Assembly (NCBI RefSeq): GCF_029767755.1
Contig: NZ_JARUQS010000001.1
Span: 186,001-250,000 of the forward strand
Reading direction: 5' to 3'
Length of the DNA: 64,000 nt
Source of the DNA: Thiomicrorhabdus sp. zzn3
GTDB taxonomy: Bacteria > Pseudomonadota > Gammaproteobacteria > Thiomicrospirales > Thiomicrospiraceae
Below are positions 1-64,000 of the stretch, piece after piece. Made by a program: the position numbers and the translations under genes. The notes under the pieces were generated by a model. The model had not been told where the DNA came from. It saw nothing but the letters and a program-made list of their open reading frames with translations, and searched no databases. Each line of letters starts with the position of its first letter. The stretch's first letter is position 1.

Positions 1-538
1 GATTCGTCAGGCGATTACCCGCTCGATTGCCGACCAGGCACGCACCATCCGTATTCCGGTGCATATGATCGAAACCATCAACAAACTGAACCGTATTCAG
101 CGTCAATTGCTGCAAAAAATGGGGCGTGAACCGACTCCGGAAGAGTTGGCGGAAGAGATGGAAATGCCGGAAGATAAGATTCGCAAGGTGATGAAAATCG
201 CCAAAGAACCGATTTCCATGGAAACCCCGATCGGGGATGATGAAGATTCTTCATTGGGTGATTTCATTGAAGATTCGAATATTCTTTCGCCTCAAGATGC
301 CGCGGATGCCGAAGGCATGAGCGAAACGGTGCGTGAGATGTTGAGTACTCTGACGCCGCGCGAAGCCAAAGTGTTGCGCATGCGTTTCGGCTTGAGCATG
401 AACACCGACCATACCTTGGAAGAGGTTGGTAAGCAGTTCGATGTCACGCGTGAGCGTATCCGTCAGATTGAAGCCAAAGCGTTGCGTAAGTTACGTCATC
501 CTAGCCGCGCCGAACGCCTGAAAAGTTTCTTAGACTAA
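1..538 (+). CDS. rpoD: RNA polymerase primary sigma factor RpoD (C-terminal part)
   Basis: The window opens inside this gene; the reading frame is open from base 2. The visible part starts in region 2.4 ([19 protein letters not shown]), which contacts the -10 element. It continues through region 3 ([12 protein letters not shown]) and ends in region 4 with the helix-turn-helix that reads the -35 element ([14 protein letters not shown] followed by [20 protein letters not shown]). It ends with the usual short tail [15 protein letters not shown]. This is the housekeeping sigma factor; the 5' part lies outside the window. Identification is secure because these regions are nearly invariant among proteobacteria. 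Confidence 0.97.
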
Positions 539-628
539 GACCCTCTTATCGATGAACCGACCTGTTGGGGTTTGCTCAACAGGCCGAATCAAAAAAGCAC
601 GGCTTTATCGTTCCCTAAAGATCATGCA

Positions 629-652
629 GCCGTTATAATAAGCGGCGTTTTT
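629..652 (+). terminator. Possible rho-independent terminator after rpoD
   Basis: A short GC stem (GCCG at 629-632 with CGGC at 643-646, extendable by two pairs) closes a small AT loop and is followed by five T residues at 648-652. It lies about 90 bases after the rpoD stop. The loop contains TATAAT, so it could instead be a -10 element for the tRNA downstream; the two readings cannot be separated here. Confidence 0.4.
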
Positions 653-697
653 CGTATTTAGAACTGACCAGGCCTGGTCGGTTTTCTTCCTATCTAA

Positions 698-774
698 GGG
701 CCCTTAGCTCAGTTGGTTAGAGCATCCGACTCATAATCGGCAGGTCCACGGTTCAAGTCCGTGAGGGCCCACCA
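698..774 (+). tRNA. tRNA with CAT anticodon, probably tRNA-Ile2 (lysidine-modified)
   Basis: A 77-base cloverleaf. Acceptor strands GGGCCCT (698-704) and AGGGCCC (764-770) pair fully, the discriminator is A771 and CCA is encoded at 772-774. The anticodon loop CTCATAA (730-736) gives anticodon CAT (732-734), and the T arm has GGTTCAAGTCC. A CAT anticodon can mean initiator Met, elongator Met or AUA-reading Ile. The GC-rich acceptor stem followed by TTAGCTCAG resembles gammaproteobacterial tRNA-Ile2, whereas the other CAT tRNA in this window (45370-45446) matches elongator Met. The isotype is an inference from this resemblance. Confidence 0.9.
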
Positions 775-969
775 TTTATTTCTGTCCAAATCGTTTAAGA
801 AACAAAAATCATTAAGATGCAACTTGCCCTGGGAATAAAAGCTTACTCAATAGGTTTTGCTGATTAGGGTGTGTGAAGATTTTGTTTCCACTTGCAGTTT
901 TTGCTGGCGCAGCGTTTTTTTGTGATGCTATGATGAGTAAAAAATAATAATAAGTAAAAAGGTTGAGCC

Positions 970-3423
970 ATGGTTGTTGACGGCGTCAAAGGGCACTCTT
1001 CTAAAAAGAGTCTGATCATTTATTTTCTGGTGTTTATTTTGATTAACGCTTTCGGTTTAGGGGCTTTCTTATATTTGCAAAAGCAACATATCAAGACGAT
1101 CAATCACGCAGAAAATGAAATTAGTCAGAAGCTCGTGCTTTATAACGATATTGTTTATCAATTAGGGTATGGCAATTACATTCACAATTTCAAGAATTTG
1201 ATTTTGCGAGGAAAAGCGGATTACCGAGAAGCCGATTATCGCGAAAAGCTTCAAGAAAACTCCGCCAAATTAAAGCAGGCTTTTGCTGAGTATCGTCAGT
1301 TGACGGGTGTGGAGCCTTACGAGTTGGAGCGCTTACAGGTTGTTGAAAAAACGGTTACAGAATTTGACCAAATGGTTGCCAAAGCGGTTCAGCTTCGTAA
1401 TCAAGGCAGTCGCATCGGCGAGATCGACCGTAACGTAGTGGTGGATGACCGTCCGGCGATGTTGGCGATCAAAGAGTGGCATGATTTCCTGCAGGAAGAT
1501 GCCCAGGCAAAGAAACAGAAGGTCATTAGTGAATTAGCCTATCAAGAGAGAATGGATCTGAGTGTTTATTTTGTTCTGCTTATTTTGCTCAACTTAATCG
1601 CGTTTGAATTTTTGGTCCGCCGAGATTTGATTAAACCGGTTCTGCAGTTGCAGACGCAATTGAAGCACTTTTGCGACACCCGTGGCGAAGGCATCAGCGA
1701 AGATTTTCAGGTTAAAGCCAAGGGGAGTTTGGAAATCAATTTGGTTACCGAATACCTCAATCGCATGTTATGCATTATTTATCACAATATGCATGAAGTT
1801 GAAGCGGTTAAAGCGGTTGTCGATCAAAGCAGCGCCAATATCATGATGGCGGATGAAGACTTGGTCATCACTTATATGAACCCATCCATCGTGACCACTT
1901 TAAAGAAAGTGGAAAAAGAGATCCAGGAGATGTTGCCGCATTTTTCCACAGAAAAACTGGTGGGGCAGAATATCGATATTTTCCACGTTCATCCCGAGCA
2001 CCAACGCAAGCTATTGGCTGAACTTAAAGAGACCTATGTGGCCAAATTGACCTTGGGGGAATTGCATCTTGAAATTGTGGTGAATCCGATTTGGGGGCCG
2101 AATGGTAAGCGTAACGGTTTTGTCACCGAGTGGCGTGATGTCACTCAATCGGTCAAACTCGAACAGATGCAGCATGCCGTTGAAGAAAACCTTAAGGTCA
2201 TGGTGGAAAAAGCCGCTAAAGGGCATATTGGCGAACAAATTGATGTTTCGGTATTGAACGGCTTTATTCATGATCTGGGGATGCAGATCAACTTTATGTC
2301 GAAAGCGATTTTTGACGCCAACAATAAAATTTCTGAAGTGATTCAACAGCTTTCTCAAGGCAATTTAACCCAGCGCGTTGTCGGCGATTATGAAGCGAGT
2401 CTGGGAGAGATGAAAGACGCGATTAATCTCTCCTTGGATACGCTTTCTCAGATTTTGGCGCAGGTTCATGTTTCGATCAACCAAATTGCTCAAGGCATTG
2501 AGCAAACCTCTCAAGATAATTCCGAGCTTTCCAGCCGAATTCAACAGCAAGCGGCTTCCATTGAAGAAACCGCAGCGACGATGGAAGAGATGACCTCTTC
2601 GGTTCGCAATAACGCCGTCAATGCTCAGGAGGCGAATGCGTTAACGGTGCAAGCCAGCCAGAAAATGGCCGAAGGCGCCGACATCATGCGCCAAACCATT
2701 GAGGCGATGGAACAGATTCGGGATTCCAGTAGCCAAATTGAACAGATTATCGGCCTGATCGACTCGATTGCGTTCCAGACGAACTTGTTGGCGTTGAATG
2801 CCGCTGTGGAGGCAGCAAGAGCCGGTGAGCACGGGCGCGGTTTTGCTGTAGTGGCGGGTGAAGTGCGCAATTTGGCGAGCAAATCGGCGGAAGCTGCAAA
2901 AGAAATAAAAAACTTGATTGAACGTTCTGCACAACAAGTTCAAAAAGGAACCGAGTTGGCAGAAAGTTCCGGTTCGTCTCTTAACCAGATTTCCGAATCC
3001 ATTCGGCATGTTACCGAAATCGTCGGTGAAATCGCGACCTCTTCAAATGAACAAGCTCGCGGAATTGAGCAGTTGAATCAAGCGGTGGTGTCTCTTGATA
3101 AAAACACTCAGGAAAATGCGCACCTCGTTGAGCGTTCGGCTGGGTCTGCAGAGATGATTGCTGAGCAGTCGCGCGAACTGGTCAAGCAGATCGATCAATT
3201 TAAGATTGATGAGGCCTTCATTCGTTCGGCAGAAGAGCAGCAACGAGCAACGGCGCTGACGTCGGTTGCCGAGAGCAATCACCTTGATCTTAAAGAAGCC
3301 CCGCAGCCTGTTAAGCCAGTTGTCGAAAACAAAGAGCGTTCTAACGACGAGAAGAAAAACCGTGTGAAGACGTCTTCAGAAGCGAGTGTCAGCCCTATGG
3401 GTGAACAGTGGGAAGAGTTCTAG
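970..3423 (+). CDS. Methyl-accepting chemotaxis protein with PAS domain
   Basis: An 817-residue transmembrane chemoreceptor. Membrane segments near residues 15-36 and 198-216 bracket a periplasmic helical sensor region. A HAMP-like stretch follows, then a PAS domain (about 285-395, with MNPSIVTTL and a [14 protein letters not shown] segment as in MCPs of the Aer2/PAS type). The cytoplasmic signalling domain (about 490-745) has the hairpin tip core [20 protein letters not shown] that binds CheA and CheW. The protein ends in QWEEF, which resembles the C-terminal NWETF-type pentapeptide that tethers the CheR methyltransferase and CheB. The ligand is unknown. It appears monocistronic, with no chemotaxis genes beside it. 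Confidence 0.95.
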
Positions 3424-3433
3424 CATAATGAGA

Positions 3434-4138
3434 TTAACCGTGGCGCCCTAGGGCGGCTCGGTTCATCGCTTCCTTCACTTTGATTAAGATGGCCGCTTTG
3501 GCTTCAGGAGGAACGATTAATCGCTCATTAAACGTAGAAAAGTTTTTCAACTTTTCATAGTTGGCCTTAGCTTGCGGGGGGACTCGAAACTCGCTTTCGC
3601 TAAAAGCGGTGAAATCCAATTCCAGCTTGGGGGCTTCTTCATCCTCCGCCATTCTTTCAATGTCTTTAATGAATTCATCGGTATGTTCAAGCACTCGGCT
3701 TTGGGTTGCCAGGGTAACGGAGGTGTATTCTTTGGTGGTAAAGTCCACGTCTTTGGCAATACGCTGGGCGATGGCTTTTTGATCGTCAACCACAAAGGGT
3801 TCAAGGTGTTTCATGAACTCTTTTTTTTCCAGTTTCATAATCTGCTTCAAGGCTTGAGATTGGGCAAGGTTTTTATATTTCAAAATGATCGTGTAATAAA
3901 TCAACCCGAACAGCAGCAGGGCGGCCAAAGTCAATAACCCTATTTGCAGAGTGGGCCAGTTTGAAAAAAACAGCAGCAGAAAGCCGATCAATAAGGTTGA
4001 TGAAATGACGGCAAAAGAGATGCCCTTGATCGCGTTGGCTTGGATAAACCAAGGATAGTAAAGTTCAGGTTTAAAGACCGTGGTGTCCAGCTCTAACAGG
4101 TGTTTTAGAGCGGAGAAGTGACTGAACTTTGATTGCAT
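3434..4138 (-). CDS. Membrane protein of unknown function, coupled to HDOD gene
   Basis: About 234 residues. Two hydrophobic segments (near residues 40-60 and 65-85) are followed by a soluble, charged C-terminal domain of roughly 145 residues. I recognise no catalytic motif and assign no function. The start is placed at the ATG at 4138 rather than an upstream in-frame ATG, because a GGAGG ribosome site lies just upstream and the ATG overlaps the TAA stop of the HDOD gene by one base (TAATG). That arrangement implies translational coupling, so the two proteins probably act together, perhaps as a membrane-linked signalling pair. Confidence 0.7.
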   Translation of the reverse strand: MQSKFSHFSALKHLLELDTTVFKPELYYPWFIQANAIKGISFAVISSTLLIGFLLLFFSNWPTLQIGLLTLAALLLFGLIYYTIILKYKNLAQSQALKQIMKLEKKEFMKHLEPFVVDDQKAIAQRIAKDVDFTTKEYTSVTLATQSRVLEHTDEFIKDIERMAEDEEAPKLELDFTAFSESEFRVPPQAKANYEKLKNFSTFNERLIVPPEAKAAILIKVKEAMNRAALGRHG

Positions 4139-4995
4139 TAATGACCTCCGGGGGCCGTGCCCATCGCATGGCCCCATTTTACCACGGCAGCACTGGCCGC
4201 CGTTAGTGCGTTTTCAGGCAGGTTTAGGGCATCAAAGGCCATCTCTTTATATTGCTTGAGTTCTTGGGTGATGTGCGTGTCATCGGCCGTGGCAACGGCA
4301 AAGTTCGCCGCCATGATCAGGGCCACCATCTGTCTGATTTTGTTTTGACTATTTGCTGTTTTCAGCAGAGCTGTATCATGGTGCATCAGGATGGTTTTGC
4401 AGAGAGTGTCATCCAGGCGCCATTTCTTGGCAATGAGCGCGCCTAAATGTACGTGGGTTGTTCCATACATCTCCGCTTCTTCTTCAAGGCTTTCGATAGG
4501 GTGCGCTAAATGCTGGCGAAAACGGAGAATGTAGGCCTGTGGGTTCAGTCGAGACAGGAACAGAGCGCCCAGGTTCTGCATCAAACCGGCCATATAGGCT
4601 TCTGAGCGCGAAACTTCGTAAACCCAAAAAGAAAGTTCTGATGCAGCGATCCCCGCTTTACTGCCGTGCGCCAGAATTTCTTGTTCAATCGCATTTTGGC
4701 TGACAGCTTTTTTTAGGCTAGCACTGACAAAAAGGTTGCTGATTTCGTCCAAACCGAGCAGGTTTACAGCCGTTTTGGCTTCTTTGATTTCGTGCTTGTG
4801 CTGAGTGACATTGGAGTTCGCTAACGCTAAAAAGTCGCCCAGTAATTCGGAATTGTGAGCAATTAAATTCGCAATGGTGACCGTATTGGGGTAAGGCTTT
4901 TCGAGTTCGGCTTTGAGTAATAGAACTTCTTCTGAAAGCGTCGGGACGTTGACCTTAGGGTAAATTTGTGCCGCTTTTTGAAGCCGTTCCTGCAT
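4138..4995 (-). CDS. HDOD-domain signalling protein
   Basis: 285 residues forming an HDOD domain, a degenerate relative of HD-type phosphohydrolases common in c-di-GMP and chemosensory signalling. Visible features are the N-terminal VPTLSEEVLLLKAEL helix, the VNLLGLDEISNLFVSASLK segment, the AYMAGLMQNLGALFLSRL region at the place of the HD pair, and a late MHHD. It has no attached GGDEF, EAL or kinase domain, so it is a stand-alone HDOD protein that probably works by protein interaction. A second, unlinked HDOD protein sits at 34516-35340. Confidence 0.85.
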   Translation of the reverse strand: MQERLQKAAQIYPKVNVPTLSEEVLLLKAELEKPYPNTVTIANLIAHNSELLGDFLALANSNVTQHKHEIKEAKTAVNLLGLDEISNLFVSASLKKAVSQNAIEQEILAHGSKAGIAASELSFWVYEVSRSEAYMAGLMQNLGALFLSRLNPQAYILRFRQHLAHPIESLEEEAEMYGTTHVHLGALIAKKWRLDDTLCKTILMHHDTALLKTANSQNKIRQMVALIMAANFAVATADDTHITQELKQYKEMAFDALNLPENALTAASAAVVKWGHAMGTAPGGH

Positions 4996-5183
4996 ACGCC
5001 GACCTTTGATTTTTTGATTGTTTACTTCGGTCCATTTTATCTATTTCTATTCGGTTGCGATAGTAAAAGCATTTAAGGTGTTTTATGCAGCGAGCCATGA
5101 TGTGTTTTTGCGTTGTTATTCAGGGTTTGGTATGATTCCGGTTAATAAAATAAGTGCTTGAACATACTTGGTTTTTCCGTTAA

Positions 5184-5942
5184 ATGATTACGCCAGCTTA
5201 CTCTCATTCATCGATGCTATCGTCGCTGCACTCGCAGGCAGCACGACCCGTTGTGGACCGCTCTCAGTTCAGTCCGGGAAACACTGGAACCGTCGAAACG
5301 AATACGGTAGGCAACGCTCCATCCTCCAGAACGGCTGGTACAGATAAGTCTACAGCCTCAAATGAGGTCTCTTCGACTCAAGCTCCCGACGCTCAGTCTG
5401 AACAAAATGAAGTACAGGTTCAGCAGGTCATCAATCAGCTTAAGTTAAGAGATCGTGAAGTCAGAACGCATGAACAAGCCCATCTGGCTGCCGCTGGAAG
5501 TTATGCCACAAGCAGCGCCTCCTTTGTGTATCAGCAAGGACCGGACGGTAAACGCTATGCCGTGGGGGGCGAAGTGGGGATTGATGTCTCGCCTGTCGCC
5601 GGTGATCCGCAAGCGACTATTCAAAAAGCGATGGTCGTTCGTAGTGCCGCTTTAGCCCCTGCGGAGCCTTCTTCGCAGGATATTAAAGTGGCTGCGCAGG
5701 CCGTGCAAATGATGGCGCAAGCGCGCGCTGAGTTGGCGCAACAGTCTCAGCAAAGCGGTGAAGAGGGTAAAAGCGAAACGCCCGAATCAGAAGTGAGTGA
5801 GTCAAGTCGTTCTCAAGATGAAAGGTCCGCTTACATTGCGCCAGCAGGACAGGACGGAACAGAAAAGGAAACCGAAGCGACAGGCCTGGTCAATAATTCG
5901 CGTAATGCGTTTGATTTAAGGGTCGCTTTTCAAAACGTCTAG
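5184..5942 (+). CDS. SprA-related putative metalloprotease
   Basis: 252 residues. The conserved core (about 75-185) carries HEQAH, an HExxH zinc-metallopeptidase signature, in the context DREVRTHEQAHLAAAG. It continues with YQQGPDGKRYAVGGEV, GIDVSPVAGDPQATI and a helical RSAALAPAEPSSQDIKVAAQA segment. This arrangement matches the SprA-related family (PF12118), whose members are annotated as putative metalloproteases without well-established substrates. The first 75 and last 65 residues are low-complexity and rich in Ser, Thr, Gln and Glu, probably disordered. No signal peptide is evident. The gene stands alone. Confidence 0.75.
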   Translation: MITPAYSHSSMLSSLHSQAARPVVDRSQFSPGNTGTVETNTVGNAPSSRTAGTDKSTASNEVSSTQAPDAQSEQNEVQVQQVINQLKLRDREVRTHEQAHLAAAGSYATSSASFVYQQGPDGKRYAVGGEVGIDVSPVAGDPQATIQKAMVVRSAALAPAEPSSQDIKVAAQAVQMMAQARAELAQQSQQSGEEGKSETPESEVSESSRSQDERSAYIAPAGQDGTEKETEATGLVNNSRNAFDLRVAFQNV

Positions 5943-5980
5943 GTGAGCGGTTAGGGTAGAAGGCATGGAGGTGAGGCTTT

Positions 5981-6016
5981 AAAGGCCGTTCCTGATTGCG
6001 ATGAAAAACGGCCTTT
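5981..6016. terminator. Hairpin between convergent genes
   Basis: AAAGGCCGTT (5981-5990) pairs with AACGGCCTTT (6007-6016) across a 16-base loop. It lies between the SprA-like gene (plus) and the ArsR gene (minus) and could end transcription from both sides. The T runs are short (three), so strength is uncertain. Confidence 0.55.
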
Positions 6017-6028
6017 AGTCGATTTCAA

Positions 6029-6352
6029 TCAGTTTACTGGGCAGAAGGTTTCTTGCATTGCATCCATCAGTTTAAGGATGGCCGGATCTCGCACCTTACA
6101 TAAAATTTTGCTGCCTTCACGGCGTGAGGTGATAATTTCTTTCTCCCTGAGAATGTCGATATGCTGAGAAATATTGCTTTGGGTCGTACCGACTTTAGAG
6201 ACAATGTCCATGACCGGCAACTCCTGTTCTCCAATGACGCATAAAATTTTAAGTCTCAATGGATGCCCCATGGCTTTGAGTGCTTTAGAAGCTTTGTTAA
6301 TATTCTCTTCTTTCATTTCAAATGGTTTAGCGTCTGAGTTAGCTTCTTGCAT
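6029..6352 (-). CDS. ArsR/SmtB-family regulator, SqrR/BigR-like persulfide sensor candidate
   Basis: 107 residues with the winged-helix fold of ArsR repressors: ALKAMGHPLRLKIL, then the recognition region VGTTQSNISQHIDILREKEI, then the wing TSRREGSKILCKV. Cysteines are at 38 (helix with LKILCVIG), 85 and 104 (C-terminal FCPVN). The 38-104 spacing of 66 residues equals that of the paired cysteines in SqrR (41/107) and BigR (42/108), which form a tetrasulfide when sensing persulfides. No metal-binding ELCVCDL motif is present, so a metal sensor is less likely. Targets are not obvious; it lies divergently next to ctpA and no sulfide oxidation gene is adjacent. Family assignment is firm, ligand is inference. 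Confidence 0.85.
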   Translation of the reverse strand: MQEANSDAKPFEMKEENINKASKALKAMGHPLRLKILCVIGEQELPVMDIVSKVGTTQSNISQHIDILREKEIITSRREGSKILCKVRDPAILKLMDAMQETFCPVN

Positions 6353-6386
6353 TCTGATATCACCAATTCACTGTATAACAATATTA

Positions 6387-6479
6387 TTAATTATTTAATT
6401 CTGTTTTAATTTTCAAGATTTTAATGAAAAGCGGCCATCATGTCACGCAAACATAATTTATAATGAATTAAATTATTTT
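6387..6479. promoter_or_regulatory. Paired AT-rich operator-like sites between arsR and ctpA
   Basis: Two 25-base AT-rich sites in inverted orientation, 6387-6411 and 6455-6479, share 18 of 25 positions including the core ATTTAATTC. They sit in the 204-base divergent space between the ArsR-type regulator and ctpA, where an autoregulatory operator would be expected. AT-rich sequence raises the chance of coincidence. Confidence 0.3.
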
Positions 6480-6562
6480 GCTGGTAAACGGCTTTTAATG
6501 GGCGCTTAAAGTCGCTATAAAGACTTAAATGAACCGCTCGAAAAACAATTCTGGAGATGCAT

Positions 6563-7921
6563 GTGCAAAGTATGGCATATAAAAAAGTAACCTGGATGGG
6601 AATGGGGATATTATTGGGGGCCTTTATTGTGCTCGCTTCCACGGTCATGGCCGATAAATCCGACCGTGATGAAACTGCTCAGGCCTCATCGCCCACTGTT
6701 TCCTTACCTTTACAAGAGTTGCGTGCTTTTGCCGAGGTGTTTGAACGAGTCTCCAGCGATTATGTTGATGAAGTCGATGACAAGAAGCTGCTGGAAGGCG
6801 CGATCAGCGGCATGTTGTCGAGTTTGGATCCGCATTCGGCCTATTTGCCACCAAAAAACTTTAAAGAGATGGAAGAGCATACCAAAGGCGAATTTGGCGG
6901 CCTGGGTATGGAAGTAGGCATGGAAGACGGTTTTGTGAAAGTTATCTCGCCGATCGATGACACGCCAGCGCAAAAAGCCGGCGTTAAGGCAGGGGATCTG
7001 ATTATCAAGCTGGGGGATGAGCCGGTTAAAGGCAAAACCCTGAGCGAAGCAGTTGACATCATGCGCGGTAAACCGGGCACAAAACTTAAGTTAACGATTG
7101 TGCGCAAAGGCGAAGATGCGCCGATTACCTTAACCATCACCCGCGCCATTATTAAGGTAAAAAGCATTAAGCAGCGCCTGTTGAATGACGGCATTGGCTA
7201 TGTACGCATCAGTCAGTTCCAAGTGCGCACCGGCCAGGATATGGTCGAAGCGATCAAAAAACTCGAAGAGGAAAATCAAGGTGATCTGAACGGATTGGTT
7301 CTGGACTTGCGCAACAACCCGGGCGGAGTCTTAACTGCTGCGGTTCAGGTATCGGATGCCTTCTTGAATGACGGTCTGATTGTGTATACCGAAGGTCGAA
7401 TCAAAAACTCGCAGATGCGTTTTGAAGCGACTAAAGGGGATGTGATGCAAGGCAAGCCGGTGGTGGTTTTGATCAATGAGGGTTCCGCCTCGGCTTCGGA
7501 AATCGTGTCCGGCGCTTTGCAAGACCAACAGCGCGCGATTGTGGTTGGACGTACCAGTTTTGGTAAAGGGTCGGTGCAAACCCTGCTGCCACTCAACAAT
7601 GGCGCGGCCATCAAAGTGACGACGGCGCGTTATTTCACTCCGTCCGGACGTTCCATTCAGGCCGAAGGGATTAAACCCGATATTGAAGTGGATCTGGTGA
7701 AAGTGGAGAAGGTTGATGCCTCAGAATTGATGAACGTCAAAGAGAAAGACCTTACCGGGCACCTTGAGAATGGTAATGGCCATGCCGAAGAAGGCAGTGA
7801 GCAAGAGAAAGCGGATAAGGCTTCTAAAGAGATCAAGAAACTGCTTGAAAAAGACTATGAGTTGAATGAAGCGGTCAGAGTGCTGAAAACCCTCTCTCTG
7901 GCGCAAAAAATGAAACTCTAG
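6563..7921 (+). CDS. ctpA: C-terminal processing peptidase (S41 family)
   Basis: A periplasmic, membrane-anchored serine protease of about 450 residues. It has an N-terminal signal-anchor (MGMGILLGAFIVLASTVMA), an S41 N-terminal segment with ISGMLSSLDPHSAYLPP, a PDZ domain with GLGMEVGMEDG and GVKAGDLIIKLGDEPV, and the tail-specific protease core. The catalytic serine lies in NEGSASASEIVSG and the lysine in GRTSFGKGSVQT. A charged Glu/Lys-rich tail follows. CtpA/Prc enzymes trim or degrade periplasmic proteins with apolar C-termini, often linked to peptidoglycan hydrolase turnover. I favour the GTG at 6563, which lies six bases after GGAG; ATGs at 6557 and 6572 are alternatives with poorer spacing. 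Confidence 0.93.
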   Translation: MQSMAYKKVTWMGMGILLGAFIVLASTVMADKSDRDETAQASSPTVSLPLQELRAFAEVFERVSSDYVDEVDDKKLLEGAISGMLSSLDPHSAYLPPKNFKEMEEHTKGEFGGLGMEVGMEDGFVKVISPIDDTPAQKAGVKAGDLIIKLGDEPVKGKTLSEAVDIMRGKPGTKLKLTIVRKGEDAPITLTITRAIIKVKSIKQRLLNDGIGYVRISQFQVRTGQDMVEAIKKLEEENQGDLNGLVLDLRNNPGGVLTAAVQVSDAFLNDGLIVYTEGRIKNSQMRFEATKGDVMQGKPVVVLINEGSASASEIVSGALQDQQRAIVVGRTSFGKGSVQTLLPLNNGAAIKVTTARYFTPSGRSIQAEGIKPDIEVDLVKVEKVDASELMNVKEKDLTGHLENGNGHAEEGSEQEKADKASKEIKKLLEKDYELNEAVRVLKTLSLAQKMKL

Positions 7922-7933
7922 GTCGAGTCACTG

Positions 7934-7966
7934 AAAACCACCCCAATTAGGGTGGTTTTTTATTTT
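7934..7966 (+). terminator. Rho-independent terminator after ctpA
   Basis: AAAACCACCC (7934-7943) pairs with GGGTGGTTTT (7950-7959) around a six-base loop, and the T tract continues through TTATTTT. It sits 12 bases after the ctpA stop. Confidence 0.88.
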
Positions 7967-7980
7967 AAGGAGAAGGTTTC

Positions 7981-8538
7981 ATGACTAAAAAAGTATTGGT
8001 GCCTTTGGCGCAGGGTTGCGAGGAACTGGAAGCGGTCACCATCATTGATCTGTTGGTGCGCGCCGGGATTGAAGTGGTGACCGCCAGTTTGGATAGCGAG
8101 CGCATCGTTACCGCGAGCCGCGGCGTGCAGTTGATAGCCCAAACGGCGTTAGACGATGTGATGCAGGAATCGTTTGACTTGATCGTGCTGCCGGGCGGCC
8201 TGCCGGGAGCGGACTATTTGCAGCAGGACAGCCGCATCGCGCATCTGCTGAAAAATACCGCCAAGCAGGGCGGGCTGATCGGCGCGATTTGCGCGGCACC
8301 GAAAGTGCTGGTTTCAGCAGGCCTGTTGGATAACAGAAAAGCCACCAGCTTCCCCGGCGTGATTGATGTGCAACCAGCCGAAAACATGCAGTATCTTGAT
8401 CAGCCGGTGGTGGAAGACGGGCAGATCATTACCTCAAAAGGACCGGGAACGGCCATGGATTTTGCGCTGACCTTGATTGAAAGATTGGCCGGAACGGCGA
8501 AACGCCAAGAGGTTGAGAAAGGGCTGCAACGTCCCTGA
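7981..8538 (+). CDS. DJ-1/PfpI family protein (YajL-like)
   Basis: 185 residues of the DJ-1/ThiJ/PfpI superfamily. The start MTKKVLVPLAQGCEELEAV, the DLIVLPGGLPGA loop and the nucleophile elbow IGAICAAPKVL, with the reactive cysteine in AICAAP, match the YajL/DJ-1 subgroup. Members act as chaperones and glyoxalase/deglycase-type protein repair enzymes under oxidative or carbonyl stress, though the exact reaction is debated. The start is supported by AAGGAGAAGG about six bases upstream. Terminators lie on both sides, so it is a single-gene unit. Confidence 0.9.
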   Translation: MTKKVLVPLAQGCEELEAVTIIDLLVRAGIEVVTASLDSERIVTASRGVQLIAQTALDDVMQESFDLIVLPGGLPGADYLQQDSRIAHLLKNTAKQGGLIGAICAAPKVLVSAGLLDNRKATSFPGVIDVQPAENMQYLDQPVVEDGQIITSKGPGTAMDFALTLIERLAGTAKRQEVEKGLQRP

Positions 8539-8573
8539 CTGTCTGGTTTTTTTGTTGCGGTGCTTGAGATTTC

Positions 8574-8602
8574 AAACCCAACAGGCCTGTTGGGTTTTTT
8601 AT
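8574..8602 (+). terminator. Terminator built on the CAGGCCTG palindrome
   Basis: A perfect 24-base palindrome at 8574-8597, with arms AAACCCAACAGG and CCTGTTGGGTTT, is followed by further T residues. As RNA it gives a stable hairpin plus a U tract directly after the YajL-like gene. The centre is one of the CAGGCCTG copies that recur through the window, showing that the repeat can be recruited as a terminator. Confidence 0.8.
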
Positions 8603-8642
8603 TTGCCCCTTTTTGTGCTCCGTGTTTCTTCACGGACAAGCG

Positions 8643-11600
8643 CTACTGTTGCGCCTGGCCATAACCGCCGCCGCCCGGCGTATGAATCGCAAAAATATCT
8701 CCCGACTGCAGCTGTATCGTCAATGTGCTTGGGAGCGACTGCGGTTCCTTCACCTCTTCGCGAGAACATTGATCTTCCGCTTTAATGACAAAATGGCAAC
8801 CGGGTTTCCCCGGGTTGCCGCCGTTTAAGCCGTAAGGGGCCACCTGGCGGTGATTGCTGAGCATGGAAACCGTCATTGGCTTTAAAAACTCAAAATGACG
8901 TTCGCAGCCGTTGCCACCGTGGTGTTCCCCTGCACCGCCGCTGTTGCGGCGGATGGCAAAACGCCGCAAGCGCACCGGATAACGCAGTTCGAGAATCTCC
9001 GGGTCGGTCAAACGCGAATTGGTCATATGGCTGTGAATCGCATCGTGACCGTTAAAATCCGGACCGGCTCCAGTACCGCCGCACAGGGTTTCATAATACT
9101 GCCAGGTATCGTCGCCAAAGGTCAGGTTGTTCATGGTGCCCTGTGATGCCGCTTGGGTTCGTAAAGCGCCGCACAGGGTGTCGGTCACGACCTGAGAGGT
9201 TTCCACATTGCCCGCCACCACCGCGGCCGGATACTGTGGATTAAGCAGGCTGCCTGTAGGCACAATCAATTCCACCGGACGCAAGAAACCGTCATTCAGC
9301 GGAATCGGCTGATTGATCAGGGTGCGCAGCACATAGAGTGTCGCCGCACGAGTAATGGCATGTGGTGCATTAAAGTTATTGTTCTGTTGCCGGCTGCTGC
9401 CGCTGAAATCGATGATCAACTTCTGCTGTTGCAGATCCGGGGTAATGCGCACGCAAACCCGGGTGTGTTGATCGGTGCGGTAGCAGAACTCGCCGTCTGC
9501 TAGATTCGGCAGAAGTTCGAGTACAGCGCGCTCTGCATGATCCAAGGCATGCTGCATATACTGCGCGACAATGTCGGTGCCGACCTGCTCGCAGAGTTGC
9601 TGCAAGCCTTGAATGCCCTGCTGGTTGGCGGCCACTTGAGCGTGCAGATCGTTGAGGTTCTGCGTCAGGTTGCGCACCGGGTAAGTGGCCCCGGTCAGCC
9701 GTTCGCTGATGAGGTCGGTTTGGAACTCGCCGTTTTTGACCAGTGGCACGCAATCGAGCAGCACGCCTTCCTCTTCAATATGTTGGCTGCTGGCCGGCAT
9801 GGATCCAGGCGTCAACCCGCCGACATCGGCATGGTGGCCCCGCGAGGCGACATAGAAACGTAACGCGCCGTCGACAAACACCGGCGAGATCAGGGTGATG
9901 TCGGGCAGATGGGTGCCGCCGGCGTACGGGTTGTTGAGTACATAGGCGTCGCCCGGCTGCAGCTGTGAGCCTACTTTGGCAATCACTGTTTTCACCGATT
10001 CGCCCATGGAACCGAGATGCACCGGAACATGCGGGGCATTGGCAATCAGTTGACCTTGGCCGTCGAAGATAGCGCAGGAGAAATCCAGGCGCTCTTTGAT
10101 ATTGACCGAGTGCGCCGTTTTGGCGAGGGTCGCGCCCATCTGTTCGGCAATCGCCATAAAACGGTTATTGAACAGAGCCAATTGCACCGGATCGGCTTCG
10201 TGGGGGGGCTCGGTTTGGGTTGAACGGCCGGCTGTTGTGGACTGAGGTTTCTCTTGATCGATCACTAATAGCTGACCATCTTTCTGCAGTTGTGCTTGCC
10301 AGCCCGGTTCGATCACCAGGGTGCCAGTGGCTTCGAGAACCAGAGCCGGCCCTTGAATGGTCTGCTGAATGCTTAGCGCTTCGCGCTGATAGACGTCGGC
10401 CTGTTGCCATTGGCCTTGGGCGTAGAGCGCGACCTGCTCACAAGGCTGCGCCTGCTTGTCCCGGTTGACCGGGATAGGGGTCACTGGATGACCGGCCGAA
10501 GCGACCTCGACGCTGATGCTGTTGAGGCGTACGCTGACATTGGGCTGGAAAAAACCGAATTGTTGGCGGTGCTGCTGTTCAAATTCGCTCAGATAGTCGG
10601 CGAATTCAGCCTCTTGACGGTAATCGAGATCTAATAAGGTATCGCTGCCCTGATAGTGCAGATGCAGGGTGATCCGAGTTTGGGAAACGGTTTCATTCTG
10701 TGCCTGAAGTTTTGAGCAGGCCTGCTCAATTTGGGTATGCAGTTCGGGTTTCAGGCTGTCGAGCGCCTCCAGCGGCTGTTCGTAGGAGCGGGTTTCGATA
10801 TGGCTTTTTTGCGCCAGCCCCATGCCGTAGGCGGAGAGCACGCCGGAATAGGGGTGAAGCAGTACTTTGCGAATCCCCAGCTTGCGCGCCACCGCACAGG
10901 CATGCTGGCCGCCGGCACCGCCAAAGCTGACCAGCGTGTAGTCGCGCACGTCATAACCGCGCTGGGTGGATATTTTCTGCACCGCGCTCGCCATGTGTTC
11001 AATGGCGATCTCCAAGGCGCCTTCCGCCAGAGCTTCAGCCGGTCGGTTGAGTTGTTCGGCTAATTCGGCAAAACGCTGTCTGACCGCGTTGATATCCAAA
11101 GGCTGGTTGGCATTGGGGCCGAAAACGGCGGGAAAGTGTTGTGGTTGAATGCGTCCCAGCAACACATTGCAGTCGGTCACTGTCAACGGGCCGCCGCGCC
11201 GGTAACAGGCTGGCCCCGGATTGGCGCCGGCGGAATCCGGGCCGACTTGCAGTTCGCCATGCAGCGATTTCACAATCGAACCGCCACCGGCCGCCACCGT
11301 ATGAATGTCGAGCATGGGCACACGCATCTGCACGCCGGCCACTTCGGTGTCAAAGCTGCGTTCGTACCGTCCGGCGTAGTGGCAGACGTCGGTAGAGGTG
11401 CCGCCCATATCAAAGCCGATAATCCGATCATGGCCCGCATGCAGGGCGGTCTGTACCGCGCCGACCAGCCCGCCGGCCGGACCGGACAGAATGGCATCCT
11501 TGCCCTGGAAACGGTCGGCTGCGGTCAAGCCGCCGTGAGATTGCATAAACTGCAGATCGACACCGGGAAGCTCGCTCGCGACTTGATCGACATAGCGGCG

Positions 11601-12299
11601 CAGAATGGGACTGAGGTAGGCGTCAACCACCGTGGTGCGGCCGCGGGCGATGTATTTGATCAGCGCGCTGCTCTGATGAGAGGCCGAAATCTGGGAAAAG
11701 CCGGCTTCTTGGGCCAATTGTGCAACGATCTGTTCATGCTGCGGGTTGAGATAGGCATGCAGCAGAACAATGGCGATGGCCTCAAATCCAGCGCGTTTAA
11801 GCTGTGCCAGGCGCTCACGGGTCTGCGACAGATCCAGCGGTTCGATTTCGCGGCCTTGCGCATCGAGGCGGCCGGCGATTTCGATGCTGGAGTGGTAGAG
11901 CGGTTTGAGGGCTTCGATTTTCAGGGCGAAAATGTCCGGACGGTTCTGGTAACCGATCTCCAGAGCGTCTTGGAAGCCATGATTGGTCACCAGCGCCACG
12001 GCTTCACCCTTGCGTTCCAAAAGGGCGTTGGTGGCCACGGTGGTGCCCATTTTGACCACGCCGATCCGCTCAACCGGAATGGGGTGAGGTTCCGGCGTTT
12101 TCAGAAAGTGGCGAATTCCGGCGATGGCGGCATCACGATACTGTTCGGGATTCTCGGACAGTAGCTTATGGGTATGCAGACGACCTTGAGGATCGACGGC
12201 GACCAGATCGGTAAAGGTGCCGCCGCGGTCGATCCAGAATTGCCATTTGGCTTCTGTTCGTGCTGTTTGGTTCCGGTTGTTAAGGTTATTTTCCGCCAT
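8643..12299 (-). CDS. 5-oxoprolinase / hydantoinase fusion (HyuA-HyuB type)
   Basis: 1218 residues combining both halves of the ATP-dependent oxoprolinase/hydantoinase family. The HyuA-like half begins FWIDRGGTFTDLVAVDP (N-terminal domain) and has the ATPase-type IGFDMGGTSTDVCHYAGR and VSFGGAGGQHACAVARKLG. The HyuB-like half starts near residue 705 (DPVQLALFNNRFMAIAEQMG) and includes HADVGGLTPGSMPASS and the late RRNSGGAGEHHGGNG. Single-chain fusions of this length are typical of 5-oxoprolinase, which opens 5-oxo-L-proline to glutamate with ATP. Substrate cannot be proved from sequence; a hydantoinase is the alternative. It is cytoplasmic and monocistronic. Confidence 0.9.
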   Translation of the reverse strand: MAENNLNNRNQTARTEAKWQFWIDRGGTFTDLVAVDPQGRLHTHKLLSENPEQYRDAAIAGIRHFLKTPEPHPIPVERIGVVKMGTTVATNALLERKGEAVALVTNHGFQDALEIGYQNRPDIFALKIEALKPLYHSSIEIAGRLDAQGREIEPLDLSQTRERLAQLKRAGFEAIAIVLLHAYLNPQHEQIVAQLAQEAGFSQISASHQSSALIKYIARGRTTVVDAYLSPILRRYVDQVASELPGVDLQFMQSHGGLTAADRFQGKDAILSGPAGGLVGAVQTALHAGHDRIIGFDMGGTSTDVCHYAGRYERSFDTEVAGVQMRVPMLDIHTVAAGGGSIVKSLHGELQVGPDSAGANPGPACYRRGGPLTVTDCNVLLGRIQPQHFPAVFGPNANQPLDINAVRQRFAELAEQLNRPAEALAEGALEIAIEHMASAVQKISTQRGYDVRDYTLVSFGGAGGQHACAVARKLGIRKVLLHPYSGVLSAYGMGLAQKSHIETRSYEQPLEALDSLKPELHTQIEQACSKLQAQNETVSQTRITLHLHYQGSDTLLDLDYRQEAEFADYLSEFEQQHRQQFGFFQPNVSVRLNSISVEVASAGHPVTPIPVNRDKQAQPCEQVALYAQGQWQQADVYQREALSIQQTIQGPALVLEATGTLVIEPGWQAQLQKDGQLLVIDQEKPQSTTAGRSTQTEPPHEADPVQLALFNNRFMAIAEQMGATLAKTAHSVNIKERLDFSCAIFDGQGQLIANAPHVPVHLGSMGESVKTVIAKVGSQLQPGDAYVLNNPYAGGTHLPDITLISPVFVDGALRFYVASRGHHADVGGLTPGSMPASSQHIEEEGVLLDCVPLVKNGEFQTDLISERLTGATYPVRNLTQNLNDLHAQVAANQQGIQGLQQLCEQVGTDIVAQYMQHALDHAERAVLELLPNLADGEFCYRTDQHTRVCVRITPDLQQQKLIIDFSGSSRQQNNNFNAPHAITRAATLYVLRTLINQPIPLNDGFLRPVELIVPTGSLLNPQYPAAVVAGNVETSQVVTDTLCGALRTQAASQGTMNNLTFGDDTWQYYETLCGGTGAGPDFNGHDAIHSHMTNSRLTDPEILELRYPVRLRRFAIRRNSGGAGEHHGGNGCERHFEFLKPMTVSMLSNHRQVAPYGLNGGNPGKPGCHFVIKAEDQCSREEVKEPQSLPSTLTIQLQSGDIFAIHTPGGGGYGQAQQ

Positions 12300-12537
12300 G
12301 GGTCGTCACATCATCGCTGGTTATTTTGGGAGTGGCGTCGGCCATTGCTCAATGATCTTGCTTTAGTTATCTCGAAATGGGCCATTCTACAATATTCCCA
12401 TCCAATGCGCTTTCTTAGGTAGGGTGCCTAGGGGGATATAAGGTGGTCAGGTGTCGATCGCCATGGAATGGGGTATGATACACCTGCACAAGCAGAGCAT
12501 ATCACTACGTAAATCATCAGCTAGGAGCATGAACGGT

Positions 12538-13554
12538 ATGGCTGAATCCGCTCACAGTCAACAACAAGCTGCTCAATCGGAAGCCGGGCAAACCGTCTCG
12601 AATCCGAGCCAAACTCAACGGGCCTCTGCGGATTCAAAGCTGCAAGCCCCGTCAAACCGTTCGGTCGGGGAAGCCATCTGGCACTGGATGTTCTGGAAAC
12701 GGGTGGTGGTGCGTTTTCAACAGCGTCAAGGCATGGATGCGGTGGGGATTTTGGCCTATACCACGCTGCTCGGTATCGTGCCGATGTTGGCGGTGATGCT
12801 CAGTCTGTTTTCCGTTTCACCATGGTTCTCGGATTTTGAAGGCCTGGTGATGGATCAGGTGGTGCATAATCTGATTCCCTCATCGCAGCCGGTGATCGAA
12901 TCCTATTTGATGGCTTTTTCGCAACAGGCGGTCAATCTAAAAGGGCCGGGACTGGTGGTGATGCTGGTCACGACGCTGATGCTGTTGTGGAAAGTGGATG
13001 AGAAACTCAACGGCCTTTGGCCGGAAGTGCGTCGGCGCCGCTGGTGGGTGAGTCTGCTGCACTATCTGGGAGTGAGTCTACTGGGTCCAATCCTGCTCGG
13101 CTTGAGCCTGTTGACCAGTTCGTATCTGCTGGCGGTGCCATTGCTGAGCGAAGCCTATCCGTTACTGGAAAAACTGACCTTTGGCATCAGCCTATTACCG
13201 TTTGTGTTTTCGTTTTTAGGGTTTGCGGCGCTGTATAAGTTTGTGCCGAGACATAAAGTGAGCGGCAAGGCGGCGATGATCGGCGGCTTGTTTGCCACTG
13301 TGCAGCTTGAGCTGTTGAAAGAAGGTTTTGGATTTTATGTTCAATGGTTCCCGTCCTACAGCCTGATTTACGGCGCTTTTGCCGCCGTACCGCTGTTTTT
13401 GCTCTGGCTCTATCTGATCTGGTTTATCGTCATCTGGAACGGGGTGGTGGTGTCGGTATTGAATCCGCGTTATCTGAAAGCACCGCGCAGGCAGTCAGAA
13501 GTTCCAGCGGCACAGAAATCCGAGATAAGCCATGATTCAAACCGGGAGCGCTAA
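12538..13554 (+). CDS. YihY/BrkB-family inner membrane protein
   Basis: About 339 residues with roughly six membrane helices. The N-terminal amphipathic entry VVRFQQRQGMDAVGILAYTTLLGIVPMLAV is typical of the YihY/BrkB family, once misassigned as RNase BN. Later helices include SLLGPILLGLSLLTSSYLL and PLFLLWLYLIWFIVIWNGVVVS. The first 50 residues are Gln/Ser-rich and probably disordered. I place the start at ATG 12538, ten bases after GGAG; an in-frame ATG at 12529 is too close to it and earlier ones lack a ribosome site. The stop abuts the GTG start of the ABC permease, so the three genes to 15385 likely form one transcript. Molecular role is unknown. Confidence 0.85.
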   Translation: MAESAHSQQQAAQSEAGQTVSNPSQTQRASADSKLQAPSNRSVGEAIWHWMFWKRVVVRFQQRQGMDAVGILAYTTLLGIVPMLAVMLSLFSVSPWFSDFEGLVMDQVVHNLIPSSQPVIESYLMAFSQQAVNLKGPGLVVMLVTTLMLLWKVDEKLNGLWPEVRRRRWWVSLLHYLGVSLLGPILLGLSLLTSSYLLAVPLLSEAYPLLEKLTFGISLLPFVFSFLGFAALYKFVPRHKVSGKAAMIGGLFATVQLELLKEGFGFYVQWFPSYSLIYGAFAAVPLFLLWLYLIWFIVIWNGVVVSVLNPRYLKAPRRQSEVPAAQKSEISHDSNRER

Positions 13555-14559
13555 GTGCCATTGAGCGGACGTTTTTTGTTATTGGCATCAGGCCTCATCG
13601 CCGTTATGGCGTTCTCCTTGCAGTCGGGAAGCTTGGCTATTTCGCTAAGTGATTGGTGGCAGGGGCTTTCCGAGCCGCAATCATTAGTGCTGTGGGAGTT
13701 GCGGCTGCCAAGAGTGCTGATGACGGCACTGGTCGGTGCCGGCTTAGCCGTGTCCGGGGTGGCGTTGCAGGCGCTGTTCCGCAATCCGTTGGCGGAACCT
13801 GGATTGATCGGCGTTTCAAGCAGCGCCGCGCTGGGTGCGGTGGCGGTGATTGTGCTGGGCGGTGTGTTGTGGGGCGAGGTTTCCGGTTGGCAGATGAGTC
13901 TAGCGGCATTCATCAGTGCCGCGGCGGTGACGATGCTGATTTATCTGATTGCCACCCGTCAAGGAAGCACCGATGTCGCTTTAATGCTGCTTGCCGGAGT
14001 GGCGGTGAATGCGGTGGCCGGGGCGCTTACCGGGCTATTGATTGCGGTTTCGGATGATGTGCAGTTGCGCAGCGTCATTTTCTGGATGATGGGCTCCTTT
14101 TCCGGAGCCGACTGGTCTCAGGTGGCCCTGCTTGCGGTGATCTCTTTGCTGGTGATCGGACGGTTTCTAATGCTTTCTCGTCCCCTGAATGCGTTGCTGT
14201 TAGGCGAATCCAGCTGCTTGCACATGGGGTATGCGGTGCAGCCGTTGAAATGGCAAATCATGGGGCTAAGTGCATTGCTCGTGGGAACCGCCGTGGCGCT
14301 GGTCGGGGTCATCGGTTTTGTCGGGTTGATGGTGCCGCACATGGTGCGTCTGTGGGTTGGCCCCGACCATCGTCAACTGTTGCCGTTGAGCGCCCTTGGC
14401 GGGGCGTTGCTGATGGTGCTGGCGGATTGGGGCGCCCGTTCGGTGATGCCGCCGGCGGAATTGCCGATCGGTCTGTTGATGGCGTTATTGGGCGGGCCGT
14501 TCTTTTTGGGCATGCTGCTGAAACGGCGCGGTCGTTTGAGTTTGATGGGGAATGGTTAG
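13555..14559 (+). CDS. FecCD-family ABC transporter permease
   Basis: 334 residues, strongly hydrophobic, of the BtuC/FecCD/HmuU permease family that imports iron-siderophore complexes, heme or cobalamin. Family hallmarks are LWELRLPRVLMTALVGAGLAVSG, ALFRNPLAEPGLIGVSSSAALGA and the cytoplasmic coupling region GFVGLMVPHMVRLWVG. Translation starts at GTG 13555, directly after the TAA of the preceding gene, with GGAG six bases upstream. It overlaps the ATPase gene by eight bases. No periplasmic binding protein or TonB receptor is present in the window, so the substrate is open. Confidence 0.92.
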   Translation: MPLSGRFLLLASGLIAVMAFSLQSGSLAISLSDWWQGLSEPQSLVLWELRLPRVLMTALVGAGLAVSGVALQALFRNPLAEPGLIGVSSSAALGAVAVIVLGGVLWGEVSGWQMSLAAFISAAAVTMLIYLIATRQGSTDVALMLLAGVAVNAVAGALTGLLIAVSDDVQLRSVIFWMMGSFSGADWSQVALLAVISLLVIGRFLMLSRPLNALLLGESSCLHMGYAVQPLKWQIMGLSALLVGTAVALVGVIGFVGLMVPHMVRLWVGPDHRQLLPLSALGGALLMVLADWGARSVMPPAELPIGLLMALLGGPFFLGMLLKRRGRLSLMGNG

Positions 14560-15385
14560 AGTGATGCATAGGAATGAATCGCTGCCAACTCCCGCTTCGT
14601 CGATCGAATTTACGGATCTTGGATTCCGGGTGGATGACAGGGCGCTGTTGACCGATCTCAACGGCCGCTTCGATGGTGGACGCATCCATGCGATCGTCGG
14701 CCAGAACGGTGCGGGTAAAACCACGCTGCTGCGTTGCCTGACTAAGGAGTTGGCACCTACTCGGGGGCAGATTCTGTTTAACGGCAGGGCGTTAAACCAT
14801 TGGTCTTTTAAAGCGTTGGCAAAACAAAGAGCGGTGTTGCCCCAACAGTCGGCGGTGCATTTTGCATTCACGGTTGAAGAATTGGTGTCACTCGGTTTGG
14901 AAGTGGCGGAAAGCCAAACCAACCATATCAATCAGCTTGAGCAGATTTTAGCCGTGTGTGATCTGCAATCGCTGGCACAGCGCAATTGTTTGACCCTGTC
15001 GGGCGGGGAGCAGAAACGGGCGCAGTTGGCGCGCGTGCTGGCGCAGATCTGGCCCGACCATCCTGAGGCTGACCAAGCCTTTAGCGGCAAATGGCTGTTT
15101 TTGGACGAGTGGTCGGAAGGGCTGGATTTGAAGCATCAAATTCAGATTTCCGCTTGGTTGCGTCGCGCCAGTCGTCAGGGATTGGGTGTGGTGATGATTT
15201 TGCACGATTTGAATCAGGTCGTTCAATGGGCCGACGAGGTATTGCTGCTCAAGCAAGGGCGGCTGCATACACAAGGTGACATTGCAGACGTATTCACGGC
15301 AGACAACCTGCATCAAGTCATGGACGTGCACCTGCGTTTGTGGCGTGATCCTGCTCTGCCTTATCCTCTGATTGTGCCTGAATAA
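14552..15385 (+). CDS. Heme/iron-type ABC transporter ATP-binding protein (HmuV-like)
   Basis: 277 residues with Walker A GQNGAGKTTL, a Q-loop region with LPQQSAV, signature LSGGEQKRAQLARVLA, Walker B WLFLDEWSEGLD and switch histidine MILHDLNQV. The order and the insert between signature and Walker B (QIWPDHPEADQAFSGK) resemble HmuV heme importers. It is the ATPase partner of the overlapping FecCD permease. In Walker B the usual DEPT is replaced by DEWS, but the catalytic glutamate is kept. It binds the cytoplasmic face of the permease. Confidence 0.9.
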   Translation: MVRVMHRNESLPTPASSIEFTDLGFRVDDRALLTDLNGRFDGGRIHAIVGQNGAGKTTLLRCLTKELAPTRGQILFNGRALNHWSFKALAKQRAVLPQQSAVHFAFTVEELVSLGLEVAESQTNHINQLEQILAVCDLQSLAQRNCLTLSGGEQKRAQLARVLAQIWPDHPEADQAFSGKWLFLDEWSEGLDLKHQIQISAWLRRASRQGLGVVMILHDLNQVVQWADEVLLLKQGRLHTQGDIADVFTADNLHQVMDVHLRLWRDPALPYPLIVPE

Positions 15386-15401
15386 CCGTCTTATGAATGT
15401 T

Positions 15402-15440
15402 TGCCGGAAAACCGGCATTTAAAATGAACAGGCCTGTTCA
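15402..15440. terminator. Hairpin plus perfect palindrome between convergent genes
   Basis: TGCCGG (15402-15407) pairs with CCGGCA (15412-15417). Next to it is a perfect 16-base palindrome TGAACAGGCCTGTTCA (15425-15440). They fill the gap between the ABC ATPase (plus) and the acetyltransferase (minus). Neither has a long T tract, so termination is plausible but not proven. Confidence 0.45.
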
Positions 15441-15458
15441 GTTCTGATTGCCGTCGGT

Positions 15459-18146
15459 TTAAATCAAATCCAAGGAGATGGCGACCACTTGATCGTCCTC
15501 TTCCAGCGGATGCAGGCGGAAACCGAAAGTTTTAGCCAGGTCGAGCATGGCGCGGTTTTCGGTCAGCACTTCTCCCTCCATCTTGCGCAACCCTTTCGAT
15601 TTGGCGTGGTTGATCAGGCTTTCCATTAGCAGGGAAGCCACGCCTTGGTGCTGATAATCGTCGCGGACCACAATCGCCATTTCACAAGACTGGCCGTCCG
15701 GATTGGTCGTGTAGCGTGCGACGCCGATTTCGACCGTGGTGTTGTCTCTCATCTCAGTCGTGGCAATAAACGCCATCTCCCGGTCGTAGTCGATCTGGGT
15801 GAAGCGATACAGCATTTCCGGGGTCAGGGTCTGCAGGTGCTTCATAAAGCGCAGATAGCGGCTGCGTTCGGACAGATGATCGACAAAATCCATCTCTATT
15901 TTGGCGTCTTCCGGGCGGATCGGTCGCAGGGTGATTTCCAGTCCGGTGCGGGTGCGCATGCGTCGGCTCAGTTCTTGAGGATAGGGATGGATCGCCATAT
16001 GCTGGTAGGCCGTTTGCCGTGCCGGCGGTGTTTGTACCTTGATGCGTCCATCCACTGCCATCACGCCGGTCTCATCGGCAAACAGCGGGTTGATGTCCAG
16101 TTCAATAACTTCAGAAAGCTGCGAAACCATATCGGAGAGATTGAGAAGGGTGTCGATAATCGCCTCCCGATTGACCGCGGGAAGCCCGCGGAAAATGCCG
16201 AGCCTTTTCGCCGCCTTGGTACGTGCGATCATGCGTTCGGCAATAAAGTGGTTCAGCGGCGGCAGGGCGATGCTGCGGTCCTGCTGCACTTCGACGTCAG
16301 TACCGCCGCTGCCGAAGGTGATCGCCGGCCCGAAGACCGGATCGCGGACCACGCCGATCAACAATTCGCGTGCGCAAGCGTTCTGGTACATCGGCTCCAC
16401 AGTGACCCCGAGAATTTTCGCCTCCGGTTGGGTCTGTTGGATCTGTTCCACCATTTGAGTGAAGGCGCGGCGTACCTCTTCAACGGAGTTGAGATTGAGT
16501 TTAACTCCGCCGACATCGGACTTGTGCGAGAGGTTGGGAGAATGGATTTTCAAACTTACCGGAAAGCCGAGCGATTCGGCCGCCACCATCGCCTGGTGAG
16601 CGTTGACCGCTTCAATCGCTGCCGTGATCGGTATGCTAAAGGCATGAAGCACCGCGCGCGTTTCGGTGCTGCTCAAGATCGTGCGGCCTTCTGACAGTGC
16701 GGCTTGGATAATGGCGCGGGCACCGTCAGTATCATGCTGACGGCCATACTTCTGTCCGGTGTCCGGCGCCTGCATCAACAGTTGCTGGTTTTGACGGTAG
16801 GCAGAGAGAAAAGCAAAGGCTTCCACCGCGCCTTCTGGAGTGCGGAACGAGGGGATTCTATGCTCGGCAAAATGAGAGCGCGCCTTTTTGACCAGGCTTT
16901 CGCCCAACCAGGCGGTGAAAATCGGTTTGTGCGTCGGATCTTGGTGCATCGACTCACTGATGGCATGGGCGACGGCCAGCGGTTGGGTCATCGCCTGCGG
17001 CGTCAGCAAAATCAGAATGGCATCGTATGCCTCGTCTTGTTGACACGCTTTCAGGGTTTGCGCATAGCGTTCCGGGGTCGCATCCCCGAGAATGTCGATC
17101 GGATTGCTGTGAGACCAATGTTTCGGAAGAAAGTCATTTAAGGCTTGCAGGCTGGCTTCACTTGGTTCGGGTAAATCGATGCCGAGTTCGGCCGCGCGGT
17201 CGGTGGCCATGACGCCCGGCCCGCCGCCGTTGGTGATGATCGCCAAACGGTTGCGTTTAATGTGGAGGTTGTCCGACAGGGTTTTGGCCGCCGCAAACAG
17301 TTGAGAAATGGTCTGTACGCGGATCGCTCCGGCGCGTTCAATCGCCGCATTAAACACATCGTCTCCGCCGACCAGAGCGCCGGTATGGGAAAAGGCGGCG
17401 CGCGTGCCTTCGGGCATGCGACCGGATTTCAACAGAATCACCGGCTTCATGCGCGCGGCGGCTTTGAGTCCGCTGATAAATCGGCGCGCATTGGCGATGC
17501 CTTCGATGTACAGCAAAATGCTATGGGTGTTGGGGTCCGCGGCGAGAAAATCCAAAATCTCCCCAAAATCGATGTCGGCGGCGTCACCGGTGGACACCAC
17601 CTGGGAAAAACCGACGTCATTGGCTTCGGCCCAGTCGAGTACCGCGGTGCACAGCGCGCCGGATTGCGACACTAACGCCAAATGTCCCGGACGCGCCTGG
17701 TTTTTGCTGAAGGTGGCGTTCATGCCGATCTCGGGACGGATAATGCCCAGGCAGTTGGGGCCCATCAGGCGCATGCCGTAGGCGTGGGCGTTGGCGGTCA
17801 TCTGCTGTTGCAGACGTTTGCCGACCTCGTCTTCAAAACCGGCCGACAGGATCACGGCATGGGCGACGCCTTTTTGCGCGCAGGCCTGGATAATGGATGG
17901 AATGGTGGACGCGGGCGTGGCGATGACCACCAGTTCGGGCGTTTCCGGAAGACTGGCGATGTCCGGATAACAGGCTTGATTTTGCACCGTGTCGTGTTTA
18001 GGATTGACGGGGTAAAGTCGACCTTGATAACCGGACTTCAAAAGATTAGCCAAGGCGTGGCCGCCGACGGATTCGGCGCGATCGCTGGCACCGAAAACTG
18101 CGATGCTGGCTGGCTTGAACAATCTGGAAAGATAGTGTGGTCCCAT
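15459..18146 (-). CDS. Pat-type protein lysine acetyltransferase (ADP-forming acyl-CoA ligase-like + GNAT)
   Basis: 895 residues in four domains. A CoA-binding Rossmann domain (about 1-130, IAVFGASDRAESVGGHALANLL) is followed by succinyl-CoA-ligase-like domains (about 145-460), an ATP-grasp domain (about 485-710, with SLKIHSPNLSHKSDVGGV) and a C-terminal GNAT acetyltransferase (about 730-890, with VVRDDYQHQGVASLLMESL). Length and order match Pat/YfiQ (PatZ), which acetylate lysines of acetyl-CoA synthetase and other enzymes to slow carbon flux; the ligase half is generally a sensor rather than an active enzyme. It diverges from a deacetylase gene 37 bases away, suggesting paired control of protein acetylation. 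Confidence 0.9.
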   Translation of the reverse strand: MGPHYLSRLFKPASIAVFGASDRAESVGGHALANLLKSGYQGRLYPVNPKHDTVQNQACYPDIASLPETPELVVIATPASTIPSIIQACAQKGVAHAVILSAGFEDEVGKRLQQQMTANAHAYGMRLMGPNCLGIIRPEIGMNATFSKNQARPGHLALVSQSGALCTAVLDWAEANDVGFSQVVSTGDAADIDFGEILDFLAADPNTHSILLYIEGIANARRFISGLKAAARMKPVILLKSGRMPEGTRAAFSHTGALVGGDDVFNAAIERAGAIRVQTISQLFAAAKTLSDNLHIKRNRLAIITNGGGPGVMATDRAAELGIDLPEPSEASLQALNDFLPKHWSHSNPIDILGDATPERYAQTLKACQQDEAYDAILILLTPQAMTQPLAVAHAISESMHQDPTHKPIFTAWLGESLVKKARSHFAEHRIPSFRTPEGAVEAFAFLSAYRQNQQLLMQAPDTGQKYGRQHDTDGARAIIQAALSEGRTILSSTETRAVLHAFSIPITAAIEAVNAHQAMVAAESLGFPVSLKIHSPNLSHKSDVGGVKLNLNSVEEVRRAFTQMVEQIQQTQPEAKILGVTVEPMYQNACARELLIGVVRDPVFGPAITFGSGGTDVEVQQDRSIALPPLNHFIAERMIARTKAAKRLGIFRGLPAVNREAIIDTLLNLSDMVSQLSEVIELDINPLFADETGVMAVDGRIKVQTPPARQTAYQHMAIHPYPQELSRRMRTRTGLEITLRPIRPEDAKIEMDFVDHLSERSRYLRFMKHLQTLTPEMLYRFTQIDYDREMAFIATTEMRDNTTVEIGVARYTTNPDGQSCEMAIVVRDDYQHQGVASLLMESLINHAKSKGLRKMEGEVLTENRAMLDLAKTFGFRLHPLEEDDQVVAISLDLI

Positions 18147-18183
18147 AAAATTACCTTGTTGATGTCACCTTCCAGGAAATAAG

Positions 18184-19110
18184 ATGAATCTCTATATTAC
18201 GCACTCTTCATGTCGTTTGCATGACAATGGAATCTATCATCCTGAGATGGCGGAGCGTATCGGGCGCATTGAAGATCAGTTGATCAGCAGTCAGTTGTTT
18301 GAATGGTTTTTGCATGACGAAGCCAGAGCCGCAACCGATGAAGAGATCGCTCTGGTGCATGATCCTCGTCTGATTTCGGTTTTGGAAGAAGCGTTGCCGG
18401 AAGAGGGGGTGAGGGCGGTGGACGAAGATGTCTATCTGAGTCCTCACAGCTTGGAAGCGGCGCGGCATGCCGTGGGCGCGGTGCTCGACGGGATTGACGC
18501 CTTGCATGAAGGGCGCGCTAAACGGGTGTTCTGCAATGTGCGTCCGCCGGGGCATCATGCCGAGCATCGGCGTCCGATGGGATTCTGTCTGTTTAACAAT
18601 ATCGCGATCGGTGCCGCCTATGCGCTGCACAAGCACGGCTATGAACGGATCGCGATTGTCGATTTTGACGTGCATCACGGCAATGGCACCGAAGAGTACG
18701 TGCGCAGCGAACCGCGCGTTTGGCTCGGTTCCAGTTTTGAACATCCGCTGTATCCGCACAGTGATCCGCTCTCCGATCTGGAGAATATGGTGAAAATGCC
18801 GTTGGCCAAGTTCAGCGGCAGCGACGCATTTCAACAGGCCTGGTTGGAACAGGCGTTTCCGGCATTGAGGGTCTTTCAACCGCAACTCATCCTGGTGTCC
18901 GCCGGGTTTGACGGCCACGCGTTGGACCCTTTGGCGAATTTGCGTTTGCATGAAAACGATTACGCCTGGATGGCGCAGCAGCTGGTAAAGCTCTCCGAAG
19001 AATCTGCGCAGGGCCGGGTTCTGGCAGTGCTGGAAGGCGGCTATGACCTGGGCGCCTTGTCGGTGTCGGTGCGGGAATTCATCAAAGCGTTGTTTGAACT
19101 GTCTGCTTAA
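18184..19110 (+). CDS. Histone deacetylase-family protein (class II HDAC-like)
   Basis: 308 residues with the arginase/deacetylase fold. Zinc and catalytic motifs are all present: RPPGHHAEHRRPMGFCLFNN (tandem His pair), IVDFDVHHGNGTEEYV (Asp/His zinc ligands), LVSAGFDGHALDPLANL (Asp ligand) and LEGGYDLGAL. The intact set indicates an active zinc hydrolase removing acetyl groups from lysine or from small acetylated amines. AGGAAATAAG precedes the ATG. The neighbouring divergent Pat acetyltransferase suggests that protein acetyl-lysine is the substrate; polyamine deacetylation is the alternative. Confidence 0.92.
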   Translation: MNLYITHSSCRLHDNGIYHPEMAERIGRIEDQLISSQLFEWFLHDEARAATDEEIALVHDPRLISVLEEALPEEGVRAVDEDVYLSPHSLEAARHAVGAVLDGIDALHEGRAKRVFCNVRPPGHHAEHRRPMGFCLFNNIAIGAAYALHKHGYERIAIVDFDVHHGNGTEEYVRSEPRVWLGSSFEHPLYPHSDPLSDLENMVKMPLAKFSGSDAFQQAWLEQAFPALRVFQPQLILVSAGFDGHALDPLANLRLHENDYAWMAQQLVKLSEESAQGRVLAVLEGGYDLGALSVSVREFIKALFELSA

Positions 19111-19474
19111 AATGTATTTTAAACAGGCCTGTTCAGTTCCTTAGGCATTCTGACCCTGTTTTCAAGGACGCTTTTAATACTGTTTTTATTTTTAATAGCT
19201 TTGTTGGCGCCCTGGTTACCTTTTTGCTTGCCCAAAAAGAGTAACCAGAAAAAAGGTACCCACTCCATAAATTGGCAAATTCTAAACTTGTTCACTGAAA
19301 ACACGGAACTCGCTTTCGCTCAAACAACCGCGTTTTAACCGTTCACTGCGTTAAGAACATTGCACAATTTATTCCAATGGGAGTTGCTTCGAACGATCGT
19401 GCATAAACTCAATTCAAAGTAATTAAGTTGCACACGATATTCACAAACCTAACATAAACAGGCCTGTTGAGTTG
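19111..19474. repeat. Gene-free gap with two CAGGCCTG palindromes and a hairpin repeat
   Basis: 364 bases between convergent genes without a convincing CDS. CAGGCCTG copies lie near each border (19124-19131 and 19459-19466), each placed just past a stop codon. A hairpin at 19214-19246 pairs GGTTAC and CTTTTTG with CAAAAAG and GTAACC, with one bulged base. From memory the surrounding sequence resembles a dispersed non-coding repeat found in several gammaproteobacterial genomes; that needs a genome search. A 61-codon minus-strand frame here has no coding character. Confidence 0.45.
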
Positions 19475-20650
19475 TTAAAGTTCTGAATTGATGATATCGA
19501 GAACTTGCGCCTGTGCGGCATCAAAGTCGATCTTGCCGGTAATTTCATAGACGCGGCACGCTTTTAACAACGCCAGATAATCTTGCGGATCGGGTTGGAA
19601 GCCGTTTTTGAGAAAACCGTTTTCATCACGGGCATAAAACGGCCCCGGTGTTTTCATGATTGCCGGCAGCAAGTCGGGTCGTTGTTGCAGATTTACCGGG
19701 GTGACGCGCGTCGGCTCGGCGCTTTGCGCCTGCCAGTTCAAAATAAACAGCGCATTCAATGGCGCCTCACTCTGATAACAGCCGGGGAAAAACAGGCTGT
19801 TGACCGGCGCGTCGTATTTCTGTTCCAGTGCGCGTAGGGTTTCGCTGGGCAGAGACAGAAACCGCTGACGTTCGCTGTCACTGATCAAGGCATGCAGTTT
19901 GGGGTTGTGCACGATGGTGCCCGGATTGATTCGCGGCTGTTTGGGAATGCCGCGCATCACCAAGCCGTTTTCGCCCTGTTTGAGCAGCAGACGATCGTTG
20001 CTGATAAAGTGCTGCCCCTGTTCCAGCAGATGCAGCATCAATGTGGATTTGCCGCCGCCTGAAAGCCCGGCGAAGGCGAGGCCTTGGTTTTGAATTTGTA
20101 ACCCGGACGTGTGCGCCAACACCCAACCGTGGCGCAGATGCCAGTTAAGATATTGGGTGAGGATAAAGTTAATGATCTGGCTGCTGCGGGTTTCGATCGG
20201 CCCGAATGCCAGCGGTGAAAGCTGGCTTTGCTGCGATGAAGGGGCGGGCTGCAAAAACAGCATGCCGGTTTTGACTTTGCGCAGCAAACGTACCGCTTGA
20301 CCATTAAAGTCAGTATCGAAAACGGCATCTTTACGTCCGACTTTACCCGCTTCACGTTGCCAGTCGGTCCATTCGGTGGTTTCCGCCAGAGGGGAGAGGG
20401 CATCCGTCTGATAGAAATACAGAGTTTGCTCAGCGGGCCAAGGACGATCTTCGTGATCCAGGTCCACGACCGAAATCAGCTCTTCAAAGTAATGCTCCAG
20501 AATGCGTAATAACTTGCTGGAGTTGCTGTGCAGTCGCAACGGAAAATCCGCTAGATTCAGCTGTAACACGTGTGTTTCTACCGGAAGGGCCTCCGCCACT
20601 TCCAGCATCTTCGTTAACAGAGAAGGCGAGCTTTGAGGAGTCTCTGTCAT
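19475..20650 (-). CDS. HprK-related kinase B
   Basis: 391 residues. The C-terminal half has a P-loop GLSGGGKST (195-203) followed by LMLHLLEQGQHFISNDRLLL, as in HPr kinase/phosphorylase-like proteins. The N-terminal half (about 25-190) is the domain seen in the HprK-related kinase B group. These are not true HprK enzymes, and no PTS HPr gene is nearby. The ATG overlaps the TGA of the ATP-grasp gene (ATGA), so translation is coupled. It is the last gene of a six-gene minus-strand cluster with ATP-grasp, an APH-like kinase, an amphi-Trp protein and two phosphatases. The substrate is unknown; a small metabolite or peptide phosphorylated and then ligated is conceivable. Confidence 0.8.
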   Translation of the reverse strand: MTETPQSSPSLLTKMLEVAEALPVETHVLQLNLADFPLRLHSNSSKLLRILEHYFEELISVVDLDHEDRPWPAEQTLYFYQTDALSPLAETTEWTDWQREAGKVGRKDAVFDTDFNGQAVRLLRKVKTGMLFLQPAPSSQQSQLSPLAFGPIETRSSQIINFILTQYLNWHLRHGWVLAHTSGLQIQNQGLAFAGLSGGGKSTLMLHLLEQGQHFISNDRLLLKQGENGLVMRGIPKQPRINPGTIVHNPKLHALISDSERQRFLSLPSETLRALEQKYDAPVNSLFFPGCYQSEAPLNALFILNWQAQSAEPTRVTPVNLQQRPDLLPAIMKTPGPFYARDENGFLKNGFQPDPQDYLALLKACRVYEITGKIDFDAAQAQVLDIINSEL

Positions 20651-21558
20651 GCCGTTTGTTTTGCTTTGTTCTGTAATAGGCGCTCAATCACATAGTCGGT
20701 GTAGCGGGCGGCCATATTCAATCCTAATCCTTCTTGAGCCCCTTTAAAGCCGCCGAATGCGGAGACTTCAAAGCACACTGGACCTTGTTCGGTTTCGGCA
20801 ATGTCTACGGTGGTGTAACTCAGGTCAAACTGCGCTTGCGCCTTACGGGCGATTTCGATGATCTCTTCGCTGGGCTCTACCTTGGCGTATTTGCCGCCCG
20901 AATGGATCGTGGTGTTCCAGCTGCTGCCATTGCCCACGCGAGCATAAGCGCCTTGATATTCGCCGCCTAAAAACACCAGTCCCATATCGTGGCCCGGCAG
21001 TTTAAGCTTCTTTTGCACATAATAAAAACCGTGGATTGCATAGTAGTCGTGCAATTGTTGTTTGAGTTTCTTTTCCGAAGTGTCACTGGAAAGCACTTCC
21101 ATGCCGCGGGCTTTGGTGGAAAACAGCGGTTTGAGCACGACCTTGCCGAATTTCTGTACGGCATGGTAGGCGGCGTTAAGATCCTCGGTAATCACCGTTT
21201 CCGGCATAGGGATATTGGCTTTGGCCAGCGATACGGTGCAGCTCATGCGGTCCACCAGGCGGATGATTTCTGCCGGGTTGGAAAAAATCTGCACCCCGCA
21301 GCACTCCACAAAACGCAGAATTTCCAAACGGTCCAGCACCTTAGGACTGTAGGTCTGCGAAATTTTTTTGATAATCAAACCGTCCAACTTACATAAGCAT
21401 TGACCTTGATAGAGAACTTCTGGTTTGGAGAGATCGGCGACGACTTTTTCGATGTCGATCACCAGGCGGAAACCGGTGCGTTTTTCGATTTCATCCGCCA
21501 AAATTTCGGTTGACCATTTCCCGGGAATGCCGACCACCCCGATCTTCAGATTAGTCAT
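20647..21558 (-). CDS. ATP-grasp enzyme of the HprK-B-linked cluster
   Basis: About 303 residues, RimK/glutathione-synthetase-like ATP-grasp. It starts MTNLKIGVVGIPGKWSTEIL, with a pre-ATP-grasp fold. Nucleotide-binding elements include KVVLKPLFSTKARGMEV and the later VDIAETEQGPVCFEVSAFGGFKG, where acidic residues would hold magnesium. Such enzymes ligate a carboxylate, via acyl phosphate, to an amine or thiol. The start ATG at 21558 overlaps the end of the APH-like gene by eight bases (ATGACTAA) and has AAGGA upstream. Its own stop overlaps the next start. The substrate is unknown, but tight coupling to a kinase says they act on one pathway. Confidence 0.8.
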   Translation of the reverse strand: MTNLKIGVVGIPGKWSTEILADEIEKRTGFRLVIDIEKVVADLSKPEVLYQGQCLCKLDGLIIKKISQTYSPKVLDRLEILRFVECCGVQIFSNPAEIIRLVDRMSCTVSLAKANIPMPETVITEDLNAAYHAVQKFGKVVLKPLFSTKARGMEVLSSDTSEKKLKQQLHDYYAIHGFYYVQKKLKLPGHDMGLVFLGGEYQGAYARVGNGSSWNTTIHSGGKYAKVEPSEEIIEIARKAQAQFDLSYTTVDIAETEQGPVCFEVSAFGGFKGAQEGLGLNMAARYTDYVIERLLQNKAKQTA

Positions 21559-23185
21559 GGAACAGTTCCTTTGGAATGCGATAGGTTTGTCGTTGCTGGC
21601 TGTCGAGTTGCAGCAGTTGTTCAATCAGGTAGCGCCCTTTAAAGTGCATGGATTTGGCATGTTCTTTATCCAGCACAAAACGCGTTGACGTCAAAAAGGA
21701 GCGTGCTAGCCCCAAAGCCATACGCAGCTGGTAATCCTTATCCTCGATCTCTGCGGCGTAACGTGCGCCGAAGTCGAAAGTCGCTTCCATCGCCATAATG
21801 ATGCGCTTGCATACGATGGGTTCAAAATTGGTGATCCGGTAGAAGGAGACCATCAGCACCGAGAGATCCTGGACATAGTCGGAATAGTCCGAACGATGCA
21901 GATCAATGAAACTGATTTGATTCTGCAGAACGTCGTAGATGATGTTGTCTACATTAAAATCGCCGTGGATATAGACGGCGTTGGGAACACTGAGTTTCTT
22001 CTCGAGTTTTTGGGCTTTTTTAACGATGCTTTCCAGCGAAGCCTGTTTGACCGAACCGATCTGCAAGCCTTTGAGGTTAAAGTCAGGGTGAACGTCATAG
22101 ATGTGGCCGAGACGCTTTTGCAGCTGCTTCATAAAGTCAGCCGGATGCACTTCGTCAATCCGCGTTTGTTCCCAGATATCGTGCAACGTGGCAAACAAGG
22201 TATTTAAGGCCTTTTTCAGCGTTTTGCGGTCTTCGGTTAGCAGTAGCTTGTCAAAGGTATGGCCGGTGAGGTATTCAAACAGCAGAGCGGCTTTGTCCCC
22301 CTGTTTCTGATAAGAATACACCTCCGGTGCGATGCCGGGGAATTTCTGGTGCCAGCTTTCAATGCTCGCTTTTTCTTCCAGCAGTTTTTCTTTTTTGCCC
22401 TGTTTGAAAATCGCCAGTATGCGGTCTTCGCTTTCAGCCGAGGAGCGCACCCCGGAAATGGTGCAGCCGGATTTGGTTTCACCCATTGAGTGAATGTTCA
22501 GTTCCTCGCTGGAGACTTCTTCTTTAAGTGCGGATAACGTCGCTTCCAGAGCATGATAACGGTCAATCTGGATAAACTGACCAAGATTGGCGGAGATGAT
22601 GCCTTCTCCGATACGCAGCAGAGCATCGCCCATCAGATTGATGTCTTTCAGAGTAAAACAGGCATGTAGCAGTGCTTCGGTATTTTGTCCTGTTTTAAGG
22701 CGCTTTTTGTATTTTTCCAGTTGCTGAGAGCAGGTCTTGTCAATGCGCACCTGTAAGCGACAGATGTCGATGGAAAGGGTTAAGTGCTCACTTTCGATGG
22801 CTGGGATAATCAGCGATAGCCCTTTATTGAGGTCGTTGAGCGCATTAAACACCGACTTTTTCTGGATCAGTTTCAGAGTATTCTGTTTTTTCAGCTGATA
22901 GGCCATCTCCTGAAGCTGCGAGGAAAGCGCTTTTAGACTGTGACTGATATGTTCGTAACTTTGGATGATGACCCGGTCGTCGTCGCAATCGTTCTGGCAG
23001 TACTGCTGGCCGGCACGGTTAAGCAGGTTGACGTGGGTGTTTTCGATGTAATCAATACGTCCCAGGCTTTTGTCTAACAGAGCGACGTCTTGGGTTTCCA
23101 AACCGTCGGTCAGGGTTTGCAGCTGCTTCTGGACATCCAGAATCAGAAAGCGCAGGGCTTCATAGAGTAAGGGAATGGTTTTCAT
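21551..23185 (-). CDS. APH-like kinase with N-terminal helical domain
   Basis: 544 residues. The first 220 or so are helical and PhoU/DUF47-like in character. Residues about 225-520 form an aminoglycoside-phosphotransferase-like kinase domain with the catalytic loop YIHGDFNVDNIIYD (407-414 HGDFNVDN) and the metal-binding SFIDLHRSDY (427-433), so it appears active. The N-lobe has ILAIFKQGKKEKLLEEKASI. The true substrate is unlikely to be an antibiotic, since resistance enzymes lack this N-terminal domain and are not clustered with ATP-grasp and HprK-like proteins. It is cotranscribed with both neighbours. Confidence 0.75.
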   Translation of the reverse strand: MKTIPLLYEALRFLILDVQKQLQTLTDGLETQDVALLDKSLGRIDYIENTHVNLLNRAGQQYCQNDCDDDRVIIQSYEHISHSLKALSSQLQEMAYQLKKQNTLKLIQKKSVFNALNDLNKGLSLIIPAIESEHLTLSIDICRLQVRIDKTCSQQLEKYKKRLKTGQNTEALLHACFTLKDINLMGDALLRIGEGIISANLGQFIQIDRYHALEATLSALKEEVSSEELNIHSMGETKSGCTISGVRSSAESEDRILAIFKQGKKEKLLEEKASIESWHQKFPGIAPEVYSYQKQGDKAALLFEYLTGHTFDKLLLTEDRKTLKKALNTLFATLHDIWEQTRIDEVHPADFMKQLQKRLGHIYDVHPDFNLKGLQIGSVKQASLESIVKKAQKLEKKLSVPNAVYIHGDFNVDNIIYDVLQNQISFIDLHRSDYSDYVQDLSVLMVSFYRITNFEPIVCKRIIMAMEATFDFGARYAAEIEDKDYQLRMALGLARSFLTSTRFVLDKEHAKSMHFKGRYLIEQLLQLDSQQRQTYRIPKELFHD

Positions 23186-23196
23186 GGACTTGAAGG

Positions 23197-23502
23197 TTAC
23201 GCCTTGCTCTTCTTGGTTTTTTTGGCCTTTTTGGCTTTGATTTTGAGGGTGGCCGGTTCCGAGTCTTCCTGTTCCTTGTTGTTCCAGCTAATACGCAGGC
23301 GCAGTTCCTGCACTTTTTTGGTCTGACTGGCCTTGATACGCAAGCGGCCGAATGCCTGAGGGTGCAACAGCAAAGTTTCCTCTTCGTCCGAGAACAGGAT
23401 TTCGCCTTTTTTAATGCCTTCGGTCAAGGCCTCAAGATAGCTGATGATGGCGTCCTGATCCTGAAGGGATTCATGCTCAAAGTAATTTGTCTTATTGGCC
23501 AT
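23197..23502 (-). CDS. Amphi-Trp domain protein
   Basis: 101 residues. It resembles the small amphi-Trp domain family: FEHESLQDQDAIISYLEALTEGIKKGEI, then a strand with LLLHPQAFGRLRIKASQTKKVQELRLRISW. The tail is very lysine-rich (KIKAKKAKKTKKSKA). The family is known mainly from its association with HprK-related kinase B and ATP-grasp genes, and that is the setting here, eleven bases before the APH-like kinase. Function is unknown. The lysine tail could be the site of modification by the neighbouring kinase and ligase or could bind nucleic acid; both are guesses. Confidence 0.75.
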   Translation of the reverse strand: MANKTNYFEHESLQDQDAIISYLEALTEGIKKGEILFSDEEETLLLHPQAFGRLRIKASQTKKVQELRLRISWNNKEQEDSEPATLKIKAKKAKKTKKSKA

Positions 23503-23544
23503 GAGAAACTCTCTGTGTGAAGGGTATCGGTTTATGGAAACAGC

Positions 23545-24747
23545 CTAAGCGCACGTGAATACAGGGTGGAACTGTCTGGCGTATGGAAGTTCGCTGCAAA
23601 GGGCCGATACCGTGCCGTTGGTGGAAAATATTGTAACAGCTTCCCCCGGTGTTTTCATATTCGACTTGCGGCGGCAATTGGCGTTAAGCTGGGTGTCGCA
23701 TTCAAAGTTCAGCAGGCCTTGGCGTACAAACAGCTGCTGGCCGTTGAGGTGGCTCCGATGTCCATTGACCAGGGCCAAAATGCCGATTTTGCGCAACGCT
23801 TGAGAACCGGTTTCCGTGAGCGGCCAGTCTTTGGGACGGTATTTGGTGCGGAATACATTCCCCATTTCCGAGTAGTACATCTGGAAGATCTGCCCTTCAC
23901 GCATCTGTTGCTTAAAACGGTCATTCAGCTCCTTATCGGTACGGTTTTGCAGTTGCAATGCCACGCGATCATCGAGTCCGGCGTGACTGAACAGGTAACT
24001 GCCGCTGCGGTGCAAAAGATTCAATTCACGGAAAAACCAGGCAAACTCACCTTGCGGGTCGATAAACAGCGATTTGGCTTTTTGCGCCGCCTGATACACT
24101 TGGGTCAAATTCAAACCGTAATCGGAACAGGCCTGAAGAAAATCCGGTTGTTTTTTGCGGATCTGTTTCAACTCCTTATGGATTTGCTGCGTATTCATGA
24201 AGTGCTGTGCGTATTGCGGAAAATATTCAAACCATTCCTGTTGCGGAAACAATGCGTTGTGAATCAGACTTTCCGGCAGATCAGGCCCTGTTTGATCCTG
24301 GCAGTAGTGTTGGTAAATTTCCGCCAGAAAAGCCGCGGTTTTACGCCCCATGCGCACAAAAAAGTGCGACTGGCGCAAGTCGTCCATAAAATCCAGTGCC
24401 AGCAGTCCCGCATAGACGCGGATGTCGTGGTTTCCGGCCAGCAACACCAAGTCGGCCCCGGCTTGACGCAGTTGGTTCAGCAGCTTGAACAGGGCCAGAT
24501 TGCTGGGCCCCTTGTCAAAGCAGTCGCCTCCAATAAGAATCTGCGCCTGTTTCGCCTTCTCGGTCAAAACCAGGTTGCCAGGCGTACTTTGAAACGTTAC
24601 CAGTTCGCTGAGTTTCAATGAACGCAAAAAGGCGTCTGCGTCTGCATGCAGGTCGCAGAAAAAGTAGGTGTTTTTCTGCGGCATCAGCCAAGCTTCCAAA
24701 GGGATTTTGATTGTATCTTGAGGTTGCCAGGGAGTAATTGGGGCCAT
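23545..24747 (-). CDS. Calcineurin-like metallophosphoesterase
   Basis: 400 residues with the binuclear metal motifs of the family: CDLHAD near residue 32, GGDCFDKGP, LLAGNHDIRV and SHAGLD. It resembles serine/threonine-phosphatase-like and Ap4A-hydrolase-like phosphoesterases, with a helical insert between GNHD and the late histidines. The ATG at 24747 is chosen because GGAG lies nine bases before it; an upstream in-frame TTG is less likely. It is transcribed with the kinase/ATP-grasp genes and may remove a phosphate put on by them. Confidence 0.82.
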   Translation of the reverse strand: MAPITPWQPQDTIKIPLEAWLMPQKNTYFFCDLHADADAFLRSLKLSELVTFQSTPGNLVLTEKAKQAQILIGGDCFDKGPSNLALFKLLNQLRQAGADLVLLAGNHDIRVYAGLLALDFMDDLRQSHFFVRMGRKTAAFLAEIYQHYCQDQTGPDLPESLIHNALFPQQEWFEYFPQYAQHFMNTQQIHKELKQIRKKQPDFLQACSDYGLNLTQVYQAAQKAKSLFIDPQGEFAWFFRELNLLHRSGSYLFSHAGLDDRVALQLQNRTDKELNDRFKQQMREGQIFQMYYSEMGNVFRTKYRPKDWPLTETGSQALRKIGILALVNGHRSHLNGQQLFVRQGLLNFECDTQLNANCRRKSNMKTPGEAVTIFSTNGTVSALCSELPYARQFHPVFTCA

Positions 24748-24787
24748 GTTCGCGTTCTCCAAATTGCGCTGATGCGTCTGTCAGCGT

Positions 24788-25522
24788 TTAATCCATTAAC
24801 AAAGCGTTAGATTGAGTCTGTTCATTGCGCACTTTCCACTCGCCGCCCACTTTGCAAAGTGAGCAGGCCTGTTCGTTTTCACTCCAGCGGACTTCAAAAT
24901 AGATCGGGTCGGCGTAGTGCATCGAATAGCGGCCAATATCATCAAACTCCAGTGCCCCCAACAGATAAGCGGCATGACGAAACGAGGCACCGTGACCGAC
25001 CATGACGGTGAGGGTGTCGTGTTGCGCGCTGGTGTGAACTTGCTGCATCACTTCGACAATGCCGTGGCAGACCCGTTTTCCGGCCTCCATTAAGGATTCG
25101 GCGCCATCGAATGGCAGACGGTAGTGCGGGTCGGATTTCCAGTTGTGCGGAGGCAGCGGGTAACGCGGGTCTTGCTGCAGAATCTGCTCGATTTCGGTAA
25201 TGGTCAGGTTGGCCGCGGCACCGACACTGCGTTCGTTAAGCTGTTCGGAACTGATCAGATGCGCCTGTTGATGGAGATTAAGTCGAATCTGTTCGGCCGT
25301 TTGCCAGGCTCTGAGCAGGTTGGAAGTATGAATCCTAGGCTCAATCTGTAAATTGTGTGTCTCGGCAAAGGCTAAAAGCGGCTGAGCCGCATGGCGGGAC
25401 TGCTGAATACCGCGTTCGGTGAGGGCGAACGGCTGCCAGGCGCTGGGAACGTTCGGTTTTTGGCGATATTCGCCGTGGCGGATAAACGCCAGGATGGATC
25501 TTGCTTGCTTCATTCGGCCCAT
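24788..25522 (-). CDS. Histidine phosphatase (phosphoglycerate mutase-like) family protein
   Basis: 244 residues. The N-terminal LAFIRHGEYRQ carries the catalytic RHG histidine, HTSNLLRAWQTAEQI is the second conserved region, and VGHGASFRHAAYLL holds the second catalytic histidine. These proteins form a phosphohistidine intermediate and act on phosphoproteins, sugars or nucleotides; it lacks features of true glycolytic phosphoglycerate mutase. It is the first gene of the minus-strand cluster down to 19475 and is the second phosphatase in it. Either of two ATGs (25522 or 25513) could be the start. Confidence 0.82.
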   Translation of the reverse strand: MGRMKQARSILAFIRHGEYRQKPNVPSAWQPFALTERGIQQSRHAAQPLLAFAETHNLQIEPRIHTSNLLRAWQTAEQIRLNLHQQAHLISSEQLNERSVGAAANLTITEIEQILQQDPRYPLPPHNWKSDPHYRLPFDGAESLMEAGKRVCHGIVEVMQQVHTSAQHDTLTVMVGHGASFRHAAYLLGALEFDDIGRYSMHYADPIYFEVRWSENEQACSLCKVGGEWKVRNEQTQSNALLMD

Positions 25523-25607
25523 TTTAGGCAGGCCTGGTGAAACTCTTTTAACGGTTTTGTGACTGTTTTATGACGTTGGCGATGAGAGCAGAGGGGGAAT
25601 GAATGGC

Positions 25608-25636
25608 AATAAAAAAGGCGCTTCAAAGCGCCTTTC
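25608..25636 (-). terminator. Rho-independent terminator after nrdB
   Basis: AAAGGCGC (25614-25621) pairs with GCGCCTTT (25628-25635) around TTCAAA. On the minus strand the stem is followed by a run of T residues, as expected 20 bases beyond the nrdB stop. Confidence 0.88.
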
Positions 25637-25656
25637 AATTGCTCTGATTACAGCCG

Positions 25657-26790
25657 TTACAGTGAAAAGTCGCTGAAATCGTCTTTATTGACCTTGGAAT
25701 CGACCTGGCCAACCAGGTAAGAGCTGATTTCCGACTCTTGCGGCGCGACTTGAACATTGTCGCTCACCAGCCAATTGTTCATCCACGGCAACGGGTTACT
25801 GCGGTTTTCGAAGATCGGTTCCAGCTTCAACGCTTTCAGACGCACGTTGGTGATGTACTCCACGTAGTCTTTGAGAATATTGGCATTCAGGCCGATCATG
25901 GAACCGTCTTTAAACAGGTAGTCGGCCCACTGTTTTTCCTGCTCGGCGGCCTGACGGAAGATGTTGTAGGTCTCTTCGAGCTGCTCTTTGGCGATTTCCG
26001 CCATTTCCGGATCGTCCGCACCTTCTGCCATCAGGTTGATCATGTTCTGGGTGCCTGACAGATGCAACGCTTCGTCTCGCGCGATCAGTTTAATGACTTT
26101 GGCGTTGCCTTCCATCAGCGAACGTTCGGCAAACGAGAAGCTACAGGCAAAGGACACATAGAAGCGGATTGCTTCCAGGACATTCACCGAAACCAACGTC
26201 AGGTAAAGCGAGGTTTTGATCTTTTTACGGAATTCGGCGTCTTTTTCGATGTCGATCTGATTGGCGTACATGTGATTCGTCAGGGCGATCAGTTCATCAT
26301 AGTGTTCGGTGACGCTGATGGCACGCTTGGTGATCTCGTCGTTGGCGACGATATCATCAAACACCAGCGACGGGTCGGTGACGATGTTGCGGATAATGTG
26401 CGTGTACGAACGACTGTGGATGGTCTCCGAAAAGGCCCAGGTCTCAATCCAGGTTTCCAGTTCCGGAATCGATACCAGCGGCAACAGCGCGACGTTGGGG
26501 GAACGCCCTTGCACCGAGTCCAACAGCGTTTGGTATTTCAGGTTGCTGATGAAAATATGTTGTTCGTTGGCAGGAAGGTCCGCGTAATCGGTACGGTCAG
26601 TCGACAGATCCACCTCTTCCGGACGCCAGAAGAAGCTCAATTGCTTTTCGATCAGCTTTTCAAAAAAAGGATATTTTTGTTGGTCGTAACGTGCCACATT
26701 CACGTTCTGACCAAAGAACATCGGCTCTTTTAACGCATTATTTTGCGAGCGACAAAAAGTGGAGTAGGTGTGTTTATCCTGACAACTCAT
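25657..26790 (-). CDS. nrdB: Ribonucleoside-diphosphate reductase class Ia, beta subunit
   Basis: 377 residues with the ferritin-like radical subunit signature. Iron ligands lie in [15 protein letters not shown] (Glu and His), in the helix with [13 protein letters not shown], and in [15 protein letters not shown]. The C-terminus KDDFSDFSL is the acidic, hydrophobic tail that docks on NrdA. It makes the tyrosyl radical needed to reduce ribonucleotides for DNA synthesis under aerobic conditions. Unlike many gammaproteobacteria it is not next to nrdA, which lies at 37948-40215. Confidence 0.95.
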
Positions 26791-26990
26791 ATAGTTCCGT
26801 ATCCTGATATTAGGGGAATCGAAAACCGTATCGATCCAGTTTTGTAGGTGTCGATCATAGACGATAACGGGCTCGATTCCAAAATAGGGTGATCGATTAT
26901 TTTAACCATAAATATGAGCCACGCAAATAAGATTTATTCTTATTTTTGCGGAATTTTTTATTGCTCTCAAATAGATGGTTAGGCTGATGG

Positions 26991-28940
26991 TCAGCGTTCG
27001 CCCATCACCATCGCTTCCAGCATTTCCCAGCGCTCAAAGGCGGCTTCCAATTCCGCCTCTTTTTGCTGGAGCTGTTGCAGTTTTTCTTGCACGATGGATT
27101 CTTCCTGCTGATAAAAGTCAGGTTGGTTCATCGCTTCGCTTAGCGCTTCCAAAGCCTGCTCCAACTCTTCGATGCGTTGGGGTAAGGCATCGTATTCACG
27201 CTGGTCTTTGTAGCTGAGTTTTTTCGGCTTTTTGGTCTCGTTTGCCGGTTTAGCTGCGGCTTTTCTGTTTTCAGCAGGCCTGTTTGCTTCTTCAGAAACA
27301 GCTGGTTTTTTGGAGTCTGCTTTTGCTTCGGTCAGATGCGAAAAATCCGGACGCTGGCGAAGCCAATCGTCGTAGCCACCGACATACTCGTTGACGATGC
27401 CGGGGGCGTCGAAGACGATGGAGCTGGTGACCACATTGTTTAAAAACGCCCGGTCGTGGCTGACGATCAGCACCGTGCCGGCGTAGTTGAGGAGAATCTC
27501 TTCCAGCAGCTCCAGCGTTTCCACATCCAGGTCGTTGGTCGGTTCATCCAGTACCAGCAGATTGGACGGTTTGGCAAACACGCGCGCCAGCAACAGGCGG
27601 TTACGCTCACCACCGGAAAGTGCCTTGACCGGCTGGCGGGCGCGATCCGGGCTGAAGAGGAAATCGCCCAGGTAACCGATAATGTGTTTGCGCTGGCCGT
27701 TGATCTCCACGTAATCGCTCTCTTCGATCACGCTTTCGGCTACGGTACGGTTTTCGTCGAGCTGGGCGCGATGCTGGTCAAAGTAGGCGATCTGAATATT
27801 GGTGCCGAGTTTGACCTTGCCGGAAGTCGGCGTCTGTTTGCCCAGAATCAGTGACAGCAGGGTCGATTTACCGCAGCCGTTCTCCCCGATGATGCCGACC
27901 TTGTCGCCACGCATAATGGTGGTGGAAAAATCGGTGACAATGATTTTGTTGTCGTAACTGAAGGAAAGGTGTTCGATTTCAATGACCTGTTTACCGGAAA
28001 GATCGGTGCGGTTCAGCTGCAGATTGGCCTTGCCCTGCTGACTGCGGCGTGCTTTGTGTTCTTCGCGCAGCTTTTCCAGCGCTCGCACACGGCCTTCGTT
28101 GCGGGTGCGACGCGCTTTGATACCCTGACGAATCCAGGCCTCTTCCTGCGCCAGTTTTTTGTCAAATTCGGCGTTCTGTTTGGCTTCGGCTTCCAGTTGC
28201 TCGGCCTTACGTTGCAGGTAGGTGTGATAGTCGCACTCCCAGTTGGACAGGCGGCCGCGGTCCAGTTCGACAATGCGGGTGGCTAACGCCTGTAAAAAGG
28301 CACGGTCGTGGGTGATAAACACCAGGGCGCAGCGGATCGATTTGAGGAATCCTTCGAGCCATTGAATGGAGGGAATGTCCAAATGGTTGGTCGGCTCGTC
28401 GAGGAGGAGAATGTCCGGTTCCTGTACCAGGGCTTTGGCCAGCAGGACGCGGCGTTTCATCCCGCCGGAAAGCGTGGAAAATTCGACTTCGCCCGGCAAA
28501 CCGAGTTTGGAGATAATGGTCTCGACGCGCTGCTTCAGTTCCCAGCCGTTTTGGGCATCAATTTGCTGTTGCACCTGGGTCAGTTCGTTGAGCAGGGCTT
28601 CGGAGTAGTCAGTCTCCATCTGTGCGCTCAGTTGCTCAAAGCGTTCAATCAGCGGCCCGAGTTCGCCGAGACCGTCAGCAATGATATGGAACACGCTGCC
28701 GTGGGTATCATGCGGCACTTCCTGTTGCAATTTGGCAATGCGCACGCCGTCCTGAACAATGCGTGTGCCGCTGTCCGCCTGAATTTCGCCTTCAATGACT
28801 TTGAGCAGGGTGGATTTGCCTTCACCGTTACGGCCAACAATACACAGCCGTTCGTTGGCTTCAATTTGCAGGTTTACACCGTCCAGAAGTGGAGCGGCGC
28901 CAAAACTCAGGGTGAGGTCGCGTAAAAAGAGCAGAGCCAT
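26991..28940 (-). CDS. uup: ABC-F ATPase Uup
   Basis: 649 residues with two ABC ATPase domains and no membrane segments. The first has IVGRNGEGKSTLLKVI and LSGGMKRRVLLAKALVQEPDILLLDEPTNHLD; the second has IIGENGCGKSTLLSLI and LSGGERNRLLLARVF with LLVLDEPTNDLD. A P-site linker lies between them. The Lys-rich stretch and C-terminal coiled coil (about 565-645) distinguish Uup from EttA, YbiT and YheS. Uup associates with ribosomes and can bind branched DNA; loss raises transposon excision in E. coli. Confidence 0.93.
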   Translation of the reverse strand: MALLFLRDLTLSFGAAPLLDGVNLQIEANERLCIVGRNGEGKSTLLKVIEGEIQADSGTRIVQDGVRIAKLQQEVPHDTHGSVFHIIADGLGELGPLIERFEQLSAQMETDYSEALLNELTQVQQQIDAQNGWELKQRVETIISKLGLPGEVEFSTLSGGMKRRVLLAKALVQEPDILLLDEPTNHLDIPSIQWLEGFLKSIRCALVFITHDRAFLQALATRIVELDRGRLSNWECDYHTYLQRKAEQLEAEAKQNAEFDKKLAQEEAWIRQGIKARRTRNEGRVRALEKLREEHKARRSQQGKANLQLNRTDLSGKQVIEIEHLSFSYDNKIIVTDFSTTIMRGDKVGIIGENGCGKSTLLSLILGKQTPTSGKVKLGTNIQIAYFDQHRAQLDENRTVAESVIEESDYVEINGQRKHIIGYLGDFLFSPDRARQPVKALSGGERNRLLLARVFAKPSNLLVLDEPTNDLDVETLELLEEILLNYAGTVLIVSHDRAFLNNVVTSSIVFDAPGIVNEYVGGYDDWLRQRPDFSHLTEAKADSKKPAVSEEANRPAENRKAAAKPANETKKPKKLSYKDQREYDALPQRIEELEQALEALSEAMNQPDFYQQEESIVQEKLQQLQQKEAELEAAFERWEMLEAMVMGER

Positions 28941-29137
28941 TGATATCCTTTGTGCCTTTTAAGTCAGGGTTTGATGTGAATGAAGAGATTATAAACGGTG
29001 AGAGGAAAAGTTGCCGAATCATAAATGACCGGCACTAGCATGAGATTCGAATGAATTCTATTTTGAGTGGGGTTTGTATAGATTTTAAGGTATAAGTGTT
29101 TTCTGAAGTGTAATAGAGAATACTGATTGGGATAGCG

Positions 29138-29166
29138 GTTTTGGGCTGCACGGCATTGAGTATAAT
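29138..29166 (+). promoter_or_regulatory. Possible promoter of the delta-CA gene
   Basis: A perfect TATAAT (29161-29166) lies 68 bases before the start codon. The matching -35 region (GTTTTG, 29138-29143, 17 bases upstream) is weak, so an activator may be needed if this is the promoter. Confidence 0.35.
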
Positions 29167-29233
29167 TGCGTGTTTTTATGGCTGTTGAAGCCTGAACGAA
29201 TGTCTTCGTAATGATCATGGGAGAAAATAGAGA

Positions 29234-30094
29234 ATGAACGTAAAATTAATCGCCGCTATTTCCGCAGCGCTTGCACTGCAAGCCTGTGCCACTAGTCACC
29301 ACAAAGAAGCGCACGGTCCGGTTGCGGATGAGGTGATTGCCGAGCAGCGCGCTGCGTTGGCCAAAAATACCGAAGGCAAAGGGTTTGGTCCACAGGCGCC
29401 ACGTGATATTGACTCAAAAGCGGGGAATAACACCACTGCGTTCAATACCGCGCCGGCCTACACCAGCATGAATCTGTGTAACATCCACTTCCATAAGAAT
29501 GCGGAGCACAAGGGCGGCGAATTCAATAAATACGCGGGCAACGGTGACGGTCACGGTTATCACAGCGGTTATGTTTATTCTGGCCAGTTGAGCGCGATCG
29601 AAACCCAAAAAATCGACGCTGAAATTTGTCCAAGCAAGCACGGTGCGTTGTACCCGGGCGACACCATCGAAGTGCATTACGTTCATTCAACTGCACAGGT
29701 CAAGCCCGGTCCAACACTGGGCTCATGCCTGAGCGATGCCAACAAAAACCCGCAGTTGCGCGTTGAAACCCAGGTGTATGTATTGGTGAATGACAAAAAC
29801 GCGCTGGATTTTATGGAGTTGACTAAGCACGGCGTTAAAAACGGCGTGTATCAGGCGTTGAATATTCCGAGTAATACCGGCGAACCGGTGCAATATGCCG
29901 GTTCGACCACCGGGCCGGGCTATAACGAAAAAGGCTCGCCTTTCCAGGTCAGCTGGAGTGTGCGTCCGAAAGTCGCCAAGGTGAATATCGAAACCGTGGG
30001 CCAGTGGTGTAAAGGCAACGCTTTTGACGAAGACCACGCTCACGGCGTTCGCAACCTGGTGATCAACCCGGATTTGCTCTCAAAAATCCAGTAA
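29234..30094 (+). CDS. Delta-class carbonic anhydrase, lipoprotein
   Basis: 286 residues. A signal peptide ends in the lipobox LQAC with Cys18, so the protein should be lipid-anchored in the cell envelope. The core NIHFHKNAEH (83-92; His85, His87, His92) gives histidine zinc ligands, and conserved cysteines at CNIHF, EICPSK, GSCLSD and WCKGN suggest disulfides. I recognise this as the bacterial delta-class carbonic anhydrase family known from Thiomicrospira relatives. A periplasmic enzyme would interconvert CO2 and bicarbonate outside the cytoplasm, distinct from the carboxysomal CsoSCA at 57473. The class assignment rests on recalled resemblance. Confidence 0.78.
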   Translation: MNVKLIAAISAALALQACATSHHKEAHGPVADEVIAEQRAALAKNTEGKGFGPQAPRDIDSKAGNNTTAFNTAPAYTSMNLCNIHFHKNAEHKGGEFNKYAGNGDGHGYHSGYVYSGQLSAIETQKIDAEICPSKHGALYPGDTIEVHYVHSTAQVKPGPTLGSCLSDANKNPQLRVETQVYVLVNDKNALDFMELTKHGVKNGVYQALNIPSNTGEPVQYAGSTTGPGYNEKGSPFQVSWSVRPKVAKVNIETVGQWCKGNAFDEDHAHGVRNLVINPDLLSKIQ

Positions 30095-30140
30095 GGTGAA
30101 AGCCTCACTCCATTTTTAGGAGTGAAGTCCCTTAAATTTA

Positions 30141-30177
30141 AAACCGCAGTTGGGCCCGTCTCTTCTGCGGTTTTTTT
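30141..30177 (+). terminator. Rho-independent terminator after delta-CA
   Basis: AAACCGCAG (30141-30149) pairs with CTGCGGTTT (30165-30173) and the T run continues to 30177. It overlaps the last bases of the convergent spermidine-synthase-like gene. Confidence 0.88.
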
Positions 30178-30940
30178 ATGGGGTGAGCTTTGAATTGCGC
30201 TTAAAGGGGTTTGAACAGGCCTGTTCAGTTTGTTCGACCGCCAGAATCAGATTGTCGCTGGAACTAATGTTATAGCGGGTTTGTTTCAGGCTCTTATGCC
30301 TGCAAACCAGCGTTTGCCAGTGATTGAGCACTTGACCGCTCTCTTTGGTGGGGGTCGGTTTGTTTTGGCTGTTTTCGTTCTGTTTGTTCCACAAGTTAAA
30401 TAGCAGCAGGCCGGGGGCATTCAGTTGCTTGAGCAGATTGCGCTGAAAATCGGCTTCGCTGAATTCGGCGGGAATGCCGTGGCTGTCAAACAGATCGACG
30501 ATGACGGCATCGTAGGCAAACTCGTTGTCGGCGACAAAGGCCAGTGCATCCACCTGCAGGGTTTCAATTTCCGGTTCGTCGGGCAGCTGAAAAAAACGGT
30601 AGGCGCAATCGATGACCGCCTGACGCAGCTCCACCACGGTCATCTGCAAATTAGGCAGAGTGTGATAGAGGTGATGCGCCATGCTGCCGCCGCCAAGCCC
30701 CAGCATCAGCACGCGGAAAGGACGTTGCGGCTCACTAAAAGGAACTTGGTCGGCGAACTTAAGGAGCAGATCAATGATTTTCTGCTGGTATTCAAAGTTC
30801 AAAGTCATCGGCGCATTGAGATAAAAACAGCTCTGCTCCACCGGCGAATCGAAATAGAGCTTGCGCGTGGCGCGGTTTTCGACAACCTTGATCGGGCCGA
30901 ATTCGTCCTCGGTGCTGAAAATGGTAAAGCCGTTATACAT
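30176..30940 (-). CDS. Spermidine synthase-like (spermine/spermidine synthase domain) protein
   Basis: 254 residues with a Rossmann methyltransferase-like fold. The nucleotide-binding loop is VLMLGLGGGSMAHHLY, the acidic strand end is MTVVELRQAVIDCA, and YDAVIVDLFDSHGIP is the typical post-III region. It belongs to the spermidine synthase superfamily, but the short N-terminal part and altered active-site regions make true aminopropyl transfer uncertain. It shares a strand with the thioredoxin-like gene 18 bases upstream. A CAGGCCTG palindrome (30212-30227, perfect over 16 bases) lies inside its 3' end. Confidence 0.75.
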   Translation of the reverse strand: MYNGFTIFSTEDEFGPIKVVENRATRKLYFDSPVEQSCFYLNAPMTLNFEYQQKIIDLLLKFADQVPFSEPQRPFRVLMLGLGGGSMAHHLYHTLPNLQMTVVELRQAVIDCAYRFFQLPDEPEIETLQVDALAFVADNEFAYDAVIVDLFDSHGIPAEFSEADFQRNLLKQLNAPGLLLFNLWNKQNENSQNKPTPTKESGQVLNHWQTLVCRHKSLKQTRYNISSSDNLILAVEQTEQACSNPFKRNSKLTP

Positions 30941-30958
30941 AGAAAATAATCGTCTTTA

Positions 30959-31513
30959 TCACGGTTGCAGGCCGGCCCACCACAGGCGAAGACGCAGACC
31001 GAGTTCGCTGGTAAAACCGACTTCGACAAATTCAATCTGGCCGTTCGCGCCGAGTATAAAGTCGGCCGGCACCGCCTTGGCACCGAATTGTTTCATCAGT
31101 TCGCCGTCCAGGTCATTGACGATGATGGCCGGATTCATCTCATGCTGTTGGGCGTAATGGAGGAGCTGGTCGTCGTCGCCGGATTGAGTGGCGATATTGA
31201 TCACGGTGTAATCTTCCGCCACCGATTCGACACTGCCGCGGGTCACCCCGCAGATCGGACACCAGGTCGCCCAGATATGAATCAACGCCGGCTGCTCCAG
31301 TTCCCGCAGGGAAAGGGTTTCACCTTGCAGCGTCTGTACGCTGATATCCGGCACCTGACCCTGAATGACGTCGCCCTGCATAAAGGGACGCAGTGCCAGA
31401 TAGGCGCCGATAAAAATCAGCACGGTCAGGGTGTTTTTCACCCAGTTTCTTTGCCAAAAACGGGGGGAGGCCTGCTGAGTCTGGTCTGGCTGCGAGTCGT
31501 GATGTGACGACAT
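30959..31513 (-). CDS. TlpA-like membrane-anchored thioredoxin-fold protein
   Basis: About 184 residues. An N-terminal membrane anchor (WVKNTLTVLIFIGAYLAL) is followed by a thioredoxin fold facing the periplasm. The redox motif is WCPIC in HIWATWCPICGVTRG, and the cis-proline loop is KAVPADFILGANG. It resembles protein disulfide oxidoreductases of the TlpA/ScsD group, which handle disulfides or thiol reduction in the envelope. The ATG at 31513 is preferred because AAGGA lies upstream. It probably shares a transcript with the spermidine-synthase-like gene. Confidence 0.85.
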   Translation of the reverse strand: MSSHHDSQPDQTQQASPRFWQRNWVKNTLTVLIFIGAYLALRPFMQGDVIQGQVPDISVQTLQGETLSLRELEQPALIHIWATWCPICGVTRGSVESVAEDYTVINIATQSGDDDQLLHYAQQHEMNPAIIVNDLDGELMKQFGAKAVPADFILGANGQIEFVEVGFTSELGLRLRLWWAGLQP

Positions 31514-31668
31514 GGTCAAGGAGTCCTTTGTGTTTTGTGAGTGTCAGTGAATGAACGCTTGTTGTGAGAAGCCGTTGTGAAGTTTCTGCTTCTCAACGCT
31601 CGGCTATTATAATGTCCCGTCAATCAAGAATCGAATTTCGCTGGGCGAAGATACAACAGGGAGGAACT

Positions 31669-32298
31669 ATGCAGGCCGATTTTTGGCATGAGATGTGGGA
31701 AAGCGGGGTGGTAGGCTTTCACCAGAGCGAGATCAACGCGTTTTTGCAGCAACACTGGCAGCGTTTGCAGTTGCAGGGAAACGAGCAGGTGCTGGTGCCG
31801 CTGTGCGGTAAGTCACTGGATATGTTGTGGCTGAAGCAGCAGGGACATGATGTGATTGGTGTGGAATTGAGCCATAAAGCGCTCGATGAGTTTTTAAGTG
31901 AAAACGCCATTAGCGCCGAGCCGGTTAAGCACGATCGTTTCTGCGGTTATGAATTGGACGGCATGACCCTATTGTGCGGCGACTTTTTTGAGCTGAGCGC
32001 GGACGATTGTCAACAGGTCAAAGCGGTGTATGACCGTGCCGCGATTGTCGCGCTGCCGCCGCAAATGCGCCGTGATTATGTACGGCATCTGCAAAAAATC
32101 CTTGCCAAGGGCACGCAGTTTTTGATGGTGACCATGGAGTACGATCAAACTCAGTTAAACGGCCCGCCATTCTCGGTACCGGAAGCCGAAGTCAGAGAGT
32201 TGTTTGCCGAGTTTGCCAGCGTGGACAGAATCTCCGAACAGGCGTTCAGTCGCAAGGGGGTGGATGCGGTGGAAAAGGTATTTGTGATGCGTTATTGA
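31669..32298 (+). CDS. tpm: Thiopurine S-methyltransferase family protein
   Basis: 209 residues, SAM-dependent. The N-terminal DFWHEMWESGVVGFHQSEIN, the VLVPLCGKSLDMLWL motif and GHDVIGVELSHKALDEF are typical of bacterial TPMT, as is YDRAAIVALPPQMR. In bacteria these enzymes methylate thiopurines, selenium or tellurium oxyanions to volatile forms, so a detoxification role is likely. The ATG at 31669 is chosen because GGGAGGA lies four to six bases upstream; earlier in-frame starts lack support. Confidence 0.93.
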   Translation: MQADFWHEMWESGVVGFHQSEINAFLQQHWQRLQLQGNEQVLVPLCGKSLDMLWLKQQGHDVIGVELSHKALDEFLSENAISAEPVKHDRFCGYELDGMTLLCGDFFELSADDCQQVKAVYDRAAIVALPPQMRRDYVRHLQKILAKGTQFLMVTMEYDQTQLNGPPFSVPEAEVRELFAEFASVDRISEQAFSRKGVDAVEKVFVMRY

Positions 32299-32318
32299 GA
32301 TGCTGTATTGAAAGTGCA

Positions 32319-32353
32319 CAGGCCTGTCTGTTTAGTTGTTTTGATCAGGCCTG
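32319..32353. repeat. Two CAGGCCTG palindromes between convergent genes
   Basis: CAGGCCTG occurs at 32319-32326 and again at 32346-32353, within the 66-base gap between the convergent tpm and yrfG-like genes. Two copies this close are the densest point of the repeat in the window. Nothing else resembling a terminator is seen here. Confidence 0.7.
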
Positions 32354-32364
32354 TTCAAAATCGC

Positions 32365-33027
32365 CTAAAGCGGAATGATTTCGTTGTAGGTTTCAAAGTG
32401 ATCGAATTCCTGCGGGTCAATTTTGTCGAGTTTAGGACTGACATGAACCGCGCATAACAAATGTTGTATGCCGTATTGCTGGGCGGTACGCAGGGCGTGC
32501 AGGTTGTCGTCGATCAGCAGGGTGTGCTTGGGATCATAAGGCTGCACCGTTTGAATTTCCGACCAGATGCGAATGTCCTCTTTGGGCAGGCCGAAATCAT
32601 GCGCGGAGATAAGGTGGTCGAAGTAGTCACCGATTTCGGTCATTTCCAGTTTGATTGCCAAACTGTCCCGATGGGCATTGGTGACCATTACCACGGTTTT
32701 GCCGAGCTGCTTGAGTTTTGCCAGAAAGTTGATGACGTCCGGATGGGTTTGGATCAGATGTTTCACTTCACGTTTGAGTTCGCTGACGGGCAGCTGCAAA
32801 GCTTCGCTCCAGTAATCCAGGCAGTACCAGTTTAACGTGCCTTGTTGCTGCTGAATCTTCTCGTGGATAATGCGCTCGGCCTCTTCCTGACTCAGGCCGT
32901 TGCGCTCGGCATAAGCCTGGGGAAGATATTCCATCCAGAAGTGCCAGTCAAAATGCAGATCCAGCAGGGTACCGTCCATATCCAGTAACACGGTATCAAT
33001 TTGTGACCAGTCGAGTTTGGCAGTCAT
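32365..33027 (-). CDS. yrfG: HAD-family GMP/IMP nucleotidase (YrfG-like)
   Basis: 220 residues. HAD motif I is VLLDMDGTLLDLHFDWHFW, motif II VVMVTNAHRDS, and motif IV LLIDDNLHALRTAQ with GLPKEDIRIW. The string DGTLLDLHFDWHFW is characteristic of YrfG, which hydrolyses purine 5'-nucleotides. It is divergent from nudE, 35 bases away, a neighbourhood also found in E. coli. The start is put at the ATG at 33027 since longer forms would run into nudE and add unconserved sequence. Confidence 0.9.
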   Translation of the reverse strand: MTAKLDWSQIDTVLLDMDGTLLDLHFDWHFWMEYLPQAYAERNGLSQEEAERIIHEKIQQQQGTLNWYCLDYWSEALQLPVSELKREVKHLIQTHPDVINFLAKLKQLGKTVVMVTNAHRDSLAIKLEMTEIGDYFDHLISAHDFGLPKEDIRIWSEIQTVQPYDPKHTLLIDDNLHALRTAQQYGIQHLLCAVHVSPKLDKIDPQEFDHFETYNEIIPL

Positions 33028-33062
33028 TGGCAATTTTTTTCCCTTGGCGTATGATTGTGAGT

Positions 33063-33671
33063 ATGAAAAAACACACTGCTTCATTACAAAAACCGATTCA
33101 AGAGATGGAAGCATCGAAAACCGATGTTCGGCCACCGCTTGTGTTATCGGAGAAGATTGTCGCCCAGTCTCGCATTTTTACCGTCCAGTCTCAAGCGCTG
33201 GAATTCTCAAACGGAACTCAGGTGTTGTATGAGCGTCTGCTCGGCAGTGAGCAAGGTGCGGTTTTGATTATACCTATGCTCGACGATGACACGCTATTAC
33301 TGATTCGTGAATTTTGTATTGGCGTCGGGCGTTATGAGTTGGGGTTCCCTAAAGGTAAGGTTGACCCGGGGGAAACCTGGGAGTCGGCAAGCATTCGTGA
33401 AAGTCAGGAAGAGGTCGGCTACAAACCGGCGCAAGTGCGTCTGTTGGATTCGGTCAGTATGGCGGCGGGGTATATGACCCACCACACTCATATTGTGTTG
33501 GCGACCGGATTGACGCTGGAACCTTGTGAAGGCGACGAACCGGAACCGCTGGAGGTGGTGCCGTGGAAGCTCGACGATTGGCCGGCCCTGCTGCAACATC
33601 CTGATTTTAGTGAGGGGCGTGCTTACGCCGCTCTGCTGTTGCTGTTGAAAGAGACCGGACGCCTTAAATGA
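33063..33671 (+). CDS. nudE: ADP compounds hydrolase NudE (Nudix)
   Basis: About 202 residues. The Nudix box is GKVDPGETWESASIRESQEEVGY, matching GX5EX7REUXEEXGU with one conservative change. Flanking GVGRYELGFPKGK and DSVSMAAGYMTHHTHIV are typical of NudE, which hydrolyses ADP-ribose, Ap3A and NADH. Upstream in-frame starts at 33003 and 33051 exist, but the 33063 ATG best fits family length. The TGA overlaps the cysQ ATG (ATGA). Confidence 0.92.
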   Translation: MKKHTASLQKPIQEMEASKTDVRPPLVLSEKIVAQSRIFTVQSQALEFSNGTQVLYERLLGSEQGAVLIIPMLDDDTLLLIREFCIGVGRYELGFPKGKVDPGETWESASIRESQEEVGYKPAQVRLLDSVSMAAGYMTHHTHIVLATGLTLEPCEGDEPEPLEVVPWKLDDWPALLQHPDFSEGRAYAALLLLLKETGRLK

Positions 33672-34519
33672 CATTGAATTCCCTGATCCCGCTATTGCCG
33701 GAAGTTTGCCGCATTGCGGTTGAGGCGGGCGAGCAAATTTTACAGATCTATCATCATCCCGACGAAACGCCGGTGGATCTGAAATCGGATGGCACGCCGG
33801 TTACTATTGCCGATCAAAAAGCCGATCTGTTGATCAGTGCTGCCTTAAACCGTCTGACCCCGGACATTCCCTTAGTCAGTGAAGAGAGCGTGAGCGAGAT
33901 TCCATTTGAAACCCGACAGGCCTGGTCAACATTTTGGCTGGTGGACCCGTTGGATGGGACCAAAGAGTTCATTGAAGGCACCGGGGAATTCAGTGTCAAC
34001 ATTGCCTTAATTCACAATCAACAACCCGTTCTGGGCGTGGTGTATGTGCCGGTGACTCGGGTGCTGTACTACGCGTTTAAAGATCAGGGCGCCTACAAGC
34101 AAACCAATCCGCAGCTCGTCCCATCCATGTCGTGGGCGCAGTGCTTTAACCCCGAATATCAAATTTCGGTGGATACTGTGGAAGTTGGCAGGCCAGTTCG
34201 CGTCGCCGTCAGTCGGCGGCACGGTTCTAAAATCAATGCCTTTTTAGACGCGCTCGGACCGAACAAACTGGTGCGAATGGGATCGGCCATCAAGTCGTGT
34301 CTGGTCGCCGAAGGCGCTGCGGATGTTTACCCGCGATTCGGCCCGACCTCTTTATGGGATACGGCCGCGGCGCAATGTGTCGTCGAAGAAGCCGGTGGCC
34401 AATTGGTGGATCGCCAAGGAAACGCGTTGCGATATGCGCAATCAGAGACCTTATTGAACCCTTATTTTATGGTCGTTGGCGATTGCCGTTATTCATGGCC
34501 TGAATTCCCTCAGGTTTAA
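33668..34519 (+). CDS. cysQ: 3'(2'),5'-bisphosphate nucleotidase CysQ
   Basis: 283 residues of the inositol monophosphatase-like superfamily. Metal-binding motifs are LVSEESV (Glu), WLVDPLDGTKEFIEGTGEF (DPLDGT) and LWDTAAAQCVVEEAGG. CysQ removes the 3'-phosphate from PAP formed during sulfate assimilation and sulfonation, preventing its build-up. It is translationally coupled to nudE. Its stop overlaps the stop of the convergent HDOD gene by four bases. Confidence 0.93.
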   Translation: MTLNSLIPLLPEVCRIAVEAGEQILQIYHHPDETPVDLKSDGTPVTIADQKADLLISAALNRLTPDIPLVSEESVSEIPFETRQAWSTFWLVDPLDGTKEFIEGTGEFSVNIALIHNQQPVLGVVYVPVTRVLYYAFKDQGAYKQTNPQLVPSMSWAQCFNPEYQISVDTVEVGRPVRVAVSRRHGSKINAFLDALGPNKLVRMGSAIKSCLVAEGAADVYPRFGPTSLWDTAAAQCVVEEAGGQLVDRQGNALRYAQSETLLNPYFMVVGDCRYSWPEFPQV

Positions 34520-35340
34520 CCGATACTCAGGCGGATGCGTTTGAGGGTTTCTTCCTGCAAATTGAGGACGGTTGAACTTTCTTGCAAGACTTTTTTTATC
34601 TCCAGCGATACTGACATTTGATTGCTTTTTTCAACGGCCAGTGCATGGGCTAATTCCAAAATGGCGGTCCATTGGCGGAGCTGGGTGTTTTTAATCGCCT
34701 GAAGGTTCGGTTCGTGATGCAACAGGATGGTTTGTGAAATCAACGGCGGCAACCCCCAGTTATCGGCAATGACATAGCCAAGAGCGGTATGTGTGGTGCC
34801 AAAGCGCGCGTATTCCTGTTTGTACATGCTGTAGTGATTGCGCATTCTTCCGACAAAAATCTGTCCGTAATTTTCGTCTATTTCACTGAGGGCAAACCCA
34901 CCGATGTCATGAATCAAACCGAGTAGATAGGCTTCATCCACTCCGAGTAAGCGTGTCGAGCGGGCGATTTCCGCCATAATCAGGGCAATGTCCTGACTGT
35001 GATAACTCAGCCCCTTGATTTTCATGCTATTGAGAAGCTGGTTGATATAGATCGATAGGATGTAGTTTTTTAAACGCTTATTACCCAATCGGTAGAGGGC
35101 CGAATCGAGGTCTTTGACCGGGTTTGGCGCCTGATTTGAGATATTGGGTTGATTGGCCAGACTGATCAATTCGCCCGCTAGAAAAGGGTTGGCGGAAATC
35201 AGTTGTTTGATCGCACGAATATCAGGAAGGTCGCTCTCATTAAACAGCTTTTGCAGTGCTAACGCTTCTTGAGGAAGAAGTGGGATGTCGACTTTTCGAA
35301 GCACTTGTTGTGCTACCTGGATCTGTTCTCTTAAGTTCAT
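34516..35340 (-). CDS. HDOD-domain protein (second copy in window)
   Basis: 274 residues forming a stand-alone HDOD domain: VDIPLLPQEALALQKLFNE, NPFLAGELISLANQP, LYRLGNKRLKNYILSIYINQL, AYLLGLIHDIGGFALSEI and a late TILLHHEP. It keeps HD at IHDIGG but lacks the full HD hydrolase set. It resembles the protein at 4138-4995 in length and order but differs widely in sequence. Probably a signalling adaptor. Confidence 0.82.
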   Translation of the reverse strand: MNLREQIQVAQQVLRKVDIPLLPQEALALQKLFNESDLPDIRAIKQLISANPFLAGELISLANQPNISNQAPNPVKDLDSALYRLGNKRLKNYILSIYINQLLNSMKIKGLSYHSQDIALIMAEIARSTRLLGVDEAYLLGLIHDIGGFALSEIDENYGQIFVGRMRNHYSMYKQEYARFGTTHTALGYVIADNWGLPPLISQTILLHHEPNLQAIKNTQLRQWTAILELAHALAVEKSNQMSVSLEIKKVLQESSTVLNLQEETLKRIRLSIG

Positions 35341-35568
35341 AGCGCTGATGTGACGAGGGTCTGTTTAGAGTCGTTAAATGCGGTGTATTCTAATGCATTA
35401 AGCCTGTTTTAAACCAAAAATAACTATTTGAAGTGAATCCGAATCAACAAAAAGCGTTGCGATTTAAGAAGGGATTTCAATTTGTGCTTTAATGGCTGTT
35501 GGGAATGTAACGGTTTCAACGGCTTTTGAAGGTGTTCATGTGAGTATGTTTTTAGAGATGGATTGAAT

Positions 35569-37854
35569 ATGCACAGGGTTAAGTATATTCCGTGGTTGTG
35601 GGTGTTTGCCGTCACTTTATTGGGACTGGTATTTCACTATGGCTTTAATGAAGACGCTTTGGCCAATGTCACCTGGGTCATCGCTGCGCTCCCCATTTTG
35701 ATCTGGCTGGCTGTGGATATTGCCAAAAGTCTGCGTCGCGGTGATCTAGGGGTCGATTTAATTGCCGCCTTGGCCATCATAGGGGCTTTATTGCTTGATG
35801 AATCACTTGCCGCGGCGGTCATCGCCCTGATGTATGCCAGCGGGCAATCCCTTGAGCAGTATGCGGCGAACCGCGCTAAACGGGAATTGACGGCGCTGCT
35901 GACCCGGGCTCCCGATTTAGCAGAGCGCTATGCAAATGACGCTTTGGAAACCGTTCCCGTTGAAAAAGTCAAACCCAAAGACCGTTTGCTCATTAAAACC
36001 GGAGCTGTTTTGCCGGTTGATGGGTTTGTCAGCGGTACGAGCGCCATTCTTGATGAATCCTCATTGACAGGGGAGTCGCTTCCTGTCACGCGCAATCAGG
36101 GGGAGGCGGTCAGTAGCGGAACGTTAAATATAGGGCCTCCGTTTGATTTGGAGGTGGCTCACGATGTCAACAACAGTGCCTATGCAGGAATTATCCGTCT
36201 TGTTAAAGAAGCTCAAACCGGCAAGGCGCCGTTTACGCGCATGGCGGATCGTTACGCCTTATGGTTTATCCCTCTGACATTAATCGTTTCAGGTGCGACA
36301 TGGTTCTTTTCAGGCGATCCGGTTCGTGCCCTGGCCGTTTTGGTTGTCGCCACCCCTTGCCCTTTAATTTTAGCGGCGCCCATTGCCATTGTGTCCGGGA
36401 TATCGGCTTCTGCACGTAACGGGTTTTTGATTAAAAACGGCGCTACGCTTGAAGCCCTGGCGCAAACGCAACGCATCATTCTGGATAAAACCGGAACCAT
36501 CACGACAGGAAAACCGAGGTTGGTCAGCATTGAAGGTAATGGGCGTTACACCAGCGAAAAACTGTTGCAGTTCGCGGCTTCCCTAGAACAGACCTCTTTT
36601 CACGCGGTATCGAGTTCCATTGTCGAATCTGCCAAGCAGCGTAACCTATCTCTTACCATCCCCGATAATGTTGCAGAGACTCCGGGCAGTGGGCTCTGCG
36701 GAGAGATAGACAGCAAACAGGTGGTGGTAGGCCAGCCTCAGTGGGTGTTGCCTCAGGCACACGCCGGGGAATGGATCGATCCGCTGTTGAAGCAGGCGAG
36801 TAACGAGGGGCGCATGCTGGTGTTGATTGCGATTGATCAGCAAGTGGTCGGCGCGCTGGTGTTGCAGGACGAGGTGCGTACCGATACACCGCGCGCCCTG
36901 CGTAATCTGCGTATGGTGGGTATTCAAAGTTTATCGATGGCTAGCGGTGATCAGAAAGAAATTGCCGAAAGCATTGGGTTTGCTCTGGGAATGAACCAGG
37001 TTTACGGCAATTTGAAGCCGGAAGACAAGGTGGAAATTGTTCGCAAAGAGTCTCAGCAGGGCACGACTTTGATGGTGGGCGATGGCATTAATGACGCTCC
37101 TGCATTGGCAATTGCAGACATTGGCGTGGCGATGGGAGCGAGTGGGGCGAGTGCCAGTTCCGAAGCTGCTGATGCCGTGCTGCTTGTGGATCGAATTGAG
37201 ATTTTGGCAGATGGAGTGCGTATTGCTCGACGCAGCCATAATATTGCTAGACAGAGTGTCATCATCGGTATGGTGCTTTCGGTTGGAGCCATGCTGTTTG
37301 CTTCGTTGGGTTATTTAACGCCTTTAGAAGGGGCGGTGCTGCAAGAGGGCATCGATGTTTTAGTCATACTTAACGCTTTGAGGGCATTAAGGTTGCCGGA
37401 ATCACAGCCGAGCATTATTGGCGAGGAGCAAGAGAGAAAGTTACAAAAAGAACATGTTGATTTGCAGCCTGTTTTGGAAAATATTCGACAATTGGCAGAT
37501 CGTTTAGCGAGTCATGATGAGGTAAGAGGCGCTGAGTTGTCGGCGCTTGCAGAACTTCTAAAGCAAAAATTAATTCCCCATGAACAAGAGGATGAGCGTC
37601 AATTGCATCCACGCTTGGCGCAGCAAATGTCTGGCAGTGATCCTATGGCGATGCTGAGTCGTACGCATCAGGAAATTCTGTATCTGTGTCGAGGGTATCT
37701 TAATCAGTTAGCGGCTATTGAAAGCGGCGTCCCCGATAATACTCAACGACAATCCCTTGCCCGCACTTTGTACAGTCTGGGCGCGATTCTTGAATTGCAC
37801 TTTGCGCAGGAAAATGAGCTTTACAAACTGTTGGCAACAAAACGGATGGCTTAA
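35569..37854 (+). CDS. P1B-5-type metal-transporting ATPase with C-terminal hemerythrin domain
   Basis: About 761 residues. P-type ATPase landmarks are the actuator TGES motif in DESSLTGESLPV, the phosphorylation site LDKTGTIT (Asp306), and MVGDGINDAPALA. The membrane metal site is TPCP (262-265) rather than CPC or SPC, and there is no N-terminal heavy-metal domain. About residues 620-760 form a hemerythrin-like HHE domain with KEHVDLQP, IPHEQEDERQLHP, RTHQEILYL and LELHFAQENELY. TPCP plus hemerythrin defines subgroup P1B-5, reported to export nickel and iron (for example Nia of Sinorhizobium). It should efflux metal across the inner membrane, with the iron domain possibly sensing oxygen or metal. 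Confidence 0.92.
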   Translation: MHRVKYIPWLWVFAVTLLGLVFHYGFNEDALANVTWVIAALPILIWLAVDIAKSLRRGDLGVDLIAALAIIGALLLDESLAAAVIALMYASGQSLEQYAANRAKRELTALLTRAPDLAERYANDALETVPVEKVKPKDRLLIKTGAVLPVDGFVSGTSAILDESSLTGESLPVTRNQGEAVSSGTLNIGPPFDLEVAHDVNNSAYAGIIRLVKEAQTGKAPFTRMADRYALWFIPLTLIVSGATWFFSGDPVRALAVLVVATPCPLILAAPIAIVSGISASARNGFLIKNGATLEALAQTQRIILDKTGTITTGKPRLVSIEGNGRYTSEKLLQFAASLEQTSFHAVSSSIVESAKQRNLSLTIPDNVAETPGSGLCGEIDSKQVVVGQPQWVLPQAHAGEWIDPLLKQASNEGRMLVLIAIDQQVVGALVLQDEVRTDTPRALRNLRMVGIQSLSMASGDQKEIAESIGFALGMNQVYGNLKPEDKVEIVRKESQQGTTLMVGDGINDAPALAIADIGVAMGASGASASSEAADAVLLVDRIEILADGVRIARRSHNIARQSVIIGMVLSVGAMLFASLGYLTPLEGAVLQEGIDVLVILNALRALRLPESQPSIIGEEQERKLQKEHVDLQPVLENIRQLADRLASHDEVRGAELSALAELLKQKLIPHEQEDERQLHPRLAQQMSGSDPMAMLSRTHQEILYLCRGYLNQLAAIESGVPDNTQRQSLARTLYSLGAILELHFAQENELYKLLATKRMA

Positions 37855-37890
37855 CCGAATGCTTAGGGTCAGTACTGAATCGCATCCATA

Positions 37891-37922
37891 AAAAAAGCCC
37901 CTTCCTTTCGGAAGAGGCTTTT
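37891..37922. terminator. Bidirectional terminator between the P1B ATPase and nrdA
   Basis: AAAGCC-CTTCC and GGAAG-GGCTTT pair around TTTC, with one C/A mismatch. An A run precedes it and T residues follow, so it can serve the ATPase gene on the plus strand and, more strongly, nrdA on the minus strand. Confidence 0.82.
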
Positions 37923-37947
37923 AAGACTCGCTGAAAGAGCAGACCTG

Positions 37948-40215
37948 TTACAGCTTACAGGCACCGCCCGCGCAGCCGTCGTCTTCATGGGCATCATCGG
38001 CACCATCGCGCGTATTGTGATAGTAAAGCGTTTTAAGTCCCATTTTGTAGGCATAGAGCAGATCTTGCAGAATGACTTTAATCGGCACTTTTTCTTCTTC
38101 AAACTTCGCAGGGTCGTAGTTGGTATTGGCGGAAATCGCCTGATCCACGAATTTCTGCATAATTCCCACCAGCTGTAAGTAGCCGCGGTTGTTCGGAATC
38201 TGCCACAAGAGTTCGTAGTCGTTACGGTGCTCTTTAAAGCCTGGTACGACCTGCTTCAAAATTCCGTCCTTCGAGGCTTTTACGGAAACGTAACCACGAG
38301 GCGGTTCGATGCCGTTGGTGGAGTTGGTGATTTGCGATGAGGTTTCGCAAGGCATTAAAGCGGTTAACGTTGAGTTACGCAAGCCGTGTTCTTGAATCTC
38401 GGCACGCAGAGCTTCCCAATCCAAATGTAGAGGTTCGTCGCACACTTCATCCAGATCACGCTTGTAGGTGTCGATCGGCAAAATGCCTTGAGCGTAGGTG
38501 GTGTCCGCGAAATATTCGCATTTGCCGTACTCTTTCGCCAGCTTGTTGGAAGCTTTCAGCAGGTTGTACTGAATCGCTTCAAAGGTTTTATGGATCAAGC
38601 TGTTGGCCGAGCCGTCCGAATATTTGGTGTGGTTTTTCGCCAGGTAATAGGCCAGGTTGGTGACGCCTACACCAAGTGTGCGGCGGCCCATGCTGGCGTG
38701 TCGCGCGGCTTCTACTGGATAATCTTGATAGTCCAGCAGACTGTCGAGCGCACGCACGATCAGTTCGGATAATTGTTCCAGCTCTTCGAGGTTTTCCAGC
38801 GCACCCAAGTTAAAGGCGGATAGGGTACAAAGGGCAATTTCACCGTTTGGATCTTCCACAGAATTCAACGGCTTGGTCGGCAGAGCGATTTCCAAACAGA
38901 GGTTAGACTGATGCACCGGCGCTTTGTGCGGATCAAACGGACTGTGCGTATTACAGTGGTCTACGTTCTGGATATAAATACGTCCGGTCTGCGCACGTTC
39001 TTGGGCTACTTGGGTAAACAGATCCAGGGCTTTAACGCGCTTTTTACGGATGCTGTCGTCGGCCTCGTAAATTTTATACAGGCGTTCAAACTCTGCTTGA
39101 TCGGCGAAGAAGGCATCGTACAGGCCTGGTACATCAGATGGACTGAATAGGGTGATGTCACCGCCTTCAATCATACGCTGATACATGAGTTTATTGATCT
39201 GTACGCCGTAATCCAGGTGGCGGGCGCGGTTTTCTTCCACACCGCGGTTGTTTTTCAATACGACCAGGGATTCGACTTCCAAGTGCCAGATTGGGTAGAA
39301 CAAGGTCGCCGCACCACCACGGACACCACCCTGCGAGCAGGACTTAACCGCCGTTTGGAAGTGTTTGATAAATGGAATCATGCCTGTGTGGTAGGCTTCC
39401 CCCCCACGAATCTCACTGCCTAGAGCGCGGATGCGCCCGACGTTGACACCGATACCGGCACGTTGGGAAACGTATTTAACAATCGAAGATGAGGTGGCAT
39501 TGATGGAATCCAAGGAGTCTCCGCATTCGATCAATACGCACGAACTGAACTGACGCGTTGGTGTGCGCACGCCGGACATGATCGGAGTCGGCAGCGACAG
39601 CTTAAACAGGGATACGGCATCGTAAAATTCTTTGATGTATTGCAGTCGTGTCTCTTTAGGGTAGTGGGCAAACAGACACATTGGAATCAGAATGTAGATA
39701 AACTGTGGACTTTCGTAAATTTTGCCGGTCACGCGGTTTTGTACCAGATATTTCCCTTCTAGCTGCTTTACTGCCGCATAGCTGAAGTTCATATCACGCT
39801 CATGTTGAATATAGCTGTCCAGCTCATCAATTTCCTGTTTCGTATAATCCTCGAGAATCTGGCTGTCGTACAGGCGTGTGCGCACCATTTTGTTGAGGTG
39901 TTCAAACAGAGTAGGAGGCGTAAAACGATCAAACGCTTTTTTGCGTAGGTGGAAGATAGCCAAACGCGCCGCCAGGTGTTGGTAGTCGGGTGCGCTTTCC
40001 GAGATCAGATCGGCTGCGGATTTAACGATAGTCTCGTGGATATCTGAGGTCGTGATGCCATCGTAAAACTGAATATGAGAGCGCAGTTCCACTTCGGAAA
40101 CGGAAACATTCTCTAGGCCTTCAGCAGCCCAAGTAATCACACGGTGAATTTTTTCCAAATCAATCGGTTCTTTGGAACCGTTGCGTTTTGTGACCTGAAT
40201 GTTCTGGTTTGTCAT
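37948..40215 (-). CDS. nrdA: Ribonucleoside-diphosphate reductase class Ia, alpha subunit
   Basis: About 755 residues. An ATP-cone (VTKRNGSKEPIDLEKIHRV) at the N-terminus allows dATP feedback. The catalytic barrel has QFSSCVLIECGDSLDSI, NNRGVEENRARHLDYGVQ, NLCLEIALPT and LTALMPCETSSQITNSTNGIEP. The C-terminal GCAGGACKL carries the mobile redox cysteines that pass electrons from thioredoxin or glutaredoxin. The start is put at MTNQNIQVTKRNG, aligning with E. coli NrdA. It pairs with NrdB encoded at 25657-26790. Regulatory sites lie upstream. Confidence 0.95.
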   Translation of the reverse strand: MTNQNIQVTKRNGSKEPIDLEKIHRVITWAAEGLENVSVSEVELRSHIQFYDGITTSDIHETIVKSAADLISESAPDYQHLAARLAIFHLRKKAFDRFTPPTLFEHLNKMVRTRLYDSQILEDYTKQEIDELDSYIQHERDMNFSYAAVKQLEGKYLVQNRVTGKIYESPQFIYILIPMCLFAHYPKETRLQYIKEFYDAVSLFKLSLPTPIMSGVRTPTRQFSSCVLIECGDSLDSINATSSSIVKYVSQRAGIGVNVGRIRALGSEIRGGEAYHTGMIPFIKHFQTAVKSCSQGGVRGGAATLFYPIWHLEVESLVVLKNNRGVEENRARHLDYGVQINKLMYQRMIEGGDITLFSPSDVPGLYDAFFADQAEFERLYKIYEADDSIRKKRVKALDLFTQVAQERAQTGRIYIQNVDHCNTHSPFDPHKAPVHQSNLCLEIALPTKPLNSVEDPNGEIALCTLSAFNLGALENLEELEQLSELIVRALDSLLDYQDYPVEAARHASMGRRTLGVGVTNLAYYLAKNHTKYSDGSANSLIHKTFEAIQYNLLKASNKLAKEYGKCEYFADTTYAQGILPIDTYKRDLDEVCDEPLHLDWEALRAEIQEHGLRNSTLTALMPCETSSQITNSTNGIEPPRGYVSVKASKDGILKQVVPGFKEHRNDYELLWQIPNNRGYLQLVGIMQKFVDQAISANTNYDPAKFEEEKVPIKVILQDLLYAYKMGLKTLYYHNTRDGADDAHEDDGCAGGACKL

Positions 40216-40649
40216 GAGCGTTTTAAACCTGTGTATAAAAAATTGGCAAGAGTTTTTATTCAAAAAATGGTTTTTTTAGCAAATTCAGATTGTTAGGAAG
40301 CAAATACAAAATGAACTCTAAAATGCATGGATAATGCATTGTGTGTTGCTAAATATTTTCTACTAGATGTAGTAATAAATGTGAATTTCTATCGCAAAAT
40401 ATAGTGGATTTTTTTAACCCGCGCAATAGCGAAATTTTGTTGAAAAGCAGAGATGTTTTGGATAATTTCCTGTGGAAAAGTTGGTAAAGATACGGAAAAT
40501 CAATGTCTCAAAGCCTGTGGATAACTTTGTGAAATATTTTTTAAAAAAGAAAATAAATTTTTCTATTGATAGGTAAAAAAAACTATAGTAACGGCCGTGG
40601 TTTTTTTAGGTATTTTGGAACGAAAATTGCCAAAATATTGAGTGACTCT
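40216..40649 (-). promoter_or_regulatory. nrdA upstream region with DnaA-box and NrdR-box candidates
   Basis: A 434-base AT-rich region with no gene. TGTGGATAA at 40516-40524 is a perfect DnaA box (TTATCCACA on the minus strand), and TGTGGAAAA at 40471-40479 is a one-mismatch relative in the same orientation 45 bases away. Two sites, 40348-40361 (read on the minus strand) and 40392-40405, each match about 11 of 14 positions of the NrdR consensus ACACWATATWTWGT. DnaA and NrdR are known regulators of nrdAB in gammaproteobacteria. The NrdR pair spacing (44 bases centre to centre) is longer than usual. Confidence 0.5.
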
Positions 40650-41717
40650 TCATGCTGTTTGAATGCAGGATTTAAGTCTATTTTCAAAGGCAATGAAGTT
40701 GAATGAACTGTGTTCATCAATAAGAAGGTCGATGCGAGAATCTCTTCGGTAAGCAATGTAGTCCCGATGGGCCTGGTGATTCGCCCACTGAAACAGCATC
40801 CAGGGTTTCCCTGCTCTAAAGACCCCTTTTGCGCGTTTTATCCCGGCAAAATTTTTATCTTGACTGAAGTCTTCAAACAGCGACTGTAATTTTTTCCAAT
40901 CGAAAACGGTCTTGTCTGAGAAAAGATAACCCAAGGCATGGACACCAAGCTGATTTTGATATTTTCGGGTTATTTCAATTTCAAAGGAAACCGGGGTAAA
41001 TGGCAAAGTGTTGCCTCTATTCACTGATGCATGTCGGTGCGAATGATTTGATGAAGGCGAGTATGGCCTGTAATCCGCTTGTATGGGCTGAACTAAAAAA
41101 GGGTGGGTTGCATGATCCTGGTTAAGCCAGGATGGATCTATTTTGCTTTGTTGAGTTGTTAAAACCGCCTTTTTGGGTGGGTACAGCGTTTCGAAATACT
41201 GTTTTAGTTCGTCGATTTGGTTAGAGGGTGTTAAGTCTGCTTTATTAATAACGAGTACATCTGCCATGTTGAGCAGGTTCTGCAGGACGGTATAGCGTTT
41301 TAATTCGTCAGTGCTGATATTGGAGCCATCCAGTACAGTGAAGATGTTATGCAGATTGAGCTGTTTGGTCTGAGAAAGGGTGTTGAGGATGTCGACAATC
41401 ACGTCCGGCTCCCCTAGACCAGTGGGTTCAATGAGCAAGCGGTCAGGTGTGTGAGTAGAGAGAATGTGTTCGAGCGACTCTTTTAGTTCAGACTGCGCTG
41501 TACAGCAGATGCAGCCGCCCGGTATTTCCATGGTGTTAATATTGGAGGTTTCTGAGAGGATGGCGCCATCGATGCCGACGGCACCAAACTCATTCACCAA
41601 AAATGTCCAGTTCTCATTTTGCGGTTTGTGCTTGAGGAGGTTTTTAAGCAGAGTGGTTTTGCCTGATCCTAAAGGACCAGTAATTAAATTCACCGAAGTT
41701 TTGGATAACGCTGGCAT
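40650..41717 (-). CDS. CobW/COG0523-family GTP-binding metallochaperone
   Basis: 355 residues, G3E GTPase. Walker A is TGPLGSGKTTLL, the metal-binding CxCC motif is IPGGCICC, Walker B-like is LLIEPTGLGEPD, and the guanine motif is VINKADL. A histidine-containing loop (SSNHSHRHASVN) precedes the C-terminal CobW_C domain (residues about 230-350). Family members deliver zinc, cobalt or nickel to client proteins. The substrate is not evident from neighbours; the P1B-5 ATPase is 3 kb away and separately transcribed. The upstream GGDEF gene is ten bases away on the same strand. Confidence 0.88.
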   Translation of the reverse strand: MPALSKTSVNLITGPLGSGKTTLLKNLLKHKPQNENWTFLVNEFGAVGIDGAILSETSNINTMEIPGGCICCTAQSELKESLEHILSTHTPDRLLIEPTGLGEPDVIVDILNTLSQTKQLNLHNIFTVLDGSNISTDELKRYTVLQNLLNMADVLVINKADLTPSNQIDELKQYFETLYPPKKAVLTTQQSKIDPSWLNQDHATHPFLVQPIQADYRPYSPSSNHSHRHASVNRGNTLPFTPVSFEIEITRKYQNQLGVHALGYLFSDKTVFDWKKLQSLFEDFSQDKNFAGIKRAKGVFRAGKPWMLFQWANHQAHRDYIAYRRDSRIDLLIDEHSSFNFIAFENRLKSCIQTA

Positions 41718-41726
41718 GCTTGCGTG

Positions 41727-42791
41727 TTACAAGTCGGCTTCACCGCAAACCTGATTACGACCTTTGGTTTTAGCTTGATATAGGCACTGATCAGCACGCT
41801 TAATAAGCTGTTCAACATCCTCGCCCATCTGGTACATGGCGACACCCGACGAGACGCTGATTTGTAGTTTCTGGTTGTGACTTGTTTTAATGGTCAGCGA
41901 GCGGGACGCGATTTTGTGCCGCAGGTTATTGGCTAGCTGCATGGCACCATCATAATTGGTGTTAGGTAACAAAACGGCAAACTCTTCGCCGCCATAACGG
42001 GCAATGCTATCTTGTCCTTTGGTTTCTTGGCCTAATAGCTTTGCTATATAACGCAATACACTATCACCAATCAGGTGTCCGTAAGTGTCGTTTACGTTTT
42101 TAAAATGGTCGATATCCAGTAAGATGATGGCAAAGGTGGATTGTTGTTGTTGCGCTTCAACCGTCAGACTTTGAATAATCTCATTAAATCCACGGCGATT
42201 AGGAATATTAGTGAGTTCGTCCGTTTTTGCAATGGTCGTGGTACGTTCCAATTCTTCTTTAAGCAAGCGAATTTTATGTGCTGAATCCTTCACTTTTTTC
42301 TGAAGTTCTTGAGTGTCGGATAGGACTTGTTTAACGGTTGGAATAAACGCTTTTAAAACTTCTAGGGCTTGTTGCCCAGATTCTACTTCTTCAGCTTGGC
42401 CAATCTGACTATGAAGTTGATTATGCTTGTCAGCTGTTTTTATAATCCAGGCATCTAAATTGGTCAGCAGGTCGTTCAGCAGGTAATTGGCCTGTTCCGC
42501 CGGAATGCTTTTATAGAGCATTTGCGCAATCAGTTTCAAGAACAGCTCATCTGCTTTTTTATCGTCATATTCTCGAAGGCGAATCGCTTTATCCACTTCG
42601 TCTGTAAAGTAGGGATCTACTTGGTGTAGCCATTCATAGATCAGAGTGTAGTGGACAGGGTTTTTTTGCAGTTCGAATTCACTGATTTTTTGGCAGCAAA
42701 GTTCTGAGATATCTTGGGTACTAAGGTTTTTTTGTTTTTGAGTGTGGTTGGCGTAACGTTGGATAATTGAAAATTTAGGATTAGAGTTCAT
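41727..42791 (-). CDS. GGDEF-domain diguanylate cyclase
   Basis: About 354 residues. The N-terminal half is helical and lacks a recognisable sensor domain or membrane segments. The C-terminal GGDEF domain has DELTNIPNRRGFNE, LLDIDHFKNVNDTYGH and the active-site RYGGEEFAVLLPNT, so it should make c-di-GMP. No RxxD inhibitory site is evident five residues before GGEEF. The start is set at the ATG at 42791; an upstream TTG is in frame. It shares a strand with the CobW gene. Confidence 0.9.
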   Translation of the reverse strand: MNSNPKFSIIQRYANHTQKQKNLSTQDISELCCQKISEFELQKNPVHYTLIYEWLHQVDPYFTDEVDKAIRLREYDDKKADELFLKLIAQMLYKSIPAEQANYLLNDLLTNLDAWIIKTADKHNQLHSQIGQAEEVESGQQALEVLKAFIPTVKQVLSDTQELQKKVKDSAHKIRLLKEELERTTTIAKTDELTNIPNRRGFNEIIQSLTVEAQQQQSTFAIILLDIDHFKNVNDTYGHLIGDSVLRYIAKLLGQETKGQDSIARYGGEEFAVLLPNTNYDGAMQLANNLRHKIASRSLTIKTSHNQKLQISVSSGVAMYQMGEDVEQLIKRADQCLYQAKTKGRNQVCGEADL

Positions 42792-42982
42792 TGGGCCTGC
42801 CAGAATCAAAAAATAGTTTTTAATAATTTACCTTATCTCAGGTAGATTGGAAATGCATAAGCGTAATTTAAATTGCCGTGTTTTGATTACGCTGTTTCAT
42901 TTTTTTGTCATATTTCGGTCATGTTCCTGTTATCTAGGTTCAATACACTTACCCCGTTTTTAATCTATTTGAGGAAAGTGAA

Positions 42983-43543
42983 ATGAAAAAGATGTTGATT
43001 GCCTTATTGGCAGCCGGGATCATGAGTGGTTGTTCAACTGTTGAGGAAAAGCCTGCGCCTAAGGCTGACGCGGCTATGGCTCAATCTTTGAATAATGACG
43101 ATTTATATGTGGTTTATCACGATGGTCGTATGAATGTGTTTTATGATGCCGATTTGTATAAAGGTTTCATGCAGGTAGGCGAAACAGCTTTCCGTAAAAC
43201 ATTTATCGGTGCTGGGCCAAAAGGTGAAACGCTTGTGTATGGTCTAACTAAGGCGGACAAGAAAAAAACGTCAGGTATTCCTTCAATTGATATGATGGAA
43301 GGGCGTTTGGCTCCAGCTGAAGAGTTCTACGGCGAGATCATCGCCGATGGTCGGATTAACGTATTCAGCGATTGGAAAAACTTTCAAGCCTTTTTGGTGC
43401 ATGGAGAAGTGCCTTATCGTTTGACCGATATTGGCGCTGGTCCAAAAGGTGAGACGGTTGTTTACGCGTTGACTAAAGAAAACAAGAAGAAGCGTCCTGA
43501 AGGTTTGATCGCTAAGTTTAAAGCTTTTCATGGTATGAAATAG
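42983..43543 (+). CDS. Lipoprotein with two tandem repeats, unknown function
   Basis: 186 residues. A signal peptide ends in a lipobox MSGC with Cys17. The mature part consists of two homologous units of about 60-65 residues. Unit one runs from DDLYVVYHDGRMNVFYDA to FIGAGPKGETLVYGLTKADKKK; unit two from EEFYGEIIADGRINVFSDW to DIGAGPKGETVVYALTKENKKK. The shared DGR(M/I)NVF and GAGPKGET(L/V)VY blocks show internal duplication. I do not recognise a named family. GAGGAAAG precedes the start and a strong terminator follows, so it is monocistronic. Confidence 0.8.
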   Translation: MKKMLIALLAAGIMSGCSTVEEKPAPKADAAMAQSLNNDDLYVVYHDGRMNVFYDADLYKGFMQVGETAFRKTFIGAGPKGETLVYGLTKADKKKTSGIPSIDMMEGRLAPAEEFYGEIIADGRINVFSDWKNFQAFLVHGEVPYRLTDIGAGPKGETVVYALTKENKKKRPEGLIAKFKAFHGMK

Positions 43544-43571
43544 CCTTTCTTTACTCCTGGTTTGTGCAAAA

Positions 43572-43602
43572 TAAAAAAGGCCGGAAATTCCGGCCTTTTT
43601 TA
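43572..43602. terminator. Strong terminator after the repeat lipoprotein gene
   Basis: AAAAGGCCGGAA pairs with TTCCGGCCTTTT over twelve bases with a one-base to three-base loop, followed by TTATTTTTT. The A run on the left lets it work on the minus strand for the DUF2892 gene as well. Confidence 0.9.
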
Positions 43603-43633
43603 TTTTTTAATTCTCTTATATATATTATATGCA

Positions 43634-43831
43634 TTAACGTTTAACGTTTTCATGCAGTGGGCAGGTTTGAATACCAATTAAAGTATAAAGAGGGCACCAG
43701 CGCAACAGGCCTGTTACAAGCGGAATGATTCCTATGTAGCCCCAAAGTCCTATCGTATTGGTTGCCGCTGCAATGATTAAAACCAATCCAATAATAATGC
43801 GAATAATTCTATCTAATTGACCAACATTCAT
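43634..43831 (-). CDS. DUF2892-type small membrane protein
   Basis: 65 residues with two membrane segments (IIRIIIGLVLIIAAATNTIGLWGYIGIIPLV split into two). The start MNVGQLDRIIRIIIGL and the RWCPLYTLIGIQTCPL end match DUF2892, the membrane domain also found in YgaP fused to rhodanese. The pair of Cys-Pro motifs is conserved in the family. Role unknown; in YgaP the domain is linked to sulfur and thiocyanate handling. A CAGGCCTG copy lies within the gene (43706-43713). Confidence 0.85.
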   Translation of the reverse strand: MNVGQLDRIIRIIIGLVLIIAAATNTIGLWGYIGIIPLVTGLLRWCPLYTLIGIQTCPLHENVKR

Positions 43832-43965
43832 TATGCAACTCCTTGGTGTTCATATTTAAGTAAGAGCTTAGATTGCCAATATGGTCTCTTTATCGTGAGA
43901 GGGTGTCAACTTCAATTAGTTGTCTATAATATAAAAAATATCGATTATCAGTGATAAATAGTTAG

Positions 43966-44355
43966 GTGAAAGGTTTGGAGCAAGAAAATCACTCGTTACC
44001 GGAGAAATTGCCAGGGGAATGTTATTCAAATCGAATTCGTGCTCGGTTTTGGATCACAGGCGAGAAGCAAGGGTATGTCGGCATAGGCCGAATTGAACTG
44101 CTTGAGAAGATCAAACAGTTCGGTTCGATCAATAAGGCGGCTAAAGAGATGGGGATGTCGTACAAAAGAGCTTGGAAGCTGATTGAAGAGTTGAATCGGA
44201 TGTCTGATTCTCCGCTTGTCGTTAAGGCGCAAGGAGGGAAATCAGGGGGAGGAACCTTTCTTACGGAAGAGGGGGAGAGGTTGATCGAGCAATTCAGAAA
44301 GCTTGAACAAGAGTTGATTCAATTCCTCGAAAAGGCATCGAAAGAAATGGAGTGA
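43966..44355 (+). CDS. ModE-like winged-helix transcriptional regulator
   Basis: 129 residues starting at GTG. The single domain matches the N-terminal DNA-binding part of ModE: GRIELLEKIKQFGSINKAAKEMGMSYKRAWKLIEELN, then LVVKAQGGKSGGGTFLTEEGERLIEQF. It lacks the molybdate-binding TOBE domains, so effector sensing must differ from true ModE. A small palindrome TATCAGTGATA lies just upstream and could be its operator. The adjacent porin gene is a candidate target, but no molybdate genes are present. Confidence 0.85.
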   Translation: MKGLEQENHSLPEKLPGECYSNRIRARFWITGEKQGYVGIGRIELLEKIKQFGSINKAAKEMGMSYKRAWKLIEELNRMSDSPLVVKAQGGKSGGGTFLTEEGERLIEQFRKLEQELIQFLEKASKEME

Positions 44356-44535
44356 TGTTATGGTGCAAATGCACCAAAATATTAATAATGAAAAGTGTGG
44401 ATTAAGTGGGTTAAATTTTTATTACATGGTTTTAAAATTCTATGTGTTTGAAAAATAAGTTTTTTATGGTTTTTGGCATTTAGAGTGTTTTATCAGGATC
44501 GAGGTTTATGAATGAATCAAACTGGAGATAAACAC

Positions 44536-45210
44536 ATGAAAAAATCATTCCAACTAAAATCACTTGTTCTTTCTATGGCAGTTGCTGGTGCAGCTTCACT
44601 GGCTGTCGTTCCAGCAACTTCACAAGCAGGTGTTTCTGCAAACATCGGTGCGGTTTCTAACTATATTTTCCGTGGTGTTGAGCAAACTGAATCTGCTTCT
44701 GCTTCTGCTGGACTAGACTACGAAAACGATTCAGGTTTTTACTTGGGTACTTGGGTTGCTGATGTTGAAACTGGATTGGAATATGATCTTTACGGTGGAT
44801 GGAGCGGTTCAATCGGTGAAGTTTCACTAGGTTTGGGGGCGACTACTTTCCGTTACACTGATACGGCATTTGATTACCCATATAACGAAGTAAACGCTTC
44901 TTTAGGGTATGGCATGTTTACTATCGGTTACGATAAGGGGGTTTATGAAGATCCAGCCGGTGACATCGATTACGACCACAAATATATCGGTGTTGAGTAT
45001 GGTAGCTTCGGTGTTACTGTAGGTATGCTAGATGGCGACCTGGATGCTGATGATGATGCATTGACTTATGTAGATGTGGGTTACTCAACTGAGTTGTCTG
45101 CTGGTCTAGAAGGTTCTGTAACTTATACTTATGTATCACCTGAAGATTCTGATCTAGACTCTGATACATTCTTGGTATTCGGTGTATCTAAGTCTTTTGA
45201 CATTATGTAA
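44536..45210 (+). CDS. TorF-family putative porin (outer-membrane beta-barrel)
   Basis: About 224 residues. A signal peptide (LVLSMAVAGAASLAVVPATSQAG, cleavage after SQA) precedes a mature chain of alternating short strands. The VSANIGAVSNYIFRGVEQTESAS start and the C-terminal FLVFGVSKSFDIM are typical of the TorF family, named for a ToxR-regulated outer membrane protein. The sequence is acidic and glycine/tyrosine-rich, and codon choice differs from neighbours, as in highly expressed proteins. The ATG at 44536 follows GGAG by eight bases. A strong terminator follows. The solute is unknown. Confidence 0.85.
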   Translation: MKKSFQLKSLVLSMAVAGAASLAVVPATSQAGVSANIGAVSNYIFRGVEQTESASASAGLDYENDSGFYLGTWVADVETGLEYDLYGGWSGSIGEVSLGLGATTFRYTDTAFDYPYNEVNASLGYGMFTIGYDKGVYEDPAGDIDYDHKYIGVEYGSFGVTVGMLDGDLDADDDALTYVDVGYSTELSAGLEGSVTYTYVSPEDSDLDSDTFLVFGVSKSFDIM

Positions 45211-45239
45211 GATTCTTTGATAGTTAGTTAAATCCTTTT

Positions 45240-45267
45240 AAGGCCCATTTTTATGGGCCTTTTTTTA
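45240..45267 (+). terminator. Rho-independent terminator after the porin gene
   Basis: AAGGCCCAT (45240-45248) pairs with ATGGGCCTT (45253-45261) around four T residues, followed by a run to 45267. Confidence 0.92.
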
Positions 45268-45326
45268 TGGATGTTGTTGATTATTCTTAGGTATGTCATA
45301 AAACTGAAAAAAGTCATTAACAGTTG

Positions 45327-45354
45327 TTGACATATCGCTTAAAGAACTTATAAT
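45327..45354 (+). promoter_or_regulatory. Consensus sigma-70 promoter of tRNA-Met
   Basis: TTGACA (45327-45332) and TATAAT (45349-45354) both match consensus exactly with a 16-base spacer. The -10 ends 15 bases before the tRNA 5' end. Confidence 0.88.
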
Positions 45355-45369
45355 ACGCCACATCTTTTT

Positions 45370-45446
45370 GGCTACATAGCTCAGCTGGTCAGAGCACATC
45401 ACTCATAATGATGGGGTCCCAGGTTCAAATCCCGGTGTAGCCACCA
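45370..45446 (+). tRNA. tRNA-Met (CAT), elongator type; integration site of the island
   Basis: 77 bases. Acceptor strands GGCTACA (45370-45376) and TGTAGCC (45436-45442) pair, the discriminator is A45443 and CCA is encoded. The anticodon stem CATCA/TGATG encloses CTCATAA with anticodon CAT (45404-45406). The sequence is very close to E. coli elongator tRNA-Met. The 3' half from 45400 recurs near-identically at 52717-52763, showing that an element integrated here and rebuilt the gene. Confidence 0.96.
45400..45446 (+). repeat. Left attachment repeat (3' end of tRNA-Met)
   Basis: 47 bases matching 52717-52763 at 44 positions; the first 22 bases are identical. The shared core includes the anticodon arm, the usual crossover region of tRNA-targeting integrases. 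Confidence 0.92.
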
Positions 45447-45558
45447 TATTCCTAGAAAGCTAGACAGAAATGTCTGGCTTTTTTCGTTTCTAGGCCCTGT
45501 GTTTACTGGTTTGTAGAGATTATTAAGAATTAGTCTCGACAATCAGTTCTGGCAAGTT

Positions 45559-45612
45559 CTACTCATACGAATGAGTAGGGTTTGAGTAGATTCACTATTC
45601 CAGAATGAGTAG
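45559..45612. repeat. Four ATGAGTAG-type repeats beside the integrase start
   Basis: CTACTCAT at 45559-45566 (inverted), AATGAGTAG at 45570-45578, TTGAGTAG at 45582-45589 and AATGAGTAG at 45604-45612. They sit between the left att and the integrase ATG, the last copy five bases from that ATG. They look like arm-type binding sites for the integrase or an excisionase, and could let it repress its own gene. Confidence 0.7.
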
Positions 45613-45617
45613 ACACC

Positions 45618-46739
45618 ATGCTAACAATATCCAAAATCCAACGTCTAAAAAGACCACCTAAACTTGAACGTCATCTTGATGCTGACGGACTTTATCTTGA
45701 ACTATCACCTTCAGGTTCTAAAAACTGGCGTTACCGCTACAAAAACTTCAATGGCAGTTGGACAATGAAGTCTTTAGGATCGCACCCTGAAACCAGCCTT
45801 GAAAGAGCCAGAGAGCTCCGTGATGACTTCAAATCTATCAAGGATTATCAAGAGGTCACTTTCGAACAAGCGGCTCTAGAATGGCTTGATTTTAAAGGCT
45901 ATTCGAGTGAAAAGAATAAGCAGATTGTTCTGCGGAGAATTGAGAATTATCTACTCCCTGAACTACAGGGAATGATCCTCAGTCATATCCGTCCAAGAGA
46001 TATTCTTCCTGTGCTCAAACAGCTAGAGGCAAGAGGTTATCTGGATCTAGCAAGAAGAGTCCAGAATATCGCCAGTCAGATATTCAAGTATGGTGTTCAG
46101 AATCTCTACTGTGAGTCCAATCCAGCTCAACCCTTACAAGGTTGTACCAAGAAGCCCAAAGTTAAACACATGCCAGCGATAGTTGATGAGAAAGGTTTTG
46201 CTGAACTAATCAAAAGCATTGAACTTGCTGAACATCTGATGCCGAGTGTGAAACTATGCCTGCAAATCGCTCCATATGTTTTTCTAAGAAGTGAATCTAT
46301 CCGAATGGCAAAGCCTGAACACATCGACTTGCAAAATAAACTATGGGTGATACCCAAAGACAAAATGGGGAGGGAGCATTGGATGCCGTTAACTAATCCC
46401 ATGATTGAAATATTAGAGCAAGCCATTCAACTATCGGATGGGGACTATCTATTCAATGGAGCAAGACCGAGAAAACCTTTGAGTGAGAACACTTTGAATG
46501 TTGCTCTGAGATCTATTGGGGTAGATAAAGAAGTCCATGTGTTTCATGGTTTTCGTTCTAGTTTTTCTACTTTAGCTAGGGAGCAATTACGGCTTGCTGA
46601 CGACCTCATAGAGCTACAACTGGGTCACATTGAAGGTAATAAGGTAAAGGCTGCTTACGATCGCTCTCAGAGGCTTGAAGAGCGTCGAGAGATTATGCAG
46701 GTCTGGTCGGATTATCTTGGCAAGTTAAGTAATGGCTAA
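45618..46739 (+). CDS. Tyrosine recombinase / phage-type integrase
   Basis: 373 residues. The N-terminal Arm domain of the DUF4102/P4-integrase kind (RHLDADGLYLELSPSGSKNWRYRYK) precedes a SAM-like core-binding domain and the catalytic domain. Catalytic residues are seen at VFLRSESIRM (Arg), HGFRSSFSTLA (HxxR), LGHIEG (His) and AAYDRS (nucleophilic Tyr). P4-type integrases typically target tRNA 3' ends, and this one sits directly next to tRNA-Met. No ribosome binding site is visible; the repeat array fills that place. Confidence 0.94.
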   Translation: MLTISKIQRLKRPPKLERHLDADGLYLELSPSGSKNWRYRYKNFNGSWTMKSLGSHPETSLERARELRDDFKSIKDYQEVTFEQAALEWLDFKGYSSEKNKQIVLRRIENYLLPELQGMILSHIRPRDILPVLKQLEARGYLDLARRVQNIASQIFKYGVQNLYCESNPAQPLQGCTKKPKVKHMPAIVDEKGFAELIKSIELAEHLMPSVKLCLQIAPYVFLRSESIRMAKPEHIDLQNKLWVIPKDKMGREHWMPLTNPMIEILEQAIQLSDGDYLFNGARPRKPLSENTLNVALRSIGVDKEVHVFHGFRSSFSTLAREQLRLADDLIELQLGHIEGNKVKAAYDRSQRLEERREIMQVWSDYLGKLSNG

Positions 46740-46750
46740 AAAAGCAAAAG

Positions 46751-46804
46751 GATTGTTTCAGTTTCTAATAAATAGTTTGGTATAAAGGAGGCTTTGAAAC
46801 AATT
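46751..46804. repeat. Leader-type inverted repeat, copy 1 (before the helicase gene)
   Basis: ATTGTTTCA (46752-46760) and TGAAACAAT (46795-46803) form a nine-base inverted repeat around a 34-base loop that holds the ribosome site AAGGAGG. The helicase TTG start lies at the edge of the right arm, so folding could hide it. A related element is at 48855-48906. Confidence 0.6.
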
Positions 46805-47426
46805 CTTTGGGGTGGATGTGTTTGAACTAGATGAGTTACCAAATGAACCTGTCGATATTGAAGAATTTACAGGGTTTACAGTAGATGTTCTTAACAAGTT
46901 AGGGGTATTTGTATCAAATGATACCCCCAAAGTTCTTAAGCAACTTTGTGGTGTGTTAAATTTATCTGTTACCAATCCACGAACAGACAACTTGACTAAT
47001 AAAAATGTATGGGCTTTTCCTGCTCAAACAGGAGTAGGGAAGTCTGTAGCTTTAACAATTTATGCTGCGATGCTTGGTGGTTCTAAGATGGCCAGTTTAA
47101 TAGTCGTGTCCAAAGTTGAGGAAGCTAAAAAGTATACAGAAACTATAAATTCTATTAGAAACAGTGAAACTTACGCTTGTTGTCATTACGCCGCAAAGAA
47201 CAAAGCAGACCAACACCCATACTGGGTCGAACTTGAATTAGAACTAGAAAATTACCCCTGTGCCATCATTACACATAAGCGATATGAAGAACTTGGTTAT
47301 CGAAATGAAAAAGCACTTGATCATATTCGCAAATACAGAGCATTTGATGGCAGCCTAAAAGATAGAGAGTTGATTGTTATTGATGAAAAGCTCTCTTTTT
47401 TCAGTAATACATGTTACGCTAGATGA
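46794..47426 (+). CDS. Helicase-like protein, N-terminal part (frameshifted)
   Basis: 210 residues starting at TTG after AAGGAGG. It carries a P-loop AQTGVGKSVALTIY and a Walker B-like LIVIDEKLSFF, typical of superfamily 1/2 helicases. The frame ends at a stop at 47424-47426. The continuation (47374-48855) is in the +1 frame; removing one T from the six-T run at 47396-47401 would join them as DEKLSFSVIHVTLDEFK. The gene is therefore broken by a one-base insertion, a sequencing error, or is read by frameshifting. It is probably a replication or maintenance protein of the element. Confidence 0.7.
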   Translation: MKQFFGVDVFELDELPNEPVDIEEFTGFTVDVLNKLGVFVSNDTPKVLKQLCGVLNLSVTNPRTDNLTNKNVWAFPAQTGVGKSVALTIYAAMLGGSKMASLIVVSKVEEAKKYTETINSIRNSETYACCHYAAKNKADQHPYWVELELELENYPCAIITHKRYEELGYRNEKALDHIRKYRAFDGSLKDRELIVIDEKLSFFSNTCYAR

Positions 47427-48855
47427 GTTTAAACGGTTATTAGAATTTTTAGAAAATGCTTTATTGAACTCTCCTGAATCAAAAAAGTTATGTGAGCCAG
47501 AACAGTTAAGTCTTCAGTTGCGACAATTGTATGAGTATTTAAAAAGCATTGATTTTAGTACTGACAAGCCTGTCCGTTACATTGATGAATCAACGGTATT
47601 TTCTTTTATTGAAAACAAAGATCTCATACCAGAAATTAAATCCGATGTCGTTAAGGAAATCATTGTATCCCGCTTTAACGAAATTTGTGATGAAGTCTCA
47701 AAAGTCAGTGGTTTAGGATTTGATAGTTTGCTTACAAAGAGAATACAACAGCGTCTAAATAGAGCATTAAGTATTGCTGACAGGCTAATTAGAATCGCCA
47801 TAAATCCTAAAGCAGATATGTTTCCAAACTATCAACCCTTTGTGTTCTATAAAACGAATCGGGATTCATATTTATTCAAAGTTAAAAATAGATACAGTGG
47901 ACTTGGTACTTGTGTTGTCCTAGATGCAACAGCGAGCGTCAATGAGTTTTATAAACTAGCGGATAGAAGTAGTTTTTCCAGAATCGCATTAGTCGATGTG
48001 CCTCAAATTCGTCAATACAAAAACCTATCAATATATAAAGCTAAAGGTTTTGGTCAGTCTAGATATGCAATTTTTAATGATGAAGATGTTAGGGACAAAA
48101 ATATAGAACAATACCTGTCTTTTGCAAAATCGCTACTGGGAAAAGATGACAAGCTTCTAATTATTGGTCATAAAGAGTTCATAGAACACATTGAGCAACA
48201 CACAAATGATGTGAGGATGTTTTTCACCCATTGGGGAAATCATATTGGTCGTAATGATTGGAATAAATGTAATAAGGTTATGGTAGTGGGATGGAACTAC
48301 CTTCAACCAATTGAGGATGTATCTAGAATTTACGGAACTGGTACAGGTAGTTTGGATTTGTTTGTTACCAAAGCTATAGATTCAGAAAGAGTTAAACAGT
48401 TTAGAATTACTCAGATTGTAGATGATATTGTTCAAGCAGTTATGAGATCTAGGGCAAGAGTCATTTCGACACCTGATTCTGATTGCCAGTCAGCCTCAAT
48501 ATATTTGTTCTATCCTGATAATGAAGAGGGTAGAGAAATTATCCAACTAGTTGAAGAGCAGTTTCCACAAGCTCAGGTGCAAGATTGGACTCCTCAAGGG
48601 ATAACGCATACTAAAAAGAAATCTAAACCAGAACAAAACGCAGATCTAATTCTAGAAATTCTGGAATCTAAAATCGAATATAAAGAAGAGTCTGGTGAGG
48701 AGTTTTGTAGTTGGAAAGATGTTAGGGAAGAATCTGGGTTAAGGACATCTGATTTTAGCAAAGCAGTAAATAGCGAATACTTCGAGGATGGTTTAGCTGC
48801 GCTTGGTTGTCGAGTTGAAATGATTAACGGAAAAGATAAAAAGTTCACTTTTTGA
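47374..48855 (+). CDS. Helicase-like protein, C-terminal part (frameshifted)
   Basis: About 480 real residues downstream of the frameshift near 47396-47401. Visible motifs are VVLDATASVNEFY (motif III/IV-like DAT), LLIIGHKEF, THWGNHIGRNDWNKCNKVMVVGW (helicase C-terminal strand) and QAVMRSRARV (motif VI-like arginines). The last 90 residues look like a winged-helix region (FCSWKDVREESGLRTSDFSKAV). Without the N-terminal P-loop it would not be an active helicase. It resembles replicative helicases of phage and plasmid elements in layout; exact family unknown. Confidence 0.7.
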   Translation: MLLMKSSLFSVIHVTLDEFKRLLEFLENALLNSPESKKLCEPEQLSLQLRQLYEYLKSIDFSTDKPVRYIDESTVFSFIENKDLIPEIKSDVVKEIIVSRFNEICDEVSKVSGLGFDSLLTKRIQQRLNRALSIADRLIRIAINPKADMFPNYQPFVFYKTNRDSYLFKVKNRYSGLGTCVVLDATASVNEFYKLADRSSFSRIALVDVPQIRQYKNLSIYKAKGFGQSRYAIFNDEDVRDKNIEQYLSFAKSLLGKDDKLLIIGHKEFIEHIEQHTNDVRMFFTHWGNHIGRNDWNKCNKVMVVGWNYLQPIEDVSRIYGTGTGSLDLFVTKAIDSERVKQFRITQIVDDIVQAVMRSRARVISTPDSDCQSASIYLFYPDNEEGREIIQLVEEQFPQAQVQDWTPQGITHTKKKSKPEQNADLILEILESKIEYKEESGEEFCSWKDVREESGLRTSDFSKAVNSEYFEDGLAALGCRVEMINGKDKKFTF

Positions 48856-48906
48856 TTGTTTCATTTTTATCGGTGGCTTTTTATTTATATGGAGTTTTGA
48901 AACAAT
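48855..48906. repeat. Leader-type inverted repeat, copy 2 (after the helicase gene)
   Basis: ATTGTTTCA (48855-48863) and TGAAACAAT (48898-48906) enclose a 34-base loop ending in TATATGGAG. It begins at the last base of the helicase stop codon. The right arm again reads as GGAG then TTG AAA CAA TTT, encoding MKQF as at the helicase start, but stops after eight codons. Confidence 0.55.
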
Positions 48907-49663
48907 TTTTAAGTCTGTGATCAGGTGTGAATCCACTAGATGTGGGGGCAAGAAATTAAAAATTAATTTTTACTAAACAGAATATGTTTGATATTCAAAC
49001 TATCCAACATAGTTAACTTTTTCAACTTTCTTGACGTACACAAACATACACTTAAATCCATATGTGAAATTTCATGATTTGGTATTAGTTAATTACTTGA
49101 TAGTTTTTGTTTAAGTTGGAAGGTGTCCCCCCGACAAGAATTCTTTTACCTATCTTTATTACAGCGTTCAGACTATGCCCGTTCCGTTGCTAGGACTTAA
49201 TGAAGCAGCGTAGCTGATTCGTTAAGGGCTTAGGCATAAGGATAAGGGTGAAGGCTGAATTTGCCTCGTCAGAGGTGAATAGCTATTATTTTAGTATTAT
49301 TTTTAAGTTTTAAATAACGATAGCTTTACGCAATACGTTTTCGCTTCTTCGAAGCTCATCATCCCTCACACTTAGCCTTATATCCAGTTCTCTCATACAT
49401 CACTTCGAGCTACGCTCTACGTTCTGTATTCGTTCCTGTCTGACGTCACGTGATCGTGATGACCATTTTCTTTATGGTGCTGTGAGGGCTGGTTGTCTAA
49501 TTTTTAGAGCAAGTTTAAAGAGAGGCGTACTGATGTATATTGAATCAATGTAGAGAAATGGGCAAATTCTATCTAAGTAGATTATTTGATGCTGTGTTGA
49601 GTATTCCCTTTAGGTGTTACCCAAAAGGAATACCTTTAGTTGAGGCGTAAAAATAAACCAAAA
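48907..49663. other. Gene-free gap with foldback structures
   Basis: 757 bases without a credible CDS. At 49174-49238 a long imperfect hairpin has CTTAATGAAGCAGC (49196-49209) facing GCTGATTCGTTAAG (49213-49226), two mismatches, with TATGCC/GGCATA outside. A second copy of part of this sequence appears inverted about 110-150 bases further on: ATAAGG-TAAG-GTGA-GG at 49236-49254 matches, on the other strand, about 49363-49383, and AGCGTAGCT recurs inverted near 49415. This could be a miniature transposable element, a replication origin or a decayed element end. Confidence 0.45.
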
Positions 49664-50722
49664 CTATATAAAATTTACTTCACGGAGTCGCTGAACAGCT
49701 ACCTCAATGTTTGAAAAGTTAAATCTTTCTAATTTTTCTGGTGACCATTTTTTTATGCAGTTGTAGATATTATCGGTATTTGTAGTGTTTATTTTTTTTG
49801 AACAGGAATGGACAGTTGAAATTAACTCCATTCCAAGAGGACTTTCAAATCCAACGATTAGTTTTTCAATTCTTTCTATAGTGTCGAAATATTTTGAAGG
49901 TTCTTCGGTAGAGTCTAAAAACTCGCTAGCTTCTGCGAAACTGTGAGCTGGGACCTCAATACTTCGAGTTGAGCCTTGTTCTCTCTCTGCATCAAAACCT
50001 TCTATGTATTTTCTTGAATTCAGAGTGAAAAAATGAGATTTGAGTTCTTTTGAAAATGGGCCAAACTTTTCTTCAGAAAAACTTACTTTATAATCTATTC
50101 CTGTTTCTTGTAAAAAATAGACAATTTTCTGCATGGATAGATGAGTTATTCTGCCGCCAAAATTTTCTTGGACTTGACCGAATAGTCTTATGAGAACGGC
50201 TCTAGGAATGGTCCAAATATTATCTTGTCCTAGGTGTTCAGGCTCAAAATAGTCTTTAGGTTCGTAAATATTAATAGTTACACCTTCAAGCGAAGAAAGC
50301 TTTGCAGTTACAACTTTTTTTACATCAGACCACTCTAGTCCGCCGTTACCACATCCAATAGCAGGCATGCTAACTGACTTAATATTCTGTTGTGTTATTA
50401 CTGAGATGAAATCATTTAGGCCTTGCTCAACATATTCAATTTTAGATTTAGCTCGCCAATGATCTTTTGTCGGAAAATTTATGATAAATTGAGGTTTATT
50501 TCCAGCAAATAAATCTTCAGTTTTATACTCATAGACAAACATTTTTCCTGGCACAATGTTTTTTTGTGAACACTGTTTTTTATACTCAGTATAGTTCTCA
50601 GGAAATAGATTTTTATATTGTAAAGCAATGCCTTTACCCATGACACCAACACAATTGACAGTGTTTACAATTGCTTCATCATGAGATTCAAATAGATTGC
50701 CTTTTTTAAATATTAAAGTCAT
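49664..50722 (-). CDS. darG: DarG antitoxin (macro-domain DNA ADP-ribosylglycohydrolase)
   Basis: 352 residues. The N-terminal macro domain (about 1-155) has KGNLFESHDEAIVNTVNCVGVMGKGIALQYK, the NFPTKDHWRAKSK loop and SVSMPAIGCGNGGLEW, matching DarG, which removes ADP-ribose from DNA. The C-terminal half (about 170-350, IPRAVLIRLFGQVQENFGG... onward) is the region that in DarG proteins binds and blocks the toxin. It lies nine bases downstream of the DarT gene, the standard order. Together they form a toxin-antitoxin system with known anti-phage activity. Confidence 0.93.
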   Translation of the reverse strand: MTLIFKKGNLFESHDEAIVNTVNCVGVMGKGIALQYKNLFPENYTEYKKQCSQKNIVPGKMFVYEYKTEDLFAGNKPQFIINFPTKDHWRAKSKIEYVEQGLNDFISVITQQNIKSVSMPAIGCGNGGLEWSDVKKVVTAKLSSLEGVTINIYEPKDYFEPEHLGQDNIWTIPRAVLIRLFGQVQENFGGRITHLSMQKIVYFLQETGIDYKVSFSEEKFGPFSKELKSHFFTLNSRKYIEGFDAEREQGSTRSIEVPAHSFAEASEFLDSTEEPSKYFDTIERIEKLIVGFESPLGMELISTVHSCSKKINTTNTDNIYNCIKKWSPEKLERFNFSNIEVAVQRLREVNFI

Positions 50723-50731
50723 AACTTAATC

Positions 50732-51421
50732 TCAATAATAACAGTCGGGTTCAACGTAAACGGGGATCTGCAAGCCGTAATTGGCAAGTTTTTGTCTTAA
50801 TGTGGCGCCTATTGTATCGTTTTTAACGATAAAAAAGTCAATATGATTCATATCCACTCGGTCTGCTATTAAAAATTCAGCCCCCCTTACAGCTCTTCTA
50901 TTTTGGTAAGGTGCAGAGTCTCTGTCATGAAAATATCTACATGCCCCATCGTAGCCCTCATTATGAATGGATGCTTTGTATGGATCTTCATTAAATAAGT
51001 TCCAGTTAATGTTAGCTTGCTGAACAGTGTCATAAGTTGCAAAAGCAAAGTTGTTACACGCAGAGTTGCTTACTTGGTACTGGTAACCATGCCGATATAC
51101 ATTTTCTAAGTTTAGACCAATAAATACTATGTCATTATTGGTTACACGACCCATATTGGTATTATTAGGGGCTATTAATGATAGATTGCCTTGACTTATG
51201 GTAAATGCCATAGGAGTCAATGGTGAGAAATAAAAAGGAACATAATCGTGCAAAGCTCGACCGTTTCCTAAAGTCATATTTCCACGAAATTGATTTATTT
51301 GAGCATAACTGACACTGTACTGAGGCTGGTTCATGTAATTTGGTGCGTATAAGAATCCATCAGCTAAAAATGTGTCTAAATTATTTATATGTGTCATTCT
51401 GAATATATGACTAGGGTTCAT
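50732..51421 (-). CDS. darT: DarT toxin (DNA ADP-ribosyltransferase, DUF4433)
   Basis: 229 residues. The N-terminal FRMTHINNLDTFLADGFLYAP matches the NAD-binding region of DarT, YVPFYFSPLTPMAFTI is the conserved strand, and RGAEFLIAD carries the catalytic glutamate of the ARTT loop. DarT attaches ADP-ribose to a base in single-stranded DNA, halting replication; DarG next to it reverses and neutralises this. Both catalytic regions look intact, so the pair is probably functional. Low GC matches the rest of the element. Confidence 0.92.
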   Translation of the reverse strand: MNPSHIFRMTHINNLDTFLADGFLYAPNYMNQPQYSVSYAQINQFRGNMTLGNGRALHDYVPFYFSPLTPMAFTISQGNLSLIAPNNTNMGRVTNNDIVFIGLNLENVYRHGYQYQVSNSACNNFAFATYDTVQQANINWNLFNEDPYKASIHNEGYDGACRYFHDRDSAPYQNRRAVRGAEFLIADRVDMNHIDFFIVKNDTIGATLRQKLANYGLQIPVYVEPDCYY

Positions 51422-51635
51422 TAATAGTTTGCCGCTCAGTTATTTTTTAGTAAATTGACCTATATTTAGGTTTAGTCTAACGAATCATTAGATTTTTACC
51501 AAGTGGTAATTGCTGACAAACAATAAGCCGACGTTGTTTACTTTTAGGGTCAAAAAATTTTATTTTTTGAAATTGAGTTTGGCTAAATTACCTGACAGTC
51601 TTTGTTCAAGTTTTGAACTTTTCAGGAGAGAGGTT

Positions 51636-51686
51636 ATGAGTGAGAAAGGAATTGGAATGGGATTTTTTAGTAGGTTGGTAGAATGA
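51636..51686 (+). CDS. 16-codon leader ORF coupled to the HslV-like gene
   Basis: ATG at 51636 follows a strong ribosome site (AGGAGAGAGG at 51624-51633) and encodes MSEKGIGMGFFSRLVE before TGA at 51684-51686. That stop overlaps the ATG of the next gene (ATGA at 51683-51686). The arrangement suggests that translation of the HslV-like protein depends on ribosomes finishing this short frame. The peptide itself may have no function. Confidence 0.5.
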   Translation: MSEKGIGMGFFSRLVE

Positions 51687-52516
51687 CTACCGTTGTAGCT
51701 TATTTATCAATGCAGGGAACACAGTATTCGGCGGTGAACTTGATAAGTGATAGTCAAGTCAGTTGGAAGGATGAATATGGAAACGTAGTGAAGTATAAAT
51801 CTTCACAGAAAGTCTTTTCGCTACACCGATCACCAGTGATGTTTGCATATTGTGGAAAATCACTTTTTGGTCTTAATGTGCTTTCTCAGCTGACAACGGC
51901 ACTTGATTATTCGTCTGATTTTGTCAACGCCCAGAGTATTGAAGAGCAGTCGCAATCTGTGCTGAGTGCATTAAATCTTGCTGCACTTGAATATTCAAAA
52001 TTATCTGATCTTGAATATACACAAATTATTCATGTTGCCCGATTTGGCGTAGATTTTTTCATGTGTGAATATTCATACAATCCTACCAATAAAAACTTTG
52101 AACATAATCTTATTAATGTCGAACCTAAAGAATATGATGATAAAAAGCTTGATAAGGTAATAGAAGTCTGGGGTTCTGGAAAAAAAAGCTTTGATAAGGT
52201 TTATCGAGAGATGGTAAAAATGAATGGCAACTTTTCTCGAGTCTATTTCCGCTCTCTAGTGCTCCAGTTGAAGCATCAAGAAGATACTTTCAGTGGAGGA
52301 GTGCCCCAGATGATGGTTTTGAACCGAGAAGGGTTGGCTTCTCCAGTAGGCATTCGTTATGGTTCCAAAACATATCTTGCAGGTGCTCCCTATCTTTTCG
52401 GAGTTCCGCAGGATAACATCGAGTTTAGAGATGAGTATTATGGGTTTGTTGATTTGCGTGGGAAACCTTTTTCGGGATCTAGAATCTATTCGTTTAAGGA
52501 TTGGAAGCCCAAGTGA
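51683..52516 (+). CDS. HslV/proteasome-like Ntn-hydrolase, unknown role
   Basis: 277 residues, not assigned to a named family. The start MTTVVAY resembles HslV (MTTIV), with Thr2 able to become the N-terminal nucleophile. Numbered from that Thr, Asp22 in SDSQ and Lys42 in QKVFSL correspond to Asp17 (GDGQ) and Lys33 (KKVRRL) of HslV. VIEVWGSGKKSFDKVYREM parallels the HslV IAIGSGG helix, and FAYCGKSLFG the GFAGG turn. It is about 100 residues longer than HslV, with a C-terminal extension. No HslU-like ATPase is nearby. It may be a self-contained peptidase or other Ntn-hydrolase in a defence-type island. The homology is an inference from motif spacing. Confidence 0.6.
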   Translation: MTTVVAYLSMQGTQYSAVNLISDSQVSWKDEYGNVVKYKSSQKVFSLHRSPVMFAYCGKSLFGLNVLSQLTTALDYSSDFVNAQSIEEQSQSVLSALNLAALEYSKLSDLEYTQIIHVARFGVDFFMCEYSYNPTNKNFEHNLINVEPKEYDDKKLDKVIEVWGSGKKSFDKVYREMVKMNGNFSRVYFRSLVLQLKHQEDTFSGGVPQMMVLNREGLASPVGIRYGSKTYLAGAPYLFGVPQDNIEFRDEYYGFVDLRGKPFSGSRIYSFKDWKPK

Positions 52517-52563
52517 TTAAAATGCTGTTGAATTAACATAATAACAAAGATGGTTTTTATCTT

Positions 52564-52584
52564 TTTATAGAGATTTGAAACAAT
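52564..52584 (+). repeat. Third, partial copy of the helicase-leader repeat
   Basis: TTTATAGAG followed by TTTGAAACAATTC resembles the right half of the repeats at 46751 and 48855. It would encode MKQF and stop at once. The left arm ATTGTTTCA is missing. Confidence 0.45.
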
Positions 52585-52596
52585 TCTGATAGGTTT

Positions 52597-52637
52597 CATG
52601 AGTAGAAAAATGAGTAGGGTGTTATAATCTACTCATT
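52597..52637. repeat. ATGAGTAG-type repeats at the right end, flanking a TATAAT
   Basis: CATGAGTAG at 52597-52605, AATGAGTAG at 52609-52617 and its inverse CTACTCATT at 52629-52637. The last two form a nine-base inverted repeat around TATAAT (52623-52628), so a bound protein could also block a promoter reading toward the tRNA-like sequence. The same motif lies at the left end. Confidence 0.65.
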
Positions 52638-52642
52638 CACAG

Positions 52643-52763
52643 AGTTTAGCTCAGATGATGGTGAAACTGTTGGTTAGAGCATGTACCGCTAACTCGAAGA
52701 GTTAGTGGTCTAATGGCACTCATAATGATGGGGTCCCAAGTTCGAATCTCGGTGTAGCCACCA
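52643..52763 (+). pseudogene. Degenerate tRNA-Met-like sequence including the right att repeat
   Basis: TTAGCTCAG and TTGGTTAGAGCAT resemble a tRNA D arm but are split by 15 bases. About 33 further bases, including a hairpin of CCGCTAACTC with GAGTTAGTGG, interrupt the anticodon arm. Then comes the att copy 52717-52763 with T arm, acceptor 3' strand and CCA. No 5' strand pairs with the acceptor, so it cannot be a normal tRNA. It may be a scar of earlier integrations. Confidence 0.6.
52717..52763 (+). repeat. Right attachment repeat
   Basis: 47 bases matching the 3' half of tRNA-Met (45400-45446) except at three positions. It marks the right boundary of the element. Confidence 0.92.
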
Positions 52764-52775
52764 CTATTCAAAATT

Positions 52776-52800
52776 AAGCCGTCTTATGACGGCTTTTTTT
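52776..52800 (+). terminator. Terminator just outside the island
   Basis: AAGCCGTC (52776-52783) pairs with GACGGCTT (52788-52795) around TTAT and is followed by a T run to 52800. It probably once ended the tRNA transcript. Confidence 0.88.
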
Positions 52801-53596
52801 ATGCCTGAAATAACGATTTCACAGGCTTTTTAGCCTTTTTCTTGTCTAGTAAGTCTTATTTAATCTATTGACAGATCGGCAAAGGTGGCGGTGCTGAAAT
52901 TTGATTTTTATTCAATACCGTCAAAAATCACTATCTCCCTTTTCAATAAAGTAGCCTGGCTTTGCCTTTGCCCTTAACCAATGTTCAGGTAAAGAACCCG
53001 TAAGCTCAGGAAAAGCCAGTCTTATAAGGTTGCAGATAGGATGGTCTTTGTATTCCTGTTTTCTATGGCTGGGTTAAAGTCATGGAGATGTGATTGAACT
53101 GCATATGCTTCTCATGAGGCTGTTAATGCCTTATTCAATTCTAGAAACTCCCTTGATTGCGTCTTTTTATGTTTCTTGCTGTTGTCTTGCCTGAAACTTC
53201 CCGAATGAGTATTTGCGCCTACAAACTACATACACTCAAACAGATCGTCTTTACGTAAAAGAAAGCAACGTTCTGATCGTTTTTATGGCGAATTTTAAAA
53301 CGTATCAACCGTGTTATTCGAATATAAAAACGATTGGCAAATTAATTTTTTGTCAATTTTTTTAAAAAAATAAACGGTTTTGAGTGAAAAAACCTCCTGT
53401 ATTTCACTTGGTTGAAGGGTGTGTATAACCCCCGTTTTTTCGGTGTTTCTAGCCGTTTTTGTCAACTCTAGTTGTTTCCATCCATAGAGAATCTTCAATA
53501 AATTCTATCGCGTCTTTCAATTAGTCAATATGCCGTTAACTTTTCTAATATTGCACTCGAATTCAATTCAACTCCAAAAACAAGGAGAGCATAAAT
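52801..53596 (+). promoter_or_regulatory. Long leader/promoter region before cbbL
   Basis: About 800 bases with no convincing gene between the island and cbbL. AGTGAAA (53379-53385) and TTTCACT (53402-53408) form an inverted repeat. A GGGT/ACCC pair with a following T run sits near 53420-53446. TAATAT at 53546-53551 is a -10 candidate with no clear -35, as expected for an activator-dependent CbbR promoter; many T-N11-A combinations exist, so I cannot single out CbbR sites. AAGGAG precedes the cbbL start. Confidence 0.4.
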
Positions 53597-55012
53597 ATGG
53601 CAAGTAAAACGTTTGACGCTGGTGTACAGGATTACCAGCTGACTTATTGGACACCGGACTACACTCCGTTGGATACAGATCTTTTGGCTTGTTTCAAAGT
53701 AATACCTCAGGAAGGTGTGCCTCGTGAAGAAGCGGCAGCAGCGGTAGCGGCTGAATCATCAACCGGTACCTGGACCACCGTATGGACTGACTTGTTGACA
53801 GACATGGAGTTCTACAAAGGTCGTGCTTACAGAATCGAAGATGTACCTGGTGACAAGAATGCATTCTACGCGTTTATCGCTTACCCGCTGGATCTATTCG
53901 AAGAAGGGTCAGTGGTTAACGTTCTGACCTCTTTGGTCGGTAACGTATTCGGATTTAAAGCAGTGCGCTCACTGCGTCTGGAAGATATCCGTTTCCCAAT
54001 TGCGTTTATCAAGACCTGTGGCGGGCCACCATCTGGGATTCAGGTTGAGCGTGACAAGTTGAACAAATACGGTCGCCCGATGCTGGGTTGTACGATCAAA
54101 CCAAAACTGGGTCTTTCGGCTAAGAACTACGGACGTGCGGTTTACGAGTGTCTGCGCGGTGGTCTGGATTTGACCAAGGATGACGAGAACATCAACTCGC
54201 AGCCATTCCAGCGTTGGCAGAACCGTTTTGAGTTTGTTGCAGAAGCGGTGGATAAAGCGACTGCAGAAACGGGTGAGCGTAAGGGGCACTACCTAAACGT
54301 TACCGCAGGTACGGTTGAAGAGATGTTGAAGCGTGCTGAGTTCGCGAAAGAATTGGGTCAGCCAATCATCATGCATGACTTCCTGACTGCTGGTTTCACT
54401 GCAAACACCACGCTTGCAAACTGGTGTCGTGACAACGGCATGTTGCTGCACATTCACCGTGCGATGCACGCGGTAATCGACCGTAACCCGCAACACGGTA
54501 TTCACTTCCGCGTATTGGCCAAGTGTCTGCGTTTATCTGGTGGTGACCACCTGCATACCGGAACGGTTGTTGGTAAGTTGGAAGGTGACCGCGCGTCTAC
54601 GCTAGGTTTTGTTGACCAGCTTCGCGAATCTTTTGTTCCTGAAGACCGTTCACGTGGTGTGTTCTTTGATCAGGATTGGGGTTCAATGCCTGGTGTTATG
54701 GCGGTTGCTTCTGGTGGTATCCATGTATGGCACATGCCTGCGTTGGTAAACATCTTCGGTGACGATTCTGTTCTTCAGTTTGGTGGTGGTACCCAAGGTC
54801 ACCCTGGCGGTAACGCAGCCGGTGCGGCAGCAAACCGTGTGGCTCTTGAAGCTTGTGTTAAGGCGCGTAACGAAGGTCGTGACCTGGAACGTGAAGGTGG
54901 AGACATCTTGCGTGATGCAGCACGTAACAGTAAAGAATTGGCAGTCGCTCTGGATACTTGGAAAGAGATCAAGTTCGAGTTCGATACCGTTGACAAATTG
55001 GATGTGGGCTAA
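53597..55012 (+). CDS. cbbL: RuBisCO form I large subunit (carboxysomal)
   Basis: 471 residues. Catalytic motifs are [15 protein letters not shown] (proton-abstracting Lys), [17 protein letters not shown] (carbamylated Lys plus Asp and Glu for magnesium), [27 protein letters not shown] (loop 6 Lys) and [18 protein letters not shown]. The N-terminus [16 protein letters not shown] is typical of proteobacterial form IA. It heads a carboxysome operon, so this is the form IAc enzyme packed by CsoS2. It fixes CO2 onto ribulose 1,5-bisphosphate. Confidence 0.98.
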
Positions 55013-55057
55013 GCCTCACTGAATTTGAAAGAATCCTAAAAAATTAAGGAGTTAAAA

Positions 55058-55399
55058 ATGTCAATGCAAACAGATGATTATCGTACACAGTACACGCTGG
55101 AAACGTTTTCTTTCCTGCCTGAGTTAAATGCCGATGAAGTTTACGACCAGATCGTTTACATCATCAACCAAGGTTGGACGCCAGCGCTTGAGCATGAAGA
55201 TCCGGCAAACGCGGCAGCTCACTACTGGGGAATGTGGAAGCTTCCAATGTTTGGTACTCGTGATCCAAATGAAGTTCTGGCAGAGTTGGATGCCTGTCGT
55301 CAAGCTTATCCGAATCACTTGATCCGTTTGATTGGGTATGACAACTACACCCAGTGTCAAGGGCACAACTTCGTGGTTTACCGTCCACGCGGAATGTAA
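55058..55399 (+). CDS. cbbS: RuBisCO form I small subunit
   Basis: 113 residues. [40 protein letters not shown] is the conserved N-terminal part, followed by [26 protein letters not shown] and [25 protein letters not shown]. Four dimers cap each end of the L8S8 enzyme. It lies 45 bases after cbbL with AAGGAG before the ATG. Confidence 0.98.
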
Positions 55400-55467
55400 T
55401 TTCGCTAGGTAACTAAACGAATAACGAGTGATTAACGAGTCATAAAGACGAAATAGGAGGCTTTAGC

Positions 55468-57441
55468 ATGAGTGCAAACAATGCTCAAAGCGGTCGAGCC
55501 GCAGCTATTGCGCGACGCAAAGCGCAGGTTAACGGAAAGAGTGCTCAGGCAGCTGCTACTGCGGTAGCGCCACGCCGATCTGCACCTGCTCCTGAACCTG
55601 TAGCGGCTGTTACTCCTGCGCCTACCCAGCCGTCTCGTCCTCGTCGTCAAGTATCCGCTGCAGCCGCCCCGGTGGCTTCGGCAGCAGGTCGCGAAGCGGC
55701 AAAGCGCAAGAGACAGGAGCAGAAGAGCGGTAAGAGTGCAGCAAGTGCGGCAAAGCCAATGCCTCACCCTAAGGCAAAAGCAAAGCAGAAGTCTGAGGAG
55801 CTGATTATCGAGCCTCGTCAGGCAAAAGCGGAAAAGCCGGTTAAGCGTCAAGATCGTCGTACTGCGATTAAACCCGAAGCGACAGTTCAGTCTAGTGGAC
55901 GCCTTCAATCGAAGGCATACCGTCAGGCGCAAGCTAAGGGGAAAGTAGGGCAGGAAGCGTTTAAATCTAAAGGGGGCAGTCAGTCGGGTGCTAAAGCGAA
56001 ATTGGCCAACCCGGATGCGACTACGCGAGAGATTGCAAAGCAGGTTCGTGCGGAAAGATGTTCTCGTGGAAAAACCTGCTCAACCGGCGCTTCACGCCCA
56101 ACCCGTCAGCCCAGAAATGGCCAGACTGTCCCACCAAAAGTGGAAGAGTCGCAAACCCTAAGTGGACAGACCGTTTCCGGAACGCAGGTGGGCCAAGGCA
56201 AGAAGAAAATGACAGGTGCCGAAACCGGTGCATGTCAATTGGTCAGCGGCTCGGAGTACTTAGGTGCCGAAGAGTTCAAAGGTAATTGTGATATTCAACC
56301 TTCCGCAAAGCCGGCGAAGGTCACGCAAACACATACTGCCCGTGGGCAAAGTGTGAGCGGAACCGAAGTGGGGCGTGCTGAAAAAATGACAGGCAACGAA
56401 ACCGGAACCTGTTCTGCGATTACGGGTACCGAGTATCTGCCAGCGGATCAGAGTCAGATGTATTGTGGGGCCACTCCTGCAAAAGCGAAGGCGACCGGTT
56501 TTTCGGTGATGTCTCAGCCGGCACAGCGTAGCGGCAACAAAATCACCGGAGGGGATAATCGTAGCGTTCAATCCACCACGATTAAGCCGAAAACGCCAGC
56601 GAAAGCGCCGCAAAAGGTGATGCCGTCGAAAACGGCTCAGGGAAACACTACGACAGGGACTCAGGTGGGTCGCCTGGAAGCGGTGACCGGAGCTGAAAAA
56701 GGGGCCTGTAAATCGGTCACCGGAACAGGTTATCAAGGGGTGGAAGAAGTGCAGGCGTGTGATATGCCTGTACCGGAAACGCCTCGTAAGGTAACGGCTT
56801 CGGGCACCGGTGGCGGTCAGACTATTACCGGAGATCGCAGTGGCGCCTATTACGGGATGACCGGTGCGGAAACGGGCGATTGTCAGGCTGTTACGGGAAC
56901 CCCTTATACAGGAATGGAGCAGGCTCAATTCTGTTCGAGTGAACAGCAGTCCGAGATCAAGGCTCGCCAGCGCCAAGGTGTCAATCCTTCAATTTCAGGT
57001 GTACAGCCTGGCCCACAAGGATTGACCGGTGCGCAGAAAGGGGCTTGTGAACTGGTGACGGGAACGCATTACCAGGGGGGCGATCAGACCGCTATGGTGT
57101 GTGATTCAACCAATGCCGCGGCTCCGGGTGAATCCGATTTTCCAGTGATGATCGGGCAGGTACAGGCTGCACCAGTGATGACGGCTGAGCCCGCTGAGCA
57201 AACTGGGTCGAGAATTACCGGGGACGGTTGGGACAGAGGTTCCAAAGTGACCGGGACGGATGGTCCATGGGCGGCACAGCGTAATGCGTCGGTTCGTGGA
57301 ACAACGAGACAGTCGCCTATGGGGGCTGCCCAGTTTACTCCCGGCGCGATGGCAGAAGTCCCGATGAGCCCGATTACAGGTTCATCAGGAAATACCGATA
57401 CCGGCGCGAAAGTGACGTTATCCGGTGGCGCGAGAGCGTAA
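55468..57441 (+). CDS. csoS2: Carboxysome assembly scaffold CsoS2
   Basis: 657 residues, mostly disordered. The N-terminal region (to about 230) has four basic repeats of the type GRAAAIARRKAQ, GREAAKRKRQEQ, SKAYRQAQAKG and TREIAKQVRAER, which bind RuBisCO. The middle region (about 230-545) has roughly five repeats of VSGTxVGxxxxMTGxExGxCxxVTGTxYxG with paired cysteines, which contact the shell. The C-terminal region (about 545-657) ends SPITGSSGNTDTGAKVTLSG, the conserved shell-targeting end. It is shorter than the Halothiobacillus protein (about 870), with fewer middle repeats. A middle-region repeat near residues 345-370 is cut short. Confidence 0.95.
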   Translation: MSANNAQSGRAAAIARRKAQVNGKSAQAAATAVAPRRSAPAPEPVAAVTPAPTQPSRPRRQVSAAAAPVASAAGREAAKRKRQEQKSGKSAASAAKPMPHPKAKAKQKSEELIIEPRQAKAEKPVKRQDRRTAIKPEATVQSSGRLQSKAYRQAQAKGKVGQEAFKSKGGSQSGAKAKLANPDATTREIAKQVRAERCSRGKTCSTGASRPTRQPRNGQTVPPKVEESQTLSGQTVSGTQVGQGKKKMTGAETGACQLVSGSEYLGAEEFKGNCDIQPSAKPAKVTQTHTARGQSVSGTEVGRAEKMTGNETGTCSAITGTEYLPADQSQMYCGATPAKAKATGFSVMSQPAQRSGNKITGGDNRSVQSTTIKPKTPAKAPQKVMPSKTAQGNTTTGTQVGRLEAVTGAEKGACKSVTGTGYQGVEEVQACDMPVPETPRKVTASGTGGGQTITGDRSGAYYGMTGAETGDCQAVTGTPYTGMEQAQFCSSEQQSEIKARQRQGVNPSISGVQPGPQGLTGAQKGACELVTGTHYQGGDQTAMVCDSTNAAAPGESDFPVMIGQVQAAPVMTAEPAEQTGSRITGDGWDRGSKVTGTDGPWAAQRNASVRGTTRQSPMGAAQFTPGAMAEVPMSPITGSSGNTDTGAKVTLSGGARA

Positions 57442-57472
57442 TTAAGAAACTGAATATTGGGTGTTTTGTTTG

Positions 57473-59062
57473 ATGAATCGTACAAAAGTAAATCATCGTC
57501 AAAAGTCATTGTTTTGGAAGCCGATTGCGCCAAACCCGCAGTGGCAGCAACAGAGTCCGACTGCTCATGGAGTTCGTGCTGAAACGGAAGGATTGGTTCA
57601 AAACGGTGGAAGCCAGAGGGTTGAAAACGCTTTGGCCATGACGGGCACCCATCCTTTGGTGAATGAAAGACAAAACCAATGGCTGCGTGAATACGAAGTG
57701 GACATCAAATCTCGTTTTGATGAAATTGAAACAACCTTGAAAGAGATTTTGTCGCAGCGCAGCCGGTCAGGTTTTGTCAGCTGGGCAAACCAGCAGCTGT
57801 TTGCAAAGTTGGGTGTGACCTTGGCGGAACAGGATTGGCAATCCGGGATTGATTCACAGTCTCAGAAAGCGTTTCAGGTTTTGTATGCGAAGACCCTCTT
57901 TGCACAATTTATGAGAATGTCGGAAGACTTCTTTATTAAGGATCCGCTTGCGGGTCAGAAAAAACAAGAAGCAGAACGCATGTTTAGAGAGTCCGGTTTT
58001 CATGCTGTAGGGATTGCACCTTGTGCAGATGGACGCCTGGCACACATTCTAAGTTATGTACTCCGCTTACCTTATGCCCTGGTAAGACGTAAGGCGCACG
58101 CAGGCGTCATGTTTGATGTTAGCGAGAGCGTTAGAAACTGGGTATTTATAGAACATACGAGGTTTCGTGAAGGGAAGCCGAATTCGGCGGATGAGCCGAC
58201 ACGTTATCTAAAGATTGCGGTGTATCACTTTTCAAAAGCCGATCCGACCCATCAGGGATGTGCGGCACATGGAAGTGATGACCAAAAAGCGGCAGAAGCG
58301 GCTTTACAGAAATTAAACGATTTTAGACAGGCGATTGAAAACCGGTTCGGTTGCGGATCGACGGTTCAAACGCTGTTGCTAGGTTTGAATACCGACGACG
58401 ACAGTTTGAAGATTCATGTGCCGAATGCCCAAGGTGAGGTGAGCTTAGAGCGATTCGTTGAAACAGACCAGCTTTATCAGGCGACAATGAATCTCTCTGT
58501 TGGTGAGGCCAATGAGGCATTAGAAACAGCGATTCAAACCGCCAATATGAATGCGCGGGCAACTGCGCCTCAGCCGGAACTGGTTAAATTGATGGCATGG
58601 TTGATGGCTAACAATTTTTCGCAGATTGCCTATGTCAACCAGTATGAAAACGGCTGTTACAGCGATCTTGGCCATGCGGAGAGATTCATCGGAGTTGGAA
58701 ACGGTTTTGAAGAAGTGCAATTGCGTAACCTGAGTTACTACAGCTTTCTCGATACCGTTGAAGAAGGGGTTAATGATGTGGATGTTGGCATCAAGATTTT
58801 CAAAGGCTTGAACGTCAAAAGAGGCCTGCCAATCCCGATCATTATCCGCTGCGATTATGACGGCCGCGTTCCTGGATCGAGAGACCGTGCACAATCCAAG
58901 GCACTGCGCATCGAGAAGGCCTTGCATAATCGTTACCAGGAGTTGGCAGTATCCGGTTTGTTGCAAACCATGCCGACTCTAAGAGATTTTACCGGCTGCC
59001 AGCCAGCCGAAAGGTTACCAGGCCTGTTGGAAATGCCCACTCAGCGCAGAACCGTACAGTAA
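57473..59062 (+). CDS. csoSCA: Carboxysomal carbonic anhydrase CsoSCA
   Basis: About 529 residues from the ATG at 57473. Zinc ligands fit the diverged beta-type site: Cys184 in PCADGRLAH (CxDxR), His252 in VYHFSK and Cys263 in HQGCAAHG, with the eleven-residue His-Cys spacing known from Halothiobacillus. An N-terminal helical domain and a C-terminal defunct repeat of the catalytic fold complete the usual three-domain plan. The first 50 residues are basic and flexible, as needed to bind RuBisCO inside the shell. It converts bicarbonate to CO2 within the carboxysome. Confidence 0.95.
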   Translation: MNRTKVNHRQKSLFWKPIAPNPQWQQQSPTAHGVRAETEGLVQNGGSQRVENALAMTGTHPLVNERQNQWLREYEVDIKSRFDEIETTLKEILSQRSRSGFVSWANQQLFAKLGVTLAEQDWQSGIDSQSQKAFQVLYAKTLFAQFMRMSEDFFIKDPLAGQKKQEAERMFRESGFHAVGIAPCADGRLAHILSYVLRLPYALVRRKAHAGVMFDVSESVRNWVFIEHTRFREGKPNSADEPTRYLKIAVYHFSKADPTHQGCAAHGSDDQKAAEAALQKLNDFRQAIENRFGCGSTVQTLLLGLNTDDDSLKIHVPNAQGEVSLERFVETDQLYQATMNLSVGEANEALETAIQTANMNARATAPQPELVKLMAWLMANNFSQIAYVNQYENGCYSDLGHAERFIGVGNGFEEVQLRNLSYYSFLDTVEEGVNDVDVGIKIFKGLNVKRGLPIPIIIRCDYDGRVPGSRDRAQSKALRIEKALHNRYQELAVSGLLQTMPTLRDFTGCQPAERLPGLLEMPTQRRTVQ

Positions 59063-59073
59063 GGAGGTGAAAC

Positions 59074-59346
59074 GTGAAAATTTATAAAGTCGATAAGACC
59101 CTCGTTTCAACAAACCGTATTGCCATGATGGAGCACAAACCGCTGCTGGTGGTGCGCGAAAAGGATGGCGGCACCCCTCAAGTGGCGGTGGATCCGGTGG
59201 GCTGTAAACCAGGTGACTGGGTGATTTGTTGTGGTAGTTCGGCGGCGCGAGACGCAACCGGTGTAAAGGGTTATCCGAGTGATCTGACGATTGTTGGCAT
59301 TATCGACAAATGGGAAGTACCTCAGGATGCAAATACTACAAGTTAA
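59074..59346 (+). CDS. csoS4A: Carboxysome pentameric vertex protein CsoS4A
   Basis: 90 residues of the CcmL/EutN (BMV) family, starting at GTG with AAGGAGGTG just upstream. MKIYKVDKTLVSTNRI, the middle VVREKDGGTPQVAVDPVGCKPGDWVICCGSSAARDATG, and SDLTIVGIIDKW match CsoS4A. Pentamers close the twelve vertices of the icosahedral shell. Its 3' end overlaps the csoS4B start by 20 bases. Confidence 0.95.
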   Translation: MKIYKVDKTLVSTNRIAMMEHKPLLVVREKDGGTPQVAVDPVGCKPGDWVICCGSSAARDATGVKGYPSDLTIVGIIDKWEVPQDANTTS

Positions 59347-59581
59347 ACAACAGTTGGTGTTGACAAGTCGCTTAGAGGGGTTGGGACACTTACCTTTAAA
59401 AGCCTTGACAACAGAAACAGGAGAGCTGTTTGTGGCGATGGACCCGATTGGAACCAAAACGGGAGACTGGGTTTTTACTATCGCCAATTCTGCAGCAAGA
59501 GATGCCGCAGGCGACAAACGATTATTAACGGATTTAACGGTTGGTGGGATTATTGATAACTGGCAACCAGAACAGAAGTAA
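59327..59581 (+). CDS. csoS4B: Carboxysome pentameric vertex protein CsoS4B
   Basis: 84 residues, second CcmL/EutN-family protein: MQILQVKQQLVLTSRLEGL, then VAMDPIGTKTGDWVFTIANSAARDAAGD and LTDLTVGGIIDNW. The ATG at 59327 lies inside csoS4A in another frame and fits family length; a longer in-frame start at 59291 would only add overlap. Paralogue of CsoS4A with the same role at shell vertices. Confidence 0.95.
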   Translation: MQILQVKQQLVLTSRLEGLGHLPLKALTTETGELFVAMDPIGTKTGDWVFTIANSAARDAAGDKRLLTDLTVGGIIDNWQPEQK

Positions 59582-59614
59582 GTTTTAAAAGTGAGCAACT
59601 CAAAGGAGAAAGTT

Positions 59615-59905
59615 ATGAGTGATTACGGAATTGCGTTGGGTATGATCGAGACCCGTGGTTTGGTGCCAGCGATCGAAGCGGCGGATGCGATGACTAAAGC
59701 AGCCGAAGTTCGTTTGGTTAGCCGTGAGTTCGTAGGCGGCGGTTACGTTACTGTAATGGTGCGTGGTGAAACCGGTGCGGTAAACGCAGCGGTACGTGCC
59801 GGGGCAGACGCTTGTGAGCGTGTAGGTGACGGTTTGGTAGCGGCGCACATCATTGCCCGTCCACACAAAGAAGTGGAACCGGTATTAACCGTTGAGAAGA
59901 AATAA
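59615..59905 (+). CDS. csoS1: Carboxysome shell hexamer protein CsoS1 (copy 1)
   Basis: 96 residues, single BMC domain: YGIALGMIETRGLVPAIEAADAM, VRLVSREFVGGGYVTVMVRGETGAVNAAV, and VVAAH-type end LVAAHIIARPHKEVEP. Hexamers tile the flat facets and the central pore admits bicarbonate and RuBP. Its start follows AAAGGAGAAAG. Nearly identical to the next two genes at DNA level. Confidence 0.96.
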   Translation: MSDYGIALGMIETRGLVPAIEAADAMTKAAEVRLVSREFVGGGYVTVMVRGETGAVNAAVRAGADACERVGDGLVAAHIIARPHKEVEPVLTVEKK

Positions 59906-59948
59906 GCTTTAACAGTATTAATTGCGATTTTGCTAGAAGGAGAAAGTT

Positions 59949-60239
59949 ATGAGTGATTACGGAATTGCGTTGGGTATGATCGAGACCCGTGGTTTGGTGC
60001 CAGCGATCGAAGCGGCGGATGCGATGACTAAAGCAGCCGAAGTTCGTTTGGTTAGCCGTGAGTTCGTAGGCGGCGGTTACGTTACTGTAATGGTGCGTGG
60101 TGAAACCGGTGCGGTAAACGCAGCGGTACGTGCCGGAGCAGACGCTTGTGAGCGTGTAGGTGACGGTTTGGTAGCGGCGCACATCATTGCCCGTCCACAC
60201 AAAGAAGTGGAACCCGTTTTAACGATTGAACAGAAGTAA
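59949..60239 (+). CDS. csoS1: Carboxysome shell hexamer protein CsoS1 (copy 2)
   Basis: 96 residues, differing from copy 1 only in the last few residues (LTIEQK against LTVEKK). Over the shared body I see a single silent base change (GGG to GGA in the GAGADA segment). The ribosome site and first codons (GGAGAAAGTTATGAGTGA) are also copied. A recent duplication or ongoing gene conversion is implied. Confidence 0.96.
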   Translation: MSDYGIALGMIETRGLVPAIEAADAMTKAAEVRLVSREFVGGGYVTVMVRGETGAVNAAVRAGADACERVGDGLVAAHIIARPHKEVEPVLTIEQK

Positions 60240-60261
60240 TTTTCGTCTTAAGGAGAATGTC

Positions 60262-60570
60262 ATGAGTACAGAATACGGAATTGCGTTGGGTATGATCGAG
60301 ACCCGTGGTTTGGTGCCAGCGATTGAAGCGGCGGATGCGATGACTAAAGCAGCCGAAGTTCGTTTGGTTAGCCGTGAGTTCGTAGGCGGCGGTTACGTTA
60401 CTGTAATGGTGCGTGGTGAAACCGGTGCGGTAAACGCAGCGGTACGTGCCGGAGCAGACGCTTGTGAGCGTGTAGGTGACGGTTTGGTAGCGGCGCACAT
60501 CATTGCCCGTCCACACAAAGAAGTGGAACCGGTATTGACCATCGGCAATAACTCTGCAGGCCGAAGCTAA
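60262..60570 (+). CDS. csoS1: Carboxysome shell hexamer protein CsoS1 (copy 3)
   Basis: 102 residues, starting MSTEYGIALG and ending EVEPVLTIGNNSAGRS, so both ends differ from copies 1 and 2 while the core is the same except for rare silent changes. Different ends on an identical core are typical of CsoS1A/B/C sets; the longer tail resembles a CsoS1B-like variant, though which letter applies cannot be fixed here. Confidence 0.95.
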   Translation: MSTEYGIALGMIETRGLVPAIEAADAMTKAAEVRLVSREFVGGGYVTVMVRGETGAVNAAVRAGADACERVGDGLVAAHIIARPHKEVEPVLTIGNNSAGRS

Positions 60571-60582
60571 TATTTTCTATTG

Positions 60583-60620
60583 AATCCGAGGGTTAAAAAC
60601 TTTAACCCTCAATCGGGATT
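60583..60620 (+). other. Intercistronic hairpin between csoS1 and the ferritin-like gene
   Basis: GAGGGTTAAA (60588-60597) pairs perfectly with TTTAACCCTC (60601-60610) around a three-base loop, with AATCC/GGATT as an outer helix. No T tract follows, so it is more likely an mRNA stability or partial-termination element that lets shell proteins outnumber downstream products. AGGAGG follows directly for the next gene. Confidence 0.6.
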
Positions 60621-60631
60621 AGGAGGGAGGC

Positions 60632-61180
60632 ATGCATTATTCGTCTAGAATGCCGGGCAGTGTAATGCCGGGTGCAGGCGCTTATCCAAGAGTACCCCAA
60701 GCACAAACATCTGTCGCCAACAGCCAGATTTTAGGGTATTTAGGTCGAGCCTTAAGCCTGGAGTTTTCTGCAGGCCAGCATTATCTCGCACAAGCTTCGC
60801 TGGCAAAATTTCGCCAAGAAACATCTTATGCCGAAGGTTTCATTACTTTGGCAAACGAAGAATTTCAGCACGCGAATTTAATTACAGATCGTATGGTCGC
60901 TCAGGGGGCTTTGCCCGCAGGAAGCGTATTGCGTCCTGCCAGTACGGCCAACAATATTGCAGAAGCTTTGAGAACTTGTGAAGAGCGCGAAATCGCTCTG
61001 ATTCAACTGTATTCAGAAGCGGTTCAATATTGCGCCAATTTTGGTGCCCAGGAAGACCATGCACTGTTTAGTCGACTGTTGGAAGAAGAACAGTCTCAGC
61101 TAATGAGAGTGCAGGCTTGGTTGGATGATTATTTCCGACTGATGTCACAGGCGCATCAGCCCAATAGGAGCTTTGTATGA
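60632..61180 (+). CDS. Carboxysome-associated ferritin-like protein
   Basis: 182 residues. After a 30-residue flexible N-terminus comes a four-helix ferritin-like domain with LEFSAGQHYLAQAS, ANEEFQHANLI (ExxH), CEEREIALIQLY and LLEEEQSQLMRV. The carboxylate/histidine pattern suggests a di-metal site. A bacterioferritin-like gene is a regular member of alpha-carboxysome loci, but its role is not established. The TGA overlaps the next ATG (ATGA). Confidence 0.88.
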   Translation: MHYSSRMPGSVMPGAGAYPRVPQAQTSVANSQILGYLGRALSLEFSAGQHYLAQASLAKFRQETSYAEGFITLANEEFQHANLITDRMVAQGALPAGSVLRPASTANNIAEALRTCEEREIALIQLYSEAVQYCANFGAQEDHALFSRLLEEEQSQLMRVQAWLDDYFRLMSQAHQPNRSFV

Positions 61181-61452
61181 ACAAGCGATGGAAACTGAAA
61201 GAGAAACCTGCAAGTATGGAAGCCCGTTTCGAGTTTGACGACTTTGAAACGTTGAGAGCCTTTTTGGATGAGATGGCAGAACAGGCGGAATCCTTGGATC
61301 ATCACCCCAATATCAGCTTTGGTCGAAATCACGCCTCAGTGATTATCTATGCCAAAACCGAAGCCTTGGGTGAGACCGATTTTGCGCTCGCAACAGGGAT
61401 TGATGACGGTTTCCAACGCGTGACCAATCATTCTCAAGGAGAAGTAGCATGA
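61177..61452 (+). CDS. Alpha-carboxysome RuBisCO assembly factor (acRAF, PCD-like)
   Basis: 91 residues, pterin-4a-carbinolamine dehydratase fold: ARFEFDDFETLRAFLDEMAEQAESLDHHPNISFGRNHASVIIYA. The HHP motif is kept in DHHPNI, but in this operon position the protein is the RuBisCO chaperone acRAF rather than a pterin enzyme. It helps CbbL dimers assemble. Coupled by ATGA overlaps to genes on both sides. Confidence 0.88.
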   Translation: MNKRWKLKEKPASMEARFEFDDFETLRAFLDEMAEQAESLDHHPNISFGRNHASVIIYAKTEALGETDFALATGIDDGFQRVTNHSQGEVA

Positions 61453-61691
61453 CGACTTCACAGGATTCGAGTAAGGCAACGACGGCAAGCGCTAATAAGT
61501 CGCCTTCAACAACGCAAAAAAAATCGTCGACTCGAGCAGTGGCGACAGCCGCGAGTAGTACGAAAAAAACAACGGCCAATAAAGCAATTGAGCAGTCAGC
61601 AAACGGTTCTTCTAAAAAAGAAACGGGTGCATCCGAACATATTGCTGATCAGGTTAAAGCCTTTCCTAGCCGAAGAGTTTGGCCTGATTAG
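61449..61691 (+). CDS. Short low-complexity protein, McdB-like candidate
   Basis: 80 residues, rich in Ser, Thr, Ala and Lys, disordered, ending ADQVKAFPSRRVWPD. Alpha-type McdB proteins, which link carboxysomes to the ParA-like positioning ATPase McdA, are small and disordered with a conserved C-terminal segment containing an invariant Trp; this end fits that description. It is shorter than known examples (about 150 in Halothiobacillus), and no ParA/McdA gene lies beside it. Coupled by ATGA to the acRAF gene. The assignment is tentative. Confidence 0.5.
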   Translation: MTTSQDSSKATTASANKSPSTTQKKSSTRAVATAASSTKKTTANKAIEQSANGSSKKETGASEHIADQVKAFPSRRVWPD

Positions 61692-62034
61692 TCGTATTGC
61701 GCCTGCTGCAGGCGTTTAACCGGAAGTCTTAGCCGATTGGGCAGTGCCGGTTCTGCCCATTTTACCTTCCCTAAGCCTCTTTTCATTCTGTCAGAATGCA
61801 GTCTGTTTTTATGTATACGAATCCATTGACTAAAGTCTATAGCATGAAGAGAAAACTCCAATTTCTCAAAATGACACGAATTCCCTAACATGGTGATTAA
61901 TGTATGAACGGATGTGTATGACTGCACAAAAGTCATTCGATCGTTTGAGATAGCAGGATGTACGATTTTTTAGGCGCACTCGACTGTTTGATTCGAGATT
62001 ATGCAATGCGGCAACTGTTAAAGGGAGATGTGTC
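61692..62034 (+). promoter_or_regulatory. Gap between the two carboxysome gene blocks
   Basis: 343 bases with no gene. TGGGCAG (61738-61744) pairs with CTGCCCA (61753-61759) and is followed by TTTT, a possible operon terminator. Further on, ATGACT/AGTCAT (61918-61936) and CTCGA/TCGAG (61979-61997) are small inverted repeats that could be regulator sites for the next block. AGGGAGA precedes the start at 62035. No clear sigma-70 promoter is seen. Confidence 0.45.
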
Positions 62035-62421
62035 ATGCAATGGTGTGAAGAAGAATATGAAACAGAAACGTGGAGTTTAAGCACACAAACGCCGCAAAAT
62101 AAACGCGGAGAGGGTGCAAAGCTATCTCAGGTTGGCGTGGAGGCCGGCAACAAGCTGCTGCAGATTATTCCACCGGACGTTTTGGAACAAGACATGATTG
62201 AAATCATGCAGATTCACGGTGTCGAGGATTATACCCTCTACGATGCCAGGAAATCCGCTCACGGCGATTCTGCATTGGCTGGGAATAATATTATGTTTAT
62301 GGCTGAGGTGGATAGAAGTACGCTGGTGCTTCTTCTGGATGAGCTGAATCAATATATTCAAAAAGGTCATGATCTGATGGTGTTTTCTTCCGATGTGGAA
62401 GTCATGACGCGTTGTAATTAA
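62035..62421 (+). CDS. PII-like signalling protein of the carboxysome locus
   Basis: 128 residues. After a 35-residue N-terminal extension the sequence follows the ferredoxin-like PII plan: GNKLLQIIPPDVLEQDMIEIMQIHGVEDYTLYDARKS, a glycine-rich turn, NIMFMAEVDRSTLVLLLDELNQYI, and LMVFSSDVEVM. The T-loop is short and lacks the uridylylated Tyr motif of GlnB. PII-like proteins linked to carboxysomes (CPII) bind adenine nucleotides and bicarbonate; this is a plausible relative. Assignment is by pattern, not by alignment. Confidence 0.65.
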   Translation: MQWCEEEYETETWSLSTQTPQNKRGEGAKLSQVGVEAGNKLLQIIPPDVLEQDMIEIMQIHGVEDYTLYDARKSAHGDSALAGNNIMFMAEVDRSTLVLLLDELNQYIQKGHDLMVFSSDVEVMTRCN

Positions 62422-62428
62422 GAGTTAA

Positions 62429-63040
62429 ATGATGATGTCTCCAATTATTTTGGCTACAGCCAATCCGCATAAAGTCGCTGAGCTTGCACCACTTCTGGCT
62501 CGGGCCGGCTTTGCTTGCAAGCCGCAAACCGATTTTTTTGCGGAAGAAGCGGTAGAGGACGGTTTAAGCTTTGTGGAAAACGCCATTAAGAAAGCGCGTT
62601 TCGCTAGTGAAAGAACAGGCCTGCCCGCTTTGGCGGATGATTCGGGACTAGAGGTTGAGGCTTTGGGAGGCTTGCCCGGCATTTACTCCGCCAGATACAC
62701 GGGGTCAACGGAAAACAGTGATGAGCGCAACTTGTCAAAGTTGTTGGATGATATGACACTGCTGCCTTACCCGCAGAGAAAAGCGCGTTATTCCTGCGCA
62801 GTTGTTTATGTTAAGCATGCACAGGACCCGATGCCGTTGATAGGCGTGGGGCACTGGTATGGAGAGATTTTAATGAAACCACGCACCGGCTACGGAATTG
62901 GCTATGATGATGTTATGTGGATTCCGGCATTGCTCAAATCGGTGTCGGAAATTCCGCTGGAAATAAAAAACCAAATCAGTCATCGGGCTCAGGCGGTTCA
63001 ATCCGTCGTTAATCAGCTTAGAGGGGAAGTGGCTCCATGA
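62429..63040 (+). CDS. Ham1/RdgB-family NTP pyrophosphatase-like protein
   Basis: 203 residues. [14 protein letters not shown] holds the substrate-binding Asn/Lys, [16 protein letters not shown] the Glu, and [17 protein letters not shown] the catalytic Asp region, all as in RdgB. The later canonical GFGYDPxF motif is changed to [11 protein letters not shown], and SRF before GEI is HWY, so specificity may differ from standard ITP/XTP removal. It lies between carboxysome genes and overlaps csoS1D by four bases, so a role tied to CO2 fixation, such as clearing an inhibitory phosphate compound, is possible but unproven. Confidence 0.85.
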
Positions 63041-63660
63041 TTGAATTGCGTACTTATGTGTTTCTGGACTCGCTGCAGCCGCAACTGGCGTCTTATATGG
63101 GCACGGCCTCTATGGGGTTTTTACCTGTGCCTGGCGACTCTTGTCTGTGGATAGAGGTGGCTCCGGGTATGGCCGTTCATCGTTTATCCGATGTGGCTTT
63201 AAAAGCGTCGAATGTTAGATTGGGGCAGCAAATCGTTGAGCGGGCATACGGTTCAATGGTGATTCACCACCGAGATCAGAGTGATGTGCTGGAGGCGGGG
63301 GAAAGTATTTTACGACATCTTAATACGCACGAATATGATCGCCAGCAATGCGTTGTGATGTGGAGTGAAATCATTCGCGGAGTCACGCCGGATCATGCCA
63401 CGTTGATTAACCGGGATAATCGAAAAGGTTCAATGATTCTGCCGGGCCAAAGCATGTTTATTATGGAAACGGAACCGGCCGGCTATATCGTCTATGCGGC
63501 AAATGAAGCCGAGAAGGCCGCCAATGTCACCTTGGTGGAGGCGCGCGCTGTTGGGGCCTACGGTCGTTTATTGATGTGCGGTAAAGAGTCGGATATTAAT
63601 GAAGCGGCCAGGGCGGCAAACGAAGCGCTGGAGCGTCTTACTTGTCGTCCATCAACATAA
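63037..63660 (+). CDS. csoS1D: Carboxysome tandem-BMC shell protein CsoS1D
   Basis: 207 residues with two fused BMC domains. The first is [32 protein letters not shown] with [24 protein letters not shown]; the second, from about residue 115, includes [34 protein letters not shown]. CsoS1D trimers stack and have a large gated pore thought to pass RuBP and products. Coupled to the Ham1-like gene by an ATGA overlap. Confidence 0.93.
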
Positions 63661-63743
63661 TTTTGATATTTGTCAAATATTTGTATAGAAAGTGAATTAT
63701 TCTGTACAAGTTGCAATTTAACTTAATGAATAAAGACTTTGTT

Positions 63744-64000
63744 ATGAGTGATCAACCAATTCAACAACCAAAAAATTTTTTGATACGCCATGCCTCGTTG
63801 CGGCAGATTCAGGTGTTTGAATCGGTTGCACGTAATCTTAGCTTTACTAAAGCCGCTGAAGAACTTCACTTAACTCAGCCAACAGTGTCTTCACAGGTTA
63901 AAAGTTTAGCCGAAGCGATAGGGATTCCCCTGTATGAGCAGGTCGGCAGAAAAATTTATCTCACTGAAGTGGGTGAGGAAGTGGCCTGTAGCTGTCGAGA
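63744..64000 (+). CDS. cbbR: LysR-type regulator, probably CbbR (N-terminal part, cut by window end)
   Basis: The frame is open to the end of the window. The helix-turn-helix is clear: ASLRQIQVFESVARNLSFTKAAEELHLTQPTVSSQVKSLAEAIG followed by LYEQVGRKIYLTEVG. This wording is typical of CbbR, the LysR activator of Calvin-cycle genes, and the position next to the carboxysome locus supports it. It reads in the same direction as the cso genes. Start is ATG 63744 or the in-frame ATG 63726. Confidence 0.8.
   Translation, partial: MSDQPIQQPKNFLIRHASLRQIQVFESVARNLSFTKAAEELHLTQPTVSSQVKSLAEAIGIPLYEQVGRKIYLTEVGEEVACSCR

Follow-up and report, generated by a model that had tools for sequence, protein, structure and literature searches.

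Which process is served by the six genes that lie side by side in the window, the 64,000-nucleotide stretch of Thiomicrorhabdus sp. zzn3 DNA analysed here? A sequence-only reading had described them as one cluster encoding two kinases, an ATP-grasp ligase, two phosphatases and an amphi-Trp protein, and its description was borne out by the open reading frames. All six are intact on the reverse strand at the positions where that reading had placed them (Table 1), with neighbours that overlap or almost touch, and the HGDFNVDN, IDLHRSD and GLSGGGKST motifs were all found in the encoded proteins. The APH-like kinase gene overlaps the ATP-grasp gene by ATGACTAA (21551-21558), and the ATP-grasp gene overlaps that of the HprK-related kinase B (HprK-B) by ATGA (20647-20650). 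All five enzymes have unbroken catalytic motifs in the window, and these motifs are kept across homologues; by family match the histidine phosphatase (HP) belongs to branch 1, and the APH-like kinase to the Pfam family PF01636 (APH). The operon is present as a single copy in the 2.37 Mb genome. The suggestion that part of the cluster is the curated GAK set was also upheld, as three proteins exceed the NCBIfam cut-offs for TIGR04355 (200 bits), TIGR04356 (300 bits) and TIGR04354 (31 bits), matches that assign the three genes to this set of HprK-related kinase B, ATP-grasp and amphi-Trp. The curated names carry no function and do not cover the APH-like kinase, HP, the metallophosphoesterase (MPE) or the SixA-Nudix and Nudix proteins described below.

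Table 1. Genes and upstream elements of the GAK operon in the window
Feature	Position	Strand	Evidence
Histidine phosphatase (HP)	24788..25522	-	RHG motif, second His H177; PF00300 67.9 bits; 45/50 full-flank loci
Metallophosphoesterase (MPE), PPP/ApaH-like	23545..24762	-	GDCFDKG and GNHD motifs; PF00149 24.5 bits; 45/50 full-flank loci
Amphi-Trp domain protein, Lys-rich C-terminal tail	23197..23502	-	TIGR04354 62.8 bits
PhoU-kinase fusion (APH-like)	21551..23185	-	residues 1-220 PhoU; 225-544 APH/choline-kinase-like
GAK ATP-grasp enzyme	20647..21558 (ATG at 21558)	-	TIGR04356 462 bits
HprK-related kinase B (HprK-B)	19475..20650	-	P-loop GLSGGGKST; TIGR04355 308.7 bits
Intrinsic terminator of upstream nrdB-like gene	25611..25634	-	hairpin and T run; fold -19.1 kcal/mol, z -4.66
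Pho-box-like site	25559..25576	-	ACGTCATAAAACAGTCAC; two 7-mers 11 bp apart; 36 bp before first gene

The clustering of these genes is not due to chance, as dozens of genomes spread over two phyla and several classes carry them in the same order. A search of GTDB contigs with an alignment of the ATP-grasp enzyme returned 487 relatives, and the best 80 of these, from Gammaproteobacteria with some Alphaproteobacteria and Planctomycetes, formed our locus sample. At the 50 loci with full flanks the APH-like kinase and the amphi-Trp protein were always present, HprK-B was found at 48, and MPE and HP at 45 each. The genes run in the order APH-GRASP-HprK-HP-MPE-AMPHI at 32 of these 50 loci and HP-MPE-AMPHI-APH-GRASP-HprK at a further 10. 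The sequence-only reading had proposed the phosphatases as additional members and a neighbourhood analysis as the way to find out; this analysis placed both phosphatases and the APH-like kinase together with the kinase/ATP-grasp pair, and the set is therefore larger than the curated one. An independent phylum-wide draw gave 14 positive genomes out of 399, and hence 13 loci besides that of the window, 12 of which carry both the APH-like kinase and MPE, the thirteenth matching only in part, at the end of a contig. A class-wide search with an APH-like profile revealed no clear genome with this kinase but without HprK-B, as of the two apparent exceptions one gene lies on a contig of 3.5 kb and the other is a fragment. 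Within the Thiomicrospiraceae about half of the genomes are GAK-positive, the ATP-grasp gene occurring in 32 of 59, mostly with the same partners, and in much of the family the operon adjoins nrdB in a syntenic arrangement. Some Sulfurivirga-type genomes have only the amphi-Trp, APH-like kinase and ATP-grasp genes left, with no Pho box.

Further genes accompany the operon among the best 80 of the 487 relatives. A gene for a SixA-Nudix fusion sits between those for HprK-B and HP at 44 of the 80 loci, in most of the distant relatives, a Nudix gene is frequently located ahead of the operon (42 loci), and a CofD-like gene (PF01933, the phospholactyl transferase family) was recognised by similarity in divergent orientation beside it at 24; none of the three was found in 39 control stretches. 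The CofD-like gene does not define the set, because only these 24 of the 80 loci with the remaining genes carry it. The GAK CofD-like protein (TIGR04357), the one curated member missing here, had no match anywhere in the window's genome, and CofD was accordingly ruled out as an essential partner.

The APH-like protein is a fusion of a PhoU domain to a kinase. We detected the PhoU domain (Pfam PF01895) in 45 of 50 homologues, with a best E value of 1.6e-16; the window's own protein, searched alone, gave no match at E < 1. Against the PDB, the family profile matched PhoU structures over residues 17-221 (4q25, E 2.4e-11; also 1t72, 1xwm and 2i0m), and its second half matched APH(3')-Ia (E 1.6e-6). 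The predicted model of the window's protein (pLDDT 89) has an all-helical N-terminal part and a C-terminal part resembling APH and choline kinases. In the fusion the E(D)xxxD motifs that supply the metal ligands in both repeats of PhoU appear degenerate, partly kept and often substituted, a result that depends on the alignment, and sensing may therefore differ from that of PhoU itself. The system resembles Pst-PhoR-PhoB signalling in having a PhoU domain, a Pho-box-like site and, at some loci, pst or phoU neighbours, but differs from it in that PhoU is joined to an APH-like kinase and has apparently degenerate metal-ligand motifs. In the open-licence literature we found no paper on such a fusion. 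The sequence-only reading had described this protein without the PhoU domain in its first 220 residues; the phosphate context was overlooked there because the fusion, the Pho-box-like site and the SixA-Nudix, Nudix and CofD-like genes were missed.

The region upstream of the operon suggests how its expression may be controlled. The nrdB-like gene ends in an intrinsic terminator, seen from its fold and sequence and not listed by a pattern scan, and the GAK operon therefore probably needs a promoter of its own. A scan for the sigma-70 consensus gave sites no more numerous than in shuffled sequences. Between the terminator and the first gene lies a Pho-box-like site identical at 15 of 18 positions to CTGTCATAAAACTGTCAY, a match of sequence only, for which the E. 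coli consensus served as the reference. The whole 2.37 Mb genome contains only 11 sites within three mismatches of CTGTCATAAAACTGTCAY, compared with 2 for a reversed control. One is that of the GAK operon, another lies in the gap between two genes that, reading the sequences by eye, we take to be pit-like and pstS-like, and another at the start of a presumed btaA-like gene; other sites lie before genes without an obvious part in phosphate metabolism. Both pit/pstS and btaA are textbook phosphate-starvation genes. Across the family 25 of 33 operon starts have a site scoring at least 11.5 of 15, compared with 5 of 247 upstream regions taken from these loci as controls (p = 4.5e-14, a value that overstates independence because the sequences are related); the spacing between site and first gene is mostly similar, no matter which gene comes first. 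Outside the family the enrichment is weaker (score 12 at 9 of 61 starts versus 12 of 377 controls; rank test p = 4.5e-4, with the same caution on relatedness), and most of these relatives have no clear Pho box. From these sites we infer that the operon may belong to the Pho regulon, under PhoB control; a search of the open-licence literature found no report of PhoB-dependent induction of GAK at low phosphate.

The genes around the operon provide a further connection to phosphate, computed directly from the loci. In Ketobacter, pstS, pstC, pstA, pstB and phoU lie directly upstream of the GAK operon, in Stieleria pst genes lie downstream and a CHAD gene upstream, and Rhodopirellula has a CHAD gene nearby. 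Four Ectothiorhodospiraceae-type loci have PstS-like and CYTH-CHAD genes close to GAK, three of them together with PhoU, and one gammaproteobacterial locus (L123) carries a free PhoU gene inside the operon. Pst, PhoU or CHAD neighbours occur at 11 of the 80 GAK loci and in none of 39 control stretches of 20 kb (Fisher p = 0.01), most of the 80 loci being without any of them; among the 13 independent loci, 2 have CYTH-CHAD-like genes. The CHAD domain is a polyphosphate-binding domain (PMC6537752), and CHAD or CYTH-CHAD proteins are recurrent neighbours of GAK, yet stand outside the core operon. In the window's genus CHAD is found in 14 of 14 GAK-positive and 4 of 14 GAK-negative genomes, a comparison uncorrected for phylogeny, and other genera showed no such association (p = 0.70). 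The CHAD gene of the window's genome is unlinked to the operon. We ruled out PPK1 as a discriminating partner, since it is universal in the family and so uninformative.

Taken with the gene set, these observations lead us to favour the view that GAK is probably a module for intracellular phosphate homeostasis that belongs to the Pho regulon and uses reversible phosphorylation, with the six genes as its Thiomicrospiraceae version. The scheme that we infer, including control by PhoB, gating by PhoU, which way the reactions run, what they act on and the link to polyphosphate, would be as follows. When phosphate is low, PhoB would activate the operon via the Pho box. The step likely to be gated by phosphate status is that of the PhoU-kinase fusion, its PhoU half reading the state of Pst/PhoR or a ligand and its APH-like half phosphorylating the substrate of the module. 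HprK-B and the glutamate-ligase-like ATP-grasp enzyme may then add further phosphoryl and amino-acyl groups, which HP and the PPP-like phosphatase would undo, joined in most relatives by the SixA-Nudix and Nudix hydrolases. The amphi-Trp protein, in which an FxHESLQD segment is conserved, could act as scaffold or modified carrier, and the CHAD genes suggest a link to a polyphosphate store. In a fuller version, which we hold tentatively and with less than even confidence, the PhoU-gated kinase, the HprK-type kinase and the ligase build a store, signal or carrier protein that bears phosphoryl and amino-acyl groups and that the phosphatases and Nudix enzymes break down, making GAK a new kind of phosphate-homeostasis system in several hundred largely marine species.

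What the enzymes act on is where other readings come in. By analogy with HPr, which is phosphorylated by HprK, and S6, which is glutamylated by RimK, the amphi-Trp protein may itself be the substrate: HprK-B, the PhoU-kinase or both would phosphorylate it, the ATP-grasp enzyme might glutamylate it, and the two phosphatases would reset it. We consider this possible but doubtful; instead of competing with the phosphate module, such a circuit could also serve as its output. The amphi-Trp protein is the best protein candidate for a carrier or substrate, because it is present at every full locus and its FxHESLQD segment has an invariant His (H10) and a near-invariant Ser (S12) in the homologue alignment. 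HprK-B keeps the P-loop Lys and the catalytic His and Asp across homologues, and its H180, K201 and D219 align with HprK residues, if weakly (3tqf, E 0.06); MPE gave weak matches in the PDB to protein phosphatases of the PPP type. HprK-B shares these catalytic positions with HprK, but has its own N-terminal region and an Asn (Asn218) beside the catalytic Asp where 3tqf has Asp. Its amphi-Trp partner shows no HPr-like fold: the predicted model (pLDDT 83) had no fold match in the PDB, so that a likeness to HPr is unsupported. The C-terminus, which RimK-type enzymes would use, varies. The sequence-only reading had pictured reversible phosphorylation and ligation, perhaps on a lysine-rich amphi-Trp protein; the phosphorylation theme fits the wider set, but the Lys tail is confined mostly to the Thiomicrospiraceae and absent from most homologues, and being lineage-specific was ruled out as the modification site. 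Open-licence papers yielded nothing on amphi-Trp or the HprK-related kinase.

Alternatively, what the enzymes make and recycle may be a small molecule carrying phosphate and glutamate, either with a tail chemistry similar to that of methanopterin or coenzyme F420, or serving as a phosphate reserve. The nearest characterised relatives of the ATP-grasp enzyme are alpha-L-glutamate ligases, closest of all MptN and the RimK family, small hydroxyl compounds are the usual substrates of APH-family kinases, and both the CofD-like gene divergent beside many operons and the Nudix and SixA-Nudix hydrolases of the wider operon would suit such a pathway. However, the CofD-like gene is absent from the window's genome and was not found at 56 of the 80 loci, the operon has no obvious scaffold-making enzyme, and the PhoU fusion and the amphi-Trp protein are left unexplained, so we judge this reading rather unlikely. 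The ATP-grasp enzyme belongs to the same family as the RimK, MptN and LysX ligases, but passes the GAK cut-off only, falling below those for MptN (154.5 versus 350 bits), the RimK family (105 versus 143) and LysX (99 versus 276). It also has an invariant FEVSAFGGF segment, in which EVS replaces the usual EVN metal-ligand motif. With every characterised-ligase cut-off missed and Ser in place of the metal-binding Asn, its reaction should not be assumed. CofD is mentioned in one paper that we found (PMC8407117), along with an ATP-grasp family unrelated to this one. The Pho-box-like site at the btaA-like gene of the same genome would fit a role for the operon in replacing phospholipids during phosphate starvation, alongside betaine-lipid synthesis; this is improbable, as the conserved set contains no lipid enzyme and its members are all soluble kinases, ligase and phosphatases. 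We give almost no credence to anti-phage defence or another mobile accessory system, a reading considered because the distribution is patchy, with GAK in about half of the family's genomes, and some copies lie on Rhodobacterales plasmids. PADLOC gave no match, which speaks against a defence system, no defence neighbours were noticed, and the operon is syntenic beside nrdB in much of the family. Phages held no close homologue: GAK did not appear in viral contigs, and cyanophages carried only distant RimK-like genes.

The favoured reading, a Pho-regulon module, would point to a layer of phosphate control exerted via PhoU-dependent enzymatic phosphorylation, rather than by PhoR alone. Because its carriers include chemosynthetic sulfur oxidisers and tubeworm symbionts, GAK may matter for storing or rationing phosphate. 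The fusion, the Pho-box-like sites and the Pst and CHAD neighbours make the curated set testable by ordinary phosphate starvation. NCBIfam already has a name for the GAK set; in the open-licence literature we found no description of its function, the PhoU-kinase, the phosphatases or the phosphate context. GAK proteins are annotated in many genomes by name without function, and the same run of genes appears on a Rhodobacterales plasmid annotated in RefSeq, where only generic names are given to the kinase, the phosphatases and the Nudix gene.

At the GAK locus of one genome from the genus of Thiomicrorhabdus sp. zzn3 (G321, locus L078) the APH and ATP-grasp genes are broken and the remainder is intact, showing a loss in progress. 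In Sulfurivirga-type genomes (L093, L094 and L097) only the genes for the amphi-Trp protein, the PhoU-kinase and the ATP-grasp protein are left, with HprK-B, the phosphatases and the Pho box all absent from these loci, and this three-gene set is a naturally occurring minimal version of GAK. GAK operons are also carried on Rhodobacterales plasmids, in Qingshengfaniella and Tritonibacter (L241, L242), and the set therefore moves between replicons.

The contig L171 is binned as 'Halobacteria archaeon', yet its GAK region is of the Ectothiorhodospiraceae type, and it is probably a metagenome contig placed in the wrong bin. Near its GAK operon lies a PhoU gene whose predicted product is a further case of PhoU fused to a phosphoryl-handling enzyme. 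In zzn3 itself the operon is adjoined by two divergent genes, likely a pair for reversible protein acetylation.

Genes adjoining or near GAK operons
Location	Strand	Product
Within window 15459-19110	-	ADP-forming acyl-CoA synthetase-GNAT acetyltransferase fusion
Within window 15459-19110	+	Histone-deacetylase-family protein
L171:1-876		PhoU protein with C-terminal low-molecular-weight phosphatase domain

Elsewhere in the zzn3 genome, a BtaA-like betaine-lipid gene has a Pho-box-like site (L188), which suggests that this chemolithotroph remodels its lipids under the control of phosphate. Further such sites (L178, L179, L180, L181, L182, L184 and L187) each precede a gene, identified by eye as CobW-like, chemoreceptor-like, cold-shock, EAL-like, UvrB-like or Sox-like. 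Some of these may be chance matches to the consensus and others may mark unexpected members of the Pho regulon.
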